This document shows positions 1 to 64,000 of a DNA stretch of 64,000 nt, one piece after another (positions within the stretch are counted from its first letter, which is position 1; each line of letters starts with the position of its first letter). Position numbers and translations under genes: made by a program. The notes beneath the pieces were generated by a model. The model was given only the letters and a program-made list of their open reading frames with translations. It was not told where the DNA came from and ran no database searches. Origin of the DNA: Halopseudomonas sabulinigri (GTDB lineage Bacteria; Pseudomonadota; Gammaproteobacteria; Pseudomonadales; Pseudomonadaceae); the NCBI RefSeq assembly GCF_900105255.1, contig NZ_LT629763.1, positions 496,001 through 560,000 on the forward strand. The letters run 5' to 3'.

Positions 1-954
1 TTCGCGGATATGACCGGGATTGACGATCGCGACAGGCTCGGGCGACGTATCCGTGCACAGGTACTCAAATTAACGGGTATTCCTACCTGTGTGGGAATCG
101 CTCAGACCAAAACATTAGCCAAGCTTGCGAACCACGCCGCAAAGCGTTGGCAAAAGCATTACGGCGGCGTGATGGATATTTGCGACCCCGAGCGCCGAGA
201 CAAAGTATTGAAAGCGCTGCCAGTCAATGAAGTGTGGGGTGTGGGCCGACGGATGAACGAACACCTCACCGTCATGGGCATAAAAACCGCATGGGACCTG
301 GCACAAGCTGACGCCTGGACGCTACGCAAGCAGTTCTCGGTTGTAGTTGAGAAAACGGCCCGTGAACTACGCGGTATTTCCTGTCTGGCTTTGGAGGAGG
401 CGGCGCCGCCGAAGCAGGAAATTTGCAGTAGCCGCGCTTTCGGTGAGCGCTTATATGAAATCGAGCCTATCAGGGAAGCAGTTGCGACTTACGCCGCTCG
501 CGCATGCGAAAAGCTAAGAGCTCAGGGCTCGCTGTGTAAACGCATTCGGGTAGCGATCCGGACCGGCATGTTCAACCCTGACGAAGCGAAGTTCGCAAAG
601 GGTATCGTATGTGAGTTGCCGTACCCCTCAGACGATACCCGTTTGATCATCCGCGCTGCGCTGCAGGGATTGGAGGCGATATTCCGCCTTGGTCACGCAT
701 ACGCAAAGGCAGAGGTCATGCTTCTGGACCTCCGACAGCAGGGTGAGTTTACCGACGATTTATTCGCAGAGCTTCAGCCCGCCGCGGCTGAAAAAGTCAT
801 GAGCGTATTGGATGAGATAAATGGCCGGTGGGGTAGGGGTACGCTACGTCCCGCTCGGGTGCCGATTGCGCCTGGCTGGGGAATGAAACGAGAGCTAAAA
901 AGCCCGAGCTATACGACCAGATGGGGTCAGATTTGGAGTGCGCGGTGTAGGTGA
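1..954 (+). CDS. umuC: UmuC-like Y-family DNA polymerase (5' truncated by window)
   Basis: Translesion DNA polymerase subunit of the UmuDC/RulAB type. The reading frame is open from base 1, so the catalytic N-terminus lies outside the window and 317 residues are visible. The stretch VGIAQTKTLAKLANHAAKRW is the hallmark of UmuC. The helix-hairpin-helix/thumb segment (NEVWGVGRRM, visible residues about 75-85) and the little-finger region follow. The C-terminus keeps the conserved MKRELKSPSYTTRW, so the 3' end looks complete apart from a short divergent tail. Mobile elements often carry umuDC/rulAB copies, and this fits an island. The umuD partner would lie upstream, out of view. Certain as to family; whether it is chromosomal umuC or plasmid-type rulB cannot be told. 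Confidence 0.93.
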   Translation, partial: FADMTGIDDRDRLGRRIRAQVLKLTGIPTCVGIAQTKTLAKLANHAAKRWQKHYGGVMDICDPERRDKVLKALPVNEVWGVGRRMNEHLTVMGIKTAWDLAQADAWTLRKQFSVVVEKTARELRGISCLALEEAAPPKQEICSSRAFGERLYEIEPIREAVATYAARACEKLRAQGSLCKRIRVAIRTGMFNPDEAKFAKGIVCELPYPSDDTRLIIRAALQGLEAIFRLGHAYAKAEVMLLDLRQQGEFTDDLFAELQPAAAEKVMSVLDEINGRWGRGTLRPARVPIAPGWGMKRELKSPSYTTRWGQIWSARCR

Positions 955-1094
955 GCTGGTCGGTTTGGATTGCCGGCTAGCGGCCAAAAGTGGCCGTTAA
1001 AGACTCTATACAAAAACTGGACAGCTCACTTGATGTCTATTAGAGATCTATTGCCGTAGTATCCATGACGTATAAATCACACTCAGGGAAGCGT

Positions 1095-3992
1095 ATGACC
1101 ACCGCATTAGAAAGGACAGCTAAGCTCCAAATATTCATAGATTGGGTCAAAGAACACATTAAGGGCGACGAGAAAGGGGAGGCACAGGTATTCCTCGACC
1201 GTTTTTTCCAAGCTTTTGGCTGGTTGGGTTTGAAAGAGGCTGGTGCCGACTGCGAGGAGCGGGTCAAGAATACAACTGGTGGCACATCCTTTGCCGATTT
1301 GGTCTGGAAGCCCGTTGTGGTCATCGAGATGAAGAAGCGAGGCACCGATCTTAGCAAGCATTACAGTCAGGCATTCACATACTGGACCCGTTTAGTGCCC
1401 AACCGGCCACGTTATGCCGTCTTATGCAACTTTGACGAGTTCTGGATTTATGACTTCGAGACTCAACTCGACACGCCAGTTGACACGATAAAACTATCAG
1501 TGTTGCCTGAAAAATATGGCCCTCTGAACTTCATGTTTCCTGGAGACGTTGTGCCGGTTTTCGGTAACCACCAGGAAACTGTCACGCGCCAGGCTGCAGA
1601 CAAGTTGGCAGCATGCTTCAACTCGATGATAGCCCGAGGCGTTGATAAGCCACTAGCCCAGCGTTTTACATTACAAATGCTCATGGCGTTGTTCTCCGAA
1701 GACATCGGCCTGCTGGAAAAATACCTGGTTACACGAGTTCTTGAAGAATGTAAGAGTCCACAAGATGCTCACGACTTGCTAGGCGGACTATTCCAAGCCA
1801 TGAATGCTAAGGGCGGAGTTAACGGTGGCCGCTTCAAAGGCGTACCTTATTTTAACGGAGGCTTATTTGCAGAACCAGCCTACGTTGAGCTCGCCCATGA
1901 TGAACTGGTACTTCTTAAAGAAGCTGCTCAGTTCGACTGGTCTAAAGTCCGTCCCGAAATATTTGGGACCATTTTTGAACACTCTTTGGGTAAAGAACAA
2001 AGACATGCCTCAGGCGCGCACTTCACAAGCGCAGTGGACATCATGAAAGTTATCGGCCCAACCATTGTCACTCCCTGGACTGAACTTATCGACTCGACCA
2101 CTACTCTCAGTGGTCTACAAAAGATCTTAGCGCGTATTGAACACTTCACGGTCTTGGATCCGGCGTGTGGTAGTGGGAATTTCCTGTACGTCGCTTACAG
2201 AGAGCTCAAGAGACTAGAGGCTCGCATTTACGAGCGTATGGCAGCGGAGTTTAAAAGCGTTGATCCTCAGCAGCGCCCGTTTGGGTTCCTGTCGACCCGG
2301 AACTTTTACGGAATGGACATTAACCCCTTCGCGGTAGATATTGCAAAAGTAACAATGATGCTCGCGCAAAAGTTGAGTATTGATGAGCTTCACATCAACG
2401 AAGCTGCACTACCGTTAGATAACTTAGATAATAATTTTCGAGCGGGAGATGCCCTTATTAATCCAGACGGCTCGCGAGCGCTTTGGTTTAAGACAGATGT
2501 AATCGTAGGTAATCCCCCGTTCTTGGGGGCTAAGCTCTTAAAGCCAGTATATGGTGCGGAATACATCAACATGGTCCGACGCGCCTATCCCGAAGTCCCG
2601 GGTATGGCAGACTTCTGCATATATTGGTTCCGGCGGGCTCATGATGAGCTGCAGGAGTGCACAACAAATAATACCGTTGCTGGTCGCGCAGGCCTTGTAG
2701 GCACACAGAACATTCGAAACAACGCATCACGTGCTGGTGGTCTTGATCACATTACTGCATCAGGAACTATCATTGATGCGGTCGAAAACCAGCCTTGGTC
2801 AGGAGAGGCCAATGTACACGTGTCGATTGCTAACTGGGTAAAAACTCAGGAGAAATCAATCCTCCCAAAGGATCGGCGTCTCTGGTTTGTGATTAAGCCA
2901 TCCGCTGCAAAAAAGCGCAGACTTCGTGGAACGGGATCTGCAGCCAAGCTGTACGAGCTTGATATGCGAGACGTAGCTCACATCAGCTCGTCGCTATCGG
3001 ATCAAGTAGACGTGACAAGCGCAGAACAGCTCTCAATCAACAAAGGATTTTGCTACACCGGGCAATACCCTAGATACAACGATGGTTTTGTTCTTCTGCT
3101 CGCCGAAGGTGTGGCGATGAAGTCCGCTGCAGTTAAAAACTCGGACATTATCCACCTGTTCGCAGGAGGAGATGAGTTGCTTGAGAATGGGAAACCGGAG
3201 CGATACGTAATCGACTTCCAGACCCGGTCCATTCTTGAAGCGCAGGCGTATACGCAGCCTTACAATTATGTGAGGGCAAAGGTGCTCCCTTATGTTCAGG
3301 AACTAGCAGACAAAGAAAGAGAAAGAACGAAAAAAGATAGGGGGCAAGACCAGGGATGGTTGAACACATGGTGGCGGCACTTTCGGGACCGCCCTGAACT
3401 TGTGCGAAAAATAGGAAGCATACCTCGATATTTAGCATGCTCTCGAGTGACCAAACGGCCGATATTTATGTTCTTATCATCAAAGATTAGGCCAAGCGAT
3501 GCCTTGTCATGTTTTCCTTTAGATGATGATTATAGTTTCGGAATATTACAGTCGCAAGCCCACTATACGTGGTTCCATGCGAAATGCTCGAATATGAAAT
3601 CAGATCCGCGCTACACCTCGAATTCTATATTTGGCACATTCCCTTGGCCTCAGACGCCAAGTAGTAAGCAAATTTATGAGGTCGCTGCCGCGGCGCGGGT
3701 CCTGCAAGAAGTCCGATCCAATTCTGCAAAAGAGGGCATAGGTTTAAGAGCTCTCTACCGCACCTTAGACCTTGCCGGTAAAAACCCTCTGAAAGAGGCA
3801 CATGCTTGGTTGGACATCGTAGTGCTCAAGGCTTACGGCTTCTCTAACAAAAAAGACCTTCGGCAACAGCTACTTGATTTGAACTTTCAGGTTGCCAATA
3901 ACATAGCTGAAGGTCTTCCAGTAACTTGCCCAGGTATTCCCGCTAGTTATCCGAGCCCAAACGAGCTGGTGTCAGCTGATTGTTTTCTGTAA
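1095..3992 (+). CDS. MmeI-like Type IIL restriction-modification enzyme
   Basis: Single-chain enzyme of 965 aa that should both methylate and cut DNA, as the MmeI family does (about 900-1000 aa). The N-terminal nuclease shows D68 in FADLVW followed by the E78-x-K80 of VVIEMKK, a PD-(D/E)XK site. A helical spacer holds FNGGLF and IFEHSLG. The methyltransferase has SAM motif I LDPACGSGNF (about residue 354) and catalytic motif NPPF (about 473), an N6-adenine type. The C-terminal third is the target-recognition domain. I place the start at ATG 1095 rather than 1065: AGGGAAG sits just upstream of 1095 and the family begins there. No separate specificity or restriction gene is adjacent, as expected for a stand-alone system. 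The frame is open with all motifs, so it is probably functional. Confidence 0.93.
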   Translation: MTTALERTAKLQIFIDWVKEHIKGDEKGEAQVFLDRFFQAFGWLGLKEAGADCEERVKNTTGGTSFADLVWKPVVVIEMKKRGTDLSKHYSQAFTYWTRLVPNRPRYAVLCNFDEFWIYDFETQLDTPVDTIKLSVLPEKYGPLNFMFPGDVVPVFGNHQETVTRQAADKLAACFNSMIARGVDKPLAQRFTLQMLMALFSEDIGLLEKYLVTRVLEECKSPQDAHDLLGGLFQAMNAKGGVNGGRFKGVPYFNGGLFAEPAYVELAHDELVLLKEAAQFDWSKVRPEIFGTIFEHSLGKEQRHASGAHFTSAVDIMKVIGPTIVTPWTELIDSTTTLSGLQKILARIEHFTVLDPACGSGNFLYVAYRELKRLEARIYERMAAEFKSVDPQQRPFGFLSTRNFYGMDINPFAVDIAKVTMMLAQKLSIDELHINEAALPLDNLDNNFRAGDALINPDGSRALWFKTDVIVGNPPFLGAKLLKPVYGAEYINMVRRAYPEVPGMADFCIYWFRRAHDELQECTTNNTVAGRAGLVGTQNIRNNASRAGGLDHITASGTIIDAVENQPWSGEANVHVSIANWVKTQEKSILPKDRRLWFVIKPSAAKKRRLRGTGSAAKLYELDMRDVAHISSSLSDQVDVTSAEQLSINKGFCYTGQYPRYNDGFVLLLAEGVAMKSAAVKNSDIIHLFAGGDELLENGKPERYVIDFQTRSILEAQAYTQPYNYVRAKVLPYVQELADKERERTKKDRGQDQGWLNTWWRHFRDRPELVRKIGSIPRYLACSRVTKRPIFMFLSSKIRPSDALSCFPLDDDYSFGILQSQAHYTWFHAKCSNMKSDPRYTSNSIFGTFPWPQTPSSKQIYEVAAAARVLQEVRSNSAKEGIGLRALYRTLDLAGKNPLKEAHAWLDIVVLKAYGFSNKKDLRQQLLDLNFQVANNIAEGLPVTCPGIPASYPSPNELVSADCFL

Positions 3993-4247
3993 TTGGAGTA
4001 GTTTTTCGTTAAACACCTTCGAGGAAAAAAACAGCCCACTAATATAGGTCCACTAGGGGGGCTGGATCGCCCCTCGGGGTCGGTAGAAAGTCGATGACCA
4101 CAAATGGCCGCCACCTCCCCGTCGGGTAGCGGCGGGTTAGCTCCGAATGAAAGCCCGGCCTCTCTGATTAAGGCTGCAATGTAGCTAATTGGGTGAGTAT
4201 GAAGTATTTGTATAGCCAGTTTTTGGTTGGGAGAGCAGGGGGGGCAA

Positions 4248-4745
4248 TTGCAATATTGGATTGAGCTTCAGACACTTTACACCCACTCAAGGTACTTGGA
4301 ACTTTATCAGCTCCGGTCGGGAAATATTGAACGAATGATCGGAATAGTATTGGCTATGACATCCTCTGTGAGCATCGGTGGCTGGGCGATCTGGAGGGAA
4401 TACGCGTTTACATGGGCTGTTTTAATCATAGCCAGCCAAGTCGTGTCGGTCATTTACAAATTTCTGCCTTTTAAATCTCGAATAAAGCCGCTGAGCTCTG
4501 TCGGTAGCGAGCTTTCTGTGCTCGTGGATGGTGCTGAGCACCAATCGTTAGAAGTGGCTTTCGGCATGATGCCAGAGCAAGAAATAAATGATTTGCGCTT
4601 CTCTATTCGAGCCAAAAAAACTGCAATCATGAAATCGGCATTTTCCGGTATGGCACTCCCGGAGAACACTCAGCTGATGAGAAAGGCTGAGCAACGAATG
4701 AGTGCTTATTTCAAGAGTCATTATCCGGAGCTAAATCATGACTGA
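4248..4745 (+). CDS. SLATT-like two-helix membrane protein
   Basis: A 165-aa protein with two predicted transmembrane helices (about residues 30-49 and 53-73) close to the N-terminus and a cytoplasmic helical tail of about 90 residues. This layout and the sequence style match SLATT-type effectors, predicted pore-forming subunits often found beside nucleotide-second-messenger or other conflict systems. The family call is by resemblance only. The start is uncertain: TTG 4248 follows a G-rich Shine-Dalgarno-like run, while an in-frame TTG at 4227 lacks one. The stop overlaps the start of the following proline-rich ORF by 8 nt, implying translational coupling. No nucleotidyltransferase or nuclease partner is visible beside it. 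Confidence 0.72.
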   Translation: MQYWIELQTLYTHSRYLELYQLRSGNIERMIGIVLAMTSSVSIGGWAIWREYAFTWAVLIIASQVVSVIYKFLPFKSRIKPLSSVGSELSVLVDGAEHQSLEVAFGMMPEQEINDLRFSIRAKKTAIMKSAFSGMALPENTQLMRKAEQRMSAYFKSHYPELNHD

Positions 4746-4866
4746 CAAAACCCCTCCCCCAAAAACTCCTCCGCATGGTCGTCCAATCCAAACAAATGAT
4801 CGAGGTCTACCACCTGTTCAAAATAGTTTGCCGATGCCTAAAGTTGTTCCTCCTAGAAAGGGCTAA
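4738..4866 (+). CDS. 42-aa proline-rich small protein overlapping the SLATT-like gene
   Basis: Short ORF, ATG to TAA, 42 codons plus stop. It begins MTDKTPPPKTPPHGRP and ends VVPPRKG, with about a quarter of its residues proline and several lysines and arginines. It starts 8 nt inside the end of the upstream membrane-protein gene (ATGACTGA overlap). Such overlap, plus a composition unlike random reading of this A+T-rich DNA, argues that it is translated. No signal peptide or membrane segment is seen. A proline-rich basic peptide could be a partner, regulator or anchor for the membrane protein, but its role is unknown. Confidence 0.6.
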   Translation: MTDKTPPPKTPPHGRPIQTNDRGLPPVQNSLPMPKVVPPRKG

Positions 4867-5116
4867 CACGGAACTCCGGAATCAATAGCAAAGGCGTACC
4901 CTCGAGCGACTAGATCATGCAGGTTAATAGGAACGGCCAATATTCAGTATGACCCTAGGTCATGGCAGGAGACGGATTTGTTTATATGACTGAGTGAAAA
5001 TCTGCTTTTCGCCGGGAGACACCTGTCGCGATCGGCTGAAATCGGCCAGAGGCGGACCTCTACAGCTTGTGAGAGAATCGGAGTCAGGTTACCGACGCTA
5101 GAGCAGACTCTCTTTT

Positions 5117-6646
5117 ATGGAATTAAATCGCCCAACTCCCTATGACATCGCATGTCATTTCTGCGTCAGCACCATTAGCGGCGCAACCATTCCCGCTACT
5201 CGCCTGAGCAATATCCTCGAAAGAATATTTCGCGGGCAGCCCCTCACCTTATTGTCGCTGAACTATTTGCGGCAGCAGAACCTCAATGAGCTTTATCAAC
5301 TGGCGACTGGTCAGATCACCTATGAAGCCTTCATTGCAGCTTTGGATCCGGTCTTAGTAGCTCGTGAGCAGGCTGCCAAAGCGGAAAACCAAACTCGGAC
5401 GGCGGAGCGTTTAGCCCAAGAACGCGCGTGGCATATTGATGCCCAACGTGAGATCGAAGCCGCAAAGGTTGCTCGCAATGAACGCGCTGCAGCGCAGAAG
5501 GCTCAGTCCGATCATGAGCGCAAGGCTGCTGATGCAGCTCGCATCGCCTATGAATCTGCATGGGCAGTGCAATGCAACCATAATCGTGAAGCGGCGGCCG
5601 CGACGTACCGAACTCGTATGCGCGAACCCAATTACACGCCCCCGACGCCGCGAGACATTGCCCGTCACTTCCGAGTGGACCACCCTACGGCGATTATTTC
5701 GCCGTTTAGCAATGTTCTGGAAGCACTCTATCAAGGGCGTCCGCTTGCAGCAGCCTATCTCAACTATCTCAAGATCAAAGGGTTTACCCGGCTGTATGAA
5801 CTGGCCATTGGCCAAGCCACCTACGAATCCTATATTTCAGAGATCGATGCAGCTGAGGTCGCACGGATGGTTGCAGAAGCAGCTCGCCTTAAACAGACCG
5901 AAGCAGAAATACTGCGGCGCGAGGCTGCCGAGGTCGCCCGCATTGCCCGCGAAAGCGATCCGGCATACATCCTGCGCAGGAAATACGGTATTTTCACCAT
6001 TGCTCAGTCTTCATTGCCACGGATGATGGCCATCCTCCAGAACATCGACTCCGGTAACCGACTGGCTGATGAAGACTTCGTTTGGCTTAACACTGAGGTC
6101 CGAGAGCATTTCACTGAGGAGCTGCGGAAGACATACCACCTGCGCGAAGCTGAATTCTGCGGTAATGAGTACCGCCGCACCCTGGACCCGTGGAAAGCCA
6201 TCAACGCCAGTGGCCACTTTCGAAAGTGCGACCAGCCAGAGTCGGCACTCGAACTACTCGCCAGCGTACCGAGCAACCGCTTCAAACACCCCAAAATCCA
6301 CTCAGCTATGTGCACCACCCGCGGCGGAGTCATGCGCGACTTAGGCCGACGTAACGAAGCTCTTCAGTTCGGTAAACAGGGGCATGAGTTACAGCCCCGT
6401 AACTTCCGTCCATGCACTCTGCTAGGCGCTGTATACGTAGAGCTAGGCAACTTTGTAGATGGGCATGGCTGGTACGCAAAGGCAGAGGAGCGCGGTGCTA
6501 GCACACAGAGCATCGACACCGAACTACGAGGCATCTTCCTTCGGGCTGATAAGTCCAGGCGCGAGACTATGAGAGCCGCCTTATTGGCAAAAGATCCGAT
6601 CCGCTACCGCTGGGTGAAGAACAAAAAGTATGGTAGTGATTCGTAG
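5117..6646 (+). CDS. Repeat/coiled-coil/TPR protein of unknown function
   Basis: A 509-aa protein I do not recognise by name. A module of about 70 residues occurs at 6-77 and again at 176-245 with clear identity (PTP.DIA.HF..., LNYL, LYQLATGQ.TYE versus LYELAIGQATYE); a weaker third copy spans about 288-341. The modules are separated by alanine-, arginine- and glutamate-rich stretches (78-165, 246-282) that should form long coiled coils. The last 150 residues look TPR-like (ALELLASVPSNRF, RRNEALQFGKQGHELQP), suggesting a protein-binding scaffold. No signal peptide. It stands alone, 250 nt after the SLATT pair, with no convincing Shine-Dalgarno sequence. Function unknown. Confidence 0.8.
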   Translation: MELNRPTPYDIACHFCVSTISGATIPATRLSNILERIFRGQPLTLLSLNYLRQQNLNELYQLATGQITYEAFIAALDPVLVAREQAAKAENQTRTAERLAQERAWHIDAQREIEAAKVARNERAAAQKAQSDHERKAADAARIAYESAWAVQCNHNREAAAATYRTRMREPNYTPPTPRDIARHFRVDHPTAIISPFSNVLEALYQGRPLAAAYLNYLKIKGFTRLYELAIGQATYESYISEIDAAEVARMVAEAARLKQTEAEILRREAAEVARIARESDPAYILRRKYGIFTIAQSSLPRMMAILQNIDSGNRLADEDFVWLNTEVREHFTEELRKTYHLREAEFCGNEYRRTLDPWKAINASGHFRKCDQPESALELLASVPSNRFKHPKIHSAMCTTRGGVMRDLGRRNEALQFGKQGHELQPRNFRPCTLLGAVYVELGNFVDGHGWYAKAEERGASTQSIDTELRGIFLRADKSRRETMRAALLAKDPIRYRWVKNKKYGSDS

Positions 6647-6683
6647 TTGATATTTCCAAAATTCAAATCAGAAGCGGATATTC

Positions 6684-7417
6684 ATGGAAGAGATAACACT
6701 GGTTGAGATGTATCGTGAAGCGTTGGTGGATATAGAGCCACGGTTTTTGACGATAGGTGACAAGGAAGGGTTGTCGGGACTGTTTCTTCCTAGCATGCCT
6801 CAGGGTTATGCGACAGCCAAAAACAAGGTGATGGTGGTAGGTCGTGAGACGCGGACGTGGAAAGTAAGCTTGCCAACAGACGATCAAAGCTTCTTCCACG
6901 GCTATGTTGACGCTGCAATGGATACCCATCGGAAGCATTTACTCGGCGAGTGGGGAAAAACCAATAGCCGCGGTCGGTCATTTTTTAATTTTGTTCGCGA
7001 TGTAAAACCAAGACAGGGCTGGAAGGACTTATTTATTCCAATTTACTGTGTTACTCGTGGAAAAGAAAAAGTCCTCTTAACTGCACTGATCTGAAGGTCA
7101 TCACACTCTATTCAGAGCGTTTGCTTAAGGCGCAAATCAGGTTTTTTCAGCCAGATATCATCGTTTTCGCAAACGGTATCGCTTCGGCTGCCGTAAGGAG
7201 GAGTTTTTTTCCAGTCAAAGGTAATAATAATGTCAGTTTCAATGGTCGAGACTATTCCAACCTGGGTGTTAGAAAGCACCACCTGTGGTCATTCGATTTG
7301 GAGGCCGGACTTGATCGGCGTATTCTGTGCTATCGAATCCATCATCCCTCGGCACGCGCACCTGAGGCGGTCCAAGCACGTAAATTTTTGCTGGACTTGT
7401 TGCCCGACCAGGGCTAA
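6684..7417 (+). pseudogene. Uracil-DNA-glycosylase-superfamily-like gene, frameshifted
   Basis: Frame 1 (from ATG 6684) gives a 136-aa product ending at 7094 with VMVVGRET near residue 50, a motif style of the UDG superfamily. Frame 2 continues the same protein: read from about 7034 it gives YSNLLCYSWKRKSPLN and then a C-terminal part with QPDIIVFANG and CYRIHHPSARAP, where HPSA matches the second UDG catalytic motif. A one-base slip in the run TTATTTATTCC (about 7029-7039) would join WKDLF to YSNLL and restore about 240 residues. Either the gene is broken or this is a sequencing error. The family call rests on the two motifs only. The gene follows the repeat/TPR gene by 37 nt. Confidence 0.65.
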
Positions 7418-7849
7418 CGCAGTAAAGCCCGCAAACTTCAGCTCAATTCTGTCTGAAAGCGCGACATGAGCTGTCGCTGTGCATCTCTTGGACTTACCCC
7501 CGATACGCATGCCCCCCAGCCTCAAATGTAAGCCCTTTCAAATTCCTCCGGGCTGACCTCCCAGGTCTGATTGATCTCAGGCAAAGTAGGGTTAGATAAA
7601 AATTAATCCCTGTTTACGGTGCAATATTTACTAAATCCTAACCATTTCGATAACCGCCCTTGAGCGTCCAAGTCTGGGTGGTTACCGACCGCCACAATGT
7701 CGGATCGCGTGCCATTGCCCTCAGGTCTTATGCGGTCCAAAGCTGGCCGGAATAGGACGCTTGGCTTTAATGACAGTCAGGTCTCTGGCTGGTCGGCACT
7801 GCTTGCACAGCCGTACAATGGCCGGCTAATTTACACATTAAGCGGACCT
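7418..7849. other. Intergenic stretch, no gene recognised
   Basis: About 430 bases between the glycosylase-like pseudogene and the endonuclease gene. I see no coherent coding frame, no convincing promoter and no strong hairpin. The in-frame extension of the endonuclease ORF back to 7697 is rejected because its signal peptide starts at 7850. Confidence 0.5.
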
Positions 7850-8806
7850 ATGAAGCAGTTCTTCTCTGCATTATTTGCTTTTCTCCTGATTTCATCGCAC
7901 GCGCTGGCCGCAGCTCCAACCAGCTTTTCAGCCGCCAAGGCGATAGCCAAGCGGGATATTTTCTTCGATCAAGCTTCTAGTGTGCAGGGCGATCTTTATT
8001 GCGGGTGTCGTTGGGAGTGGGTTGGCAGATCAGGCGGTAGAATTGATGCTACGTCATGCGGCTATGAGACGAGAGCCCAGCAGACACGAGCTGAGCGGAT
8101 CGAATGGGAGCACATTGTTCCCGCTTGGACCTTAGGTCATCAGCGTCAGTGCTGGCAGAGTGGAGGTCGCAGAAACTGCATCGCGGATGATCCGGTGTTC
8201 CGAGCGATGGAAGCTGATTTGTTCAACATCTACCCATCGGTGGGAGAGGTAAACGCCGACCGTAGTAACTTCCAGTTCGGCATGGTCCGCGATGACTCTC
8301 CTCAATACGGAGCCTGCCCGACAAAAGTTGACTTTAAGGGGCGTGCTGCAGAACCCAGAGACCAAGTAAAAGGGCTCGTTGCCCGCGTCTCATTCTACAT
8401 GCATGATCGCTACGGTCTGAACATGTCACGTCAGCAACAGCAACTGCTAATGGCGTGGGACCGTCAGTACCCGGTCTCTGAATGGGAGAAGAGCTGGAGT
8501 AACCGCACGGCCACGGTCATGGGCCATCCGAATCCATTCGTCAGCGGTGAGCGCTCTTGGGCGCTTGGCCATACCCCGTCTCGTGAGGGAATGGTAACTC
8601 CTATTCCAAGGGCTTCACGTACTACGGTATCCGCATCTTCGGCCGCGGTGAATGGCGTCATCATCGGCAACCGAAACAGCAAGGTTTATCATCTGCCGCA
8701 CGGATGCCCTAGCTATGATCGAGTGTCTGCGCAAAATCGAGTTCCTTTTAAATCGGAACCCGAAGCCGCTTCGGCGGGGTATCGTAAGGCGGGAAATTGT
8801 CGCTAG
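7850..8806 (+). CDS. Secreted endonuclease I family nuclease with C-terminal Ada-like zinc module
   Basis: A 318-aa protein starting with a classic Sec signal peptide (MKQFFSALFAFLL...ALAA, cut near residue 21), so it acts in the periplasm or outside. Residues 22-235 are an EndA/Vvn-type non-specific nuclease: the His-Me-finger motif EWEHIVP (H88), eight or so cysteines, and the metal-binding NIYPSVGEVNADRSN. The last 50 residues (GNRNSKVYHLPHGCPSY ... GYRKAGNC) resemble the metal-binding domain of Ada proteins, found as an add-on in several secreted nucleases. ATG 7850 is chosen because the signal peptide begins there. In an island it may degrade incoming or environmental DNA. Confidence 0.9.
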   Translation: MKQFFSALFAFLLISSHALAAAPTSFSAAKAIAKRDIFFDQASSVQGDLYCGCRWEWVGRSGGRIDATSCGYETRAQQTRAERIEWEHIVPAWTLGHQRQCWQSGGRRNCIADDPVFRAMEADLFNIYPSVGEVNADRSNFQFGMVRDDSPQYGACPTKVDFKGRAAEPRDQVKGLVARVSFYMHDRYGLNMSRQQQQLLMAWDRQYPVSEWEKSWSNRTATVMGHPNPFVSGERSWALGHTPSREGMVTPIPRASRTTVSASSAAVNGVIIGNRNSKVYHLPHGCPSYDRVSAQNRVPFKSEPEAASAGYRKAGNCR

Positions 8807-8824
8807 GTTTTGAAAGGGATTAAC

Positions 8825-9026
8825 GATTTGATCAGTTGCAGTTCTTCATTACTTAAGTCACCTACCGGTCGGTCTACCTCTTAAACCATTTCCTGACCAA
8901 TGCAGGCATCAGCACAAACGGAAAACGGTCTGAACGTCGACAAAGGCTTGTTATTGGCGCCGGCCGCAATTTCCCAGCCATCTGTATCCCTGAGCGTTCT
9001 GTCTGCACCTCATCAGGTCCCAGACA
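8825..9026 (-). pseudogene. Degenerate copy of the unknown gene at 10595-11010
   Basis: The minus strand here aligns base by base with 10760-11010: shared stretches include GATCAGTTGCAGTTCTT, ACCGGTCGGTC / GCCGGTCGGTC and CAGCCATCTGTATCCCTG versus CAGCCAACTGTATCCCTG. The frame matching the other copy (…RDTDGWEI…) is interrupted by stop codons and ends early. It directly follows the antitoxin-like gene (stop at 9027), so the original arrangement was probably a two-gene operon. Product unknown. Confidence 0.6.
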
Positions 9027-9248
9027 TCAGTCGTCCCCACGCTGATTCCAATGTTCGACTAGCACATCAACACGATCCGGAACTTGAGGTGTCTTGCTGA
9101 GAATCAGACAGCGGGTGCTGTCTACGTGTGCTTCGAGTAAGTAGAGGGTGTCGCCTACGTTGATCCTCATTTCCTGCAGGACCTCAGCAGAGATGCGAAT
9201 TGCCGCATCGCCATCCCAATCTTCGATTTTAATTTGTTGATGGTCCAT
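9027..9248 (-). CDS. AbrB/MazE-like (SpoVT-fold) antitoxin-type protein
   Basis: A 73-aa protein. IKIEDWDGDAAIRISAEVLQ is the swapped-hairpin DNA-binding pattern of MazE/AbrB antitoxins, in which G-D/N-A-x-R-I-P is typical. The following INVGDTLYLLE completes the barrel, and a short acidic tail follows. Such proteins bind their own promoter and neutralise a toxin encoded just downstream. Here the downstream ORF (8825-9026) is decayed, so no intact toxin partner is visible. The gene is divergent from the unknown ORF at 9426. The second copy of this cassette keeps only a C-terminal trace of this gene (about 11020-11060). Confidence 0.72.
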   Translation of the reverse strand: MDHQQIKIEDWDGDAAIRISAEVLQEMRINVGDTLYLLEAHVDSTRCLILSKTPQVPDRVDVLVEHWNQRGDD

Positions 9249-9368
9249 TTGATGCCTACAAAATCGTGGTTGTATTTAAATTGGGTGGTCATGCCTCAGT
9301 GTTAGGGGGCTCGCTTGAAGCTGAGAAAACACCTCTAAACAGTGCGAAGATCCCGCGTTAATTTTGAT

Positions 9369-9403
9369 ATGAACACTATAGGGTTACAAACTATAGTGTT
9401 CAT
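9369..9403. promoter_or_regulatory. Perfect 13-bp-arm palindrome, candidate operator (copy A)
   Basis: ATGAACACTATAG, a 9-nt spacer, then CTATAGTGTTCAT: a 13/13 inverted repeat ending 22 nt before the start codon of the ORF at 9426. The same element recurs at 11321 before the paralogue. The position suits a repressor operator over the promoter; TATAGG or TATAGT within the arms could serve as the -10. The binding protein is unknown. Confidence 0.7.
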
Positions 9404-9425
9404 TCCAAAAAAAGGAAGAAGCGCA

Positions 9426-9896
9426 ATGTTTGTAACGTATCGCACCACAGAAAATAAAAAGGCCGCTCGAATTAATCCCAACCTTCAGGTTTGGCCGGCG
9501 GTAGAGCTGGTCATCCAAAAAGCAATATGTCTCATCACATTCCAGGCAAGGGGTAAGGGAGACCATGATCGACTTACCCGCAGTATGTTGGTAGGCGACC
9601 CTTCTGAATTTCAGACGGGACTGACTGGGCAGGATAAAGATCTATTCGTTCACAGCATTCATTTGCTTACACCAGGGGAAATGAACGGAACCGAGTCTTG
9701 GAAGGTGGAGCGTCTGCTCAACGTTTCACACGTCAGCTGGGACGAGAATGGCGAGAAGCAGTATGGTTTCAGCTACGAAGTGGACGGAGCTTATTGCTAC
9801 CAAGATGTGCCCAAAGAGTTTGTGGAATCGACCAAGGTTGAACGCTTGATTTACCATGAATCGCGGGGTTCTCCCCCGCAACCGCGGATCAACTGA
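9426..9896 (+). CDS. Unknown protein, duplicated-cassette copy A (altered C-terminus)
   Basis: 156 aa, start ATG 9426 with GGAAG eight bases upstream. It begins MFVTYRTTENKKAARINPN and is nearly identical over about 143 residues to the protein at 11380. No signal peptide, membrane segment or motif that I recognise; it looks like a small soluble cytoplasmic protein with SWKVERLL and GFSYEVDGAYCYQDV as conserved blocks. After the shared HESR the two proteins diverge: this copy ends GSPPQPRIN, read out of an unrelated oxidoreductase fragment, so its natural tail has been lost. A palindromic operator lies immediately upstream. Function unknown. Confidence 0.7.
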   Translation: MFVTYRTTENKKAARINPNLQVWPAVELVIQKAICLITFQARGKGDHDRLTRSMLVGDPSEFQTGLTGQDKDLFVHSIHLLTPGEMNGTESWKVERLLNVSHVSWDENGEKQYGFSYEVDGAYCYQDVPKEFVESTKVERLIYHESRGSPPQPRIN

Positions 9897-10027
9897 CCGC
9901 CATTGCGACCACTGGCTGCCCAAGCGATACGCTTGGCCTCGAGAATGATTACCGATAGTCCTCGCTCAGCGAACTCGATGGCGGTGTTAAGACCCGAGAA
10001 CCCTGCGCCGATCACACAAACATCTGC
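9873..10027 (-). pseudogene. N-terminal fragment of a PuuB-like FAD-dependent oxidoreductase
   Basis: Minus-strand frame reads ADVCVIGAGFSGLNTAIEFA, then ERGLSVIILEAKRIAWAASG and RNGGQLIRG: the dinucleotide-binding start (GxGxxG) and following segment of gamma-glutamylputrescine oxidase / DadA-type amine oxidases. It has no start codon in place and stops after about 50 residues, so it is a relic. Its far end runs into the 3' end of the ORF at 9426 and supplies that protein's last nine residues, marking a recombination junction. Confidence 0.75.
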
Positions 10028-10039
10028 GGCTTATGTCGG

Positions 10040-10492
10040 TCATGGTGAGCCTCGATTTTCGAGAATATCAGCAAGCAGGCGGGCATCTTCGAGCGCGTGA
10101 TGGGGAGGTTCAGCACCATCGTACGAGAACTCAAGGTCACTGCTGACTCGGCCAGCCGTGACGTTACTTGGCAGACCCTCTGGACCGGCCAGCCATAACA
10201 GTAGAGGCCAATCCCAGACGGGTGCATCGCATATGATTTCGACGGGTCCAAGGCCCTTCAGGAAATCCAACAGAAGCATGCGTGCTTGTACCGTATCGCA
10301 CCCGTGAACTTTCAGATCGAGCTGCGGTAACACAGTCTCTTTAACGAAATCCGAACAATCGCTTTCTTCCCATGCGTCCGTCAGCTCGACATAGAACTCA
10401 GGACCACTCGGGACCACTAGAGCGAGACTGATCAGCTTGTAGATATATGAGTTTAGAATCGTGAACTCTGTGTCCAGATAGACGCGGATCAT
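10040..10492 (-). CDS. DnaQ-like (RNase H-fold) 3'-5' exonuclease
   Basis: 150 aa from ATG 10492, which has GGAG seven bases upstream; a longer TTG-initiated form (10516) has no such site. The first motif is YLDTEFT (catalytic D and E), the middle holds ICDAPVWDWPLL with another acidic residue, and the C-terminal HHALEDARLL gives the HxxxxD signature of DEDDh exonucleases. The size and motifs fit small exoribonuclease-like proteins of mobile elements (Rv2179c-like). Probably cytoplasmic, two-metal-ion nuclease; substrate unknown. It sits between the two copies of the duplicated cassette, with a relic gene on one side. Confidence 0.82.
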   Translation of the reverse strand: MIRVYLDTEFTILNSYIYKLISLALVVPSGPEFYVELTDAWEESDCSDFVKETVLPQLDLKVHGCDTVQARMLLLDFLKGLGPVEIICDAPVWDWPLLLWLAGPEGLPSNVTAGRVSSDLEFSYDGAEPPHHALEDARLLADILENRGSP

Positions 10493-10594
10493 TTCAATCT
10501 CCGGCTTTTTTGCCAAAAAACTGGGTAGTACTTTTCTCTATGCCTCTCATACTAGAAAAATCACCATTTTCCGATCTCCTCAAAACCCTGGTCA

Positions 10595-11010
10595 TCAGTG
10601 GTAGGTCGGCCTCCGCATTGACAGGATAGCGTTGATCAGCACGGCTTTGTCAGCTTCGCGCATGACACAGATGTAAATGCTGTTGCGCGTGTTCAACACC
10701 AGAACCTCCTGTGTCGTCAACGCGACTATACGACGACATAACGCAAGGTGCGCTTTGATCAGTTGCAGTTCTTTAGTATTCAAATCACCTGCCGGTCGGT
10801 CCGTCTCGTAAAATTCAGCATGGTCAACTGCTTCGCATGATGACTGGTTCGGACATCCGCGCGCTTAGTGGCGATGCCGCTCTTGTACCCTTTCCTGACC
10901 AAGACACCTGCACTCAGGTCATGCGGTACGAAGGCTTGTTTGCCGGCTACGATCACAATTCCCCAGCCAACTGTATCCCTGGATTTGCAGTCTGCGCCCC
11001 TCCAAATCAT
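10595..11010 (-). pseudogene. Unknown gene of the duplicated cassette, copy B, probably frameshifted
   Basis: Two minus-strand ORFs, 10780-11010 (76 codons) and 10595-10783 (62 codons, TTG start), meet in an overlap. A third reading (…HAEFYETDRPAGDLNTKEL) joins smoothly to the second ORF, suggesting one original protein with a frameshift near 10810-10830. The segment is homologous to the more degraded 8825-9026. Blocks such as RDTVGWGIVI and ELQLIKAHLALCRRIVAL look protein-like, but I recognise no family. Upstream only a trace of the antitoxin-like gene remains (VPEDV). The position after an antitoxin-like gene would suit a toxin; that is speculation. Confidence 0.45.
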
Positions 11011-11320
11011 AGATATCTGTCGACACCGTCTCGATTACGTCTTCTGGAACGCCTGAGCATGCGGAGGGGAGGGCAGTAAGCCTGAGCTGCCAGACGATAG
11101 TCCCATCCATAAACGAGCACGCAGCAAAAAGGCGCCTTAATGCCCGACTGACCGCTCAGTACTCACCCATACTTCCGCACATCGATTTAAAGCTATGGGG
11201 ATAGCTCAACCATCTGCATTCGATCATGTGATTCCTTTCCCGATCACTGAAAGCGTAAAAGGCATGTCTCCTGAGATTTAGAAAGAGCTCGACCCCGCGC
11301 AACGATACCGCGTTAATTTT

Positions 11321-11361
11321 GATATGAATACTATAGAGGTACAATCTATAGTGTTCATATC
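11321..11361. promoter_or_regulatory. Palindrome with 16-bp arms, candidate operator (copy B)
   Basis: GATATGAATACTATAG, a 9-nt spacer, then CTATAGTGTTCATATC: 15 of 16 positions pair. It matches the element at 9369 in sequence, spacer length and distance to the start codon (here 18 nt before ATG 11380). Conservation of the dyad while flanking bases drifted supports function as an operator. Confidence 0.7.
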
Positions 11362-11379
11362 ACAAAAGGAAGAAGTGCA

Positions 11380-11853
11380 ATGTTTATAACGTATCGCACC
11401 ACAGAAAATAAAAAAGCCGCTCGAATTAATCCCAACCTTCAGGTTTGGCCGGCGGTAGAGCTAGTCATCAAAAAAGCAATATGCCTCCTCACATTCCAGG
11501 CGAGGGGCACGGGAGACGATGAGCGACTTACGCGCAGTATGTTGGTAGGCGACCCTTCTGAATTTGCGACGGTATTGAGTGGTCAGGATGAAGATCTTTT
11601 CGTTCACAACATTCATTTGCTTACGCCAGGTGAGATGAACGGAACCGAGTCATGGAAGGTGGAGCGTTTGCTTAGCGTTTCACACGTAAGCTGGGACGAG
11701 GGCGGCGAGAAACAGTATGGTTTCAGCTATGAAGTGGATGGAGCCTATTGCTACCAAGATGTGCCCAAAAAGTTTGTGGAATCGACCAAGGTTGAACGGC
11801 TGATTTACCATGAATCGCGCGACATTCATCCTGAGCTATTCGATAGCCACTGA
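11380..11853 (+). CDS. Unknown protein, duplicated-cassette copy B (complete)
   Basis: 157 aa, ATG 11380 with GGAAG upstream. Paralogue of the ORF at 9426, differing by scattered substitutions (VIQKAICLI/VIKKAICLL, FQTGLTGQ/FATVLSGQ). It keeps what is probably the native tail, HESRDIHPELFDSH. Mostly hydrophilic, single-domain size, no recognisable motif. The operator palindrome at 11321 suggests tight transcriptional control. No confident function. Confidence 0.72.
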   Translation: MFITYRTTENKKAARINPNLQVWPAVELVIKKAICLLTFQARGTGDDERLTRSMLVGDPSEFATVLSGQDEDLFVHNIHLLTPGEMNGTESWKVERLLSVSHVSWDEGGEKQYGFSYEVDGAYCYQDVPKKFVESTKVERLIYHESRDIHPELFDSH

Positions 11854-11988
11854 AGACATCCAGATAGAGGGAAAGTCCTGTCAGTAATGGCTGGCAGGAA
11901 TATGCTCGTCGGTAATGTGAACCATATTGAGTCAACATCGGCTACCGATTCCGAGCAGATAGCCGCAATTTCTTACAGGGGAGAGGGC

Positions 11989-12150
11989 ATGAGCACTGAA
12001 GCGATTTTCATCATAACGGTATGCGGGGTCTTGGCCGCGGTGGCCGTTATGGGCAGTGTGGGCTTTCGGATTGCTTGCAAGCTGGACTCGAAGCAATCCG
12101 AGGAGGATGAACGGCGGAGGATAGGCAATAACCGTTACCAGCAAGGTTGA
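11989..12150 (+). CDS. 53-aa single-span membrane protein
   Basis: Starts MSTEAIFIITVCGVLAAVAV with one hydrophobic helix (about residues 4-27), then a charged tail rich in K, E, R and Q. ATG 11989 has a strong Shine-Dalgarno (GGGGAGAGGG) immediately upstream, so this start is preferred over the longer frame from 11887. Probably an inner-membrane small protein with the tail in the cytoplasm. No family recognised. Confidence 0.55.
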   Translation: MSTEAIFIITVCGVLAAVAVMGSVGFRIACKLDSKQSEEDERRRIGNNRYQQG

Positions 12151-12239
12151 ACGCTGACTGCAATTTGACAAATCTTGTGGGGAAAGAGAATCCGCCGACC
12201 ACAGCTAAATGAACGGCGGAGTACCCGCTTCCGGCTGAG

Positions 12240-12410
12240 TCATTCGGTGCGTCTTTTTGGCTCGAAATCTTCCAGATCAGCGATATGCCACCGAGTCGTA
12301 GCCGGACCTAATTTATGCGGTTTCGGAAAAGCCCCGGTGCTCACCCAGCGCCATATAGTGGCTGGGGAAACGCTATATCTTTGGGAAATCTGCTTTACGG
12401 TGAAGTACAT
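12240..12410 (-). CDS. AlpA-like excisionase/regulator, 56 aa
   Basis: Reads MYFTVKQISQRYSVSPATIW, then RWVSTGAFPKPHKLGPATTR and WHIADLEDF. The helix-turn-helix (KQISQRYSVSPATIWRW) and the wing (FPKP..LG....W) are the AlpA/MerR-like pattern of phage and island excisionases that bind the integrase promoter or attachment site. GAGG lies eight bases before the ATG. It is encoded on the same strand as the integrase, 130 nt beyond the integrase stop, a usual arrangement for an integrative element. At 56 aa it may be slightly shorter than typical (about 60-70). Confidence 0.85.
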   Translation of the reverse strand: MYFTVKQISQRYSVSPATIWRWVSTGAFPKPHKLGPATTRWHIADLEDFEPKRRTE

Positions 12411-12541
12411 AGCTGCGACCTCGCTCGGTTATCGATAACCGATAAGTTACCCAACGTGACTGCACCTTTGTTCCGTCTAAATGCCTAATTTCAGCGCCAA
12501 CTCGGGTTTGGCGCAATTTCCTTCCATTTAATCGGTTTTGG

Positions 12542-13894
12542 TTAGCTGGTTCCCATCTTGAGAACATTGCCGGCCATTTTTTGGCCGAGATAATTGGCCC
12601 AGGCCTGCATCAGCTCCTGACGCTCCTCTAGTAAACCGCCTCGAGCGTACGCCGCGCGCGTCTCGTCACTATTTACGTGTGCCAAAGCGAGCTCACTTAG
12701 CTCATCCGGGAAGCTCGAAGTATTTCCGTTTGCCATCACACGGGCAGTGGATTTAAGGCTCCAATCTTTAAAGCTGGACCTTGCTGTGCCATGGGGAGTA
12801 GCAATCCGTCCTTGGTCGGGATCTAGATAGCCCTTGCCTCCTGCTTCCACAGCTGTTGTATGCATGTCCTTAATCAACTTACCCATCGCGGCATCAGACA
12901 GAGCAGCATTCTTGCTATTAGTGAACACCAAACTTTGGCCTCGATATTTTGGGAGAGCCTCGAGCAATGACATCGCAGCATCCGACAGCGGTACCGTATG
13001 ACCTTTGTCAGCTTTCATGCGTTCCGGGCTTAACCGCCATACTCGGCGTTCAAGGTCGATCTCTTCCCAGGTTGCACCTCGAACCTCGCCAGACCGGCCA
13101 GCCGTAAGAATGGCAAACTCCAATGCCTTCGCACTGATGCTCTTTTTTGTTCTGAGGTCTGTCATGAACGAAGACATCTGTTCCACTGGAACGCGGGCGT
13201 GATGCCGTTTACCTGCTTTCTTCCGCACGGCTTTTGACCTGGGCAGCAGCTCTCTTAGCTTGCCCTGCAAGTCCGCTGGATTAGGTCCTGTGCGTAGCTC
13301 CATTGCCGTCGCGTAATCCAGAACGCTGGCAATACGCTGCCTCACTCTCGATGCCGTCTCGTGTTTGGTCAGCCATATTGGTTGCAGCACTTCTACCAGG
13401 TGAGTGGTATCAATGGCACCAACCGGCAGCTTGCCTAGGATAGGAAAGGCATAGGTGGTCAGGGTGTTAATCCATTGGGCGGCATGCTTGCTATTTTTAA
13501 ATTCGGATTGGCGCACCGTGTGGCATTCTTTAGCCACGTCTTCGAATGTCCTTAATTTAGCTCGATCTGCCACCTGGGCCGCCCGTAAAGCTTTCTTCTC
13601 AGCTACGGGATCGATTCCATCACGTAGCTGCTGCCTGAGATCGATGGCTCTTTTACGAGCCTCAGCCAGGCTCACATCCGGAAAACCCCCGAGCCCGTGA
13701 TCGCGGCGAACGGTATAAATCTTTCCAGACGTTGCAGTGCGAAGCTCGCCCGTGGTTGCCCTTAAAATCCAAGAACGTGAGTCACCGCTGCTGATTTTCA
13801 AACCTAGGCCCTTAACTCCGCCCACGGGATAAAATCCAGGTGCTTTTATGGCCTTTACCTGCCTATCAGTTAACACTGCTGCGACCTTCGGCAT
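12542..13894 (-). CDS. Tyrosine-type site-specific integrase (P4-like)
   Basis: 450 aa. Residues about 5-95 form the arm-type DNA-binding domain of the DUF4102 class (LTDRQVKAIKAPG...VKGLGLKISS). A SAM-like core-binding domain follows, and the catalytic domain holds R267 (TAGRSGEVRGATW), H368/R372 (PHGTARSSF), H406 (LALAHV) and nucleophile Y416 (AAYARGG). The HxxR box is spaced HGTAR instead of the common HGFR. It catalyses insertion and excision of the island at an attachment site, normally next to its 5' end, that is near 13.9-14.1 kb. An AlpA-like partner lies downstream. It appears intact, so the island could be mobile. Confidence 0.95.
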   Translation of the reverse strand: MPKVAAVLTDRQVKAIKAPGFYPVGGVKGLGLKISSGDSRSWILRATTGELRTATSGKIYTVRRDHGLGGFPDVSLAEARKRAIDLRQQLRDGIDPVAEKKALRAAQVADRAKLRTFEDVAKECHTVRQSEFKNSKHAAQWINTLTTYAFPILGKLPVGAIDTTHLVEVLQPIWLTKHETASRVRQRIASVLDYATAMELRTGPNPADLQGKLRELLPRSKAVRKKAGKRHHARVPVEQMSSFMTDLRTKKSISAKALEFAILTAGRSGEVRGATWEEIDLERRVWRLSPERMKADKGHTVPLSDAAMSLLEALPKYRGQSLVFTNSKNAALSDAAMGKLIKDMHTTAVEAGGKGYLDPDQGRIATPHGTARSSFKDWSLKSTARVMANGNTSSFPDELSELALAHVNSDETRAAYARGGLLEERQELMQAWANYLGQKMAGNVLKMGTS

Positions 13895-14049
13895 ACCGCT
13901 ACTCCCAACAACCTTGCCAACATAAAACTTGTGTCTAAGTACTATAGGCTAAGATGGCCTGATACAAAATCAAATATCTAAGTTGCTGTTTATTAATGGA
14001 AATAATTTGACTTAAGGCGTCTCATGCTGTCTTGTGGAAGGACTCGGTC

Positions 14050-14110
14050 GGCGGACTGTCCCTCCGCCACTATTCGACTTCAAAGCCCCGTATATCGGGG
14101 CTTTGTTGTT
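14050..14110 (+). terminator. Hairpin plus rho-independent terminator at the island edge
   Basis: First a GGCGGA/TCCGCC hairpin (14050-14068), then a perfect 10-bp stem CAAAGCCCCG / CGGGGCTTTG (14081-14105) followed by TTGTTT. The string TCCCTCCGCCA just before it resembles the 3' end of a serine tRNA, but no T-arm precedes it. It may be the retained flank of a stable-RNA gene used as attachment site; this is unproven. Confidence 0.55.
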
Positions 14111-14265
14111 TCTGGGTTTGCTGGCCCATGTTTTGCCTCCCTGCGATCAATCCGCACGGGGGGGTAAACGTAATACTTATCCCGCTGTGGCGGCATCTTG
14201 GTTATGGCGTCATTCGGGTTGGTCTGCAGCCTACTACCCCCGGCTATGTTCACTTTGATGCTCTG

Positions 14266-14358
14266 TCAGCTCTTCGGGGCGGCTACAAAAAAACATCCCA
14301 GTTCAGCCGGGAATACAGCCGCCTGTTTGGAACACCGCCAAAACGCGATATCAAAGCC
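14266..14358 (+). pseudogene. C-terminal fragment of an AraC-family regulator
   Basis: In frame the DNA encodes GGYKKTSQFSREYSRLFGTP and then PKRDI, the second helix-turn-helix end of AraC-type activators (GYxSxSQFSREYxRxFGxxP). Nothing upstream in any frame continues the protein, and the frame overruns the natural stop. This is a truncated relic next to the island boundary, probably of a regulator that once stood beside the epimerase gene. Confidence 0.7.
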
Positions 14359-14389
14359 TTAGCCTGGCGGCAGGGGAGTGATCCTGTCG

Positions 14390-15325
14390 CTAGCCCTGCC
14401 TGCCACTCTCATCGTGGATCGTCTCAAGGCCCTCGCGGTAGCTGGTCACACGAAAGTCGGGAAAGCGTGCTTTGAACTTGCTTGACTCAAAGATGTTGTC
14501 GACCCGGTAACGCGGCAGCAGTTCGGCTGCTCCCCGCGCGGTTTTGTTGACCAAGCCTGCCAGGCTCAGCTGCCACTGTTTGAGTACCTTGTATTCCCCT
14601 TTGGTTCCAAACACCTCTGCAGCCAGGGCGATGAACTGGCGGTAGGTGAGACGGTTGTCGTCACAGGGCAAGTGCCATACCTGACCCCAGGCATCAGCAG
14701 TGTTCCCAAGCAAGGCCATGGCGCGGCTGGCGTCCGGCGTGTAGATCAGGCTGCGCAGGGTGTCATCGCGCAGGAAGACGCGCGCGGGAGTGCCTTTCTT
14801 GACGTTGTTGATGATGGTCGAGTTGGTGATGCTCTGGGTCTTGCCCGGGCCATAGAACTCAGGCGCGCGACAAATCATCGCCTCGACCTTGCCATCGGCC
14901 ATGGCCTGCATGAGCTGGCTGGCGATTTGCGCGCGTACCTTGCCTTTGGCTCCGTTGGGTTTAAACGAAGTGCTTTCGGTGTGCGGCGCACTGGTTTGCG
15001 GATACATGTAGGTGTTGTCAAAGAACACCAGGCGAGCGCCATGCAGCGCGCAGGCCTCGATGACGTTGCTCATCATGATCGGCCACTGGACTACCCAGCG
15101 CTCGGTGTCCATCGGCAGGCCAGCTGTGAGGTACACGATCTCGGCGCCAGCCACTGCCGCCCTGGTCTGCTCCGCATCCAGCAAGTCGGCGCTGAACAAC
15201 TTGTCAGTCGGATTTACCTTTTTCGGATTACGGCTGACCAGTTGGATGTCGGTGGTGAAGTTATCGTGCAGTGCTCGGGCCAGTTCTTCGCCAATCTGAC
15301 CGCTGGCACCAAGGATCGTCTGCAT
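14390..15325 (-). CDS. NAD(P)-dependent epimerase/dehydratase-like protein
   Basis: 311 aa. It starts MQTILGASGQIGEELARAL, the Rossmann GxSGxxG of extended short-chain reductases, then AEIVYLTAGLPMDTERW and FFDNTYMY. The usual YxxxK catalytic pair is not in a standard place, so an NmrA-like or atypical role is possible. Transcribed toward the island from a MerR-type promoter at 15371-15401, downstream of and co-directional with a MerR regulator. Probably an inducible cytoplasmic oxidoreductase; substrate unknown. Confidence 0.8.
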   Translation of the reverse strand: MQTILGASGQIGEELARALHDNFTTDIQLVSRNPKKVNPTDKLFSADLLDAEQTRAAVAGAEIVYLTAGLPMDTERWVVQWPIMMSNVIEACALHGARLVFFDNTYMYPQTSAPHTESTSFKPNGAKGKVRAQIASQLMQAMADGKVEAMICRAPEFYGPGKTQSITNSTIINNVKKGTPARVFLRDDTLRSLIYTPDASRAMALLGNTADAWGQVWHLPCDDNRLTYRQFIALAAEVFGTKGEYKVLKQWQLSLAGLVNKTARGAAELLPRYRVDNIFESSKFKARFPDFRVTSYREGLETIHDESGRQG

Positions 15326-15370
15326 AGGGAATCTCCTGTGTGGCGACTGCCACGGGGGTATCGGAGTTTC

Positions 15371-15401
15371 ATCCTAAGGATGAACCAAACTTTAAGGTCA
15401 A
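15371..15401 (-). promoter_or_regulatory. MerR-type promoter (19-bp spacer) of the epimerase gene
   Basis: On the minus strand: TTGACC (-35), 19 bases, TAGGAT (-10). The over-long spacer is the hallmark of promoters remodelled by MerR-family activators. Small palindromes cover both boxes (AAGGT-CA-ACCTT and ATCCT-A-AGGAT). The MerR gene ends 42 nt upstream. Confidence 0.6.
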
Positions 15402-15442
15402 CCTTTTAAGTTCTGCACAGTATGCGAGGCGATGGGTAGGGT

Positions 15443-15883
15443 CTAGTGGCTAGCTTTGCCGGAAGGCTTGGCTGTCGCATCGCCGAAGCTGACCTGCGAC
15501 CAAACGCGTCTCGCGTTAGTCGCGCAGTCCATATCGTCCGGTTTTTGTTCCACCTGTACTAATACTTCCTGCAGTCGTGATTTGCTATCTGCCAGGCGTA
15601 GCTGGATTTCTTCGATGTCCTGAATCTTTTGGCGCAGCGCCTCGGTAAGTGCCTGATGATTCCATTGGGTCAGATCCGAAGGGAGCAGGGTGCGCAGCTC
15701 GTCAAGACTGAATCCAGCCTTTTGCGCGGCGGTGATCATGCCCAGCACGAGCACGGCTTCCGGCGGATAACTTCGGTACCCGTTGGCCTGGCGCTTGACC
15801 GTTTTCAGCAGGCCGATACGCTCGTAGAAACGAATGCGCGACGGCGCCAGGCCGGTCTGTTCTGCGAGTTCGCCAATCTTCAT
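15443..15883 (-). CDS. MerR-family transcriptional regulator
   Basis: 146 aa from ATG 15883, which follows a strong GGAGG; the upstream in-frame start at 15910 has none. Residues 1-70 are the winged helix-turn-helix (MKIGELAEQTGLAPSRIRFY, then ERIGLL, NGYRSYPPEAV). A long dimerisation helix about 80-120 follows, with a tail holding one cysteine (MDCATNARRVW). A single cysteine and no metal-site pattern argue against a metal sensor; this is more like the redox or drug-responsive group. The probable target is the promoter in front of the epimerase gene downstream. Confidence 0.9.
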   Translation of the reverse strand: MKIGELAEQTGLAPSRIRFYERIGLLKTVKRQANGYRSYPPEAVLVLGMITAAQKAGFSLDELRTLLPSDLTQWNHQALTEALRQKIQDIEEIQLRLADSKSRLQEVLVQVEQKPDDMDCATNARRVWSQVSFGDATAKPSGKASH

Positions 15884-15957
15884 TAGGGTCCTCCTGGTGA
15901 CTGCTGTCACTGTAGCGCTCTCTGGCTGGCATTTGCCAGCCAGAGCAGGTCACGATA

Positions 15958-16956
15958 TTACTGGTCGAGCAGGGTGCTCAAGAGTTCCGGTGCGTACAGT
16001 GCGCTCTGGAATTCAGGCACATAGTCGTACTTGATCATGCGGCCCGGATCCAGCGCGCGAATGAACGCTGAAAAGCTGCCATCGCCCAGCGTCAGCTTTA
16101 CATCGTCTGGGTCAGAGGATGAGGCCGAGAGCAACTGCCGTGACACGGCGTGGCCCCAGGCCAGATTGCCGTCGTGATCGAGGTTGGTAAAGCTGGTGGT
16201 CGCCAGTGCCGGTTCGGTAGCTAAGTCATCGAGGCGGTTCGCCTGGATGCTGAAGTCCAGCTTGCCGCTTTCGCTGTCGTAAACATCGAAGGTCAGATCG
16301 TCAGCTGATTCGCGGTAGTCGATCCGGGTAAGCCACTTGGGCAGGTTGTAACCAACGACGCCGCGCACGCGTGCCACTTCGGTATCCACCGGCAGCTTGA
16401 GCACATAGCCCCACATGTCGCTGTCCATCGACTGGCCAATCAGGCTGAATGGCCCCATGTTGGCACTGCCCGGTTTGTTGGTGACGATCGACAGCGCAAT
16501 CTCGTTGTAGCTGTCGTTGTCGCAGTAGTGATAGGCGTAGGCTGTGAGCGCAATCAGCCCGCGGCCTGGCCAAATCTGCAGCGGCTGCACCTGCTCCAAT
16601 ACCTTAGCTGGCATCAGCTCGGTCAGGCGATCGATGTCGGCAGTGAACACCAGGGTCACCCGGCTGTTGCGGTAGTAGAAGTTAGGCGAGTAAGACTCAA
16701 AGCCGATATCGACACGGGTTTTCTCGAGCGTCTGGAACCAGCTGAGATCCAGTGTCGGGTCTTCGTTAGCGATAACGCTCAGCGGTGGATTGGAGTGGAA
16801 GCGATCGTACAGCCCGCCCGCGACGAGGGGTACTTCGTGCCCTGCAATCATGGCAATGGCTGTTTTTGTCTGTGTTGTAGTTTCAGCCACTGCGGGCAAG
16901 GTGGCGAGGCCGATGCTCAGGCTCGCTGCGAGCGCGAATGTCTTCAGGGTGGTCAT
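15958..16956 (-). CDS. Exported acetoacetate-decarboxylase-like protein
   Basis: 332 aa with a Sec signal peptide (MTTLKTFALAASLSIGLATL...AVAE). The mature part follows the acetoacetate decarboxylase fold: FYYRNSRVTLVFTADIDRLT, LMPAKVLEQVQPLQIWPG and LTAYAYHYCDNDSYNEIALS. A lysine sits in GYNLPKWLTRIDY, roughly where the family has its Schiff-base lysine in a G-x-PK context. Periplasmic members are uncharacterised and need not be decarboxylases. Same strand as the MerR gene, 74 nt upstream of it. Confidence 0.8.
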   Translation of the reverse strand: MTTLKTFALAASLSIGLATLPAVAETTTQTKTAIAMIAGHEVPLVAGGLYDRFHSNPPLSVIANEDPTLDLSWFQTLEKTRVDIGFESYSPNFYYRNSRVTLVFTADIDRLTELMPAKVLEQVQPLQIWPGRGLIALTAYAYHYCDNDSYNEIALSIVTNKPGSANMGPFSLIGQSMDSDMWGYVLKLPVDTEVARVRGVVGYNLPKWLTRIDYRESADDLTFDVYDSESGKLDFSIQANRLDDLATEPALATTSFTNLDHDGNLAWGHAVSRQLLSASSSDPDDVKLTLGDGSFSAFIRALDPGRMIKYDYVPEFQSALYAPELLSTLLDQ

Positions 16957-17250
16957 GCTGTGGTATCTCCGCCTTCATGGGTTGGCCACCGTTTACCGGC
17001 GCACTGAGTGCACCGAGTAAGGTGTAGGCGGACGGTAAGGTTGAAGTGATGTTGAAGGTCAACGGCTTTTTTACCGCTGGTGAATGGTTGCCGGTGTCTG
17101 GGCGATGGCGCAGCCAGAATTGATCTGCTGCTGCGCGCTGGCAAGACTGCGTTGAGCGGTCCGCAAGGAGGGAGGCCAACCCTGGTTGTTGACGCTCTTG
17201 AAAGGCGCTGCAGGGGGCTTTTAGTGCGCGTAAGGCGTCGGACGCAGCGG

Positions 17251-19596
17251 TCAGGGTGTGCCGGCAGCGGCTAGCAGACGCGCACGCAACTGTGCATCCA
17301 ATTCGTATGGAAATGCTGCCAGCGGGCAGGGTGGGGAAATCAGATAACCCTGAATCTCGTGGCAACCGGCGGCCCGTACCAGTTGCAGTTGCTCGTCGCT
17401 TTCAACACCTTCGCAGACGGTCCGTTTGCCAAGTTCCTTGGCCAGATCGGCAATCATTCGCACAATGGCTCTGGCGTCCTGCTTGGTCAGTAGTTCGGTC
17501 ACGAACGAGCGATCAATTTTCAGCGTGTCGAACGGAAACCGTCGCAAGTAGGACAATGAAGAATAACCGGTACCGAAGTCGTCGAGCGCCAGGCGTACGC
17601 CGGTGCTGCGTATGTCGTTGAGAACGGTCATGGCCTTGTCGGCATCCTCGATCAGCACCGATTCGGTCAATTCCAGCTCAAGCTTCTCCGGCGCAATACC
17701 AGAGCTGCGCAGGACCTGTTTGAGGTGATGCAGATACTCGCCAAACTGTAGTTGAGAGGCTGACACGTTGACCGCAATTGTCAGGCCCGCCAGCTCCTTG
17801 GTGCCAGCTCGGCAGGCTTCGGTTAGCGCCCAGATATCGAGGCTGTCGATCAGGCCGCACTGCTCTGCGATTGGAATGAACTCCATCGGGCTGATAGCCC
17901 CCAGCTCAGGATGGTGCCAACGCATCAGCGCCTCTGCCCCGGTGATTTTCCCGCTTTGCAGATCCAGCTTGGGCTGCCAATGCAGACTGATCTCGCCGTT
18001 GTCGATGGCGCTGCGCAGGCCTTGTTCGATGCTCAGCCGCCGGCGGTTAGCATCGCCGAGCTCGTGTGAGTAGGATCTCCAGCGGCCGCGCCCGGCCTCC
18101 TTGGCTGCGTACATCGCGATGTCCGCCTGCACCAGCAGGTCATCCAGGCTGCAGTGAGTTTCACTACGCAACGTGAAGCCAACGCTGGCGCCAATGCGGA
18201 ACTGGCGCTCTGCCAGCGCGATGGGCTCAGCCACGCTCTGTACTACCTGCTGAGCCAGCTTGCGGGCAGCGGCTTCTACATCATGGCCCCATAAGGCGAT
18301 GGCAAATTCGTCGCCGCCCAGACGCGCTATCAATGCATGCTCCCCCGCACAAGCACCTAGCCGTTTGGCAACGACTATAAGCAGTGCGTCGCCCACGCTG
18401 TGGCCGTAGTTGTCGTTAACTACCTTGAATCGGTCGAGGTCGATGCAGAGCAACGCGAGAGGTTTGTGTTGCTCTATCGCTTCGCTCAGGGCTTCACGCA
18501 GGTAAAAGCGGTTGGCCAGCGAGGTGAGCGAATCGGTATGCGCCAGCTCGCGAAGCTTTTGTTCGCTTTTGACCTTGTCGGTCACATCGGTCAACACGCC
18601 GCGCCAGCCTACAAACATGCCTTCTGCCGAGTACAGGCACTTGCCGGTCATCACCAGATTTTTATCGCCCTCGGCTGAAAGCATGGTGAGGTGCACGTCG
18701 CGAAAGGCTGATCCTTCGCCAAGCAGCATTTCCAGTTGTGCCAGATTATCGGGACAACGCATGGCGAGCAGTTGATGAAAGCTGTAGGCGCTGTTTTCGC
18801 CGTCGCGCAGCAGCAGCACGTCAGTCAGCCGCGGTGAGACGTGGTTGAGCTTGCCATCCACTGCGGTTTCCCAGAGCGCATCGCCGGCGTTGTGTTCAAA
18901 GTCCTGCAGTAGCACCGTCATCTCTTGCTCTTGCCGCTCGGACCGGGCTTTGGCGGCAATCAGGTCGGTGGACTGACGCCAGGCGAATAGGGAGCCGATC
19001 AACACCATGGGTGAATACAGCAGTACCAGAATGGCGACGCCAAGGTACGCCGTCTGCCCGGACAGCCAGAGTGCCCCTATGGCGGCAAAGGAGTAGATAA
19101 GCGTGTAACTGATGCTGGCGTAGGGCAAAGGGCTGAGCACAAAACTGCCGGCGCCGATCATACCGGTCACTATGGTGGCTATCGCCAGCTGTTGGCCGCG
19201 CGAGGCATCGGGAAACCAGGTCAGTACCATCCAGGCCCACATGAGCGCCAAAATGGCGGCGTGCAAGGTAGCCTTGTGCGCGGACGCGGATGAGGCGCGC
19301 ACAATAGGGCGCTTGCGTGCCCTGTACCAACCCAGGGCAGAGAATGCGCAAACCAGAGAGAGTAGCCCAAGCCACAGCAACAGGCCGGTGGGAAAATGGG
19401 GAGCAAAGGCAAGGAGCACGCAGCTACCACTGCCGACGTTGGCGAGCATCATGGGGAGTGACACGCTCACCACCGAATTGAGCTGGGTGCCCCGCAGGCG
19501 TGCCACATCGGTATCGTCAGACGAATACATCGTCGATACATCGGCGAAAAGCTGGCGAACCTCTGCTCTACGGTCTTTTGCTCTACGGTCTTTCAA
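17251..19596 (-). CDS. Membrane GGDEF-EAL cyclic-di-GMP enzyme
   Basis: 781 aa. About six hydrophobic helices (residues 45-215) form an MASE-like membrane sensor; a PAS-like segment about 235-340 follows. The GGDEF domain keeps RLGGDEF and the EAL domain keeps GAEALMRW, NVSASQLQ, DDFGTGYSSL and CEGVES, so both cyclase and phosphodiesterase sites look intact. It would set local c-di-GMP in the inner membrane, controlling motility or biofilm. The start is uncertain: the frame begins with TTG 19596 and immediately contains a 15-base tandem repeat (KDRRA twice); ATG 19530 is the next in-frame start. Confidence 0.92.
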   Translation of the reverse strand: MKDRRAKDRRAEVRQLFADVSTMYSSDDTDVARLRGTQLNSVVSVSLPMMLANVGSGSCVLLAFAPHFPTGLLLWLGLLSLVCAFSALGWYRARKRPIVRASSASAHKATLHAAILALMWAWMVLTWFPDASRGQQLAIATIVTGMIGAGSFVLSPLPYASISYTLIYSFAAIGALWLSGQTAYLGVAILVLLYSPMVLIGSLFAWRQSTDLIAAKARSERQEQEMTVLLQDFEHNAGDALWETAVDGKLNHVSPRLTDVLLLRDGENSAYSFHQLLAMRCPDNLAQLEMLLGEGSAFRDVHLTMLSAEGDKNLVMTGKCLYSAEGMFVGWRGVLTDVTDKVKSEQKLRELAHTDSLTSLANRFYLREALSEAIEQHKPLALLCIDLDRFKVVNDNYGHSVGDALLIVVAKRLGACAGEHALIARLGGDEFAIALWGHDVEAAARKLAQQVVQSVAEPIALAERQFRIGASVGFTLRSETHCSLDDLLVQADIAMYAAKEAGRGRWRSYSHELGDANRRRLSIEQGLRSAIDNGEISLHWQPKLDLQSGKITGAEALMRWHHPELGAISPMEFIPIAEQCGLIDSLDIWALTEACRAGTKELAGLTIAVNVSASQLQFGEYLHHLKQVLRSSGIAPEKLELELTESVLIEDADKAMTVLNDIRSTGVRLALDDFGTGYSSLSYLRRFPFDTLKIDRSFVTELLTKQDARAIVRMIADLAKELGKRTVCEGVESDEQLQLVRAAGCHEIQGYLISPPCPLAAFPYELDAQLRARLLAAAGTP

Positions 19597-19748
19597 CTAC
19601 GCATACTCGACTGGCCGGTAATAAGCGTGTCTACCTTGCTAACTCTAGCAGAAGGCCATCACCTGGAATAAAAAATGGGGGCACAGGCCAGCTTGCATGG
19701 GTGGTGTAAACCCATCGACGCCGCCGAGCAGCGCCGACAGGGTGCAGC

Positions 19749-20600
19749 CTAGGCGTCAGCCCGGAAATCACTGGCCGCATGGCGTTCAGCGAGTTGTTCC
19801 GACTCCTCCCCCCAGACCCGGTTGACCATGCGGCCGCGCTTCACGGCCGGGCGTTGGGCGATGGCTGCTGCCCAACGCTGCACGTGCTGATACTCCTGAA
19901 CGGAGAGAAACTCGCCGGCACTGTACAGCGCGCCTTCTGCGAGCAGGCCGTACCAGGGGTAGATGGCGATATCGGCAATACTGTATTGGCTGCCGGCCAT
20001 ATATTCGTGCTCGGCCAGATGGCGGTTGAGTACATCAAGCTGCCGTTTTACTTCCATGGCAAACCGATTGATGGGGTACTCAAACTTCTCCGGCGCGTAG
20101 GCATAGAAGTGGCCAAAACCGCCGCCCAGATAGGGCGCCGAGCCCATTTGCCAGAACAGCCAGTTCATCGCCTCGGTGCGCTCGGCATGCGCTGTTGGCA
20201 GCAATACGCCAAACTTCTCTGCCAGGTACAGCAGTATCGAGGCAGACTCGAACACGCGGGTGGGCGGATTGGTGCTGTGATCCATCAGCGCCGGGATTTT
20301 GGAATTGGGATTGGCGGCAACAAAACCGCTGGAGAACTGATCACCTTCGTTGATGCGTATCAGCCAGGCGTCGTACTCGGCATCGCGAAAACCCAGCTCC
20401 AGCAATTCTTCAAACATGATGGTCGCTTTTACGCCGTTGGGCGTGGCCAGCGAATACAGCTGAAACGGATGCTGGCCGACTGGCAGGGCCTTGTCATGCG
20501 TTGGGCCGGCGATCGGGCGATTGATATTGGCAAATTTGCCACCGCTTTCGGCGTCCCAGGTCCAGACTTTGGGCGGTTCGTACTGCTTGTCGTTGCTCAT
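19749..20600 (-). CDS. yghU: YghU-type glutathione S-transferase / disulfide-bond reductase
   Basis: 283 aa. It has the long N-terminal extension typical of YghU (YEPPKVWTWD, GGKFANINRPIAGPTHDKAL). The thioredoxin-like domain follows (LYSLATPNGVKATIMFEELL, NPNSKIPALMDH, VFESASILLYLAEKFG), where the TPNG segment supplies the glutathione-binding site. An all-helical C-terminal domain (SIADIAIYPWYG) completes it. The E. coli homologue reduces disulfides and organic hydroperoxides with two glutathiones. Cytoplasmic, monocistronic. Confidence 0.93.
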   Translation of the reverse strand: MSNDKQYEPPKVWTWDAESGGKFANINRPIAGPTHDKALPVGQHPFQLYSLATPNGVKATIMFEELLELGFRDAEYDAWLIRINEGDQFSSGFVAANPNSKIPALMDHSTNPPTRVFESASILLYLAEKFGVLLPTAHAERTEAMNWLFWQMGSAPYLGGGFGHFYAYAPEKFEYPINRFAMEVKRQLDVLNRHLAEHEYMAGSQYSIADIAIYPWYGLLAEGALYSAGEFLSVQEYQHVQRWAAAIAQRPAVKRGRMVNRVWGEESEQLAERHAASDFRADA

Positions 20601-20706
20601 ATTGCGTGGTCCCGAACAGTGAATGGCGAGCCCGAGTGGATCACAGGCCCGATACAGGTAGCCGAAATCCTAGCATGGAGTCGGCTACCCCACCTCGCGG
20701 CATGGA

Positions 20707-22629
20707 TCAGACCTTGTAATAGGCCAGCAGCGCACGGAGCTTCTCCGCCAGTTGCGTCAGGTTCTGACTGGCAATGCGGGTTTGCTCCACCTGTTCACTG
20801 TTCTTCAGTGCCTCATCACTGATGCGCACTACGTTGCGGTTGATCTCTTCCGACACGTGGCTCTGCTCTTCGGCGGCGCTGGCAATTTCAGTATTTACCT
20901 GGTTGATACGCGTGACCGCATTCATTACATCACTGAACGCCTTGCCGGCGGCCTCGGCGACTTCAGCATTACGGGTTGCGAGGGCGCGGTTGCTTTCCAT
21001 CATGCTGGAGGAGCGGCTCACACCGGTCTGCACCCGGTCGATCATGCTGTGAATCTGTTGGGTGGACGCCTGAGTGCGCTGGGCGAGTGAGCGCACCTCA
21101 TCCGCGACCACCGCAAAGCCGCGACCCTGTTCGCCCGCGCGCGCTGCTTCAATGGCGGCGTTCAAGGCCAGCAGGTTGGTTTGCTCGGCAATACCAACGA
21201 TGACTTCCAGCACCTTGCCGATGTCGTTGGAAGCCGAGGCCAGTTCATCAATCACCTGCATGGACGCGGTAATCTCACTGGCCTGTTGCTGAATGCTGCT
21301 GACCGTGCTGTTCATGGTGCCGCGGCCTTCTTCGGCTTCACGGCTGGCCTGGTTGGCGGCGGTTTCCCCGGCGGCGGCGCTCTGCGCGACACTCTGCGCA
21401 GTAAGACTCATTTCATGCATGGCCGTGGCCACCATCTCGGTCTCACGGTTCTGCACACTCACCGAGCTAGCGGATTGCTCGGCAATACGCGCCAACTCAT
21501 CGGCCTGCTTGAGAATGGTGCCGGACGATTCCAGCGCCTCACGGATGGTGTGCTGGATGCGGTCGAGCAGACGGTCGAAGGCACCGGCGAGGATGGCAAA
21601 CTCATCGCGGCCTTGTGCATTGAAACGCACGGTGAGATCGCCCTTGCCGTCGGCGATATCCTCGATCGCAGCGATGGTGGCATTCAGCGGTCGGCTGACG
21701 ATGAACTTCATCAGCAGGCTGATACCAATCGCCAGAATGACGCCGGCCAGGGTGATCAGCGCGGCGACCGCCAGCGAGTTCTTGATGATGAGGGCGCTCA
21801 CTTCCGCATTTGAATAGCCCAGCACAATGTCGTAGCCCCAGGGCGCGAACGGCGCTGTTTCAATGTGCCACTGGCCTTCGGTATCGGCCAGGGCGTCGGC
21901 AATCTGCTCGTCGGACAGATGCGAGGAGTGCATGCGAATCTTGCCGGTGGGGTCGCGCAGGGCAACAAAGCCGTCTTCCAGAATACGCGCATCGGCAATC
22001 GCCTCGGCCAGCGAAGTGAGGTTGGCGGAATAGCCCACATACCAGATGCCCAGCACCCGGCCGCTGGCGTCCTTGATCGGCTCGTAACCGGTCAGGTAAG
22101 GCTGCCCGAGAATATCGACCTGACCATAAAATGCCTGCCCGGCGAGTATCGCCTTGATCGCCGCGCCGTCTGGCGCCAATTGTGTGCCGATGGCGCGCTG
22201 CCCCTCGCGCATGACGTTGGTAGACACGCGGATGAAGTTATCGCCCTGGCGGGAGAACAGCGTGGCGGTGCCGCCCATGACCTGGGTCAAACCATCCACC
22301 AGGGCAAAATCGTTCGCTTGCGGTTGGTAGCCCAGTTGCAATTGCGCCGCACTGGCCCCGCCCACCTGCACGCTGCTGCCCAATGAAGCCTCTCCCAAGG
22401 CAGTGCCACGCTCGATCAGTAACGCCATGCTGTTGCGAACACGCTCGCTCATGATCGCGTCCGTGACGCCCAACAAGCGCAGCACCTCGTTGCGCAAACC
22501 CGCCGACTCAGTGGTGGCGCGGGCATGGATCAATCGGGTTTGGGTAACGGAGCTGATAACCACGCCGACCAGAATGAAAACAACTAACAGGGCGGCCAAC
22601 GTGGCGACAAACTTCTTTTGCAGGGTCAT
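20707..22629 (-). CDS. Methyl-accepting chemotaxis protein with periplasmic Cache sensor
   Basis: 640 aa from ATG 22629, with AGGAGAG upstream; the earlier in-frame start (22656) has none. TM1 at residues about 7-27; a periplasmic Cache-type domain ([20 protein letters not shown]) about 28-280; TM2 about 288-310; HAMP; and a cytoplasmic signalling helix with the MCP tip [20 protein letters not shown] and [12 protein letters not shown]. The final residues lack a CheR-tethering pentapeptide. It senses a small ligand, perhaps an organic acid as other Cache_3-Cache_2 receptors do, and signals to CheA/CheW encoded elsewhere. Confidence 0.95.
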
Positions 22630-22818
22630 TGGGGGAGCTCTCCTGAATGCCGACATGGCACGACCTTGCCTTGCTATCGGCTGAAGCGGAGCGAGGTTTA
22701 GTGAAAACCTCAGGGCGGTAGTGACTTTCGCCCGTTCCGGTGCGCGCCGGTCGAGAGCGGCGGCTTAAGGTTGTTGCTGGGATACCTGCGGTGATTGAGC
22801 GCTCCGCTCTATGGTGGA

Positions 22819-25101
22819 TCACACCCGCTCGCTGCCAACCTCCCACCAGGTGGGTAGCAGGGCGCGTACGCTGCGCTGCCCGAAGCGATCATCCAGCAGG
22901 TAGACCACGCCGTTGTCCTGGGTGGTGCGAATCACCCGCCCGGCAGCCTGTACTACTTTCTGTAGCCCGGGGTAGAGGTAGGCGTAGTCGTAGCCGTTGC
23001 CACCCTGATCGGCAAACATGGTTTGCAGGCGTTCCTTCATTTCTTCATTGACCGGATTGATCTGCGGCAGACCAAGGGTGGCAATGAAGGCGCCTATCAA
23101 TCGACTGCCCGGCAGGTCGATCCCTTCACCAAAGGCGCCGCCGAGCACAGCAAACCCGATGCCCTGGCCCTGCTCGGTGAAGCGCGCGAGAAAGGCGCTG
23201 CGCTCACCCTCGTTCATGCTGCGCGACTGAGCCCAGACGGGGATAGCGGGGTAGCTCTGCTGAAAACGCTCCAGCGCCTGCTGCAGGTAGGCGTAACTGC
23301 TGAAGAAGGCCAGATAGTTACCCGGCTGCTGGGCAAACTGCTGCGCGATCAGGTCTGCGATGGGCTGCAGGCTGGCGGTACGATGCTGGTACCGGGTGGA
23401 GAGGTTACGAATCACCGAGACGCGCAACTGCGTGGGTTTGAACGGCGAATCAACCTCCAGCCAGCGGCTCTGCTCCGGCAGGCCGAGTAAGTCTGCGTAA
23501 TACTGCGCGGGACTCAGGGTGGCGGAAAACAGCGTGGTGCTGTGGGCACTGGCAAAGCGCTGCTTGAGAAAGGGCGCCGGCACCATGTTGCGCAGGCACA
23601 GGGTCGAGAGGGTGCGCTGGCCGCCAAAGCCTTCATGCCGCGTTATGTCGAATAACGAGTGCGGGCCATAGGCTTCGGCCAGCCGGCAGAACAGCATGGC
23701 ATCGAAGTAGAAGCGCAGCAGCGCGGCCTCGTTGCCGGTGGGTTGCTCGGTCAGGTGATCGGTGATGGCGCTGACCGCTTTTTGCAGACTGGCGATGAAC
23801 AGGTCGGCGATGGTCGGGTAGATCTGGTAGTCGTCGGTCTGATCGCGGTGCAGCGCATTCCAGTGGCGGGCTACCCGATCAAGCGAGCTCTTTAATGATT
23901 TGGGTGCGCTACGGCGCAAGACATTGAATACCTGTTGATCGAGTTCGGCGGTGTACATGCCGCGGGCGCGGTCGATCAGATTGTGCGCCTCATCCACTAG
24001 CAGGGTGACGCGCCAATCGTTGAGCACGGTCAGGCCGTAGAGCAGGGCGGTCATGTCGAAGTAATAGTTGTAGTCGCCTACCACCACGTCACTCCAGCGG
24101 CACAGCTCCTGGCTCAGGTAGTAGGGACAGATGTTGTGCTCAAGGGCAATATTGCGAACGCTCGACTGATCCAGCCAGCGGACGTTGACGGCGGCTAATC
24201 GCGCAGCGGGCAGGCGGTCGTAGAAGCCCTCTGCCAGCGGGCAGGATTCGCCGTGGCAGGCTTTGTCCGGGTGCTCGCAGGCTTTGTCGCGGGCGGTATG
24301 TTCCAGCACCCGCAGGGGCATGTCGTTTTGCTGGCTGCGCAGCGTGGCCAGCGCTTCCAGCGCGAGTTGCCGGCCAGGTGTTTTGGCGGTGAGAAAAAAC
24401 AGACGGTCCAGTTGCTGCTCGGGGAAGGCTTTGAGCTGCGGAAACAGGGTGCCGAGGGTCTTGCCGATGCCGGTGGTGGCTTGCGCCATGATGGTCTCGC
24501 CATCGCGCGCCGCGCGAAACACCGCCTTGGCCAGCTGGCGCTGGCCGGCGCGAAAGCTGGCGTGCGGAAAGCGCAGCTCTTGCAGGCAGGCATCCCGCTC
24601 ACCCCGGTGCTGCGTTTCTTGTCGCGCCCAGGCAATAAAACGGTCGCATTGCAGCGCAAAGAAACGCCGCAGGTCGTCTGCCTTGAAGGTCTCGCGATAG
24701 GGCGTTTCTTTCTGACTGATGACGTTGAAGTACACCACCGCCAGGTCGATTTCTTCCAGCGCCAGCTCGGCGCACAACAGCCAGCCGTACACTTTGGCCT
24801 GGGCCCAGTGCAGGCTGCGGTGGTTGTCAGGGATGCGCGAGACGTCGCCGCGGTGGGTCTTGATCTCTTCCAGCAGGTTTTGCGCGGGGTCGTAGCCGTC
24901 GGCACGGCCGGTGACCAGCAACCCGGGGTAGCTGCCAGCCAGAGCGAGCTCGCTGAGATAACCCTCACCCCGCCGGCTGACCACCGTCTGATGCCCGGCA
25001 ATACCTTCCTGGGCGGTGGGTGCGGGAGTAAAGCGCAGGTCGAGATCACCCTCCTTGGCGGTGAACTCGCATAGCGCGCGGACTGCGACGCGGTAGCTCA
25101 C
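22819..25101 (-). CDS. XPD/DinG-type DNA helicase with Cas4-like nuclease-fold N-terminus
   Basis: 760 aa starting at GTG 25101, which overlaps the stop of the FAN1 gene (GTGA); the open frame continues further upstream only as shadow. The N-terminal 170 residues hold D...EEIKTHRGD, a Cas4/RecB-like nuclease motif. Helicase motifs: Walker A TTGIGKT, four spaced cysteines (CEHPDKACHGESC ... CPYYLSQELC) for a 4Fe-4S cluster, LLVDEAHNL, and motif VI QAAGRVIRTT near the C-terminus. It should unwind DNA 5' to 3'. Tight coupling to FAN1 points to joint action on crosslinks or flaps. Confidence 0.92.
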   Translation of the reverse strand: MSYRVAVRALCEFTAKEGDLDLRFTPAPTAQEGIAGHQTVVSRRGEGYLSELALAGSYPGLLVTGRADGYDPAQNLLEEIKTHRGDVSRIPDNHRSLHWAQAKVYGWLLCAELALEEIDLAVVYFNVISQKETPYRETFKADDLRRFFALQCDRFIAWARQETQHRGERDACLQELRFPHASFRAGQRQLAKAVFRAARDGETIMAQATTGIGKTLGTLFPQLKAFPEQQLDRLFFLTAKTPGRQLALEALATLRSQQNDMPLRVLEHTARDKACEHPDKACHGESCPLAEGFYDRLPAARLAAVNVRWLDQSSVRNIALEHNICPYYLSQELCRWSDVVVGDYNYYFDMTALLYGLTVLNDWRVTLLVDEAHNLIDRARGMYTAELDQQVFNVLRRSAPKSLKSSLDRVARHWNALHRDQTDDYQIYPTIADLFIASLQKAVSAITDHLTEQPTGNEAALLRFYFDAMLFCRLAEAYGPHSLFDITRHEGFGGQRTLSTLCLRNMVPAPFLKQRFASAHSTTLFSATLSPAQYYADLLGLPEQSRWLEVDSPFKPTQLRVSVIRNLSTRYQHRTASLQPIADLIAQQFAQQPGNYLAFFSSYAYLQQALERFQQSYPAIPVWAQSRSMNEGERSAFLARFTEQGQGIGFAVLGGAFGEGIDLPGSRLIGAFIATLGLPQINPVNEEMKERLQTMFADQGGNGYDYAYLYPGLQKVVQAAGRVIRTTQDNGVVYLLDDRFGQRSVRALLPTWWEVGSERV

Positions 25102-26741
25102 GCGGGCTGCTGCCACTGCACATAACACACCTCGACCGGCATCTGGTGCTCCGCACAAAAGGCCAGCCAGCGCCGCTGGTTGTCCTGCAGGCGGTCGCCT
25201 GGGCCCTTTACCTCGATCATGCGATAGCGCTGCTGCGCGGGCCAGAACTGAATCAGATCGGGCATGCCGGCACGATTGGCTTTGATATCGCCCAGCAGGC
25301 GCTGGAACCAGTACCTCAGGTGAGTGGCCGGAATGCAGCGCAGTGCAGTCTCCAGTAGCGGCTGATTGAGCAAGGACCAGCAAACAAAAGGTGATTGAAT
25401 CCCCTGCTTCTGCTGGAAGTAATGGTTGATGGTCTTTTGGTATTGCGCGCTGTCGAGCTGGGCCAGGCAGCGATCAAACAGCGCGCGTCGCCGTGGGTAG
25501 AAATCAGCGCTGTGCAGGTCGGCCGGGCCACTGTGAAAGGGATGGAAGAAGGCGCCGGGGAGGGGAGCAAAGATGGCCTCCCAGCACAACAGACCAAAGA
25601 GGCTGCAGATCAGCGTGTTTTCCACGTAGTAAACCGGTGCGGAACCCTGACCCAGGTGCTCGGCGACCATCTGCTCTACGCTCCGGTCAGGCAGCTGCGG
25701 CAGCACCAGATGTTGCTCGGGCGTAGGCCGTGCGGTCGCAGGCGTCGAATTCTGCATTTTCAGCTTGCGCGTGAGCCGCGTCACGGCGCGTTCTACCAGT
25801 TGCCGCTCGGCCTCGCTCTCCGGGGCGAGCAAGGCTTGTTGTGCCAACGCATACGCAGCGTGCGCCTGTTCGGACTTTTCCAGCAAGCGAATGCAGCGTT
25901 GCCGCGCGCCTGCGTGGTGGCAGCGCTGATATAACGCTAGCGCCTGTTCCAGCTGTTGCTGGCGCTCAAAGTGCTGCGCGAGTTGAAACAGCAACCGCTG
26001 GTGACGTTGCTCGATCCAGGGATTGTCGCTGTGGAAACCGCTGAGCCACGCCAGGATGTCGGTTACGCTGGCACCCGCGTTGAAGGCATCGCGGCATTGC
26101 CATAGCAGCAGATAGTCTTCCACGTCCTGGCGCCGGCTAAAGGCGCGTGACTCGGCCGATAGCACCACCTGTTCATAACGGTAGACACCCAGATCGGCGA
26201 GGACAAATTCGGACCAGCTCTGCGCCAGGTTGCCAAAGAACAACAGCCGAAAGCGATCACAGATATCGCTCACGGTGAGGCTGACAAGCGGTTCGTCAGG
26301 CACGCCAGGCCACTGTCGGTAGGGCAGGGCCGCCGGTTGCAGCGCGGCCAACGCGGTGGTCAGTGTGGTCTTGCTCTGTTGTCTGGCGGCAGCGGGGTTG
26401 GGCAGCAGTGCAGCGAGCTCGTTCTTTAGCAGCAGGGTGGCCAGCTCCTCTGCATACAGTGGTGCGTCATCACGCAACCAGCCATTGACCAGGAGCGGCG
26501 TGGCCGCAGTGTCAATGTCGCCAATCTCGTCGTATTGCAGCTTCGTCAGCCGGAAGTGCTGACCCTTGCGCATGATCAGGCGTACAAGCAAGGCACGGGG
26601 TTTTTTCGGCGCGGCGACAAAGCCTTGGGCAAAACCCAGCTCTTGCTCGCTCAGCAGATCGCGATAGCGCGCGAGCACCCAGTCGAGCACTGTCTGAAAG
26701 TTGCTGAGATAGTAGAAGTCGGCGGCGTCTGGGATCGGCAT
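25098..26741 (-). CDS. FAN1-family structure-specific nuclease (VRR-NUC)
   Basis: 547 aa, the length of bacterial FAN1, a 5' flap endonuclease/exonuclease that unhooks interstrand crosslinks; the Pseudomonas aeruginosa homologue is structurally known. N-terminal SAP-like and helical domains (about 1-160), a TPR-like middle (LALYQRCHHAGARQRCIRLL) and the C-terminal VRR-NUC domain with GMPDLIQFW, MIEVKGPGD and a later Q (QDNQRRW), the D/ExK/Q metal site. The start ATG 26741 begins MPIPDAADFYYLSNFQTVLD. It forms a two-gene operon with the helicase, stop and start overlapping by 3 nt. Confidence 0.93.
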   Translation of the reverse strand: MPIPDAADFYYLSNFQTVLDWVLARYRDLLSEQELGFAQGFVAAPKKPRALLVRLIMRKGQHFRLTKLQYDEIGDIDTAATPLLVNGWLRDDAPLYAEELATLLLKNELAALLPNPAAARQQSKTTLTTALAALQPAALPYRQWPGVPDEPLVSLTVSDICDRFRLLFFGNLAQSWSEFVLADLGVYRYEQVVLSAESRAFSRRQDVEDYLLLWQCRDAFNAGASVTDILAWLSGFHSDNPWIEQRHQRLLFQLAQHFERQQQLEQALALYQRCHHAGARQRCIRLLEKSEQAHAAYALAQQALLAPESEAERQLVERAVTRLTRKLKMQNSTPATARPTPEQHLVLPQLPDRSVEQMVAEHLGQGSAPVYYVENTLICSLFGLLCWEAIFAPLPGAFFHPFHSGPADLHSADFYPRRRALFDRCLAQLDSAQYQKTINHYFQQKQGIQSPFVCWSLLNQPLLETALRCIPATHLRYWFQRLLGDIKANRAGMPDLIQFWPAQQRYRMIEVKGPGDRLQDNQRRWLAFCAEHQMPVEVCYVQWQQPA

Positions 26742-26864
26742 AAATACAGTACTGGTTGTGCGTACAGTATTGTGGCGCCGTCACCCCGTGCTTGCAAGCG
26801 TGGCTTGGTACGTCTGTGCTGCCGTTCATCAGCCAGCTCTCCCGGCAGGCGTGGCGCGCCGGCG

Positions 26865-29339
26865 TCAGTACAAATCGGCCAGATCCAGGGCGACCATGCC
26901 CGCCAGCTCGGCTGCCGGCCGGGGCTTGCTCAGGTAATAGCCCTGCACCATGTTGCAGCCGAGCTGGCGCAAAAAGTGCAACTGTTCAGGTTGCTCCACT
27001 CCCTCGGCGACGACTTCAAGTCCCAGCTTGTGCGCCAGCAATATGGTCGCTTCGACAATGGCGCTGTCACTCAGGTTGGCGGGTAGTTCGCTGACAAAGG
27101 TGCGGTCAATTTTCAGCGCATGCAAGGGGAAGCGCTTGAGATAGGCCAGAGAACAGTAACCGGTGCCAAAATCATCGATGGACACTCGCACACCCAGGCG
27201 CTGCAACGCCTCCAGGGTGCCGGCCGAGGTTTCCAGGTCATTGATCAGCATCTGCTCGGTAATTTCCAGCTCCAGCTGATTGGGCGCAAAGCCGATTTCC
27301 GCCAGCACTTCGGCAACCTGAGCGGCCAGGTCACCGGCGGAAAACTGCCGCGCCGAGAGGTTGACCGACATGCGCAGCGGTAGCTGGGTCAGGGCCTGTT
27401 GCGCCATGGCGTCAAGGCAGGCCTGTTTGAGTACCCACATACCGACCTTGACGATCAGCCCGGTCTCTTCCAGCAGGGGGATGAAATCATCCGGCTGTAT
27501 CAGCCCGCGCTCGGGGTGCTGCCAGCGCAGCAGGGCTTCCATACCAACAACCTTGCCGCTGAGCATGTCTGCCTGGGGTTGGTAGTAAATAACGAACTCG
27601 TTGCGCTCAAGCGCCCAATGCAAGTCTGACTCGAGCGCCAGCAGATCCTGTTGGCGCTCATTCATGGCCGGCGCGTAGAAGCGGAAGGCGCGCCCGCCCG
27701 CGGCCTTGGCCTGATTCATCGCCGAGTCGGCATTGCGCAGCAGCGCCTCTACGGTTTGGCCGTCGTCTGGCCAGATGGATACGCCGGCGGTGAAGCTGAG
27801 AAAAATATCCTGCTCCGCCAGACGTATGGGGGCCTCGAACGCACGCTTGAGTTTATCCAGCACGCCGACGATGGCTTCTGGGGCGTTCAGGTCGCTGGCA
27901 ACGATTACAAACTCGTCCGCGCCATAACGCGCCAGCAGGTCTTTGGGTCTGATGTGGCGGCTTAGGCGCCCACTGATCTGTTGCAACAGCAGATCGCCGG
28001 TGCCATGGCCGAGGCTGTCGTTGATCCGTTTGAAGTTGTCCATGTCGAGAAAGAGCACCGCCATTCTGGACTGGCGTTGCTCGGCGCGCTGAATCTCGCT
28101 TTGCAGTTGTTGCCCCAACATCACCCGATTGGCCAGGCCGGTGAGACCATCGTGGGTCGCCTGATGCTGCAACTCTGCCTCGAACTGCTTACGCTCACTG
28201 ATATTGCGCGCGATGGTGGAAAAGTAAGCGGTTTCACCCGATTTGTCGCGGTGCGCCATGATCACTTCCGACAGGTAAAGCTTTTCTCCATCAGCCAGGC
28301 TAAGCATGGACTCGCGCTCCACCACACCGTGCCGCTCCGCCTGACTCAGGGCGCTGAGAATCAGCTCCTGGGCTGTCTGCATGGCGTGGTTGGGCTGATC
28401 TTCTACCCGATAGGGTGATTCATAGCTGGCATCACCGAACAGCTCCTGTCCGGCCCGGTTCAGATACATGACCTTGCCCTGAGCGTCGCTGATGGCCACG
28501 GCATCGGTGGTTGCCTCAAGAATCGCATTCAGGCGCATGCGGTCCTCTTCGGCCTTGATGCGCTCGGTGACATCACGGCCGGTCGAGACGAAGTGGGTAA
28601 TGCGGCCTTCGGCATCTACCAGCGGGGAAATGACCTTTTCTTCAAAAAATACGCTGCCGGACTGAGTGCGATTGATCAGCGTACCCCTGTAGGTGCGACC
28701 CTGGCGCAGGGTTTGGTTGATCTGATCGTATGCCTCTGGGTTCTGCTCCGGCGCCTTGAGCAGCGTAAATAGCTGGCCATTGGCTTGCGCCGCGCTGTAT
28801 CCGGTCATGCGCTCGAAGGCCGGGTTGACGTACTCGATCCGGCCCTCGCGGTCGGTGATGAAAATACTGTCGGCGGCCTGATCGACCGCCTGGGACAGTT
28901 TGCGTAGCAATTGGCGCGAGGCGCGATGAGTCTTCTCGGCAGCGCGTTCGGCCACGGAGCGTTGAATGACAGGCGCCAGGCGCTGCAGGTCATTCTTGAC
29001 GATGTAGTCCTGTGCGCCTGCTCTGATGGCCTCTACGGCGGCCTTCTCGCCAAGAGTGCCGGACACGTAGATGAAGGGTAGGTCCTCGCTGTACCGGCGA
29101 ACCGAGGCAAGGGCCTGAGCGCCATCAAATAGCGGCATGCTGTAATCGGACAACACAACATCCCACTCGCCATTGCTCAGTGCCACCTGCAGCGTATCTT
29201 CGGCTTCAACTCGCTCCCAGGTGACCGACCATCCGTGAACTTCCAGGTGGTTGACGACCAACAGGGCATCATCCTCGTTGTCTTCAACGATGAGGATGCG
29301 CCACTGTTTTTGCGGGTCTTCGGGTTTTCGTGGTTCCAT
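26865..29339 (-). CDS. Response regulator with PAS-PAS-GGDEF-EAL output
   Basis: 824 aa. Receiver domain 1-125 with phospho-acceptor in VVLSDYSMP; two PAS domains (about 145-265 and 268-385); a GGDEF domain whose signature reads RYGADEF instead of GGDEF; and an EAL domain with MEALLRW, NLSARQF, DDFGTGYCSL and AEGVEQ, all intact. The A-for-G change may weaken cyclase activity, so a net phosphodiesterase is likely. ATG 29339 follows GGAGGGGC. Third gene of an operon after a histidine kinase and a single-domain receiver; presumably phosphorylation controls c-di-GMP turnover. Confidence 0.93.
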   Translation of the reverse strand: MEPRKPEDPQKQWRILIVEDNEDDALLVVNHLEVHGWSVTWERVEAEDTLQVALSNGEWDVVLSDYSMPLFDGAQALASVRRYSEDLPFIYVSGTLGEKAAVEAIRAGAQDYIVKNDLQRLAPVIQRSVAERAAEKTHRASRQLLRKLSQAVDQAADSIFITDREGRIEYVNPAFERMTGYSAAQANGQLFTLLKAPEQNPEAYDQINQTLRQGRTYRGTLINRTQSGSVFFEEKVISPLVDAEGRITHFVSTGRDVTERIKAEEDRMRLNAILEATTDAVAISDAQGKVMYLNRAGQELFGDASYESPYRVEDQPNHAMQTAQELILSALSQAERHGVVERESMLSLADGEKLYLSEVIMAHRDKSGETAYFSTIARNISERKQFEAELQHQATHDGLTGLANRVMLGQQLQSEIQRAEQRQSRMAVLFLDMDNFKRINDSLGHGTGDLLLQQISGRLSRHIRPKDLLARYGADEFVIVASDLNAPEAIVGVLDKLKRAFEAPIRLAEQDIFLSFTAGVSIWPDDGQTVEALLRNADSAMNQAKAAGGRAFRFYAPAMNERQQDLLALESDLHWALERNEFVIYYQPQADMLSGKVVGMEALLRWQHPERGLIQPDDFIPLLEETGLIVKVGMWVLKQACLDAMAQQALTQLPLRMSVNLSARQFSAGDLAAQVAEVLAEIGFAPNQLELEITEQMLINDLETSAGTLEALQRLGVRVSIDDFGTGYCSLAYLKRFPLHALKIDRTFVSELPANLSDSAIVEATILLAHKLGLEVVAEGVEQPEQLHFLRQLGCNMVQGYYLSKPRPAAELAGMVALDLADLY

Positions 29340-29351
29340 TGCCCCTCCTGC

Positions 29352-29780
29352 CTAGGCTTCCAGTGCCGGGTAGTTGAGTTGTAGCCAGTAGTGTCCAAGA
29401 TCGCGGGTGACTTGAACAAACTCCTCGAAGTCGACCGGCTTGCGTACGTAGCTGTTGGCGCCACATCCATAGGCGTTATGAAGATCGCTTTGCTCCAGCG
29501 ACGACGTGAGCACCACAACCGGTATCAGACGTGTGTCGACATGGGCGCGCAGCTGTCGTAGTACCTCAAGGCCCTCTACCTTGGGCAGATTGAGATCCAG
29601 CAAGATCAGGGCGGGCTGTTTGGCCGGTTCCACTGCGTCGGCAAACAGCATGTGCAGCGCTTGCTCACCGTCTTCGGCAACGCTGATCTGGTTGGAAATC
29701 CGGTTACTTTTCAGTGCGTGCAGCATCAGCGCTACATCGTCGGCGTTGTCTTCGACCAGAAGTATGGATCGGTTTTTCAT
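29352..29780 (-). CDS. Single-domain response regulator (Rcp1-like)
   Basis: 142 aa. Acidic pair in VEDNADD, phospho-acceptor D in LILLDLNLPK, switch T in VVLTSS and K in VRKPVDF: a complete receiver and nothing else. Such proteins pair with phytochrome-type or PAS-type kinases and act as shuttles or sinks. Its start overlaps the kinase stop (ATGA) and it ends 12 nt before the GGDEF-EAL gene, so the three form one transcription unit. Confidence 0.95.
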   Translation of the reverse strand: MKNRSILLVEDNADDVALMLHALKSNRISNQISVAEDGEQALHMLFADAVEPAKQPALILLDLNLPKVEGLEVLRQLRAHVDTRLIPVVVLTSSLEQSDLHNAYGCGANSYVRKPVDFEEFVQVTRDLGHYWLQLNYPALEA

Positions 29781-31963
29781 GGTCTATCCCTTACCAACTT
29801 TAGTTTGAGAAAGAATGTCGCGCCCTGTCCAGTGATCGACGTGGCCCAGATGCGGCCATGCAGTTTGGCCATTATTCGTTCGATGGTTGCCAGGCCGACA
29901 CCGCTGCCGGGAAAATCATTGCCACTGTGCAGCCGTTGAAACGGGACGAAGAGCTTATCAGCGTAGTTCATATCGAAGCCCGCGCCGTTGTCACGGAAGA
30001 AAATAACCTCTTCTTCACCCTGGATTTCGGTCCCCACCTGTATCTGGGGATGCTCGGTCTTGCCGGTAAACTTCCAGGCATTGCCAATCAGGTTCTGGAC
30101 CGTGACCTGCAGCAGCGCCAGGTCGCCTTCCACCCGTATCCCTTGCTGAATCTGTACCTCGATCTCGCGCTCGGGCTGCAGCTCCCTGAGGTTTTGCACG
30201 GCGCTCTCTGCCAGGCTGCTCAGGTTGACCTCGGCTGACAGCACATCAGCGCGGGAGACGCGTGCGAGCAGCAGCAGATCATCGATCAGCTTGCTCATTT
30301 TTTGCGCTGCCTTGCGGATCCGGTTGAAGTAGTCCGCCTCCTGCTCATCCAGTTTGTCGGAGAGGCTGGTGGATAGAATCTGGCTGAAGCCATCAATGGC
30401 GCGCAACGGCGCTCGCAGGTCGTGGGAGACCGAGTAGCTGAAAGCCTCCAGCTCGCGGTTTACTACCTGCAGTTCGTTATTCTGTGCGGTCAGGCCATTG
30501 TTCAGGTGTTTGATCTTGTCTTCGGTCTCACGGCGTTCGGTCACGTCGCGTATGGCGCAGAACACCAGTGTCTCCGATGGCGTGCGAATAGGGCTCAGAC
30601 TCACCTCGACGGGAAGTTCGCTGCCGTCCTTGCGCTTGGCTTGCAACCGCAAGCCCGAGCCCATAAGGCGTGGTCGTGGGGCGCTGACATAGCCCTGGCG
30701 GTGCTGAATATGGCCCTTGCGCAGTTCCTCTGGCAGCAGAACTTCAACCTTCTGGCCGAGCAGCTCAAGCTGCGTATACTCAAACAATCGAATGGCCTGC
30801 TCGTTCAGCAGTACGATGGTGCCATCGGTATCGGTGATAATGATGGCGTCAGGTGCCGCCTCGATCATGGCGCGAAATTTGGCTTCGCTGTCCTGCAGAC
30901 TGGATTCGGTGTGCCAACGTTGCGCGAGCGAGCGGGCCAGCAAGTAGGCCAGGCCCGCCGACAGCAGCACAATCAGCGCGCCGGCCTGCAATAGCCCTGT
31001 TTTCAGCGGGCTTATGAGTGCATCCAGTTGCTCTGCGGAAAGGCGACACACCACATGCAGACGCCCCAGTGCCTGTTCAAAATCGGGGCTCTCGCTGGGC
31101 ATCAGGTCAATCGAGGCAAAGCTATAGTGCGCGTCGTGATAAGTCAGCTCGCCCAGTTGTGTGGGCTGGATGAGTTGGCTCCACAGCGTGATATTTTGTT
31201 TGGCCAGACTTTGAGCCTCGAGCCCTGACAGCATGAAACCCCATTCCTGCTCGGGTGTCGGGCCCTTGAGCCAGTAGCCATTCTGGTTGACCAGCCAGAG
31301 TTGCCCGGTACGGGGTGAATCCAGCGCCGCCATGGCCTCAAGCAGGGCAGCGCCGCGGTAATTCATTACCAACAGGCCGGCGGTCTCGCCCCGTTCGTTG
31401 GCGACCGGCGTAGCGACCCGGATGGTCGGGTTCAGGGGGCGCTCTATCTCGCCGTGTTCAACATTCAGGTCGAAGGGGGAGAAGTACAGCTGGCCGGGCC
31501 CCAGGCGCAGGCCCGCCTGCACATAGTAGCGCTGGGCCTTGTTCTGCAGTTGCTGTGCCGGATTGATGACGACTCGGTCGTTTTGCCGCTCGACGCGAAC
31601 CTGCTCAAGCCCTTGTGGGTCCAGCAGGCGCAGCTGATCGTATTGCGGGTTGAACTGCATGAAGGAGACCAGCGCGTGGGTGTTGTCTGCCAGCTCAGGG
31701 AGGGGGTGCGTCGGCGACGGTGCCAGTCGCGCTAGTGTTGCCAGATAGAGCGCATCGCTACGGATGCCACCGATGCTGTTTTCGAGCAGCTGCACGGCAT
31801 TTTGAATCTGCGCACGTTGCTCGGTATGCGCAACGATGGTCCTTGCTTCAATATTGCTGCGAATCAGCAGCGCTATGGCCAGCAGTGCAATGATGACCAG
31901 AGGAATCCAGATCACCAGAAAGTAATAACCCACGCTTTGACGCGGTTTTATCTTTGTAGGCAT
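29777..31963 (-). CDS. Membrane sensor histidine kinase (Cache-PAS-HisKA-HATPase)
   Basis: 728 aa. TM1 about residues 13-33; a periplasmic double-Cache-like domain about 35-310; TM2 about 320-345; a PAS domain (FRAMIEAAPDAIIITDTDG); a coiled coil; the H-box SVSHDLRAPLRAIDGFSQIL of the phytochrome-type HisKA; and an ATPase domain with QNLIGNAWKFT, FFRDNGAGFD and GSGVGLATIERI. The kinase senses an extracytoplasmic ligand and should phosphorylate the co-transcribed receivers. Confidence 0.94.
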   Translation of the reverse strand: MPTKIKPRQSVGYYFLVIWIPLVIIALLAIALLIRSNIEARTIVAHTEQRAQIQNAVQLLENSIGGIRSDALYLATLARLAPSPTHPLPELADNTHALVSFMQFNPQYDQLRLLDPQGLEQVRVERQNDRVVINPAQQLQNKAQRYYVQAGLRLGPGQLYFSPFDLNVEHGEIERPLNPTIRVATPVANERGETAGLLVMNYRGAALLEAMAALDSPRTGQLWLVNQNGYWLKGPTPEQEWGFMLSGLEAQSLAKQNITLWSQLIQPTQLGELTYHDAHYSFASIDLMPSESPDFEQALGRLHVVCRLSAEQLDALISPLKTGLLQAGALIVLLSAGLAYLLARSLAQRWHTESSLQDSEAKFRAMIEAAPDAIIITDTDGTIVLLNEQAIRLFEYTQLELLGQKVEVLLPEELRKGHIQHRQGYVSAPRPRLMGSGLRLQAKRKDGSELPVEVSLSPIRTPSETLVFCAIRDVTERRETEDKIKHLNNGLTAQNNELQVVNRELEAFSYSVSHDLRAPLRAIDGFSQILSTSLSDKLDEQEADYFNRIRKAAQKMSKLIDDLLLLARVSRADVLSAEVNLSSLAESAVQNLRELQPEREIEVQIQQGIRVEGDLALLQVTVQNLIGNAWKFTGKTEHPQIQVGTEIQGEEEVIFFRDNGAGFDMNYADKLFVPFQRLHSGNDFPGSGVGLATIERIMAKLHGRIWATSITGQGATFFLKLKLVRDRP

Positions 31964-32192
31964 GTGCTCATCCTTGGAGCCAACGCAGGTGTATGCGCCT
32001 TTTGCCAGTATAGAAGCTGCCCCTGATTCTGCTTGCAGCCCTCACGCCTATTTGTGCTTAACGTGTCACCTCTGAAAGATAAAGCCGACCGTTATTAATC
32101 GCCGCCCGGACATGCCAACGCGGGTGAGCACTTGGTGTAGACTGCGGCTGTCAAGCGGAGGTATCGCCGATACCGAGGGCAAAGGGTGTGAC

Positions 32193-33194
32193 ATGCTTTT
32201 GAGTCTTGTATTGCTGCTGGCACTCTTGCTTAACGCCTGGGTGTTGCTCGCCCTGTGGTTTCATCGCCCGCATCGGGTGCAGTTGCGCTATGTGCCCATC
32301 GCACTTTGGCTGCTGCTGTGGATCACCTCGGTCGTTTGCCTGTGGCGCGGCAATTACCTGCAGGCCGTGCTCTGGCTGGCTGCCGGCCTGACGCCAGTGC
32401 TGCTGTGGTGGCGGGGCCTGTTGCCAACGGGGCAGGGCGACTGGGCAGACGATGTAGCCTATACCACGACTGGCGCCCTTGACGGCGATACCCTCAGCCT
32501 ACAGCGCGTACGTGAGTTTCGCTGGCTTAGCTGCAGCGAGTATGAGCAGGTCTGGAGCAGCCGCGAGTATCAATTGTCCGAGCTGCAGAGCGTGGACATG
32601 ATCACCTCATTCTGGGGATTGCGGCCAATTGCCCATGTGCTGGTGTCCTTCGGCTTTGGCGACGACCGTTATCTCACCTTTTCGGTTGAAATACGCCGCA
32701 AGCGCTGCGAGGAGTTTTCGGTGCTGGGTGGGTTTTTCAAACATTTCGAATTGAATATCGTAGCCAGTGACGAGCGCGATATGGTGCGCGTGCGTACCAA
32801 TTGCCGTGACGAAGATGCCTATCTTTATCGCACGCGGATTTCCCCGGAGCATGGCCGCGAACTCTTGCTGGGCTATGTTGCGGCGGCCAATACGCTGGCC
32901 GTTGAGCCGCGCTTCTACCACACGCTGAAAGCCAACTGCACCACCATCGTCTACGCCTTTGCCAAGCGCACCTACCCTGGGTTGCCGCTGGATTACCGGC
33001 TGTTGCTCAGTGGCTACCTCGATGAGTATGTGTTTGCCCGTGGCGGACTGCAGCAAGGTTATTCCCTGGCGGAGTTGCGTCAGCGTGGCTGTATTACCGA
33101 GCGGGCACGTGCGGCAGGCGACGCCGCGGACTTTTCTCGCCGTATTCGTGAGGGCGTGCCCGGCTGCAACGGCACGGCAAGCCCGACAATCTAA
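32193..33194 (+). CDS. DUF4105 membrane protein
   Basis: 333 aa from ATG 32193, with AAAGGG upstream; longer in-frame starts would extend before the membrane anchor. Residues 1-75 hold two or three hydrophobic helices. The remainder matches the DUF4105 (Lnb N-terminal-like) domain: SFWGLRPIAHVLVSFGFGDD, FSVEIRRKRCEEFSVLGGFF, and FYHTLKANCTTIVYAFA, where the conserved N-C-T suggests a cysteine-peptidase-like or acyltransferase-like site. The domain is predicted to face the periplasm. Function unknown. Followed 11 nt later by a small exported protein, likely co-transcribed. Confidence 0.85.
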   Translation: MLLSLVLLLALLLNAWVLLALWFHRPHRVQLRYVPIALWLLLWITSVVCLWRGNYLQAVLWLAAGLTPVLLWWRGLLPTGQGDWADDVAYTTTGALDGDTLSLQRVREFRWLSCSEYEQVWSSREYQLSELQSVDMITSFWGLRPIAHVLVSFGFGDDRYLTFSVEIRRKRCEEFSVLGGFFKHFELNIVASDERDMVRVRTNCRDEDAYLYRTRISPEHGRELLLGYVAAANTLAVEPRFYHTLKANCTTIVYAFAKRTYPGLPLDYRLLLSGYLDEYVFARGGLQQGYSLAELRQRGCITERARAAGDAADFSRRIREGVPGCNGTASPTI

Positions 33195-33205
33195 AAGGAG
33201 TCAGC

Positions 33206-33601
33206 ATGAACAGCTTCAAGCGCCTGGTGTGTGTGACCGCCCTGATGATGCCGCTGGTTGGACAGGCACAGCAGGCTCCGGAAGTGTCCGACAACGTGGC
33301 TGATATCGTCGCCGATGCCAGCATGGCGCCGGATGTACGCATCAAACGCAGTATGGCCCTGCTGCAGGAACGCTCCCGGGTGCTGCGCGAACAGGGCGAC
33401 AGCGTGGCAGCCGATCAACTACAGCGCTGTATTACCTATCTGTTGCAGGCCCCGCCGGAGGCCGAAGCGGCTGAACTCGCCGCCCAGTCTGCCGAGGCTG
33501 CGGCTGCAGGTGATAACGAAGCGGCGCTGGTGTTCGCCGAAAGTGCGGCGACCCTGGCCGGTGCACTTTCGGCGCCACATGAAGAGCCGGTGCTGGAGTA
33601 A
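33206..33601 (+). CDS. Small exported alanine-rich protein of unknown function
   Basis: 131 aa, excellent Shine-Dalgarno (AAGGAG) before ATG 33206. Signal peptide MNSFKRLVCVTALMMPLVGQ, cleaved near AQAQQ. The mature part is helical (IKRSMALLQERSRVLREQGD) with an A/E-rich tail. One cysteine (QRCITYLL) remains. Periplasmic, family not recognised. Probably in operon with the DUF4105 gene before it. Confidence 0.7.
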   Translation: MNSFKRLVCVTALMMPLVGQAQQAPEVSDNVADIVADASMAPDVRIKRSMALLQERSRVLREQGDSVAADQLQRCITYLLQAPPEAEAAELAAQSAEAAAAGDNEAALVFAESAATLAGALSAPHEEPVLE

Positions 33602-33656
33602 CCCAGGGAATATCGCGCCAGCCTGTACTGGTGTTTCAACTTTTGGAAGGACAATG

Positions 33657-34364
33657 ATGAAAGTCGGCTTATTGCAGTGTGATGATGTGCGTGAAGACTT
33701 GCGGGCAGTACACGGAAACTATCTCGAGATGTTTGAACGGCCGCTGCGGGCGCGTTTGCCGGACATGGACTATCGGGTTTACCGCGCGCACGACGGCGAG
33801 TTGCCTTCGAGCGTGGATAGCTGTGACGTCTACCTGACCACCGGCAGCAAGTTTGGAGTCTACGACGGATTGCCCTGGATTGACGCGTTGCAAACTTTTG
33901 TACTGCAACTCTGGACCGCCGGAAAGCCGCTTGTGGGTATCTGCTTTGGTCATCAATTGATGGCCAGAACGCTGGGCGGCCAGGTGCTCAAATCGCTAAA
34001 GGGCTGGGGTGTGGGCATGTCTTTCAACGACGTACTGGTACACAAGCAATGGATGAAACCGGCGACCAGTGCGCTCGACCTGATTGTCAGCCATCAGGAC
34101 CAGGTGGTGCAGTTACCGCCGCAAGCCGAAGTCTTGGCCAGCAGCGACTTCTGCCCCTATTACCTGCTGCAGTACGGCGAGCATTTTCTCAGCGTGCAGG
34201 GCCATCCCGAGTTCTGCAAGGCCTATTCAGCCGACCTGATGACCGCGCGCGAAGCCAGCATACCGCCCACGCGGCTGCGCGCCGGGCGCGCTTCGCTGGC
34301 CGCCGAGGTGGATGATCAGGTGATGCTCGACTGGATCGTTAGCTTTCTGCAGTACGCCCGTTAA
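33657..34364 (+). CDS. Class I glutamine amidotransferase-like protein
   Basis: 235 aa. GATase triad visible: nucleophile C in GICFGHQLMA, H and E in VQGHPEF. The N-terminus KVGLLQCDDV and middle TGSKFGVYD fit the stand-alone amidotransferases annotated as GMP-synthase-like. ATG 33657 is preferred over adjacent ATG 33654 by spacing from GGAAGG. Members hydrolyse glutamine or gamma-glutamyl compounds; without a synthase domain the acceptor is unknown. Cytoplasmic, 55 nt after the small exported protein. Confidence 0.88.
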   Translation: MKVGLLQCDDVREDLRAVHGNYLEMFERPLRARLPDMDYRVYRAHDGELPSSVDSCDVYLTTGSKFGVYDGLPWIDALQTFVLQLWTAGKPLVGICFGHQLMARTLGGQVLKSLKGWGVGMSFNDVLVHKQWMKPATSALDLIVSHQDQVVQLPPQAEVLASSDFCPYYLLQYGEHFLSVQGHPEFCKAYSADLMTAREASIPPTRLRAGRASLAAEVDDQVMLDWIVSFLQYAR

Positions 34365-34454
34365 CGCCGGTTTTTTGCCGCTGACTCGGCAGGCGCGTAT
34401 CCTGAGGATGTGCGGCGCGATGCGGCCGCTATTTGGTCAAGTGGAGAAAGGCGC

Positions 34455-34868
34455 ATGATTGTTCTGTCCAACGAGGTTCAACTGGGAGACTGGGAGGTGG
34501 ATATTTCCGCCGTCCGCTCTCAGGGTGCGGGCGGCCAGAACGTCAACAAGGTGGCCAGCGCCATCCATCTGCGCTTTGACATTCAACGTTCCAGTCTGCC
34601 GCCGTTCTACAAGGAGCGGTTGTTGCGCCTGTCTGATCAGCGCATCACCAAGGACGGCGTGATTATCATCAAGGCGCAGCAGTTCCGTACTCAGGAGATG
34701 AACCGTGACGACGCGATCGAGCGTCTGCGTGAGCTGATTCTCAGCGCGATAGTGGTGCAAAAGAAGCGCCGGCCGACACGCCCGACCCGTGGTTCTCAGG
34801 TAAGGCGAGTGGACAGCAAGGTAAAGCGGGGGCAGGCCAAGCAGTTGCGTGGGAGGGTAGACATTTAG
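34455..34868 (+). CDS. arfB: Alternative ribosome-rescue factor ArfB (YaeJ)
   Basis: 137 aa from ATG 34455. The GGQ peptidyl-tRNA hydrolase motif lies in RSQGAGGQNVNKV, followed by the release-factor core (SAIHLRFDIQRSSLP). The basic tail (VQKKRRPTRPTRGSQVRR ... VKRGQAKQLRG) threads into the empty mRNA channel of stalled ribosomes. Length and motifs match the family. Monocistronic. Confidence 0.95.
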   Translation: MIVLSNEVQLGDWEVDISAVRSQGAGGQNVNKVASAIHLRFDIQRSSLPPFYKERLLRLSDQRITKDGVIIIKAQQFRTQEMNRDDAIERLRELILSAIVVQKKRRPTRPTRGSQVRRVDSKVKRGQAKQLRGRVDI

Positions 34869-34979
34869 CGCTGTTAGAAGGTTTTCCAGCTTGCTGTAAG
34901 GTTGTCGGTAGGCAACCTGGCTTGAAATGCAGCACCACCCTGGCATCAGACGCGGCCCAGACTCAATCTCGGTAGTGCT

Positions 34980-35837
34980 TCAATCTTCCTCTTCTGCATC
35001 CCGCAAGCGTTCCTGCCGAGCGGCTTCCTCCTCCAGCACCGCCCGAATCTCTGCTACTACGCTGTCTACGTCAGCTTCTCCCTCGGGATCAGCAAAATGC
35101 CCGGTAAGCTCCGTTTCCGGTGTGAGCTTGCCTTCTTCGTACAAAGACCACATCTCGGCAGCATAACGACTGTCGAGCAGGTCGGGAGCGTACTGACCGT
35201 AATACTCGGTCATGTTGCGCACATCGCGGTCCAGCATCTTGCGCGCGTTGTTGTTGGCGGCGGCGTCCACGGCCTGCGGCAGGTCGATGATGACCGGGCC
35301 GTAGGCGTCCACCAGTACATTGAATTCGGAGAGATCGCCGTGTACCAGGCCGGCGCAAAGCATCAGTTTGACGTACTCCATGACCACGGCATGGTCCTCA
35401 CGTGCCTGTTCGGCCGACATGGAGACATCATTAAGGCGGGGGGCGACATCACCGTCATCATCGGTGACCAGTTCCATCAGCAGTACGCCGTCGAAGCAGC
35501 CATAGGGCGTAGGCACGCGGGCACCGATGGCAGCGAGGCGATAGAGCGCGTCTACTTCGGCATTCTGCCAAGCCGACTCCTGTTGGTCGCGACCGAATTT
35601 GGAGCCCTTTTCCATTGCGCGGGCGCGGCGTGAATTGCGCACCTTGCGGCCTTCCTGATAGAGCACGGCCTGTTTGAAACTGCGCTTGGCGGCTTCCTTG
35701 TAGACCTTGGCGCAGCGAATCTCATCCCCGCAGCGAACAACGAAGACGGCGGCTTCCTTGCCGCTCATCAGGGGACGTATGACCTCGTCGATGAGGCCGT
35801 CTTCTACCAGTGGTTGCAAACGCTTGGGGATCTTCAT
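34980..35837 (-). CDS. RIO1-like serine protein kinase
   Basis: 285 aa. RIO signature elements: SGKEAAVFVV (loop and lysine region), VHGDLSEFNVLV (catalytic loop, HGD..N) and VIIDLPQAVD (metal-binding D). The C-terminus is strongly acidic (EEEAARQERLRDAEEED). Bacterial RIO kinases are uncharacterised; archaeal and eukaryotic homologues act in ribosome maturation. ATG 35837 begins MKIPKRLQPLVEDGLIDEVI. Convergent with arfB. Confidence 0.92.
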   Translation of the reverse strand: MKIPKRLQPLVEDGLIDEVIRPLMSGKEAAVFVVRCGDEIRCAKVYKEAAKRSFKQAVLYQEGRKVRNSRRARAMEKGSKFGRDQQESAWQNAEVDALYRLAAIGARVPTPYGCFDGVLLMELVTDDDGDVAPRLNDVSMSAEQAREDHAVVMEYVKLMLCAGLVHGDLSEFNVLVDAYGPVIIDLPQAVDAAANNNARKMLDRDVRNMTEYYGQYAPDLLDSRYAAEMWSLYEEGKLTPETELTGHFADPEGEADVDSVVAEIRAVLEEEAARQERLRDAEEED

Positions 35838-35936
35838 AGCGCCCTTATACCCTAAATGGATAGAGGGTGTTAAGTGGCGCTGTAAATGTTGCCCTTAGTT
35901 CCTTGAATTAACTCATAAAGCGCGCTGTTTTCCAGC

Positions 35937-37691
35937 TTAAATCGGAGCATTCGCGAGCGTGCGGTTGGCGCTGCCGGGCAGGCTGACGAGCGTTTTGCTG
36001 CGGCTATCGTCCACCACATAGTCGCTGGACTTCACGGTGCTGACAAAGCGCCAGTCGGCGCGTGCCTCGTCTGCGGTGAAGGTCACCAGCAGGTAGCCTC
36101 GCTGGCTGGCATTGAGGTACTCCAGGTCATCCACCAGCGTGGTGATCGCCTGTTCGGCGCTGGGGATGGCTGCGGCGGGCAGGCCGAGGTAGCTTTCCAG
36201 TCCGGGCGAGGTGACGCCGGCAGTAGCAAACTCGACACCCACCGGCTCACCCGCCAGGGTGCTGAGGTTGTTGGCCCAGGCGTTATGGGTATCGCCGGCG
36301 AGTACCACCAGGTTTTTGTCCAGGCTGCGGGCCAGGCCGAAGATCACTTCGCGTTCGTAGGCATAACCATCCCAGGCATCCAGGTTATAGGGGATCACGG
36401 TATTGACGCGGGCAATCTCCGCCGGCGTCAGGCTCGGGTCGCCGGCCTGAACGCGCAGCTTGAGGGTAACCAGCTCGGTGAGTGAGCTTGCCAGATCGGC
36501 GCCGGCTGGGTTGCTCAGCGCCGTCAGCATCTCTGCCGGCAACAGCATACGGCCCATCAGTACCTGTTGGCCCAACACCTGCCAGGTAGCGGTGGATACC
36601 GCTATCTGGCTTTGCAGCCAGTTCATCTGCGCCTGGCCAAGCAGGGTGCGACTTGGTGCGCTGACATCGGCGGTGAACGCCGCAGCGTCAAATCCGGTAG
36701 GGGTGTAGTAATTGGCGTAGTTGAGCTGCTCGTCACGGCCGATGATGCGAGTGTCGAGCATGTGCAGGCTGACCAGGTCGCCGAAATCGAAGCTGCGGTA
36801 GATGGTCAGCTCATCGTCCTCGCTGGCGGGGCGCACTGGCAGCCATTCGAAGTAGGCTTGCAGCGCGGCCAGCTTGCGCTGGGTAAAGTCACCTTCGCCT
36901 TCGTTATGGTTTTCGGCGCCGTCTTTCCAGGTATCGTTCGCTACCTCGTGGTCATCCCACACGGCGATAAAGGGGGCGGCGGCGTGCAGCGCCTGCAGGT
37001 CGGCATCGCCGCGGTACAGCGCGTAGCGCTTACGGTAATCCTCGAGACTGAACAGTTCGCCGTTGTTGTCTTGCGGCAGACTGCGGCCCAGCGCGGCGGC
37101 GTCTTCAGTGGCGTAGCCGCCGGTGCCATATTCGTAAATGTAATCGCCCAGGTGCAGCACGGCGTCGAGATCCGATTCCTGTGCGGCCTGCGAATAGGCA
37201 TGGAAGTAACCGGCCGGGAAGTTGGAGCACGAGAGCACGGCGAAGCGCACTTGCTCAATTCCGGTGGCGGGCAGGGTTTTCATTTTTCCAGCCGCCGAGA
37301 CCTGATCTGCTGCCTTGAATCGATAGAAGTAGCTTTGGCCGGGCGTGAGGTTCTGTACATCAACCTTGAGCGTGTAATCGCGCGCCTCGCCGGTGCTGGC
37401 GGTACCGCTGTGCAACAGGTCGGTAAAGGCTGCATCGCTGGCGACTTCCCAGCTTACTTCAACATCGGCGGTTGAGCTGTCCTTGGGCGTGACACGCGTC
37501 CAGATCATGATCCGGTCCGCCAGCGGATCGCCACTGGCAATGCCGTGCTCAAATGCCAGCTGGCGCGCTGGTGTAGCGTCTGATGAAGATGAGCTGCTGC
37601 TCAGGCAGCCCTGCAGGCCAGTGGATACCACCACACCGCCCAATGCCAACGCCGATGCACGAAGAAAATCCCGCCGAGTAAAACCAGCCAT
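35937..37691 (-). CDS. phoD: PhoD-type alkaline phosphatase/phosphodiesterase (Tat-exported)
   Basis: 584 aa. The N-terminus carries a twin-arginine signal (TRRDFLRASALALGG) that runs into LQGC followed by LSSSSSSSD, so it may be a Tat-exported lipoprotein. The catalytic PhoD domain has VLHLGDYIYEYG, AVWDDHEVANDTW and VVLAGDTHNAWA, which coordinate iron and calcium. A fibronectin-like N-terminal domain (about 45-140) precedes it. It releases phosphate from mono- and diesters outside the cytoplasm; no Pho box was recognised upstream. Confidence 0.93.
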   Translation of the reverse strand: MAGFTRRDFLRASALALGGVVVSTGLQGCLSSSSSSSDATPARQLAFEHGIASGDPLADRIMIWTRVTPKDSSTADVEVSWEVASDAAFTDLLHSGTASTGEARDYTLKVDVQNLTPGQSYFYRFKAADQVSAAGKMKTLPATGIEQVRFAVLSCSNFPAGYFHAYSQAAQESDLDAVLHLGDYIYEYGTGGYATEDAAALGRSLPQDNNGELFSLEDYRKRYALYRGDADLQALHAAAPFIAVWDDHEVANDTWKDGAENHNEGEGDFTQRKLAALQAYFEWLPVRPASEDDELTIYRSFDFGDLVSLHMLDTRIIGRDEQLNYANYYTPTGFDAAAFTADVSAPSRTLLGQAQMNWLQSQIAVSTATWQVLGQQVLMGRMLLPAEMLTALSNPAGADLASSLTELVTLKLRVQAGDPSLTPAEIARVNTVIPYNLDAWDGYAYEREVIFGLARSLDKNLVVLAGDTHNAWANNLSTLAGEPVGVEFATAGVTSPGLESYLGLPAAAIPSAEQAITTLVDDLEYLNASQRGYLLVTFTADEARADWRFVSTVKSSDYVVDDSRSKTLVSLPGSANRTLANAPI

Positions 37692-37785
37692 GCTGTTGCT
37701 CCCTTTGCTGAACTCAGATTGAGGTAAATGCGGGGGAATAATGGCAAGGCTGTGTGACAGGTTGAGGAAGGCGGCTCAGCGGGGG

Positions 37786-38832
37786 TTAATCAGGCTCAAT
37801 AAACCACTCTTCAATGGCCTGGCGGGTGAGTTCTTGCCGCTCGTCTGGCCGCGGCGTCCAGTTGCGCCAGCATCGGGTGGCGTGGGTAAGAAACTCGAAC
37901 AGCGGCAGGTGCTGCCGCAGCACGCGCTGCTTGCGGTGGCTGATCACCGGGTTGAAGTAACCGAAATAGTCGAACATCTGGCGTGGGTTCTTGCGCACCC
38001 AGAGCCAGGAACCCATCTCCAGCGTGAACGGCAGGAACAGGTTGTCGGGGTGCTGTTCCAGCCCGCTATCGTACAGGTGATCCCAGAGGTCGCCGTGGGT
38101 GGTGTAATTGATCGACTGGGGTTCGATGATGTACGGGTGGTGGTTGGGATAGGTCTGCTCGAACAGCCGCTTGAGGCGCAACACCTCGGCTATATGAGCG
38201 ATGGGCTTGTGACTGCGTGCGTAGCTGCACCAGAGCCGATCACGCCGACCGAAGCCGCTGTGGCAATCCACGCTGATGGCAAAGGGCGAGCGCTGCATGC
38301 GCTCCTGAACGACTTTCACCACCGCCGCCGATTCGGGTTCCATGGGTGAGCCCAACTTGCCGCGATACCAGGGCAGGCGCTTGCTGATGCGGTGACCGCT
38401 GACCAGCCAGGGCACCGGCCCCATGGCATCCACCGGTGCGTTGCGCATCAGGTCTACGCCATTGAGGTTGCTGCGTCTGTGATGCCAGATACCGCCGGGG
38501 TTGATCATCGGCATAAATAGTAGCCGCACGCGCTCGAGCTGCTCGCGTAGCTGATCATCCCAGTCAAGACGGTGCACCAGGCTGTGCAGCCAGGAAATCA
38601 GCACCTGGGTGCCGATACGTTCAACGCCGTGCACACCACCAAAGAAACCGATAACCGGGGCATTGGGTGAACGGCTGCCCAGCTCAATAACCCGCACGGG
38701 TATGCTCAACTCGCCGATGGGAACGTGCAGCGGTGTGGTCACTCGAATGTGGCGTGCGGCCTGGTGCAGCAGGCGTTCCAGCTGGGTATGTTCGGGGAGG
38801 TGGCGTTGGATCTGGTGGAGCGCGTCGGTCAT
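37786..38832 (-). CDS. M14-like zinc carboxypeptidase family protein
   Basis: 348 aa. FFGGVHGVERIGTQV gives the H-x-x-E zinc ligands, INPGG the substrate-binding segment, VDCHSGFG the third zinc histidine, and FTLEMGSW the catalytic glutamate. No signal peptide, so it is cytoplasmic or released; it fits the DUF2817-like or succinylglutamate-desuccinylase-like branch. ATG 38832 is chosen over TTG 38847; neither has a clear ribosome site. Substrate unknown. Confidence 0.85.
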   Translation of the reverse strand: MTDALHQIQRHLPEHTQLERLLHQAARHIRVTTPLHVPIGELSIPVRVIELGSRSPNAPVIGFFGGVHGVERIGTQVLISWLHSLVHRLDWDDQLREQLERVRLLFMPMINPGGIWHHRRSNLNGVDLMRNAPVDAMGPVPWLVSGHRISKRLPWYRGKLGSPMEPESAAVVKVVQERMQRSPFAISVDCHSGFGRRDRLWCSYARSHKPIAHIAEVLRLKRLFEQTYPNHHPYIIEPQSINYTTHGDLWDHLYDSGLEQHPDNLFLPFTLEMGSWLWVRKNPRQMFDYFGYFNPVISHRKQRVLRQHLPLFEFLTHATRCWRNWTPRPDERQELTRQAIEEWFIEPD

Positions 38833-39667
38833 GATTGGCCCGGGCAAGGTGTGTTTTTACCCTAGCGGGAATGTATGACAGTTGGATGATGGTTGTGTTG
38901 CTTGCTGAGCTAATGGATGGGGAACGCATTCAAATACATGGGTGACATGTGTTGAGCTGTATTTATTGCTGTTTACAGCGTATCTATTTGTTTTATCTGG
39001 TTATTGTGCTCTGGTGTTGTACGCCTTTCGCCTTGCCGGCGAGTCACTTTTCTTTGCTTGGCCATCGAGCCGTAACCAAAAGAAAGGTCGCGACCAGCTT
39101 GGGCCCCACCAAGCTGGCCTTCGGCTTCTCTGCGTTACTCGGTGCCGAGCGGCGCCGCGAAAACTCGCTTCGCTCAGACAACTCGCGACGCTTTATCGCT
39201 CGGCCCCTGCGTTACTCGACAGCTTGGATGGGGATAAACGGCCGGAGAAAGGCGTGATTTTCAGGTCTCGTGATTTGGTCTAAGTTTGAAAACCCCAAAT
39301 CAGCCGTTTGCAAGGACTAGAATATCCCATCTGAGCGGGCGAGTAGCGCAGAACTGACGGGAAAAAGGCGCTTGCGATGTCTGAGCGAAGCGAGTTTGCA
39401 AGCGTCCCCGGCAGGTCGAGCAACGCAGCGAACCCGAAGGGCCGCGCAGCTGGGTGCCCGGGGGGATTGCTAAGGGGGGTCGGGCAAACGGTCCCCCTTG
39501 GCTCGCCTAGAGGCGAAAACGGTAGTGAGCTAAACCCCGCAGCTCGAAGCTTGGGAAAAAATGCCAAACCACCACATCCTAGCCGTAGGGTGGGTGGCCA
39601 GAGCCACCCACCATGGCGAACAATCCTGCGGCGTTGTCCGCCTTACAAAACCGTTAGCACGGCTAAC
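38833..39667. other. Long intergenic region with inverted repeats, no gene
   Basis: About 830 bases. Reading frames here are short, low in typical coding character and mutually related on opposite strands because of the repeat pair at 39030-39560. I recognise no protein family, promoter or RNA gene. Confidence 0.6.
39030..39560. repeat. Two inverted copies of an interspersed repeat
   Basis: The left copy (about 39030-39245) and the reverse complement of the right copy (about 39300-39560) share order and sequence: CTGCGTTACTCG versus CTGCGTTGCTCG, then the exact 20-mer at 39161-39180 found inverted at 39378-39397. Both then continue through CTGCG(T/C)TACTCG and GATGGG. The arms are imperfect and spaced by about 80 bases. 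Confidence 0.75.
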
Positions 39668-40885
39668 TCAATCCACCAAAGCCCCATTGATGATCGCCCG
39701 CAACTCCTGCCGCACCGCATAGGTAGAAGATGGAATCAGCTGCGTCATAAAGATCATCAGCACATCCTCGACCGGGTCGATAAAGAAGTTGGTACTGGCC
39801 ATGCCTCCCCAACCGTATTCCCCCACCGAACCGTTAGTCTGCGACTTGGCCACATCGGTCTTGACCGAAAAGCCCAGGCCAAAGCCGGTGCCGTCATAGG
39901 GCGTTTCGCTGAAGGAGCCGATGGCCACGCCGGGCAGGTCCTGATTGCCCGGCAGGTGGTTCATGCGCATGAACTCCAGCGTTTTGCGGCCGATGATGCG
40001 AGCACCGTCCAGCTCGCCGCCGTTGGCCAGTGCCTGGGCGAAGCGGTAGTAGTCATCAATACAGGAAACCAGGCCGCCACCGCCGGACAAATAGCCGTGG
40101 GCTTTGGCAAAGGCCGAGTTCTGCGGGTCGTCCTGCAGGCTGAAGGTGTCGCCGGGTTGATATTGATAGCAGGCGGCGAAGCGATGAAGCTTGTCCTGTG
40201 GCACGGTGAAGAAGGTATCCGGCATGCCCAGTGGCTGGAAGATATGTTTGGCGAAGTACTCATCCAGGCTCAGGCCGGAGAGTACCTGGACCAGGTAGCC
40301 GCACACATCGGTGGCGACCGAGTAGCCCCAGGCGGTGCCTGGAGAAAACTCCAGCGGCAGGCGCGACAGTTCGTCGATCAACCTGTCCAGAGTATGACCA
40401 GGGCCGCCATCGAGTTTCAGGCTGCGGTAGGCAGCGTCGACGTTGGTTCGGTTCATAAAGCCGTAGGTCAGGCCCGATTGGTGGGTCAGCAAGTCGCGGA
40501 TGCTCATTGGGCGTTCGGGCGCGGTGGTCAGCATCTGCGGGTGGCTGCCGGTCTTGTAGACGCGCAGGTCTTTCCAGGCGGGGATGTATTTGTGCACCGG
40601 CTCATCAAGCAGAAAGCGACCCTGTTCGTACAACTGCATCAGCGCAATCGAGGTGATGGGCTTGGTCATGGAGTAAATGCGGAACAGGGTGTCGCGCTCC
40701 ACGGCCAGCCCGCGCTCCACGTCGCGCAGGCCCTGCGCCTTCAGCCAGGTGATTTCGCCGCGACGGGCGACCAGCGTCAAAGTGCCGGGCAGCTTGCCGG
40801 GTTCAAGGTAGGCGCGTTGCAGGTGGTCGCCAATGCGATCCAGACGGGTAACGTCCATTCCGGCGATGCAGGTGCTCTGTTCCAT
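39668..40885 (-). CDS. Class C beta-lactamase-fold serine hydrolase (esterase-like)
   Basis: 405 aa, no signal peptide. The SxxK catalytic box is [15 protein letters not shown]; the second-box tyrosine is in [17 protein letters not shown]; the third box is poorly defined. This pattern is usual for EstB-type esterases and D-aminopeptidase-like hydrolases, not true antibiotic-resistance enzymes, which are exported. ATG 40885 begins [20 protein letters not shown]. It probably hydrolyses small esters or amides in the cytoplasm. Confidence 0.88.
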
Positions 40886-41088
40886 GGGAAATTCCGGTTA
40901 TTGATCAATGACTTGATAGTAGCCTGTCTGCGTTGCCAACAGAAACCCCCGAGAGCCGCGAATGACGCATCATGCAGCGCTCTGATGCGGCTAGAAAAAT
41001 AGTTGTTTATGGCCGCTGAAATCCGTTGTTAAGCGCCCTGAATTCGGTGTAAAAAGCCGCACCGAAGCAAAATGAGGGTTGCGATGAA

Positions 41089-41466
41089 ATGAGCGAACAA
41101 TCGCCCTGTCTGAATTGCGGTGCCTGTTGCGCCACTTTCAGGGTTTCTTTTTATTGGGGCGAGACAGACAGCGCGCCCGGCGGTGACGTACCCACCCAGC
41201 TTACCGAACAGATTTCCCCTTATCGCGCCTGCATGCAAGGTACCAACCAGCCCAAGCCGCGCTGTGTTGCGCTATTGGGCACCGTGGGTGAGGGCACGCG
41301 TTGCAGTATTTATGAAAAGCGTTCCAGCCCGTGCCGTGACTTTCCCTATCACGGTGAAAATGGCGTAGACAGCCCGGGTTGCCAGCAGGCGAGGGCGGCG
41401 CACGGGTTACCGCCGCTCCCGGATAGCCCACTTCGCCCCCGGCTGGTGCCGATCATCGCCGCCTGA
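41089..41466 (+). CDS. YkgJ-family cysteine-cluster protein
   Basis: 125 aa. CLNCGACC near the N-terminus, with further cysteines at [25 protein letters not shown] and PGCQQ, matches the CxxCxxCC cluster proteins thought to bind zinc or an Fe-S centre. Small cytoplasmic protein of unknown role. Its stop lies 7 nt from the convergent stop of the zinc-peptidase gene. Confidence 0.9.
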
Positions 41467-41472
41467 GCGGGG

Positions 41473-42642
41473 TCACGCAGCAGCTGCCTCGGCCGGCTGG
41501 CCGGCGCTGGCGACCACTGAGTGCACCAGGTACAGCTTGCGCATGCTGTCCACCGTCAGCACGAAGGGATAGATATCCTGCTGGCCCATGCTGCGGGCCA
41601 GTACGTTGAGCACACTGCTCAGCTGCACCCAACGGTTAACAAAGGCAAGAAAGCGCTGACGGTCATCCTCGCCGTGTTCCAGTGCGGCCAGCTGGCTGCT
41701 GTCGAACGGGTCGGTTTGCAGTGTCAGGGTGTCGAGCTGCAGGCCGAAGTCCAGTGCGGCATTCAGGGTATCGGTCATGTGCAGATAGTGCGCCCAGGTC
41801 TCGGCCCAGTCTTCCCAGGGGTGGGTGGCGGCGTAGCTGCTGATGAAGTGATCTTTCCAGTTGGCTGGCGGGCCATCGTTGTAATGGCGCTTGAGGGCTT
41901 CCTGATAGTCCTGCCGATCATCGCCAAACAGGGCGCGGCAGGGTTCCAGCCAATGGGTGTCGCGTACCAGTCGATCCCAGTAGTAATGGCCGCTCTCGTG
42001 ACGAAAATGGCCCAGCATGGTGCGGTAGGGCTCATGCATATTGACGCGCATGCGCTCCCGGTGGGCAGGGTCGGCTTCATCAATGTTCAGCGTGATCATG
42101 CCGTTCATGTGGCCGGTCATGACCGGGTCTTCGCCAGGTTGCTGGCGCAGAAAGTCGAAGCCTAGGCCCTGCTCCGGATCAACACTGCGAGGAATGACCG
42201 GCAACCCCAGCATTAATAACTGGGCGACCAGACGGCGTTTGGCGACCTCGGTTTCGTGCCAGAGGCGGGCGTTTTCGTCCAGGCTCAGGTCCGGGATGGT
42301 CTCGTTCAGCGCGCAGGCAAGGCAAAAGGGTGAGCTGGTGTCGCCGGTTACCAGCCAGTTGCAGGCAGCCGGCGCCGTCAAGTTCTGACAGCGGCGATAA
42401 TGGCGCCTGGGCTGCTCGGTATCGGCCTGTAGATGCCAGCAACCCTCTTCACTGGCGGCTTCCAGGCTGAACAAGCTGCCTTTCAATGGGTGGTAACCCA
42501 GCTCTGCCCCGCAGCGCAGACACTGGGTGTTGTTGAAGAACACCGCCTGGCCACACTGACAGCGCTGTACCTGACCGGTTGCCTGGTAGTCGAACAGCTG
42601 CTGGCCTTCGGTCGCACGGACCAACTGATCAAAATAACTCAT
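41473..42642 (-). CDS. Zinc-binding metallopeptidase (COG4307-like)
   Basis: 389 aa. An N-terminal zinc ribbon (CQCGQAVFFNNTQCLRCG, residues about 28-45) is followed by a second cysteine group (CQNLTAPAACNW, FCLAC). The peptidase core has HFRHESGHYYWDRL, an HExxH-type site, and a downstream acidic WEDWAETWAHYLH. This family accompanies the alpha-E/ATP-grasp genes in other proteobacteria and is predicted to cleave their peptide product. Third gene of the minus-strand operon, 46 nt after the alpha-E gene. Confidence 0.88.
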   Translation of the reverse strand: MSYFDQLVRATEGQQLFDYQATGQVQRCQCGQAVFFNNTQCLRCGAELGYHPLKGSLFSLEAASEEGCWHLQADTEQPRRHYRRCQNLTAPAACNWLVTGDTSSPFCLACALNETIPDLSLDENARLWHETEVAKRRLVAQLLMLGLPVIPRSVDPEQGLGFDFLRQQPGEDPVMTGHMNGMITLNIDEADPAHRERMRVNMHEPYRTMLGHFRHESGHYYWDRLVRDTHWLEPCRALFGDDRQDYQEALKRHYNDGPPANWKDHFISSYAATHPWEDWAETWAHYLHMTDTLNAALDFGLQLDTLTLQTDPFDSSQLAALEHGEDDRQRFLAFVNRWVQLSSVLNVLARSMGQQDIYPFVLTVDSMRKLYLVHSVVASAGQPAEAAAA

Positions 42643-42688
42643 CTGTCTCTACCTGTAGCATGCGCCGGCGCGCTGACGCGCCCTTGGC

Positions 42689-43660
42689 TTAAGATTGCGA
42701 TTGCGACTGAGTCTGCGCGCTTTCTTCCGGTTGCGCAAAGTAGGTCTGGCGAATGGCGTCATGCAGCTCGTCGAAGTCGACCTGAATCTCGTCGACAAAG
42801 GCGTGCAGGCGATCCGGCTCGGCGGCGAGCACCGCAATTTCTGCTTTGGCCAGATCCTGCCGGCAGGTTTCTACTTCGCTCAATGCGGCTTCATGCCGAG
42901 GCAATGTCAGCAACGCATTGGCCAGGCGCTCCAGCGCACAGGCCACGCTGCGCGGGAACAGCTGATCCTGCAGCAGAAACTGCAGCACGTCCGGCCCGCG
43001 GATGCGCAAACGCACATGCTGGCGGTACATCTGATAGCCGCTGAGCGACTTGAGCACACTCATCCACTGCAAGGTCTCGAACGGCGTGAGATCCTCAGGT
43101 GTGCGCGGCAACAGGTTGGCCGAGCGCACATCAAGTACGCGGGTGGTCATGTCGGCCCGTTCCAGTTGACGACCGAGCATCAGGAAGGAGCGCACCTGCG
43201 TGTAGCTTAGGGTGCTTTCAATCAGCCCGTTGACTGTTTGACAGCTGCGGATCACTCGGCCAAGGAAGGCGTCGCGCCGGCGCGGGGTAATGCCCGAGCC
43301 CACCTGTTCCTTGACGTTCAGATACATCTGGTTGACCTCTTCCCAGATCTCGCGGGGGATCACATCGCGGGTGGTACGCAGGTTCTCGCGGGCAGCGCTC
43401 AGCGAACTGAGAATGGAGCCGGGATATCGCCGGTCACCGCACATGAAGGTCAGCACGCTGGCTTCATCGCGAGTGGGGTAATGCTCGTCAAACAGTTCGT
43501 CGTTGCCGGTGATGGCGATGATTTCCGACCACCCCAGTTCAGTGGTGCGTGGCAAGTCGAGCAACAGGTGGCTGTTGACGCTCAGTAGGCGCGCGGTATC
43601 TTCGGCGCGTTCGAGGTAGCGGGCCAGCCAGTACACATTTTCGGCTACACGTGAAAGCAT
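42689..43660 (-). CDS. Alpha-E domain protein (COG2307)
   Basis: 323 aa, all helical. It starts MLSRVAENVYWLARYLERAE, the alpha-E signature with E-D pairs; conserved SVLKSLSGYQMYRQ and FLLLGRQLERADMTTRVLD-like blocks follow (here FLMLGRQLERADMTTR). The domain is always paired or fused with the circularly permuted ATP-grasp. The C-terminal 20 residues are Q/S/E-rich. It starts 3 nt after the ATP-grasp stop, so translation is coupled. Confidence 0.93.
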   Translation of the reverse strand: MLSRVAENVYWLARYLERAEDTARLLSVNSHLLLDLPRTTELGWSEIIAITGNDELFDEHYPTRDEASVLTFMCGDRRYPGSILSSLSAARENLRTTRDVIPREIWEEVNQMYLNVKEQVGSGITPRRRDAFLGRVIRSCQTVNGLIESTLSYTQVRSFLMLGRQLERADMTTRVLDVRSANLLPRTPEDLTPFETLQWMSVLKSLSGYQMYRQHVRLRIRGPDVLQFLLQDQLFPRSVACALERLANALLTLPRHEAALSEVETCRQDLAKAEIAVLAAEPDRLHAFVDEIQVDFDELHDAIRQTYFAQPEESAQTQSQSQS

Positions 43661-43663
43661 GAT

Positions 43664-45118
43664 TCAGTTCCCCGCCATGTCTACGATCCAGGTGTCTTTA
43701 CTACCGCCGCCCTGTGACGAATTGACGACAAGTGAGCCCTTGGTCAGTGCCACCCGGGTTAGCCCGCCGGTGGTGACCCAGTTGCTCTCGCCGGACAGGA
43801 TAAAGGGCCGCAGATCCACGTGGCGAGGTTCCATTTCCTTGCCGCAAAGGGTGGGAGAGGTCGATAGGCTGAGCGTTGGCTGGGCCATGTAGTTGCGCGG
43901 GTCGGCCTTGATCAGTTCGGCAAACTTGGCGCGCTCCTTGTTGCTGGCGTGCGGGCCGATCAACATGCCGTAACCGCCGGACTCATTTGCCGGTTTGACC
44001 ACCAGTTTGTCGAGGTTATCGAGGACGTACTTACGGTCTTCTTCGAACATGCACAGGTAGCTGGGCACGTTGGGCAATAGCGGCTGCTCACCCAGATAGT
44101 ACTCGATGATCTTCGGCACAAAGGCGTAGACCACCTTGTCATCCGCCACGCCGGCACCCGGCGCGTTCGCCAGCGCGACGTTGCCCTTGCGCCAGGCCCG
44201 CATCAGCCCGCGAACGCCGAGCATGGAGTCGGGATTGAATACCTCGGGATCAATGAACATATCGTCCACGCGGCGGTAGATAACGTCTACCCGTTTCAGA
44301 CCATCGATCAGACGCATGTACACGCAGTCATCATCGCCCACTACCAGGTCCGGACCTTCTACCAGTTGCACGCCCATCTGCGCGGCCAGGTAGGAGTGCT
44401 CGTAATAGGCTGAGTTGTAGATGCCGGGAGTAAGAATGACGATGTTCGGGTCGTCGCCTGGCCGTGGCGATAGCGAGGCCAGCATGTCGTATAGCTGAGA
44501 GGTGTAGTCATCAACAGGTTGAATGCGGCCGCTGGCGAACAGGTCCGGCAATACCCGTTTGGTAACGTTGCGGTTCTCCAGCATGTAGGAGACGCCGGAG
44601 GGAACCCGCAGGTTGTCCTCAAGAACATAGAGGGTACCGTCGTTGTCACGCACCAGGTCTGAGCCGCAGATATGCGCCCAGACGTTATGCGGGGTAGAAA
44701 TGCCGACACACTGCGGACGAAAGTTGACCGACTGGGCAAGCACTTCAGCAGGGAATATACCGTCCTTGACGATCTTCTGGTCGTGGTAGAGATCATCGAT
44801 GAACATGTTCAGCGCCTGCACGCGCTGCTTCAGGCCGGCGTCGGTCTTCTGCCATTCACTGAGGGGGATGATGCGCGGCACTATGTCGAACGGCCAGGCG
44901 CGGTCGATCATGTTGCCTTCGGTATAAACGGTAAAGGTGATGCCCATCAGCTGGATGGCCACCTCGGCCGCAGTCTTGTGCTCGGCCAGTTCGCGCGCAT
45001 CGAGGTTGGCGAGGTACTGGCACAGCAGGTTGGCTTCCTGCCTCGGCTGTCCTGGTGCCTTGATGAGTTCGTCGTAAAAGCCCTTGGATAGGTAATTTTC
45101 CCAGTTTACTTTGCTCAT
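43664..45118 (-). CDS. Circularly permuted ATP-grasp ligase (COG2308)
   Basis: 484 aa. Nucleotide-binding elements are present: LVVKPANESGGYGM with the lysine and glycine loop, and the C-terminal NSSQGGGSKDTWIVD, both typical of this family. Predicted to form amide bonds between amino acids or onto a peptide using ATP. First gene of the minus-strand operon (ligase, alpha-E, peptidase), divergent from the transglutaminase operon with a 258-nt gap that should hold both promoters. Compare the fused homologue at 48770, where these motifs are gone. Confidence 0.94.
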   Translation of the reverse strand: MSKVNWENYLSKGFYDELIKAPGQPRQEANLLCQYLANLDARELAEHKTAAEVAIQLMGITFTVYTEGNMIDRAWPFDIVPRIIPLSEWQKTDAGLKQRVQALNMFIDDLYHDQKIVKDGIFPAEVLAQSVNFRPQCVGISTPHNVWAHICGSDLVRDNDGTLYVLEDNLRVPSGVSYMLENRNVTKRVLPDLFASGRIQPVDDYTSQLYDMLASLSPRPGDDPNIVILTPGIYNSAYYEHSYLAAQMGVQLVEGPDLVVGDDDCVYMRLIDGLKRVDVIYRRVDDMFIDPEVFNPDSMLGVRGLMRAWRKGNVALANAPGAGVADDKVVYAFVPKIIEYYLGEQPLLPNVPSYLCMFEEDRKYVLDNLDKLVVKPANESGGYGMLIGPHASNKERAKFAELIKADPRNYMAQPTLSLSTSPTLCGKEMEPRHVDLRPFILSGESNWVTTGGLTRVALTKGSLVVNSSQGGGSKDTWIVDMAGN

Positions 45119-45376
45119 TCAGCTACTCTGTCCGCTAGGGGGAGGGATGGCAGATCTGCTGCAATTGCCATACCAGATAACACCGGGTGAATGTTTGGCT
45201 CACCTCGTCTGACGGTGGCCAGGTTGTGGTGATGAGTTACTGCTGTACTGGCTAGTGTCACATTAGCGTGTTAAGAAATCAGGTGCGTAATAGGCTTGTA
45301 TCATCCAAGGTGTTGGCATAGCCATTGCTTTGCTCTGGTAACGCATCTGCCGACCATATAACCGGGATCATCCAGC

Positions 45377-48300
45377 ATGACTATCCGTGTAGCACTCAGG
45401 CACTCCACGCACTACGACTTTGATCGTCCGGTCACTGTCGCACCTCATCAAATCCGCCTCAAGCCGGCGCCGCACTGCCGCACGCCAATTGATGCCTACA
45501 GCCTCAAGGTTAGCGGAGGCGAGTACTTTATCAATTGGCAGCAGGATCCTTTTGGCAATCATATTGCTCGACTGGTGTTTCCGGAGAAGATGGAAAAGCT
45601 GCACATAGACGTGGAAGTGGTCGCGCCGATGACGGTGATCAACCCCTTCGACTTCTTTGTCGAGGAGTACGCGGAAACCTTCCCCTTCGAGTACAGCAAA
45701 GAGCTGAAGCGGGAGCTGGCTCCCTATCTGGATGCAGAAAAGCCGGGGCCTCTGCTGCACAAGTGGCTTGAGGGCGTTACCAGTAAAGAGATGACTGTGA
45801 GCGACTTTCTGGTCGAGATAAACCAGCGGTTGTCGCAGGATATTGCTTATCTCATTCGTATGGAGCCGGGTGTTCAGGCGGCGGAAGAGACGCTGGCGCT
45901 CAAACGCGGCTCTTGCCGCGATTCGGCCTGGTTGCTGGTGCAGATTTTGCGCAATCTGGGTCTTGCCGCACGCTTTGTATCGGGTTACCTGATCCAGCTG
46001 ACGGCGGATGTAAAAGCGCTGGACGGCCCCTCGGGTACGGATGTCGACTTTACCGACCTGCACGCCTGGACCGAGGTATTTCTGCCGGGCGCAGGCTGGG
46101 TCGGGCTTGACCCTACCTCGGGGCTGTTTGCCGGCGAAGGGCATTTGCCTCTGGCCGCTACGCCTGAGCCCAGCAGCGCCGCGCCCATTACCGGGGCAAC
46201 CGGCAAGTGCGAAGTTACCTTTGATTTTCATATGAGCGTCACCAGGGTGCACGAAGACCCGCGCGTGACCCTGCCGTACAGTGACGAGCAGTGGCAGGAA
46301 ATCAATGCGCTCGGCGCCATCGTGGATGCGCGTTTGGACGAGCAGGATGTGCGTTTGACCATGGGTGGCGAGCCCACCTTCGTCTCGATTGACGATATGG
46401 ATGCACCAGAATGGACCATCGCTGCGCAGGGGCCGACCAAAAGGGGGCTTTCCGAAGCGCTATTACGGCGCCTGCGCCCGCATTATGCACCGCACTCGCT
46501 GATCCATTATCAGCAAGGCAAGTGGTATCCGGGTGAACCACTACCGCGCTGGGCGCTGGCCTGCTATTGGCGCCGTGACGGTAAGCCGATGTGGCAGGAC
46601 GATCAGTGGCTGGCCGACATGGAGAAAGATTACGGTTACGGCGATGCCGAGGCGCAGCTGTTTGCCGAGACCCTGGTCAAGCGGCTGGGCCTGTCTGCGC
46701 AGTACCTGATCCCGTGCTATGAAGATGCCTATTACTACCTGTGGATCGAGCAAACACTGCCGGCGGACGTCGATCTGACCAAAGCCGATCTCAAGGACGA
46801 TGAAACTCGCCGTCGTCTGGCGCGTCTGCTGGAGCGTGGCCTGGATGAGATTACCGGTTTCGCGCTGCCATTGGCGGCCGGCAAGGCGAAGAATGTCTGG
46901 CAGACCGGCGAATGGCCGCTGCGCCGCGAGCATCTTTATCTGATACCGGGCGATTCGCCCATGGGCTTGCGGCTGCCGCTATCGGCATTACCGGAGAAGA
47001 AGCGTGAGGAGCCACAGGCTGCCTCGCTGTTTGAGCCGGCCACGGAGCTGACCGACATCCATGGTGAGGTCGCGCGATTATACAGCGCCTCCCAGCAGCC
47101 AAACGCCGGCGCCGGGCAAGGCAGCCATCACATGGCTGCCGGTCAGGAATGGCAGGAACAGATTCCGACGCTGCAGGAGGAGGGCATCATCGGTACCGCG
47201 CTGTGCATCGAGCCGCGCGACGGCAAGCTGTTTATCTTTATGCCGCCGCTGACCCAGCTCGAGAGCTATCTGTCGCTGTTGGCCAGCCTGGAGCAGACGG
47301 CTGCCGAGCTGAAGATGCCACTGTGCATTGAGGGTTATGCGCCACCGTCGGATACGCGTATCGAAAAATTCATGATCACGCCGGACCCGGGGGTGATCGA
47401 AGTCAACGTGATGCCGGCGGGCAACTGGCCGGAGCTGGTGAAAAACACCGAAATTCTGTACGAAGAAGCGCGGCTCACGCGCCTGGGCACCGAGAAATTC
47501 ATGCTCGATGGCCGGCACACCGGCACCGGCGGGGGCAACCACGTGACCCTGGGTGGCCGCACGCCGTCGGAGTCGCCGTTCCTGCGCCGCCCGGACCTGC
47601 TGGCCAGCATGCTGACCTTCTGGCAACACCATCCGAGCCTTTCCTACCTGTTCTCCGGCATGTTCCTGGGCCCGACCAGCCAGGCGCCGCGGATTGACGA
47701 GGCACGGCACGAGGCGCTCTACGAACTGGAAATTGCCCTGGCGCAAATGCCCAAGGGTGAAGTGCCGCAGCCCTGGCTGGTGGATCGGCTGGTGCGTAAC
47801 CTGCTGACCGACATTACCGGCAATACCCACCGCGCCGAGTTCTGCGTCGATAAGATGTACTCGCCAGACAGTGCCACCGGACGTTTGGGCTTACTGGAGC
47901 TGCGCGGGTTTGAAATGCCGCCGCATGCGCGCATGAGCCTCATGCAGCAGTTGCTGATCCGCGCGCTGGTCGCGCGCTTCTACGCCGAGCCATACCGCCA
48001 GCCGTTGGCGCGCTGGGGAACCGCACTGCATGATAAGTGGATGATGCCGCACTATATCTGGCGCGATCTCTGCGATGTGCTGGCAGATCTGCGTGCGCAT
48101 GGTTTTGCCTTCAAGGATGAATGGTTTGCGCCTTTCCTGGAGTTCCGCTTCCCGCACGCGGGCGAGGTGCAGTATGGCGATGTACGAATCGAGTTGCGTC
48201 AGGCGATAGAGCCCTGGCACGTGCTGGGCGAGGAGGTGAGCGGCGGCGGTACTGCTCGCTACGTTGATTCGTCTGTCGAGCGTATGGAAGTCAAGGTAAG

Positions 48301-48709
48301 GGATTTCAACGCCGCGCGGTACACCCTGACCTGCAACGGTTACAAGGTGCCGCTGCAACCCACGGGTGTCAGCGGCGAAGCCGTTGCGGCGGTGCGTTTC
48401 AGAGCCTGGCAGCCACCCTCGGCGCTGCACCCGATGATCACCATTCAAGCGCCGCTGGTGTTTGATCTGGTGGATAATTGGAATCAGCGCTCGGTTGGCG
48501 GTTGTACCTATCACGTAGTGCATCCCGGTGGGCGTGGTTACGAAACCTTCCCGGTCAACGCGAACGAAGCCGAGGCGCGGCGCATGACTCGTTTCTGGGA
48601 TTATGGCCATACGCAAGGCTCGATGGCCGATGTGCGCCAGGCCGCGGGACAGGAATATCCGCATACCCTGGATTTGCGGCGTGCCGCAGTAGCCAGCCGT
48701 GGTTTATAA
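45377..48709 (+). CDS. Transglutaminase-like protein fused to DUF2126
   Basis: 1110 aa. Residues 1-290 form a bacterial transglutaminase-like domain with triad C180 (RGSCRDS), H229 (DLHAWTEVF) and D245 (GLDPTSG). The rest is the large DUF2126 region (about 300-1100) with TMGGEPTFVSIDDMD, an amidoligase/GS-like fold as others have predicted, including EVNVMPAGNW and GRHTGTGGGNHVTLGG. No signal peptide. The first gene of the plus operon; a stop-to-start gap of 60 nt leads to the fusion protein. Probable role: making or cleaving an isopeptide product. Confidence 0.93.
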   Translation: MTIRVALRHSTHYDFDRPVTVAPHQIRLKPAPHCRTPIDAYSLKVSGGEYFINWQQDPFGNHIARLVFPEKMEKLHIDVEVVAPMTVINPFDFFVEEYAETFPFEYSKELKRELAPYLDAEKPGPLLHKWLEGVTSKEMTVSDFLVEINQRLSQDIAYLIRMEPGVQAAEETLALKRGSCRDSAWLLVQILRNLGLAARFVSGYLIQLTADVKALDGPSGTDVDFTDLHAWTEVFLPGAGWVGLDPTSGLFAGEGHLPLAATPEPSSAAPITGATGKCEVTFDFHMSVTRVHEDPRVTLPYSDEQWQEINALGAIVDARLDEQDVRLTMGGEPTFVSIDDMDAPEWTIAAQGPTKRGLSEALLRRLRPHYAPHSLIHYQQGKWYPGEPLPRWALACYWRRDGKPMWQDDQWLADMEKDYGYGDAEAQLFAETLVKRLGLSAQYLIPCYEDAYYYLWIEQTLPADVDLTKADLKDDETRRRLARLLERGLDEITGFALPLAAGKAKNVWQTGEWPLRREHLYLIPGDSPMGLRLPLSALPEKKREEPQAASLFEPATELTDIHGEVARLYSASQQPNAGAGQGSHHMAAGQEWQEQIPTLQEEGIIGTALCIEPRDGKLFIFMPPLTQLESYLSLLASLEQTAAELKMPLCIEGYAPPSDTRIEKFMITPDPGVIEVNVMPAGNWPELVKNTEILYEEARLTRLGTEKFMLDGRHTGTGGGNHVTLGGRTPSESPFLRRPDLLASMLTFWQHHPSLSYLFSGMFLGPTSQAPRIDEARHEALYELEIALAQMPKGEVPQPWLVDRLVRNLLTDITGNTHRAEFCVDKMYSPDSATGRLGLLELRGFEMPPHARMSLMQQLLIRALVARFYAEPYRQPLARWGTALHDKWMMPHYIWRDLCDVLADLRAHGFAFKDEWFAPFLEFRFPHAGEVQYGDVRIELRQAIEPWHVLGEEVSGGGTARYVDSSVERMEVKVRDFNAARYTLTCNGYKVPLQPTGVSGEAVAAVRFRAWQPPSALHPMITIQAPLVFDLVDNWNQRSVGGCTYHVVHPGGRGYETFPVNANEAEARRMTRFWDYGHTQGSMADVRQAAGQEYPHTLDLRRAAVASRGL

Positions 48710-48769
48710 TGGCTGACTAAACCCCATAGTGCCGGGCCGCTGAAGTCGGCGGCCTTCAGGAAGCTTTGC

Positions 48770-51358
48770 ATGCAACAGGCAGGTAACGCCGTCTCTCCGC
48801 TTAAAACGCTGCTGGGGGACTATCCCGGTCATACCGGCCATGACGAGCTCCTGGATGCCGATCAGCAGCCGCGCGCCCATTGGCAGGGCCTGCTGGACGA
48901 TATTGCCAGGTTGGGCACCGATACTCTGGTCAGCCGCAGCGAAGAAGTTCAGAACCTGCTGCACGAGAATGGCGTCACCTTCAATCCCTATGAAGACGAT
49001 CCGGGTCAGCTGCGCTCCTGGCAGCTTGATTGCGTGCCCTGGGTCATCAGTACCGAGGAGTGGGAAACACTGGAGGCTGGGCTGCGCCAGCGCAGCCGCC
49101 TGCTGGAACACCTGCTGGACGATCTGTACGGCGCGCGCCGGGTTTTTCAGGAGGGCCTGCTGCCCCCCGAGCTGATTTTTACTCACCCCGGTTTTCTGTT
49201 CTCCGCTGCTGATGATCCGCAGCAGGTTGATCGCCCGCTATTGATCTTCCACGGCACCGATGTCATCCGCGATGAGCGCGGTGGCTGGCAGGTGCTGAGT
49301 GACTGGACGCAGTCGCCGGCAGGGGTGGGTTACGCGCTGGAAAATCGCATTACGCTGGCGCGCGCCTTGCCCAGTATCTACCGCGATGCCCCGATCAAGC
49401 GCCTAGCCGGCTTTTTACAGGCGCAGCACCGCTGTCTGGCCAGTCTGGCCAAGACCCAGCGTGAGCAGCCCAATATCGTACTGCTGTCGCCTGGCCCCGG
49501 CAGCCCCGGTTACTTCGAGCATGCCTGGCTGGCCAACTACATGAACTTCTCGTTGGTCGAAGGCGATGATCTGGTGGTGCGTGACGGCCAGGTTGCCATG
49601 CGCACCTTGGGCGGCCTGACCCAGGTCGATGTGATTCTGCGCCAGATCAACGACCCCTGGTGCGACCCGCTTGAGCTAAGGCCCGATTCGCTACTGGGCG
49701 TGCCGGGCCTGCTGCAGGCGGCGCGCTGTGGCAATGTCCATATCGCCAATGCGCTGGGCGCCGGCATTCTTGAGCATCCGGGCCTGTCAGCCTTTCTGCC
49801 CGATCTGTGCCGTGCACTACTGGGCGAAGAGCTGCTGCTGCCGTGCCGCGAAACGCTCTGGTGCGGTTCTGCTGACAGCTTGTCGCAGGTGGACGATGAG
49901 CTGGATGAGTGGGTCCTGCGTGATATTAGCCGTCCAGGCAAGCTCTATCGTGCAGACCAGATGGGCTTGGATGCGTTGCGCGATCTGCGCACCCAGCTGC
50001 GTCACCATCCCTATCTGTTTACTGCGCAGCGGCAGATCGCTGGCGGTGTAACGCCGGGTTTCAATACTCAGACCCGGAGCCTGGAGCGCCAACAGACTAC
50101 CCTGCGGTTCTTCAGCCTGGTCGAGCCGGATGACCTGCTCAAGCCGGTGAATGAACGCAACTACCGCGTTATGCCCGGCGGCCTGGCGTGGCAGGGGGAG
50201 GCAGGCGCCCCCCTGATGAAGAGCCGCCTGGTAAAGGACGTCTGGGTGCTGGCGCCAGTGCCGCAGCCGCATATCAGCTTGTTGCGTCAGGCGCAGGGCC
50301 CCATCGTGGTAACCCGCGATGGCAAGGACCTGCCGTGCCGAGTGGCAGAAAGCCTGTTCTGGCTGGGGCGTTACGGCGAGCGACTGGATACCCGCGGTCG
50401 CTTACTCCGTGAGTCGCTTGCCAGACTGCTGCAGGATGAACGGCAGGAAGGCGGCTCTACCTTGATGCCCGACCTGCTGCGCGCGCTGGAAATACCTCTC
50501 GATGAGGAAATAAAAAACCCCGAGGCACCGGTCGCTGCCGGGCGCGTTTCCCGTGAATACATACTCACCCGCGACCGCCTGTTGCAAATGTTTTCTGATG
50601 ATCTGCCGGAAGGCTTGCCAGTGCTGTTTGGGCATTTTGTACGCAACAGCCGTGCAGTGCGAGACCACCTGGGCGACGACACCTGGCGTGCCATCAATAG
50701 CTTACGCCAGCAGTTCAACAGTATGTCGCGCACGCGCGGCGTGGTGGTGGGGCAGCGCCACCTTGAAGCAATGGTGCTCGACCTGGCGGCGTTCTTTGGT
50801 CTGTGCAACGAGACCATGCCACATCACTATGGCTGGCGTTTTCTCGATATAGGTCGGTTTATCGAGCGTATGCTGGGATCGCTGGAGCTGCTCAAGCTTG
50901 CTTTGCTCACTGCCGAGGAACCGGGCATTCCGTTATGGGAGGTGGTGTTGGCGACCACCGACAACCTCACCGTGTATCGCCGTCGCTACCGTTCACAGCT
51001 GCACCCGCTGGCGATTCTTGATCTGCTGCTGTTTGATGAAACCAATCCGCGTTCGATCGGTTACATGCTTAAACGCCTGGACAGACAAATCGCCAAACTG
51101 CCCTCGCCGGGCAGCTCGCCGTACCGCAATACCGAGCAGCGCCTGGTTATCCAGGCGACCAGCACGCTGCATCTGGTCGATATTGCTACACTCGCCGACC
51201 TGGAAGGCTCTGCCGATGCCAGAGAGGCGCTGAGCAATCTGCTGGATCAATTGATCGAACCCATGTCCGAGTTGTCGAACGCGCTCTCGCACAGTCATTT
51301 CAGCCACGTTGAAGCACCGCGTCAGCTGGTAAGCATGCATTTCAGTGGGCAACCCTGA
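48770..51358 (+). CDS. ATP-grasp/alpha-E fusion protein with degenerate ligase site
   Basis: 862 aa. Residues 1-500 align with the stand-alone ligase at 43664 (LIFHGTDVIRDERGGWQVLS, PNIVLLSPGPGSPGYFEHAW, LVEGDDLVV). At the nucleotide loop, however, it reads DEWVLRDISRPGKLY in place of VVKPANESGGYG, and the C-terminal SQGGGSKDTW motif is replaced by LMKSRLVKDVWVL. Residues about 515-862 are an alpha-E domain (VAESLFWLGRYGERLDTRGR). The ligase half is probably inactive and structural or regulatory. Middle gene of the operon, 11 nt before the second transglutaminase. Confidence 0.93.
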   Translation: MQQAGNAVSPLKTLLGDYPGHTGHDELLDADQQPRAHWQGLLDDIARLGTDTLVSRSEEVQNLLHENGVTFNPYEDDPGQLRSWQLDCVPWVISTEEWETLEAGLRQRSRLLEHLLDDLYGARRVFQEGLLPPELIFTHPGFLFSAADDPQQVDRPLLIFHGTDVIRDERGGWQVLSDWTQSPAGVGYALENRITLARALPSIYRDAPIKRLAGFLQAQHRCLASLAKTQREQPNIVLLSPGPGSPGYFEHAWLANYMNFSLVEGDDLVVRDGQVAMRTLGGLTQVDVILRQINDPWCDPLELRPDSLLGVPGLLQAARCGNVHIANALGAGILEHPGLSAFLPDLCRALLGEELLLPCRETLWCGSADSLSQVDDELDEWVLRDISRPGKLYRADQMGLDALRDLRTQLRHHPYLFTAQRQIAGGVTPGFNTQTRSLERQQTTLRFFSLVEPDDLLKPVNERNYRVMPGGLAWQGEAGAPLMKSRLVKDVWVLAPVPQPHISLLRQAQGPIVVTRDGKDLPCRVAESLFWLGRYGERLDTRGRLLRESLARLLQDERQEGGSTLMPDLLRALEIPLDEEIKNPEAPVAAGRVSREYILTRDRLLQMFSDDLPEGLPVLFGHFVRNSRAVRDHLGDDTWRAINSLRQQFNSMSRTRGVVVGQRHLEAMVLDLAAFFGLCNETMPHHYGWRFLDIGRFIERMLGSLELLKLALLTAEEPGIPLWEVVLATTDNLTVYRRRYRSQLHPLAILDLLLFDETNPRSIGYMLKRLDRQIAKLPSPGSSPYRNTEQRLVIQATSTLHLVDIATLADLEGSADAREALSNLLDQLIEPMSELSNALSHSHFSHVEAPRQLVSMHFSGQP

Positions 51359-51369
51359 CCGAGGCCGTG

Positions 51370-52272
51370 ATGAAATACCAGCTACGCCATACTACCCATT
51401 ACGAATACAGCGGCGCGGTCACGCTGAGCCACAACGAGGCGCGTATTCTGCCGCGTAACCTGCCGTGGCAGGACTGTACCGAGACCCAACTGGTGATATC
51501 ACCGACACCGGACCGCCTGCGTGAGCGCACGGACTTTTTCGGCAACCGGGTGGTGTATTTCTCCATTGAGTCTTTGCACGACAGCCTAGATGTAACCGTC
51601 AGCAGCAATGTGATCACGCGCCCGCGGCTGGCTGCCGATTTCTTCAGCAGTATTGGTTGGGAGGCTGCTGCTGGGGAGTTGCAGCAGGACCCACGCAAAA
51701 CCAACCGCGATTGTCTGGAAGCACGTTTGTATGTGCTCAGCTCGCCGTTCATCTTTCAGCACAGCCGACTCGCGGAGTACGCGCGCGATTGCTTCACGCC
51801 GGGGCGCAACCTGGTTGATGCGGTGCTGCAACTGAACAGCAAAATCTTCAACGAGTTTATCTACGACCCCGAGTTCACGACGGTCGCTACGCCCCTGGCT
51901 GATGTGCTCGCCAGTAAGCGCGGGGTTTGCCAGGACTTTGCCCACTTGATTATTGGCTGCCTGCGCTCCCTTGGCTTGGCGGCGCGCTACATCAGTGGCT
52001 ATATGGAAACCTTGCCACCGCCCGGTGAAGTGAAGTTGCTGGGCGCCGACGCTACCCACGCCTGGGCTGCGGTATTCATTCCGGGCTGGGGCTGGCTGGA
52101 GATAGACCCCACCAACGGCTGCATGCCCGATGAGCGCTACATTGTGCTCGGCTGGGGCCGCGACTTCGCCGATGTGACGCCACTCAAAGGCGTGATGACC
52201 GGCGGCGGCGACCACGTGCTCAGCGTGGCAGTGGATGTAATTCCCCTGCGTGAGGAAGCGTCGCTGCTTTAG
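51370..52272 (+). CDS. Second transglutaminase-like protein
   Basis: 300 aa. Triad C185 (RGVCQDFAHL), H228 (THAWAAVF) and D244 (EIDPTNG), at nearly the same spacing as in the 1110-aa protein. Begins MKYQLRHTTHYEYSGAVTLS, the usual beta-rich N-terminal domain. ATG 51370 fits GAGG; a GTG directly before it is possible. Last gene of the plus-strand operon. Cytoplasmic; predicted peptidase or amide-forming enzyme acting on the cluster's product. Confidence 0.93.
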   Translation: MKYQLRHTTHYEYSGAVTLSHNEARILPRNLPWQDCTETQLVISPTPDRLRERTDFFGNRVVYFSIESLHDSLDVTVSSNVITRPRLAADFFSSIGWEAAAGELQQDPRKTNRDCLEARLYVLSSPFIFQHSRLAEYARDCFTPGRNLVDAVLQLNSKIFNEFIYDPEFTTVATPLADVLASKRGVCQDFAHLIIGCLRSLGLAARYISGYMETLPPPGEVKLLGADATHAWAAVFIPGWGWLEIDPTNGCMPDERYIVLGWGRDFADVTPLKGVMTGGGDHVLSVAVDVIPLREEASLL

Positions 52273-52519
52273 CAGCGCTTGCGCGATCTCGGTCTTTTCA
52301 TCTCCATTTCGCGTTTCTATCGGTGTTCAGGCACTGAAGCTGGATTCGCCAATCCAGTGCATTGCCGGACGAATATGGCCTGGCTGCCTCTCCCTGTCTG
52401 CATGGATAGAGCAGCGTCAGCCAGGCATCGAACAGACTGCAAGGCCAAGCACTGGTTGTCGGGTCCGGGTAAACCAGTAAAATGCGCCGATTCTATTTAT
52501 CCGCTGCTGGAGTTGCCGC

Positions 52520-54640
52520 ATGCCCCATCCGTTAAGCCCCCCCAACCGTCTGGTGCCGCTGTGTCTGGCATGTTTGCTTGCCTCGCCTGCACAGGCGCAA
52601 GAGGCGGTGCAGCTCGAGGCCATGACCATCTCTGGCGAGAAACTGGATGCGGTAGCGCAGGCTCGAGAGCAGCTGCATGACGTGCCCGGCGGCACCAACC
52701 TGATTGATATGCAGCAGGTCGAGCAGGGAAGGGTGGCCGGTGTGGCTGATGTGCTGGCGTATCAGCCCGGTGTGTATGCTCAGTCACCTGGCAACGAAGG
52801 GGTTAAAATCAGCATCCGAGGCTCGGGTATCAATCGTGGCCCCGGTGCGCATGCCTCCGGCAATCACATCATGCTCGACGGTCTGCCGCTGACCGGCTCC
52901 GGCGGCACACCCTATGAGCTGTTGGAACCGCTGTGGCTTAGCCGTGCGGAAGTGCTGCGTGGTGCTAACGGCTTTGACCGCGGCGCGCTGGCGTTGGGCG
53001 GCGCCGTTGACTACATCACCCGCAGCGGTTTTGATGCGCCGCGTCTGCAGCTGCGTATGGAGGCGGGCAGCGACGGCTACCTCAAGCGTCATATCGCTTC
53101 CGGTCAGGTTATCGACAACCTTGACTATTACCTCGGTGTCACCGATCTGCACTACGACGGCCAGCAGGATCACGCCGCCGGCAGTGGCAAGGGGGTGGTT
53201 GCCAACCTGGGCCTGCAGTTGAACCCCGATCTGGAAACCCGCTTCTTCCTGCGTTACCGCGAGACCGAACACCAATCGCCTGGCCGCCTGACCCAGTCGC
53301 AGATCGACGATGATCCGACCCAGGCCAGCGCCGCCAACATCGCCCGCGACGCAAAACGCGAGCAGCCTGGCAGTACCTGGCTGGCGAACAAGACCACGCT
53401 GCGCCTGGACGACGTCAGTACGCTGGAAATGGGATTGGTTTATCACCATTACCCGATGGACCTGATGGAGAGTCCGTACCGCATTCGGGTGGATTACAGT
53501 GATGTCAGTGCGACCCTGAATTACCGTCGTGAACACCAGCTGTTCGGGCTGAATTCGAACACCACGGTCGGCTGGCGCACCACCACCAACCTGCCAAGCA
53601 GCGATGCCAAGGAAACCGCCTACCAACCGCTCAATGCCAGCGGCACTGTCTATCCGGTGGGCACCCTGATGCGCAAATACACGCATCAGGGCTCAGACAA
53701 CGTACTGCATATCAGCAACGAGCTGGAACTGGCGCAGAATCTGTGGCTGACCAGTGGTCTGGCGTTGATTTACACCGAGCGCGAGGTCGAGGTGACCTGG
53801 CCAGATGCAGGAGAGAAGCTCAACGAAGGCACCTGGGATTACGCGCCGCGTCTGGGGCTGCGTTATCGCCTGGATTCTGGTAGCGAGCTTTACGGGAATC
53901 TGTCGCGCTCTGTAGAGCCGCCGCACCCGTGGTCGATGATATGGGGCTCGCCCACGCGTTTCCCGATCAGCAATCAGCCCTGGAGCAATCGCCAAAGTGC
54001 CCCGGTCAGCCTGGATAACCAGACCGCAACCACCTTTGAGGTTGGGGCGCGCGGTGACTCGCTGATTGGTCTCTGGGATCTGGCGTACTACTACGCACAG
54101 GTTCGGCATGAGTTGCTGACCATTGAGATAGAGCCCAACATTTTCGCCGAATCCAATGCCAGTCCGACCGTGCATCAAGGGCTGGAAGTCGGGCTGACCA
54201 GTCAGCTCTGGCAAGGCGGCGATCTGGGGGCGCTGGCGCTGCGTCAGGCGTACACCTTTAGCGACTTCCATTATCGCGATGACGATACCTTTGGCGGTAA
54301 CCGTCTGCCAGGGCTGCCGAGACACTATTATCAAGGTGAGCTGCGCTATCAGCATCCGGCAGGTGTCTATGTCGGGCTGAACGTAGAGCATGCTTCCAGG
54401 GTGCCGGTGGATTACGCCAATTCCTGGTACGCCGATGACTACACGACCTTTGGTGCGATCCTGGGGTACGAGGCGCCGCGGCAAGACTGGCAGGCATGGC
54501 TTGAGCTGCGCAATCTGACAGACGAGCGCTACGCCGCCACGGTTACGCCGGGTTACAACGACAACGGCGTGGAGGCTGCACGGCTGACGCCGGGCGAGAG
54601 CTTTGGCGTCTATACCGGATTTTCCTGGAGCTGGCTGTAA
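52520..54640 (+). CDS. TonB-dependent outer-membrane receptor
   Basis: 706 aa. Signal peptide ending LLASPAQAQ, a short TonB-box-like segment after EAVQLEAMTISGEK, the plug domain (about 50-165; IRGSGINRGPGAHASGNHIM and LDGLPL) and a 22-strand barrel ending FGVYTGFSWSWL with aromatic C-terminus. Closest in style to ferric-citrate/siderophore or metal-chelate receptors. I saw no clear Fur box upstream. Ligand unknown. Followed by a 53-aa ORF. Confidence 0.94.
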   Translation: MPHPLSPPNRLVPLCLACLLASPAQAQEAVQLEAMTISGEKLDAVAQAREQLHDVPGGTNLIDMQQVEQGRVAGVADVLAYQPGVYAQSPGNEGVKISIRGSGINRGPGAHASGNHIMLDGLPLTGSGGTPYELLEPLWLSRAEVLRGANGFDRGALALGGAVDYITRSGFDAPRLQLRMEAGSDGYLKRHIASGQVIDNLDYYLGVTDLHYDGQQDHAAGSGKGVVANLGLQLNPDLETRFFLRYRETEHQSPGRLTQSQIDDDPTQASAANIARDAKREQPGSTWLANKTTLRLDDVSTLEMGLVYHHYPMDLMESPYRIRVDYSDVSATLNYRREHQLFGLNSNTTVGWRTTTNLPSSDAKETAYQPLNASGTVYPVGTLMRKYTHQGSDNVLHISNELELAQNLWLTSGLALIYTEREVEVTWPDAGEKLNEGTWDYAPRLGLRYRLDSGSELYGNLSRSVEPPHPWSMIWGSPTRFPISNQPWSNRQSAPVSLDNQTATTFEVGARGDSLIGLWDLAYYYAQVRHELLTIEIEPNIFAESNASPTVHQGLEVGLTSQLWQGGDLGALALRQAYTFSDFHYRDDDTFGGNRLPGLPRHYYQGELRYQHPAGVYVGLNVEHASRVPVDYANSWYADDYTTFGAILGYEAPRQDWQAWLELRNLTDERYAATVTPGYNDNGVEAARLTPGESFGVYTGFSWSWL

Positions 54641-54745
54641 GGTCGGAGGTGAGCGGCGGGACCGCTCGTCCTGTCTACTGGAAAGCCTGCCTGACTCTGC
54701 TTCACTGAAGGGTAGGCCCTTGGTGATTCAGTCGGGAGGTACCCC

Positions 54746-54907
54746 ATGTCCTTTGATCAGCATCATCCCGGTGAGAACAACTTGCCACACTTGCCGTTGC
54801 CGGAACTGGACCCGCCCCACAGCCACTGGGAAGGGCCGATCGAAAGTGAAGAGCTGAATGAGCTGGATGCTGGGGAAGTGTACCGCATGCTGCATGAGGA
54901 CGATTAA
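54746..54907 (+). CDS. 53-aa acidic protein downstream of the TonB receptor
   Basis: Begins MSFDQHHPGENNLPHLPLPE and ends VYRMLHEDD; rich in H, P, D and E, no membrane segment. GGGAGGT lies five bases before the ATG, a near-perfect ribosome site, which is the main argument that it is real. It is 105 nt after the receptor stop and directly before a strong terminator. Histidine-rich N-terminus could bind metal; no function known. Confidence 0.6.
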   Translation: MSFDQHHPGENNLPHLPLPELDPPHSHWEGPIESEELNELDAGEVYRMLHEDD

Positions 54908-54946
54908 GCAGCATCGCTACGCTCGATAACCAGATGAAGAACTAAT

Positions 54947-54976
54947 AAAAAACCCGGCACAGAGGCCGGGTTTTTT
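54947..54976. terminator. Bidirectional rho-independent terminator
   Basis: A 12-bp perfect stem AAAAAACCCGGC / GCCGGGTTTTTT with loop ACAGAG. T-runs on both strands serve the small ORF on the plus strand and the ETF-QO gene on the minus strand, which converge here. Confidence 0.92.
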
Positions 54977-55024
54977 ATTGTGGCTTACAGCTCGGAATTT
55001 CCCGCTGTAACGCGCAGGTTCGCG

Positions 55025-56689
55025 TTACATGTTCGGGTAGTTCGGGCCGCCGGTGCCTTCAGGGGCCACCCAGTTGATGTTCTGGGAAGGGTCCTTGATA
55101 TCACAGGTTTTGCAATGCACGCAGTTCTGCGCATTGATCTGGAAGCGCTTGTCGCCGTTGTCTTCGGTCACGATCTCGTAAACGCCGGCCGGGCAGTAGC
55201 GCTGCGCAGGCTCGTCGTACAGCGGCAGGTTCTTCTCCAGCGGGATGCTTGGGTCTTTCAGCGTCAGGTGAACCGGCTGATCTTCTTCGTGGTTGGTGTT
55301 GGAGATAAACACCGAAGACAGCTTGTCGAAGCTGATAACCCCATCAGGCTTGGGATAATCGATCTTCTGCGCGTCGGCCGCCTTTTTCATGCAGGCGTAA
55401 TCCGGCTTGGTGTCGTGCAGGGTCAGCGGAATCTTGCCACCGAACCAGTTCTGGTCGATATAGTTGAACGCGCCGCCCATCAAGGGGCCAAACTTGTGGA
55501 TGGCCGGCCCGAAGTTGCGGGACGCGAACAGCTCGTCATACAGCCAGCTGGCCTTGAAGCCATCGACGTAACCGGTCAGCTCATCGCCGCCTTCACGGCC
55601 GGCCTTCAGCGCCTCGACAACGGCGTCAGCGGCAAGCATGCCAGACTTCATGGCGGTGTGGCTGCCCTTGATCTTGGCGAAGTTCAGGGTGCCCAGATCA
55701 CAACCGATCAGCGCGCCACCCGGGAAGACCATCTTCGGCAGTGAGTTCAGGCCACCTTTACAGATGGCGCGAGCGCCGTAGGAAACCCGCTTGCCGCCTT
55801 CCAGGTACTGCTTGATCACCGGATGGTGCTTGTAACGCTGGAATTCATCGAAAGGCGACAGGTGCGGATTGGCGTACGACAGGTCGATGATCAGACCAAC
55901 CACAATCTGGTTGTTCTCGATGTGGTACAGGAAGGAACCACCGGTGTTCTCGGTACCGACCACGTCGAGCGGCCAACCGGCGGTGTGTACCACCAGGCCT
56001 TGTTCGTGCTTGGCAGGGTCGATGTCCCAGATTTCCTTGATGCCGATACCGTAATGCTGGGCGTCGGCTTCTGAATCCAGATTGAAGCGCTTGATCAGTT
56101 GCTTGCCGATGTGGCCGCGGCAACCTTCGGCAAACAGCGTGTACTTGGCACGCAGTTCCATGCCGGGGGTGTAGAAGCCTTCCTTCGGGTTGCCTTCGCG
56201 GTCAACACCCAGGTCGCCGGTCAGAATGCCGCGAACCACGCCGTTCTCGTCGATCAGCGCTTCCTGTGCAGCGAAGCCGGGATAAACTTCAACTTCAAGA
56301 GCTTCGGCTTGCTCGGCCAGCCAGCGGCAGAGGTTGCCGAGGGAAATAATGTAGTTGCCTTCGTTGTGCATGGTCTTGGGCACAAAAAGGTCGGGAATCT
56401 TGCTGCCTTTTTCGGCACTGGTGAGCATGTAAATGTCATCACGAGTAACCGGTGTGTTCAGCGGGGCGCCAAGTTCTTTCCAGTCAGGGAACAGCTCTTC
56501 CAGTGCGCGGGGTTCAAACACGGCGCCAGAGAGGATGTGGGCGCCAACTTCAGAGCCTTTTTCTACGACGCAAACGCTGACTTCCTGGCCGGATTCAGCT
56601 GCCTGCTTTTTGATTCGACATGCAGCTGCCAGGCCGGATGGGCCAGCACCTACGATGACAACGTCAAACTCCATGAATTCGCGTTCCAC
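55025..56689 (-). CDS. Electron-transfer flavoprotein-ubiquinone oxidoreductase
   Basis: 554 aa from GTG 56689, with GGAG seven bases upstream; the frame extends further but without a ribosome site. FAD-binding start VVIVGAGPSGLAAACRIKK, the ubiquinone and membrane-contact region in the middle, and a 4Fe-4S domain with CPAGVYEIV, CVHCKTCDIKDPSQNINW near the C-terminus. It takes electrons from reduced ETF and passes them to ubiquinone at the inner membrane, linking fatty-acid and amino-acid oxidation to respiration. Divergent from etfBA, its electron donor. Confidence 0.97.
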   Translation of the reverse strand: MEREFMEFDVVIVGAGPSGLAAACRIKKQAAESGQEVSVCVVEKGSEVGAHILSGAVFEPRALEELFPDWKELGAPLNTPVTRDDIYMLTSAEKGSKIPDLFVPKTMHNEGNYIISLGNLCRWLAEQAEALEVEVYPGFAAQEALIDENGVVRGILTGDLGVDREGNPKEGFYTPGMELRAKYTLFAEGCRGHIGKQLIKRFNLDSEADAQHYGIGIKEIWDIDPAKHEQGLVVHTAGWPLDVVGTENTGGSFLYHIENNQIVVGLIIDLSYANPHLSPFDEFQRYKHHPVIKQYLEGGKRVSYGARAICKGGLNSLPKMVFPGGALIGCDLGTLNFAKIKGSHTAMKSGMLAADAVVEALKAGREGGDELTGYVDGFKASWLYDELFASRNFGPAIHKFGPLMGGAFNYIDQNWFGGKIPLTLHDTKPDYACMKKAADAQKIDYPKPDGVISFDKLSSVFISNTNHEEDQPVHLTLKDPSIPLEKNLPLYDEPAQRYCPAGVYEIVTEDNGDKRFQINAQNCVHCKTCDIKDPSQNINWVAPEGTGGPNYPNM

Positions 56690-56980
56690 TATGTATCTCC
56701 TAACTCTAGGCCGGTCACAAGTATCGATTTTCGTATGATCTTCCATGATCGATTAGCCGCGAAGTATAACAGCCCGTTGTTTCGGCTCCAATCCAAAGAT
56801 GGCGTTTTGTCTCGCTCTTGCGTCTATGGTCGGGTTGCAAGTATTGACCGTCTGTGAGCTGACCGTCATGATAAAGGGCTTTTGAATGACGGGCCCGCTT
56901 TAGTCTGAATGTGAATAAAATGGACTTTTTAGTCATGTTTTGCGGGTTTTTGTTTTGGTCCATCCGAAAATGAGGCAATC

Positions 56981-57730
56981 ATGAAGGTACTTGTAGCGGT
57001 TAAGCGAGTCGTTGATTACAACGTCAAGGTTCGCGTCAAGGCGGACAACTCCGGCGTCGATCTCGCCAACGTCAAAATGTCGATGAACCCCTTCTGCGAA
57101 ATCGCCGTGGAAGAAGCCGTACGCCTGAAAGAAAAAGGCGTCGCGACTGAAATCATCGCCGTCACCGTCGGCCCGACTGCTGCCCAGGAGCAGCTGCGCA
57201 CCGCACTGGCACTGGGTGCCGACCGCGCCGTGCTGGTCGAGTCGGCCGAAGAGCTGAGCTCGCTGGCCATCGCCAAACTGCTCAAGGGCGTTGTCGACAA
57301 GGAACAGCCTCAGCTGGTCATCCTCGGCAAGCAGGCGATCGATTCCGACAACAACCAGACTGGCCAGATGCTGGCGGCACTGAGCGGTTACGCCCAGGGC
57401 ACCTTTGCCTCTGAAGTCGCGGTTGATGGCGAGAGCGTCAAGGTCACCCGCGAAATCGACGGCGGTCTGCAGACTGTTGCCCTCAAGCTGCCGGCCATCG
57501 TGACCACCGACCTGCGCCTGAACGAGCCACGCTACGCGTCGCTGCCGAACATCATGAAGGCCAAGAAGAAGCCGCTGGAAACCCTCAAGCCGGAAGATCT
57601 GGGCGTCAGCACCAGCTCCACCGTGACCACCCTGAAGGTTGAAGCCCCGGCCGCGCGCAGCGCCGGCATCAAGGTCAAGAGCGTCGACGAACTGGTCGAC
57701 AAACTCAAGAACGAAGCCAAGGTGATCTAA
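56981..57730 (+). CDS. etfB: Electron transfer flavoprotein beta subunit
   Basis: 249 aa. Starts [20 protein letters not shown], with the family's GADRAVLV and [20 protein letters not shown] and the C-terminal recognition region [20 protein letters not shown]. Binds AMP and pairs with EtfA, taking electrons from acyl-CoA dehydrogenases. The etfA gene begins directly after the stop. Confidence 0.97.
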
Positions 57731-58660
57731 ATGACGATTTTGGTTATTGCTGAACACAACAACGCCGAGCTGAACGCAGCGACCCTGAACACCCTGGCCG
57801 CTGCTGCGGCCATCGGTGGCGACATCGACGTACTGGTTGCTGGCGAAGGCTGCTCCGCCGTGGCCGACGCCGCGGCCAAGGCCGCTGGCGTGAGCAAGGT
57901 GCTGCTGGCCGATAACGCCGCTTATGCACACCAGCTGCCGGAAAACATCGCAGCCCTGGTTGCCGAGCTGGGCAAGGGCTACAGCCACATTCTGGCCGCT
58001 GCCAGCACCAACGGTAAGAACTACCTGCCGCGCGTTGCCGCGCTGCTGGACGTTGACCAGATCTCCGAGATCATTGCCGTCGAAAGCGCCGATACCTTCA
58101 AGCGCCCGATCTACGCCGGTAACGCTATTGCCACCGTGCAATCGAGCGCCGCCATCAAGGTCATCACCGTGCGCGCCACCGGCTTTGACGCCGTGGCAGC
58201 CGAAGGCGGCAGCGCCAGTGTTGAAGCGGTTTCCGCGGTGCAGGACGCGGGCGTTTCCAGCTTTGTGGGTGAAGAGCTGGCCAAGTCTGACCGTCCTGAA
58301 CTGGCCGGTGCCAAGATCGTCGTTTCGGGCGGCCGCGGTATGCAGAATGGCGACAACTTCGAAATGCTCTACAAGGTGGCCGACAAGCTGGGCGCTGCGG
58401 TAGGTGCATCACGCGCTGCGGTTGACGCCGGCTTCGTACCCAACGACATGCAGGTTGGTCAGACCGGCAAGATCGTCGCACCGCAGCTGTACGTTGCAGT
58501 CGGCATCTCCGGCGCCATCCAGCATTTGGCCGGTATGAAAGACTCCAAGGTGATCGTTGCGATCAACAAGGACGAAGAAGCGCCGATCTTCCAGGTAGCG
58601 GATTACGGTCTGGTGGCAGACCTGTTTGAAGCTGTGCCTGAGCTGGAAAGCAAGCTCTAA
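57731..58660 (+). CDS. etfA: Electron transfer flavoprotein alpha subunit
   Basis: 309 aa. FAD-binding C-terminal domain is intact: [78 protein letters not shown]. Forms the FAD-holding heterodimer with EtfB. ATG follows the etfB stop without a gap (TAAATG), so translation is coupled. The unit ends at the terminator at 58706. Confidence 0.97.
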
Positions 58661-58800
58661 GCCGCAGGCCAAGAGCAGCCGCAAGCTTCAAGCGGCAGCT
58701 ACAAGAAAACCCCGGTCTCGAGAGAGCCGGGGTTTTTGGTTTTAGGCCTCGCGGCAAGCTGCAAGCCTTAAGCTGCAAGTAACACCCAGACCAGCACGCG
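58660..58800. repeat. Short CAAGCTTCAAGC/CAAGCTGCAAGC-type repeats
   Basis: GCAAGCTTCAAGCGGCAGC (58681) and GCAAGCTGCAAGCCTTAAGC (58753) flank the terminator. Such degenerate GCAAGCT-type repeats are a common intergenic element in pseudomonads; the copies here are short and not exact. Confidence 0.45.
58706..58738 (+). terminator. Rho-independent terminator after etfBA
   Basis: AAAACCCCGG ... CCGGGGTTTT stem with TCTCGAGAGAG in the loop region and a T-run. It ends the etfBA unit; the A-run on the other side may also terminate lpxH transcription. Confidence 0.9.
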
Positions 58801-58831
58801 CCTGGAGTTTGCTTTTGCTTTTGCTTGTCGC

Positions 58832-59581
58832 TTATGGCTTACGGCTCGAGTCGGCGGCAGCCAGCGCGAACGATTCAAGATGGTAGCCACTTTCATCAAC
58901 CAATAAGTACCACCCAGCCTGATCCCAGTCACCCAGTACTATGCGCTCGGCCGGTTCGCCGTCAATCATCAAGGGGTGGCGGGCGGGGCGGTGGGTGTGG
59001 CCGTGAATCAGCGTGCGTACGCCTTGATTACGCATTACTTCGGCCACTTCACCCAGGTTAACGTCGGTAATGTCTGCCGCCTTCATGCGGGTTCGGCTTT
59101 GGCTTTCATCGCGCAATTTGCGGCCAATTTTCCGCCGCGTGCGCAGTGGCAGGTTGCGCAAGACAAAACGGCTGGTGGGGTTGCGCAGCCATTTGCGCAT
59201 GCGTATGTAATCGAGGTCGTCGATGCAGAGGCTGTCACCGTGCATCAACAGCACCGGCTCTCCGTTCAAGTTCACGATGCTGGGATCGCGCAGTAGCGTA
59301 CAGCCGGCCTTACGGCAAAAACGGCGCCCCAGCAGGAAATCGCGATTGCCATGCATGAGAAAAACTTTCACGCCACGGCTGCCCAGTTCGGCCAGGGCGG
59401 CAGCGGCCTGTTCACCCAGCGTATCCATGGCGTCATCGCCGAGCCAGACCTCAAAAAAGTCGCCGAGTATATACAGCTCGTCGACCTTGCTGGCCTGGTC
59501 CTTCAGGCATTGCAAAAACGCCCGGGTGATATCCGGGCGTTTTGCTTCTAGATGCAGGTCGGAGATAAACAGATAGCGCAT
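58832..59581 (-). CDS. lpxH: UDP-2,3-diacylglucosamine diphosphatase LpxH
   Basis: 249 aa. Calcineurin-like motifs: [28 protein letters not shown], and HGHTHRP. It hydrolyses UDP-2,3-diacylglucosamine to lipid X in lipid A biosynthesis, at the inner-membrane surface. Follows ppiB closely on the same strand; the lpxH-ppiB-glnS-cysS order is conserved in pseudomonads. Confidence 0.96.
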
Positions 59582-59595
59582 CTGCGAGGCGGTAC

Positions 59596-60090
59596 TCAGT
59601 CGACCAGTTCGGCGCGTTCGATGATCACGTCGTCTGCAGGTACGTCCTGGTGGCCGGCACGCGAGGTGGTGCTTACAGCCTTGATTTTCTCGACTACGTC
59701 CATGCCATCGCTGACCTTACCGAATACCGCGTAACCCCAGCCCTGGGTGGTCTTTGCGCTGTGGTTGAGGAAGTCGTTATCTGACACGTTGATAAAGAAC
59801 TGGGCGCTGGCAGAGTGCGGCTCCATGGTGCGTGCCATGGCGACGGTGCCTACCGCGTTGCCTACGCCGTTGTCGGCTTCGTTCTTGATCGGCGCGCGAG
59901 TATCTTTTTGCTTCATGCCGGGTTCAAAACCGCCGCCCTGGATCATGAAGTTGCTGATGACACGGTGGAAGATGGTGCCGTCGTAGTGGCCGTCTTTAAC
60001 GTACTGCTTGAAGTTTTCGACTGTCTCGGGGGCTTTGTCGGCGAAGAGTTCTAGGGTGATAACGCCGTAGTTTGTATGCAGTTTGACCAT
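59596..60090 (-). CDS. ppiB: Cyclophilin-type peptidyl-prolyl isomerase B
   Basis: 164 aa from ATG 60090, with GAGG upstream; an in-frame start at 60150 is rejected. Catalytic arginine in [46 protein letters not shown]: a complete cytoplasmic cyclophilin. No signal peptide. First gene of the minus-strand pair with lpxH, 14 nt gap. Confidence 0.95.
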
Positions 60091-60254
60091 CGGGCAGTCC
60101 TCGGGCAAAAAAATCTGGTGGGGTAGCGTCGCGCAAGTGCGTTGTCGCATTCAGGCGCTTGACAGTTTCGGGTATGATACGGGTTTTGGCCAACTCGGCC
60201 TAGCCAAAATCCGTGATGCCGCAGGCGTCACCCGTAGCGAGTTTTGCTGACCTT

Positions 60255-61921
60255 ATGAACAAACCCGAAGCCACGCCGCCCAGTCACTTTCTGCGCCAGA
60301 TCGTTCAGTCGGATCTAAGCAGCGGCAAGCACGATAGCATCGTCACCCGTTTCCCTCCTGAGCCCAACGGCTATCTGCATATTGGCCACGCCAAATCAAT
60401 CTGTCTCAATTTCGGTTTGGCCAAGGAGTTTGCTGGTGCCTGTCATCTGCGTTTTGATGACACCAATCCCGCCAAGGAAGAGCAGGAATACATCGATGCG
60501 ATCAAGCAGGATGTTGAGTGGTTGGGTTTTGAGTGGGCCGGCAATGTGCGTTATGCCTCCGACTATTTTGATCAGTTGCACGCCTGGGCGATTGAGCTGA
60601 TCAAAGCTGGTAAGGCTTATGTCTGTGAGTTGTCGCCAGAGCAAGCGCGCGAATACCGGGGCTCGCTCACTGAGCCCGGCAAGAACAGCCCGTTCCGCGA
60701 TCGCAGCGTTGAAGAGAATCTGGACCAATTCGCCCGCATGACCGCCGGCGAGTTTGCCGACGGCGCCAAGGTATTGCGCGCCAAGATCGACATGGCCGCG
60801 CCCAACATGAATCTGCGCGACCCCATTCTGTACCGCATCCGTCACGCCCATCATCACCAGACGGGTGACAAATGGTGCGTGTATCCCAGCTATGACTTCA
60901 CTCATGGGCAGTCTGATGCGATCGAAGGCGTTACGCATTCGATCTGTACGCTGGAGTTTGAAGATCACCGGCCGCTGTACGAATGGTGCTTGAACAATCT
61001 GCCGGTGCCAGCGACGCCGCGGCAGTACGAATTTGCCCGTCTGAATCTGAATTACACAGTAACCAGCAAGCGCAAGCTGAAGCAGTTGGTCGACGAAAAA
61101 CACGTGGATGGCTGGGACGATCCACGTATGTCCACTATCAGTGCCTTCCGTCGCCGTGGCTATACGCCGGCGTCCATTCGGGAGTTCTGCGAGCGCATTG
61201 GGGTAACCCGCTCCGACGGCGTGGTGGACATGGGCGTGCTGGAATTCTGTATCCGTGACGACCTGGATGCACACGCGCCGCGAGCCATGTGCGTGCTCAA
61301 GCCGCTGAAGGTGACCATTACCAATTATCCCGAGGGCCAGACCGAGCTGCTGAGCCTGCCGCGTCATCCCAAGGAAGACATCGGCGTGCGCGAACTGCCT
61401 TTCGAGCGCGAGATTTACATCGATCAGGATGACTACATGGTTGATCCGCCCAAGGGCTACAAGCGCCTGGTGCCAGGTGGCGAAGTGCGTCTGCGCGGCA
61501 GCTATGTGATCCGCGCTGACGAGGCAGTGACCGACGCAGACGGCAACATCGTCGAGCTGCTGTGCTCGTATGATCCGGATACCCTGGGCAAGAATCCCGA
61601 AGGTCGCAAGGTCAAGGGCGTGATTCACTGGGTGCCGGCAGCTGCCAGCATCGAGTGCGAGGTACGCTTGTACGACCGCTTGTTCAAGACGCCAAACCCG
61701 GACAAGGGCGAAGAGGGCGCAGGCTTTCTGGATAACATCAATCCCGAGTCGCTGATCGTGCTCACCGGTTGCCGTGCCGAGCCCTCATTGGCATCCGCCA
61801 GCGTGGATGATCGCTTCCAGTTCGAGCGCGAAGGCTACTTCTGCCTGGACTCGAAAGACGCCACCGCAGAGCGTCCGGTATTCAACCGTACTGTCACCTT
61901 GCGCGACTCCTGGGGTAACTG

Positions 61922-61922
<1 letters not shown>
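60255..61922 (+). CDS. glnS: Glutaminyl-tRNA synthetase
   Basis: 555 aa from ATG 60255 ([20 protein letters not shown]), the usual start; ATG 60213 would add 14 residues. Class I motif HIGH in [19 protein letters not shown]-equivalent [10 protein letters not shown], and the two C-terminal beta barrels of GlnS. Its stop overlaps the cysS start (TGATG). Confidence 0.97.
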
Positions 61923-63307
<1,385 letters not shown>

Positions 63308-63309
63308 TG

Positions 63310-64000
63310 ATGCCGCACAGCATGACGGACCTTACCGGGCGGGTTGCCCTGGTCACGGGTGCGGGCAGCCCCGATGGTATTGGCTTTGCAACGGCCAAGA
63401 TGTTCTATGCCGCTGGTGCAGAGGTGGTGCTGACATCCACCACCAACCGTATCTTTCAGCGGCAAAATGAGCTGGACCCGGAGCGCGCGCACAGTATGGC
63501 GTTAGTGGCGGACCTGACCCACCCGGAGCAGGCCGCCGAATTGATCGATCAGATCACGGCACGCTTTGGTCGGGTCGACATTCTGGTCAATAACGCCGGT
63601 ATGACGCAGTCCGGCGTTGAAGAGCCGATTGGTGAGTTGTTCCACCAGATGCCGTTTCAGCACTGGCAGCGCGAGATCGATCTGAACCTCAACACCTGTG
63701 TGCACATAAGCCAGTTGGTCTTACGGCATATGCTGCAGGCGGGGTTTGGCCGCGTCATCAATATTGCGTCGGTCACCGGCCCGCTGGTGACCTTTCCGGG
63801 TACTGCGGGTTACAGCGCCGCCAAGTCAGCGATGGTCGGGCTGACCCGCTCCATCGCCCACGAGGTGGCGGGGCAGGGGATCACGGTCAACGCCATTGCG
63901 CCGGGCTGGATTGAAACGCCCTCAAGCATGCCGGCCGAACTGGAAGCAGGACGCCGCACGCCGGTGGGTCGGCCAGGGCGACCCGAGGAGGTCGCGCGGG
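63310..64000 (+). CDS. Short-chain dehydrogenase/reductase, 3' end beyond window
   Basis: 230 residues visible, open to the window end. NAD(P)-binding start VALVTGAGSPDGIGFATAKM, NNAG in DILVNNAGMTQSG, the catalytic S of INIASVTG and YSAAK (YxxxK), and a PGWIETPSSMP substrate-side loop. FabG-like SDR. ATG 63310 lies 2 nt after the cysS stop; ATG 63322 is an alternative start. In Pseudomonas folD often follows cysS, so this neighbour is a variation. Substrate unknown. Confidence 0.93.
   Translation, partial: MPHSMTDLTGRVALVTGAGSPDGIGFATAKMFYAAGAEVVLTSTTNRIFQRQNELDPERAHSMALVADLTHPEQAAELIDQITARFGRVDILVNNAGMTQSGVEEPIGELFHQMPFQHWQREIDLNLNTCVHISQLVLRHMLQAGFGRVINIASVTGPLVTFPGTAGYSAAKSAMVGLTRSIAHEVAGQGITVNAIAPGWIETPSSMPAELEAGRRTPVGRPGRPEEVAR

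Follow-up and report, generated by a model that had tools for sequence, protein, structure and literature searches.

Organization of the locus

The window, which is the whole stretch of 64,000 nucleotides analyzed here, covers G000:C1:496001-560000 of the 4.03-Mb genome of Halopseudomonas sabulinigri (G000). Two related genes, P0001 and P0002, are each preceded by an inverted repeat with a 35-bp core, and an AbrB/MazE-like gene lies next to the first of them (Table 1). An AlpA-like regulator and a phage-type integrase (window 12240-13894) form an island edge adjoining target gene 2. In addition, an MmeI-like type IIG restriction-methylation enzyme is encoded at window 1065-3992, approximately 5 kb from the operator, and none of the four operator sites in G000 precedes this gene. 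AbrB-like genes are also found beside the target gene in two other genomes (L239:1999-2217, with PF04014 above the cut-off, and L043:2111-2368, below the cut-off); in the first of these, G010, the target gene, the AbrB-like gene and an integrase fragment occur together.

Table 1. Coordinates of the palindrome-associated features in the window.
Feature	Position	Strand	Remarks
AbrB/MazE-like gene, 73 aa	9027..9248	-	Divergent from target gene 1
Operator copy 1	9369..9403	+	35 bp; from sequence and genome pattern search
Sigma-70-like promoter match, TGAACA-16-TATAGT	9370..9397	+	Wholly within copy 1; consensus match only
Target gene 1 (P0001), 156 aa	9426..9896	+	No Pfam, NCBIfam or PADLOC match
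Operator copy 2	11324..11358	+	Same 35-bp frame as copy 1; from sequence comparison
Target gene 2 (P0002), 157 aa	11380..11853	+	Protein 88% identical to target 1

A preliminary description of this DNA had reported a perfect 13-bp palindrome in front of a gene without a known function, and this was confirmed. Copy 1 reads ATGAACACTATAG-N9-CTATAGTGTTCAT, its arms pair perfectly over 13 nt, and it ends 22 nt ahead of the P0001 start codon (ATG). Its half-operators are TATA-centred, with CTATAG at 9376-9381 and 9391-9396; the TATA cores of the operator are 15 bp apart and the CTATAG cores 9 bp apart. A second version with 16-bp arms, described at 11321, is present there (11321-11361), with arms that form 15 of 16 pairs and a single mismatch of T versus G, and the 35-mer of this copy ends 21 nt before the ATG of P0002. 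The spacer is GGTTACAAA in copy 1, where TACA reads towards the target gene, and AGGTACAAT in copy 2. Perfect inverted repeats with arms of at least 13 nt and loops of at most 20 nt occur twice in the window, whereas 60 dinucleotide shuffles had 0.033 on average. A second long perfect inverted repeat at window 54944-54979 (15 nt) has a T-rich 3' arm and is terminator-like.

Both operator copies sit in one duplication (300 nt at 91% and 86 nt at 80%). As products of duplication they are not independent, and their conservation is partly due to descent. They differ at 1 of 26 arm positions, 3 of 9 spacer positions and 10 of 42 positions just upstream. The palindrome also yields the identical TGAACA-16-TATAGT match on the minus strand of copy 1, and two promoter-like consensus matches were found where 0.4 were expected; in copy 2, promoter-like hexamers are present on the minus strand only.

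Distribution of the operator and its association with a regulator gene

A pattern search detected four sites in G000, namely the two in the window, a third at 478811 whose core is perfect and which lies before a gene of 143 aa (P0005), and a fourth at 478193 that has one mismatch and is followed by the P0003 gene on the other strand. No restriction-modification (R-M) gene of G000 is preceded by the operator. Two more places with two mismatches, both without the TACA spacer, look like chance; the control with the reversed pattern scored 21. The exact 14 arm bases were rejected as a genus-wide signature, since 10 sites in 6 of the 37 genus genomes were equalled by 10 in the reversed control. The arm bases alone being non-specific, the spacer was added to the search pattern, and the arms with TACA at no more than one mismatch were found at 61 sites in 49 of 398 Pseudomonadaceae genomes, the family set used for the motif counts, versus two sites with the reversed pattern. 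Specificity comes from the arms together with the TACA in the spacer.

Homologues of P0003 (E<=1e-10) are encoded in 133 of the 398 family genomes, with 48 of the 49 motif genomes having one versus 85 of the 349 others (Fisher p 6e-25). Fifty-two of the 61 sites lie 39-64 bp upstream of the homologue gene, which is on the strand opposite TACA in all 52. The other nine are detached and all belong to the genus of the window (three in G000, three in G010, two in G035 and one in G014). Eight of these stand before genes of the P0001 or P0005 group; for the single G014 site, the homologue search gave no P0003 match and no clear target was seen. The regulator is 79-100% identical in 3 of the 37 genus genomes, the same three that carry the close target family.

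A wider scan, with one genome per species, gave at least 118 stretches, mostly from beta- and gammaproteobacteria (80 listed stretches), and viral contigs contributed three more. Among the matches listed, an HTH gene was found by profile search on the divergent side of 111 of 121 sites, and a 112th (L096) was read by eye. Four of the 121 are truncated where the retrieved sequence stops, and five are left without a detected HTH gene (L105, L154, L165, L166 and L194). The distance between the listed sites and the HTH gene is mostly 42-44 bp.

Two loci of this motif scan contain genuine R-M systems. L150 encodes a MunI-like endonuclease (PF11407, 3.3e-80) and an MT-A70 methylase, while L126 encodes an OkrAI/BamHI-like endonuclease (PF02923, 8.5e-58) and N6/N4 methylases. 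In both, the endonuclease gene is immediately preceded by a C-type gene, and the motif lies slightly more than 40 bp upstream of the C gene; these are the loci in which R-M linkage of the regulator was found among those scanned for R-M genes. Both came from the motif pattern scan itself.

Between the operator and the regulator start, a conserved leader like AAGGCTTCATCGTTCCTTTTGCG has been observed in loci outside the DUF2958 group described below (L046, L057, L059). A similar leader is also present before homologues without a detected operator (L205, L220).

Anatomy of the operator

Read from the regulator side, the consensus of 65 non-redundant operators is AAATGAACA-CTATAG-ATTGTAGCc-CTATAG-.GttCaa. 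The outer G-C pair, a position that was not used by any search, is present in all 65. The preliminary description held that the distance to the start codon is conserved while spacer bases changed. The distance is indeed kept in the two window copies, with three of nine spacer bases changed; the spacer is nevertheless not free, as TGTAG/CTACA is nearly invariant and has a single orientation relative to the regulator gene. The TATA cores of the C.Esp1396I operator are reportedly also 15 bp apart, and its 25OL oligonucleotide is printed with 24 letters.

The cores and CTACA appear more conserved than they are, because most loci were found by the motif. A set free of this bias consisted of 40 additional homologue loci selected on the protein alone, in which the search used symmetry alone and was blind to sequence. 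The 35-mer was recovered in 10 of them, 33-40 bp before the regulator gene start, and all ten belong to the SSR subclass. In these operators, the arms have changed but still match each other (e.g., ATATAT/ATATAT and GAGTG/CACTC). In the shuffle control, the best score was 11 in 11 of 4000 cases and never 12; six of the ten loci score 11 or 12, and the four at 9 or 10 rest on position as well. The 35-mer geometry was not detected by symmetry in the remaining 30 loci, which mostly have regulators of two other subclasses and include three of SSR type (L214, L223 and L228).

Within each arm of the diverged loci, the core is itself palindromic (ATATAT, TTATAA or GTATAC, the last in both arms of L069), which fits two dimers rather than one. 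The site had been called the signature of a dimeric repressor site. A protein-binding operator is well supported, and two tandem or adjacent dimer sites, each TATA-centred in CTATAG, are most likely what it contains, instead of a single one.

The candidate regulator P0003

P0003 is an HTH protein of 93 aa. Its gene, G000:C1:477873-478154, is located outside the window, and the window copy lies 27 kb downstream of it; at this distance, regulator and window sites are linked by sequence. It matches HTH_3 in Pfam (4e-10), and its best PADLOC match is Control_protein (3.2e-12). In a single-sequence comparison with the PDB, the controller (C) proteins C.BclI (3.5e-6) and C.AhdI (1e-4) lead, and C.Esp1396I, QseC (9xz9, E 0.0075), DdrO and others are lower in the list. 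An earlier profile (A2) included two R-M C proteins and hence leaned towards controllers. Profile A3, with 13 members, was built without the R-M members, L142 and L147, and its PDB matches at E<=1e-6 are controller chains only (9/9 rows). The contact residues R35, T36 and Y37 of C.Esp1396I align with R31, T32 and Y33 of P0003, which are invariant in A3, and the contact residue R46 is replaced by K42. Compared with the solved C proteins, P0003 lacks two residues ahead of the recognition helix and is extended at its C-terminus. No R or M genes were seen next to the P0003 gene in the list of open reading frames or by Pfam searches of the neighbours.

P0003 is the best candidate for the protein that binds the palindrome. 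Another island regulator had been named as a possible binder, and P0003 appears to be just that, its gene carrying its own operator copy.

A 71-aa paralogue of the C-terminal half of P0003 that lacks the HTH (P0004; L004:7299-7514, G000:C1:477299-477514) is encoded downstream of the regulator gene in G000 and in two copies in G010, including L241:4430-4645. The pN/pS between the G000 copy and one G010 copy is 0.33, and a single half-operator, CTATAGTGT, is located around 110 bp upstream of P0004. P0004 could be an inhibitor of dimerisation.

Comparison with known controller systems

In the accessible text of three papers, operators of C proteins are described as 35 bp long, bound by two dimers that are TATA-centred, with GT conserved in the centre and TG...CA outside (PMC3758141, PMC4041747, PMC3115060). 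As far as these descriptions go, the operator described here has the same 35 bp, TATA cores, outer TG...CA and central GT as the combined OL and OR sites of R-M systems. Further similarities with the R-M controllers C.Esp1396I, C.AhdI and C.BclI are that P0003 is a small HTH protein with these proteins among its best PDB matches, that the operator is just upstream of the regulator's own gene in G000 and at most other sites, and that the same motif precedes the C genes of the R-M systems in L126 and L150. Unlike in canonical C operators, GAC/GTC C-boxes are absent and the CTATAG cores are flanked by AACA/TGTT; L126 has GACTATAG..GACTATAGTC. The system also differs from R-M C systems in having several detached targets, and neither an R nor an M gene is placed under the operator. 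Judged by homology and by analogy, P0003 is a controller homologue and its circuit would work like an R-M controller circuit. It is classed as an orphan controller and not as an R-M controller because R/M linkage was looked for and not seen.

The available descriptions of C.Csp231I show a C-terminal extension, as in P0003, and a recognition sequence unlike GACT/AGTC; its two operators are separated by an 18-bp gap, unlike the 9 bp between the CTATAG cores here. On the symbiosis element ICEMlSymR7A, according to the accessible parts of two papers, the controller-like regulator QseC is divergent from the small target that it controls (PMC8627217, PMC5882170), and a further source, accessible to the same extent, describes the qseM switch as bistable and QseM as a DUF2285 protein (PMC10359603). 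As far as these sources allow a comparison, the likeness lies in the protein and the gene layout, with an HTH controller-like regulator on a mobile element and a divergent small target. By analogy, QseC/QseM is the known precedent for a controller-type switch on a mobile element. Unlike QseM, 21 members of the target family gave no DUF2285 match in Pfam. C-protein-like factors are also part of phage TF-smORF modules, where, in the portion of the paper available, an XRE-LuxR pair is described as driving a small gene of opposite orientation (PMC10432266). Those modules act in phages on cI, as far as that text goes, and they differ in this from P0002, for which 50,697 phage records gave no match. 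No paper on this regulator-operator family was found in the literature searched, the coverage of which excludes most subscription journals; papers retrieved there with the motif sequence have titles on unrelated subjects.

Proposed regulation and alternative explanations

The favoured reading, to which a probability of roughly 0.8 is given, is that of an orphan C-protein-like operator at which P0003 would bind as two dimers, repress the target genes and adjust its own gene, in a dispersed regulon of four sites. From the site, its geometry, its association and the homology of the regulator, we infer binding, repression, autoregulation and switch behaviour. P0003 would occupy the two TATA cores as adjacent dimers. 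The operator contains promoter-like hexamers, and a controller tetramer on it would keep polymerase off the target promoter; repression of P0001, P0002 and the detached P0005 is likely from this overlap. At the same kind of site before its own gene, the tetramer would set its own level. By analogy with C-protein circuits, low levels of the controller, such as those after arrival in a new cell by transfer, would allow the target to be made first. The usual unit is a regulator and a target that diverge from a shared operator (regulator <- operator -> target), and in G000 the targets would have been duplicated and moved away, giving the small dispersed regulon.

Since classical C proteins can act as activators too, the sign of regulation could vary from gene to gene. 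The same regulator and operator might thus serve mainly to activate the target or the regulator's own promoter, with repression only at high levels. This is consistent with accounts of known C proteins, in the parts of them that are accessible, in which activation is followed by repression, and with the arm distal from the regulator gene, which shows stronger conservation than the proximal arm (21.7 vs 17.2 bits over the 65 non-redundant operators, a set partly picked by motif), as if a strong distal site fills first. On the target side, however, the promoter-like pair is inside the operator, where bound protein should block polymerase, and a mainly activating role is rather unlikely.

The binder suggested in the preliminary description was the neighbouring AbrB/MazE-like protein. 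Its gene is adjacent to the operator, and similar genes are found beside the target in L043 and L239; the operator, however, accompanies the HTH gene and not the AbrB-like gene, with the former on the divergent side at 52 of 61 family sites and at 112 of 121 other sites among those listed. We know of no prediction of the C-operator geometry for MazE-like proteins. This binder was rejected on the association and is considered highly improbable. A role of the inverted repeat in RNA, as a leader hairpin or terminator, has about the same slight chance: the 13-nt arms could pair in a transcript that started upstream, but copy 1 is not followed by a T run, the diverged loci keep self-palindromic TATA cores within each arm, and the hairpin was rejected because the spacer is nearly invariant, unlike a free loop, and promoter-like hexamers lie within the repeat. 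The copies are in islands beside integrases and one was duplicated along with its gene, as might be expected of a mobile repeat or recombination site standing before genes by coincidence; the fixed distance and orientation relative to a single gene family in many genera, together with the compensated arm changes, make this explanation barely credible.

If P0003 acts at these operators as proposed, the controller is apparently reused on mobile DNA for genes of unknown function, and a whole class of switches becomes testable. The signature allows R-M-free controller switches to be found in any genome, and operator-regulator pairs that have diverged together provide natural material on how controller proteins read DNA. 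More tentatively, mobile elements in beta- and gammaproteobacteria may repeatedly have recruited R-M controller switches to control genes that have nothing to do with restriction; the dispersed regulon would then hold a new family of NG...W proteins (~150 aa) as effectors or antiactivators of the element, with P0004 as a possible dominant-negative factor and bistable behaviour.

Target genes

The dN/dS between P0001 and P0002 is 0.16 over 148 codons, which indicates that both target genes are kept as proteins. At most loci outside the DUF2958 group, a divergent gene of ~140-180 aa is found across the operator from the regulator, and an iterated profile unites these genes in one family (77 hits in the loci examined) with a P...NG...W stretch as its signature. 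Pfam gave no match for P0001 or P0002 and three chance-level hits among 21 family members; searches of the family against NCBIfam and PADLOC gave none, and those against PHROG one match each at chance level. A profile search of the PDB gave one match (E 0.95). The AlphaFold2 model of P0002 (pLDDT 84.6) had no Foldseek match in the PDB or BFVD at E<=0.001, and the best Z in a second structural comparison was 4.2; this lack of a match for the model does not show a new fold. Among 15 pattern matches in viral contigs, no relatives of P0002 were found. P0005 aligns with the target family in hhalign with a probability of 20 (E 0.0011), and its G010 homologue matches P0002 at 5.3e-6, weak but suggestive signs in the sequence that P0005 may be a member of this family.

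At 63 of the 121 listed sites, the other side consists of a long leader and a DUF2958-type gene, all in one cluster of 63; DUF2958 and DUF736 were confirmed on one example each. We take the DUF2958-type region at these sites to be typical of integrative conjugative elements. Through the shared operator, a single kind of regulator is tied to this region and to the NG...W family, two groups of mobile-element genes of unknown function. The leaders of the DUF2958 group (L081-L188), of ~100-190 nt, have similar repeats in several frames (GNPxxRIP...), which suggests a short DNA repeat or a structured leader.

On two plasmids (L196 on NZ_CP046903.1 and L197 on NZ_CP026333.1), the regulator-target pair is annotated as an HTH regulator and a hypothetical protein. 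In both cases, an inositol monophosphatase family gene is located downstream of the target, with site-specific integrases nearby.

What the first reader, a model, noticed from the sequence alone, without database searches (positions are those of the whole stretch)
48770..51358. ATP-grasp half of the fusion protein appears catalytically dead while its stand-alone paralogue is intact
The stand-alone ligase has VVKPANESGGYG and SQGGGSKDTW. At the equivalent places the fusion reads DEWVLRDISRPGKLY and LMKSRLVKDVWVL, without the lysine-proline-glycine loop or the glycine-rich motif. The same operon pair therefore pairs an active-looking enzyme with a pseudo-enzyme, suggesting a regulatory or scaffold partner.
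Basis: seen in the sequence. Interest (0 to 1): 0.6.

Follow-up and report, generated by a model that had tools for sequence, protein, structure and literature searches.

The report
Dead ATP-grasp paralogue fused to Alpha-E
In a nitrogen-regulated bacterial gene cluster thought to build or attach peptides, one of two sister ligase proteins has lost the parts needed to use ATP, and it has been kept that way across the whole phylum, so it probably works as a helper subunit and not as an enzyme.

Summary
Confirmed and extended. The protein at 48770-51358 is a circularly permuted ATP-grasp domain (PF14403) fused to Alpha-E (PF04168). I mapped five Mg/ATP residues from E. coli glutathionylspermidine synthetase. 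The stand-alone paralogue (43664-45118, minus strand) and 116 of 116 homologues keep all five. The fusion keeps one (D164); E, N and both lysines became S177, W179, P337 and R384. None of 162 fusions across Pseudomonadota keeps more than two, and none keeps the Asn. Fusions and stand-alones lie on the two sides of one fully supported branch, so the loss is ancient and a family trait. Halomonas-type fusions have also deleted 59 residues carrying the ATP loop. The fold, Alpha-E half and purifying selection remain (dN/dS 0.02-0.08), and the old pocket has its own near-invariant residues (Q181, G187, E335), so it is not a decaying gene. Fusions co-occur with a GS-fold amidoligase (DUF2126) in 110 of about 122 genomes. 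Best reading: a non-catalytic adaptor subunit of a nitrogen-controlled amidoligase/transglutaminase system. The partner and ligand are inferred, not shown.

The parts
48770..51358 (+). Fusion protein, 862 aa: pseudo ATP-grasp (res 90-473) plus Alpha-E (res 521-844)
   Evidence: ORF; Pfam PF14403 1e-118, PF04168 1e-60; model md54114776508 pLDDT 79, best PDB match 3n6x Z 36.6
49259..49261 (+). D164, the only retained Mg/ATP residue (EcGspS D318)
49298..49312 (+). Former metal site: S177 (was E167), W179 (was N169), Q181 (was R171; Q in 148 of 162 fusions)
49772..49780 (+). E335-H-P337: SA D326-D-K328, ATP-phosphate lysine (EcGspS K498) replaced by Pro
49919..49951 (+). R384-Y394: replaces K375-xxxx-SGGYG, lysine plus glycine loop lost (EcGspS K533 loop)
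49835..50023 (+). Region equivalent to the 59 residues (within about 356-418) deleted from Halomonas/Vreelandella fusions; fastest evolving part of the window-type ATP-grasp half
   Evidence: entropy 2.03 vs 0.98 in the core; deletion in L052, L054, L064, L073; 16 of 162 fusions lack the stretch
50219..50245 (+). KSRLVKDVW in place of QGGGSKDTW
50330..51301 (+). Alpha-E half with hallmark residues kept (R524, W531, R534, E537, R538, R544, R700, R737, P760, R761)
43664..45118 (-). Stand-alone CP ATP-grasp, 484 aa, all five Mg/ATP residues kept
   Evidence: (3n6x 1e-156)
43967..43996 (-). Stand-alone K375-PANESGGYG lysine/glycine loop
44612..44620 (-). Stand-alone E167-D-N169 metal motif
42689..43660 (-). 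Stand-alone Alpha-E, 323 aa
   Evidence: PF04168 3.5e-87
45377..48709 (+). Transglutaminase fused to DUF2126 (GS-fold amidoligase), 1110 aa
   Evidence: PF09899 1335 bits, PF01841; Cys/His/Asp triad pattern kept in 113 of 115
51367..52272 (+). Transglutaminase, 301 aa, directly downstream of the fusion
   Evidence: triad pattern kept in 162 of 163
45314..45329 (+). Sigma-54-like -24/-12 TGGCATAGCCATTGCT upstream of the + unit
   Evidence: exact consensus match, conserved in all 11 aligned spacers
45160..45175 (-). Sigma-54-like -24/-12 TGGTATGGCAATTGCA upstream of the - unit
   Evidence: one mismatch, conserved across relatives

Best explanation
The fusion is an ancient pseudo-amidoligase. SHOWN by sequence comparison: a circularly permuted ATP-grasp domain of the stand-alone type lost its Mg-binding E-x-N and an ATP lysine before the fusion clade spread through Pseudomonadota; the window's lineage also lost the second lysine and the glycine loop, and the Halomonas group deleted the loop region. 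The fold, Alpha-E half and a rewired, conserved pocket were kept under strong purifying selection. It occurs only beside an intact ATP-grasp gene in the same genome (one incomplete genome apart) and nearly always with a transglutaminase-DUF2126 amidoligase. INFERRED: it no longer binds or hydrolyses ATP productively. It serves as a non-catalytic adaptor that holds substrate or partner proteins for the DUF2126 amidoligase and transglutaminase encoded next to it, while the stand-alone ATP-grasp does the ATP-dependent step. The set is switched on together under nitrogen limitation by sigma-54.
For: Residue mapping: the best local alignment of stand-alone to EcGspS pairs D154, E167, N169 with D318, E330, N332, and the fusion profile aligns P337 and R384 near K498 and K533. 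The homologous TryS residues D330, E344, N346, K513 and K548 contact Mg/ATP in a modelled complex (PMC3581523). 116 of 116 stand-alones keep all five; 162 fusions keep at most two. Fusion and stand-alone lie on two sides of one branch, support 100, length 1.06. 59-residue deletion in Halomonas-type fusions, still under purifying selection (dN/dS 0.03-0.08). Window fusion dN/dS 0.02-0.08, core slower than the loop lobe. Near-invariant fusion-specific residues Q181, G187, E302, E335. Alpha-E hallmarks kept. Model matches 3n6x Z 36.6, rmsd 4.0, 437 residues. Genomic: fusion and DUF2126 together in 110 of about 122, Fisher p 3e-33, and fusion without a second PF14403 only in one 74% complete genome. 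Order AE-SA / TGD-FUS-TG kept in most of 77 loci. Back-to-back sigma-54-like sites are the main conserved islands of the spacer. In Burkholderia the ATP-grasp/Alpha-E/transglutaminase genes are NtrC/sigma-54 activated (PMC5491218). The stand-alone homologue of Yersinia releases Pi from ATP and is a large multimer (PMC6376114).
Against: No binding, activity or interaction was measured. The Yersinia Anbu-operon pull-down found no specific partners, though that operon was described as four genes without a fusion. About 12 genomes have the fusion without detected DUF2126 and 10 the reverse, so the pairing is not absolute. The hhalign match to EcGspS is statistically weak (probability under 1%); the mapping rests on motif spacing plus the structural match. 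D164, R291 and R446 persist, so some ligand may still bind. Co-occurrence does not correct for shared ancestry.
Confidence: 0.5

Rival explanations
1. The fusion is an allosteric or heteromeric partner of the stand-alone ATP-grasp itself, as pseudo-kinase FAM20A activates FAM20C (analogy from memory): it co-assembles through the shared fold and tunes the active subunit.
For: Fusion found essentially only where an intact stand-alone exists; shared divergent sigma-54-like control; the Yersinia stand-alone forms a roughly 14-mer.
Against: About 93 genomes have a single PF14403 gene, nearly always the stand-alone type, so it does not generally need the fusion; the fusion tracks DUF2126 more closely; about 30% identity between the two leaves interface conservation untested.
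Confidence: 0.25
2. The old ATP pocket was rebuilt for another ligand or another reaction: the fusion-specific near-invariant Q181, G187, E335 with kept D164, R193, D267, D299, N327, R446 form a new site.
For: Those residues are 91-100% conserved over 162 divergent fusions, unlike simple decay.
Against: No known motif matches; Halomonas-type fusions lost part of the cleft and survive; the residues may serve folding.
Confidence: 0.13
3. The fusion still binds or uses ATP through other residues.
For: D164 and two arginines persist; a minority of fusions keep K375 and QRGGASKDTW.
Against: Both Mg ligands E and N and the K328 lysine are gone in nearly all; the glycine loop is shortened here and absent in Halomonas-type fusions.
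Confidence: 0.07
4. A decaying relic with no function in its ATP-grasp half.
For: The loop lobe evolves about twice as fast as the core and was deleted once.
Against: dN/dS 0.02-0.08, near-invariant clade-specific residues, intact frame in over 150 fusions.
Confidence: 0.02

Closest known systems
COG2308 / CP_ATPgrasp_2 (PF14403), structure 3n6x
   Same: Same fold and family; 396.9 bits to Pfam; structure match Z 36.6 at 30% identity
   Different: Lacks the E-x-N metal motif, both ATP lysines and the glycine loop; fused to Alpha-E
COG2308-Alpha-E-transglutaminase-Anbu peptide-modification system (Iyer et al. 2009, known here only through PMC5666114 and PMC6376114)
   Same: ATP-grasp, Alpha-E and transglutaminase genes side by side; nitrogen-starvation link
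   Different: No Anbu in the cluster, a Peptidase_Mx metallopeptidase gene lies downstream instead; second, dead ATP-grasp-Alpha-E fusion and DUF2126 present
Glutathionylspermidine / trypanothione synthetase
   Same: Same circularly permuted ATP-grasp fold and residue grammar in the stand-alone
   Different: The fusion lacks the grammar; no amidase domain
TTLL12, an ATP-grasp (TTL-like) protein reported not to catalyse tubulin tyrosine ligation (PMC3520985)
   Same: Non-ligating ATP-grasp-type fold fused to another domain
   Different: Eukaryotic, unrelated partner domain; analogy only

Membership tests
COG2308 / CP_ATPgrasp_2 (by homology) | Profile score over the curated cut-off and same fold | tested here: met
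   396.9 bits vs 32; 3n6x Z 36.6
Active ATP-grasp ligase (by function) | Mg-binding D, E-x-N | tested here: not met
   D kept, E to S, N to W
Active ATP-grasp ligase (by function) | Two ATP-phosphate lysines and glycine-rich loop | tested here: not met
   K328 to P337, K375 to R384, SGGYG absent
Active ATP-grasp ligase (by function) | Binds and hydrolyses ATP | not testable with these tools
   needs purified protein
Alpha-E family | Profile match and conserved ER motif | tested here: met
   206 bits; E537 R538 in 57 and 59 of 59
Pseudoenzyme under selection | Catalytic residues lost, fold kept, purifying selection | tested here: met
Anbu-type peptide-tagging operon | Anbu gene adjacent to ATP-grasp, Alpha-E and transglutaminase | tested here: not met
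   No Anbu-like gene in the cluster; the whole genome has one proteasome-fold gene, elsewhere, its type not resolved
Sigma-54 regulated unit | Conserved -24/-12 elements upstream of both units | tested here: met
   no expression data for this organism

The most novel reading that the evidence does not exclude
A phylum-wide family of pseudo ATP-grasp proteins whose former nucleotide pocket was rebuilt into a new conserved site that feeds or senses substrate for a DUF2126 amidoligase/transglutaminase machine under nitrogen control: an obligate non-catalytic subunit of an uncharacterised bacterial peptide-modification pathway.
Probability: 0.3. Interest if true: 0.7.

Novelty: new variant of a known kind. 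Interest (0 to 1): 0.5.

Why it matters
Public annotation names such fusions 'circularly permuted type 2 ATP-grasp protein', which suggests a second ligase that the residues deny. Counting one ATP-using ATP-grasp ligase, one pseudo-ligase and one GS-fold amidoligase gives the pathway a definite and testable architecture, and the sigma-54/NtrC link gives a growth condition in which to test it.

Tried and rejected
Iyer et al. 2009 (PMC3268129) is not held, so whether it already noted an inactive fusion could not be checked. AlphaFold of the stand-alone failed (pLDDT 39, shallow alignment) and was not used; 3n6x stands in for it. hhalign of tool alignments to single-sequence EcGspS gave nothing; with broader profiles the best local alignment matched the metal motif but with low probability. 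Searches for papers on an inactive COG2308 or on DUF2126 found none. A Bacteroidota hit (Hymenobacter plasmid) was a stand-alone, not a fusion. 'Decaying gene', 'frameshift' and 'chance' were rejected.

Full report
OBSERVATION. The ORF 48770-51358 (862 aa) is a CP_ATPgrasp_2 domain (residues 90-473) followed by Alpha-E (521-844); the stand-alone 43664-45118 on the minus strand is CP_ATPgrasp_2 alone. These are the only two PF14403 genes of the genome. The quoted motifs are right. The stand-alone is a close relative of the solved protein 3n6x (1e-156); the fusion also matches 3n6x, but its phmmer alignment stops before the C-terminal motif.

RESIDUES. In TryS, D330, E344 and N346 bind the two Mg ions and K513 and K548 the ATP phosphates in a modelled complex (PMC3581523). 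The EcGspS equivalents are D318, E330, N332, K498 and K533 (position numbers read off the E. coli gene; the equivalence is from family knowledge). The best local alignment of the stand-alone profile to EcGspS pairs [24 protein letters not shown] with MDFCMDERG-LKVYEYNADSASCH, which puts D154, E167 and N169 on the Mg ligands; the lysines K328 and K375 are assigned by motif. The statistical score of that alignment is weak, so the mapping rests on motif spacing and the structural match. All 116 stand-alones keep all five. The window fusion has D164, S177, W179, P337, R384. Of 162 fusions, 122 keep one, 29 two, 11 none; the Asn is never kept, the Glu in two. Residues of the general fold such as W98, Q107, G185, R193, D267, D299, N327 and R446 are 98-100% kept.

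HISTORY. A tree of 71 fusions and 31 stand-alones puts the two kinds on opposite sides of one branch (support 100, length 1.06; three long end branches are of unsure place). Since stand-alones and EcGspS share the residues, the active state is ancestral (inference). Some fusions still carry K and QRGGASKDTW, the window lineage does not, and Halomonas/Vreelandella fusions have deleted 59 residues including the lysine loop. This is stepwise erosion after the first loss. The loop lobe is the least conserved part of the window-type ATP-grasp half (entropy 2.03 versus 0.98 in the core).

NOT DECAY. dN/dS of the fusion is 0.02-0.08 in close pairs (synonymous sites are near saturation in several pairs), and 0.03-0.08 even in the shortened Halomonas form. 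Q181, G187, E302 and E335 are fusion-specific and 91-99% conserved. The Alpha-E half keeps its hallmark residues. A model (pLDDT 79, pTM 0.60) matches 3n6x with Z 36.6, rmsd 4.0 over 437 residues, then glutathione-synthetase-type enzymes.

CONTEXT. In most of 77 loci the order is Alpha-E, stand-alone, then divergently TGase-DUF2126, fusion, TGase. In an Enterobacter roggenkampii plasmid all five run in one direction. In 398 Pseudomonadota genomes the fusion is in about 122, DUF2126 in 120, both in 110; about 93 genomes have a single PF14403 gene, and only one of them, 74% complete, holds the fusion. These counts were compiled by hand from lists that are cut at the weak end, so weak fusions may be missed, and shared ancestry is not corrected for. 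Both transglutaminases keep the Cys-His-Asp pattern.

REGULATION. The 258-bp spacer holds TGGCATAGCCATTGCT (+, exact to the pattern) and TGGTATGGCAATTGCA (-, one mismatch); they are the main conserved islands over 11 species and recur in most of 20 loci scanned. In Burkholderia cenocepacia the matching genes I35_5080-83 are NtrC/sigma-54 activated under nitrogen limitation (PMC5491218). So stand-alone and fusion are divergent units under a common kind of promoter, not one operon.

MECHANISM. Shown: ATP-site loss, retention of fold, selection, co-occurrence, shared promoter type. Inferred: loss of ATP use, adaptor role for the DUF2126/TGase module, nitrogen control in this organism. The stand-alone homologue of Yersinia releases Pi from ATP and is a large multimer, yet no partner was found for Anbu in that operon (PMC6376114). 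Rivals are given above. Iyer et al. 2009, which described the system, could not be read here, so priority for noting the dead fusion is open.

Noticed in passing
45160-45175 and 45314-45329: Back-to-back sigma-54-like promoters between the two units, conserved over many Gammaproteobacteria loci.
   Followed up: yes
L052, L054, L064, L073 (Halomonas/Vreelandella), equivalent to window 49835-50023: A 59-residue in-frame deletion removes the ATP-loop region of the pseudo ATP-grasp while the operon stays intact.
   Followed up: yes
41473-42642: Zinc-ribbon Peptidase_Mx metallopeptidase gene downstream of Alpha-E; Peptidase_Mx genes also lie close to the cluster in several related loci and may take the place of Anbu.
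   Followed up: partly
L200 (NZ_CP116251.1): All five genes in one row on an Enterobacter roggenkampii IncFII plasmid with an IS26-family transposase gene about 5 kb away, suggesting horizontal transfer.
   Followed up: partly
39377-41002: 541-aa ORF with no Pfam match near the cluster (not shown to be a gene).
   Followed up: no
34980-35837: Bacterial RIO1-type kinase gene.
   Followed up: no
genomes G024, G223, G229, G241, G329: One family (f45) has fusions without detected DUF2126; the two members in the tree (L168 from G241, L175 from G024) have R at the position where other fusions have Q181.
   Followed up: partly
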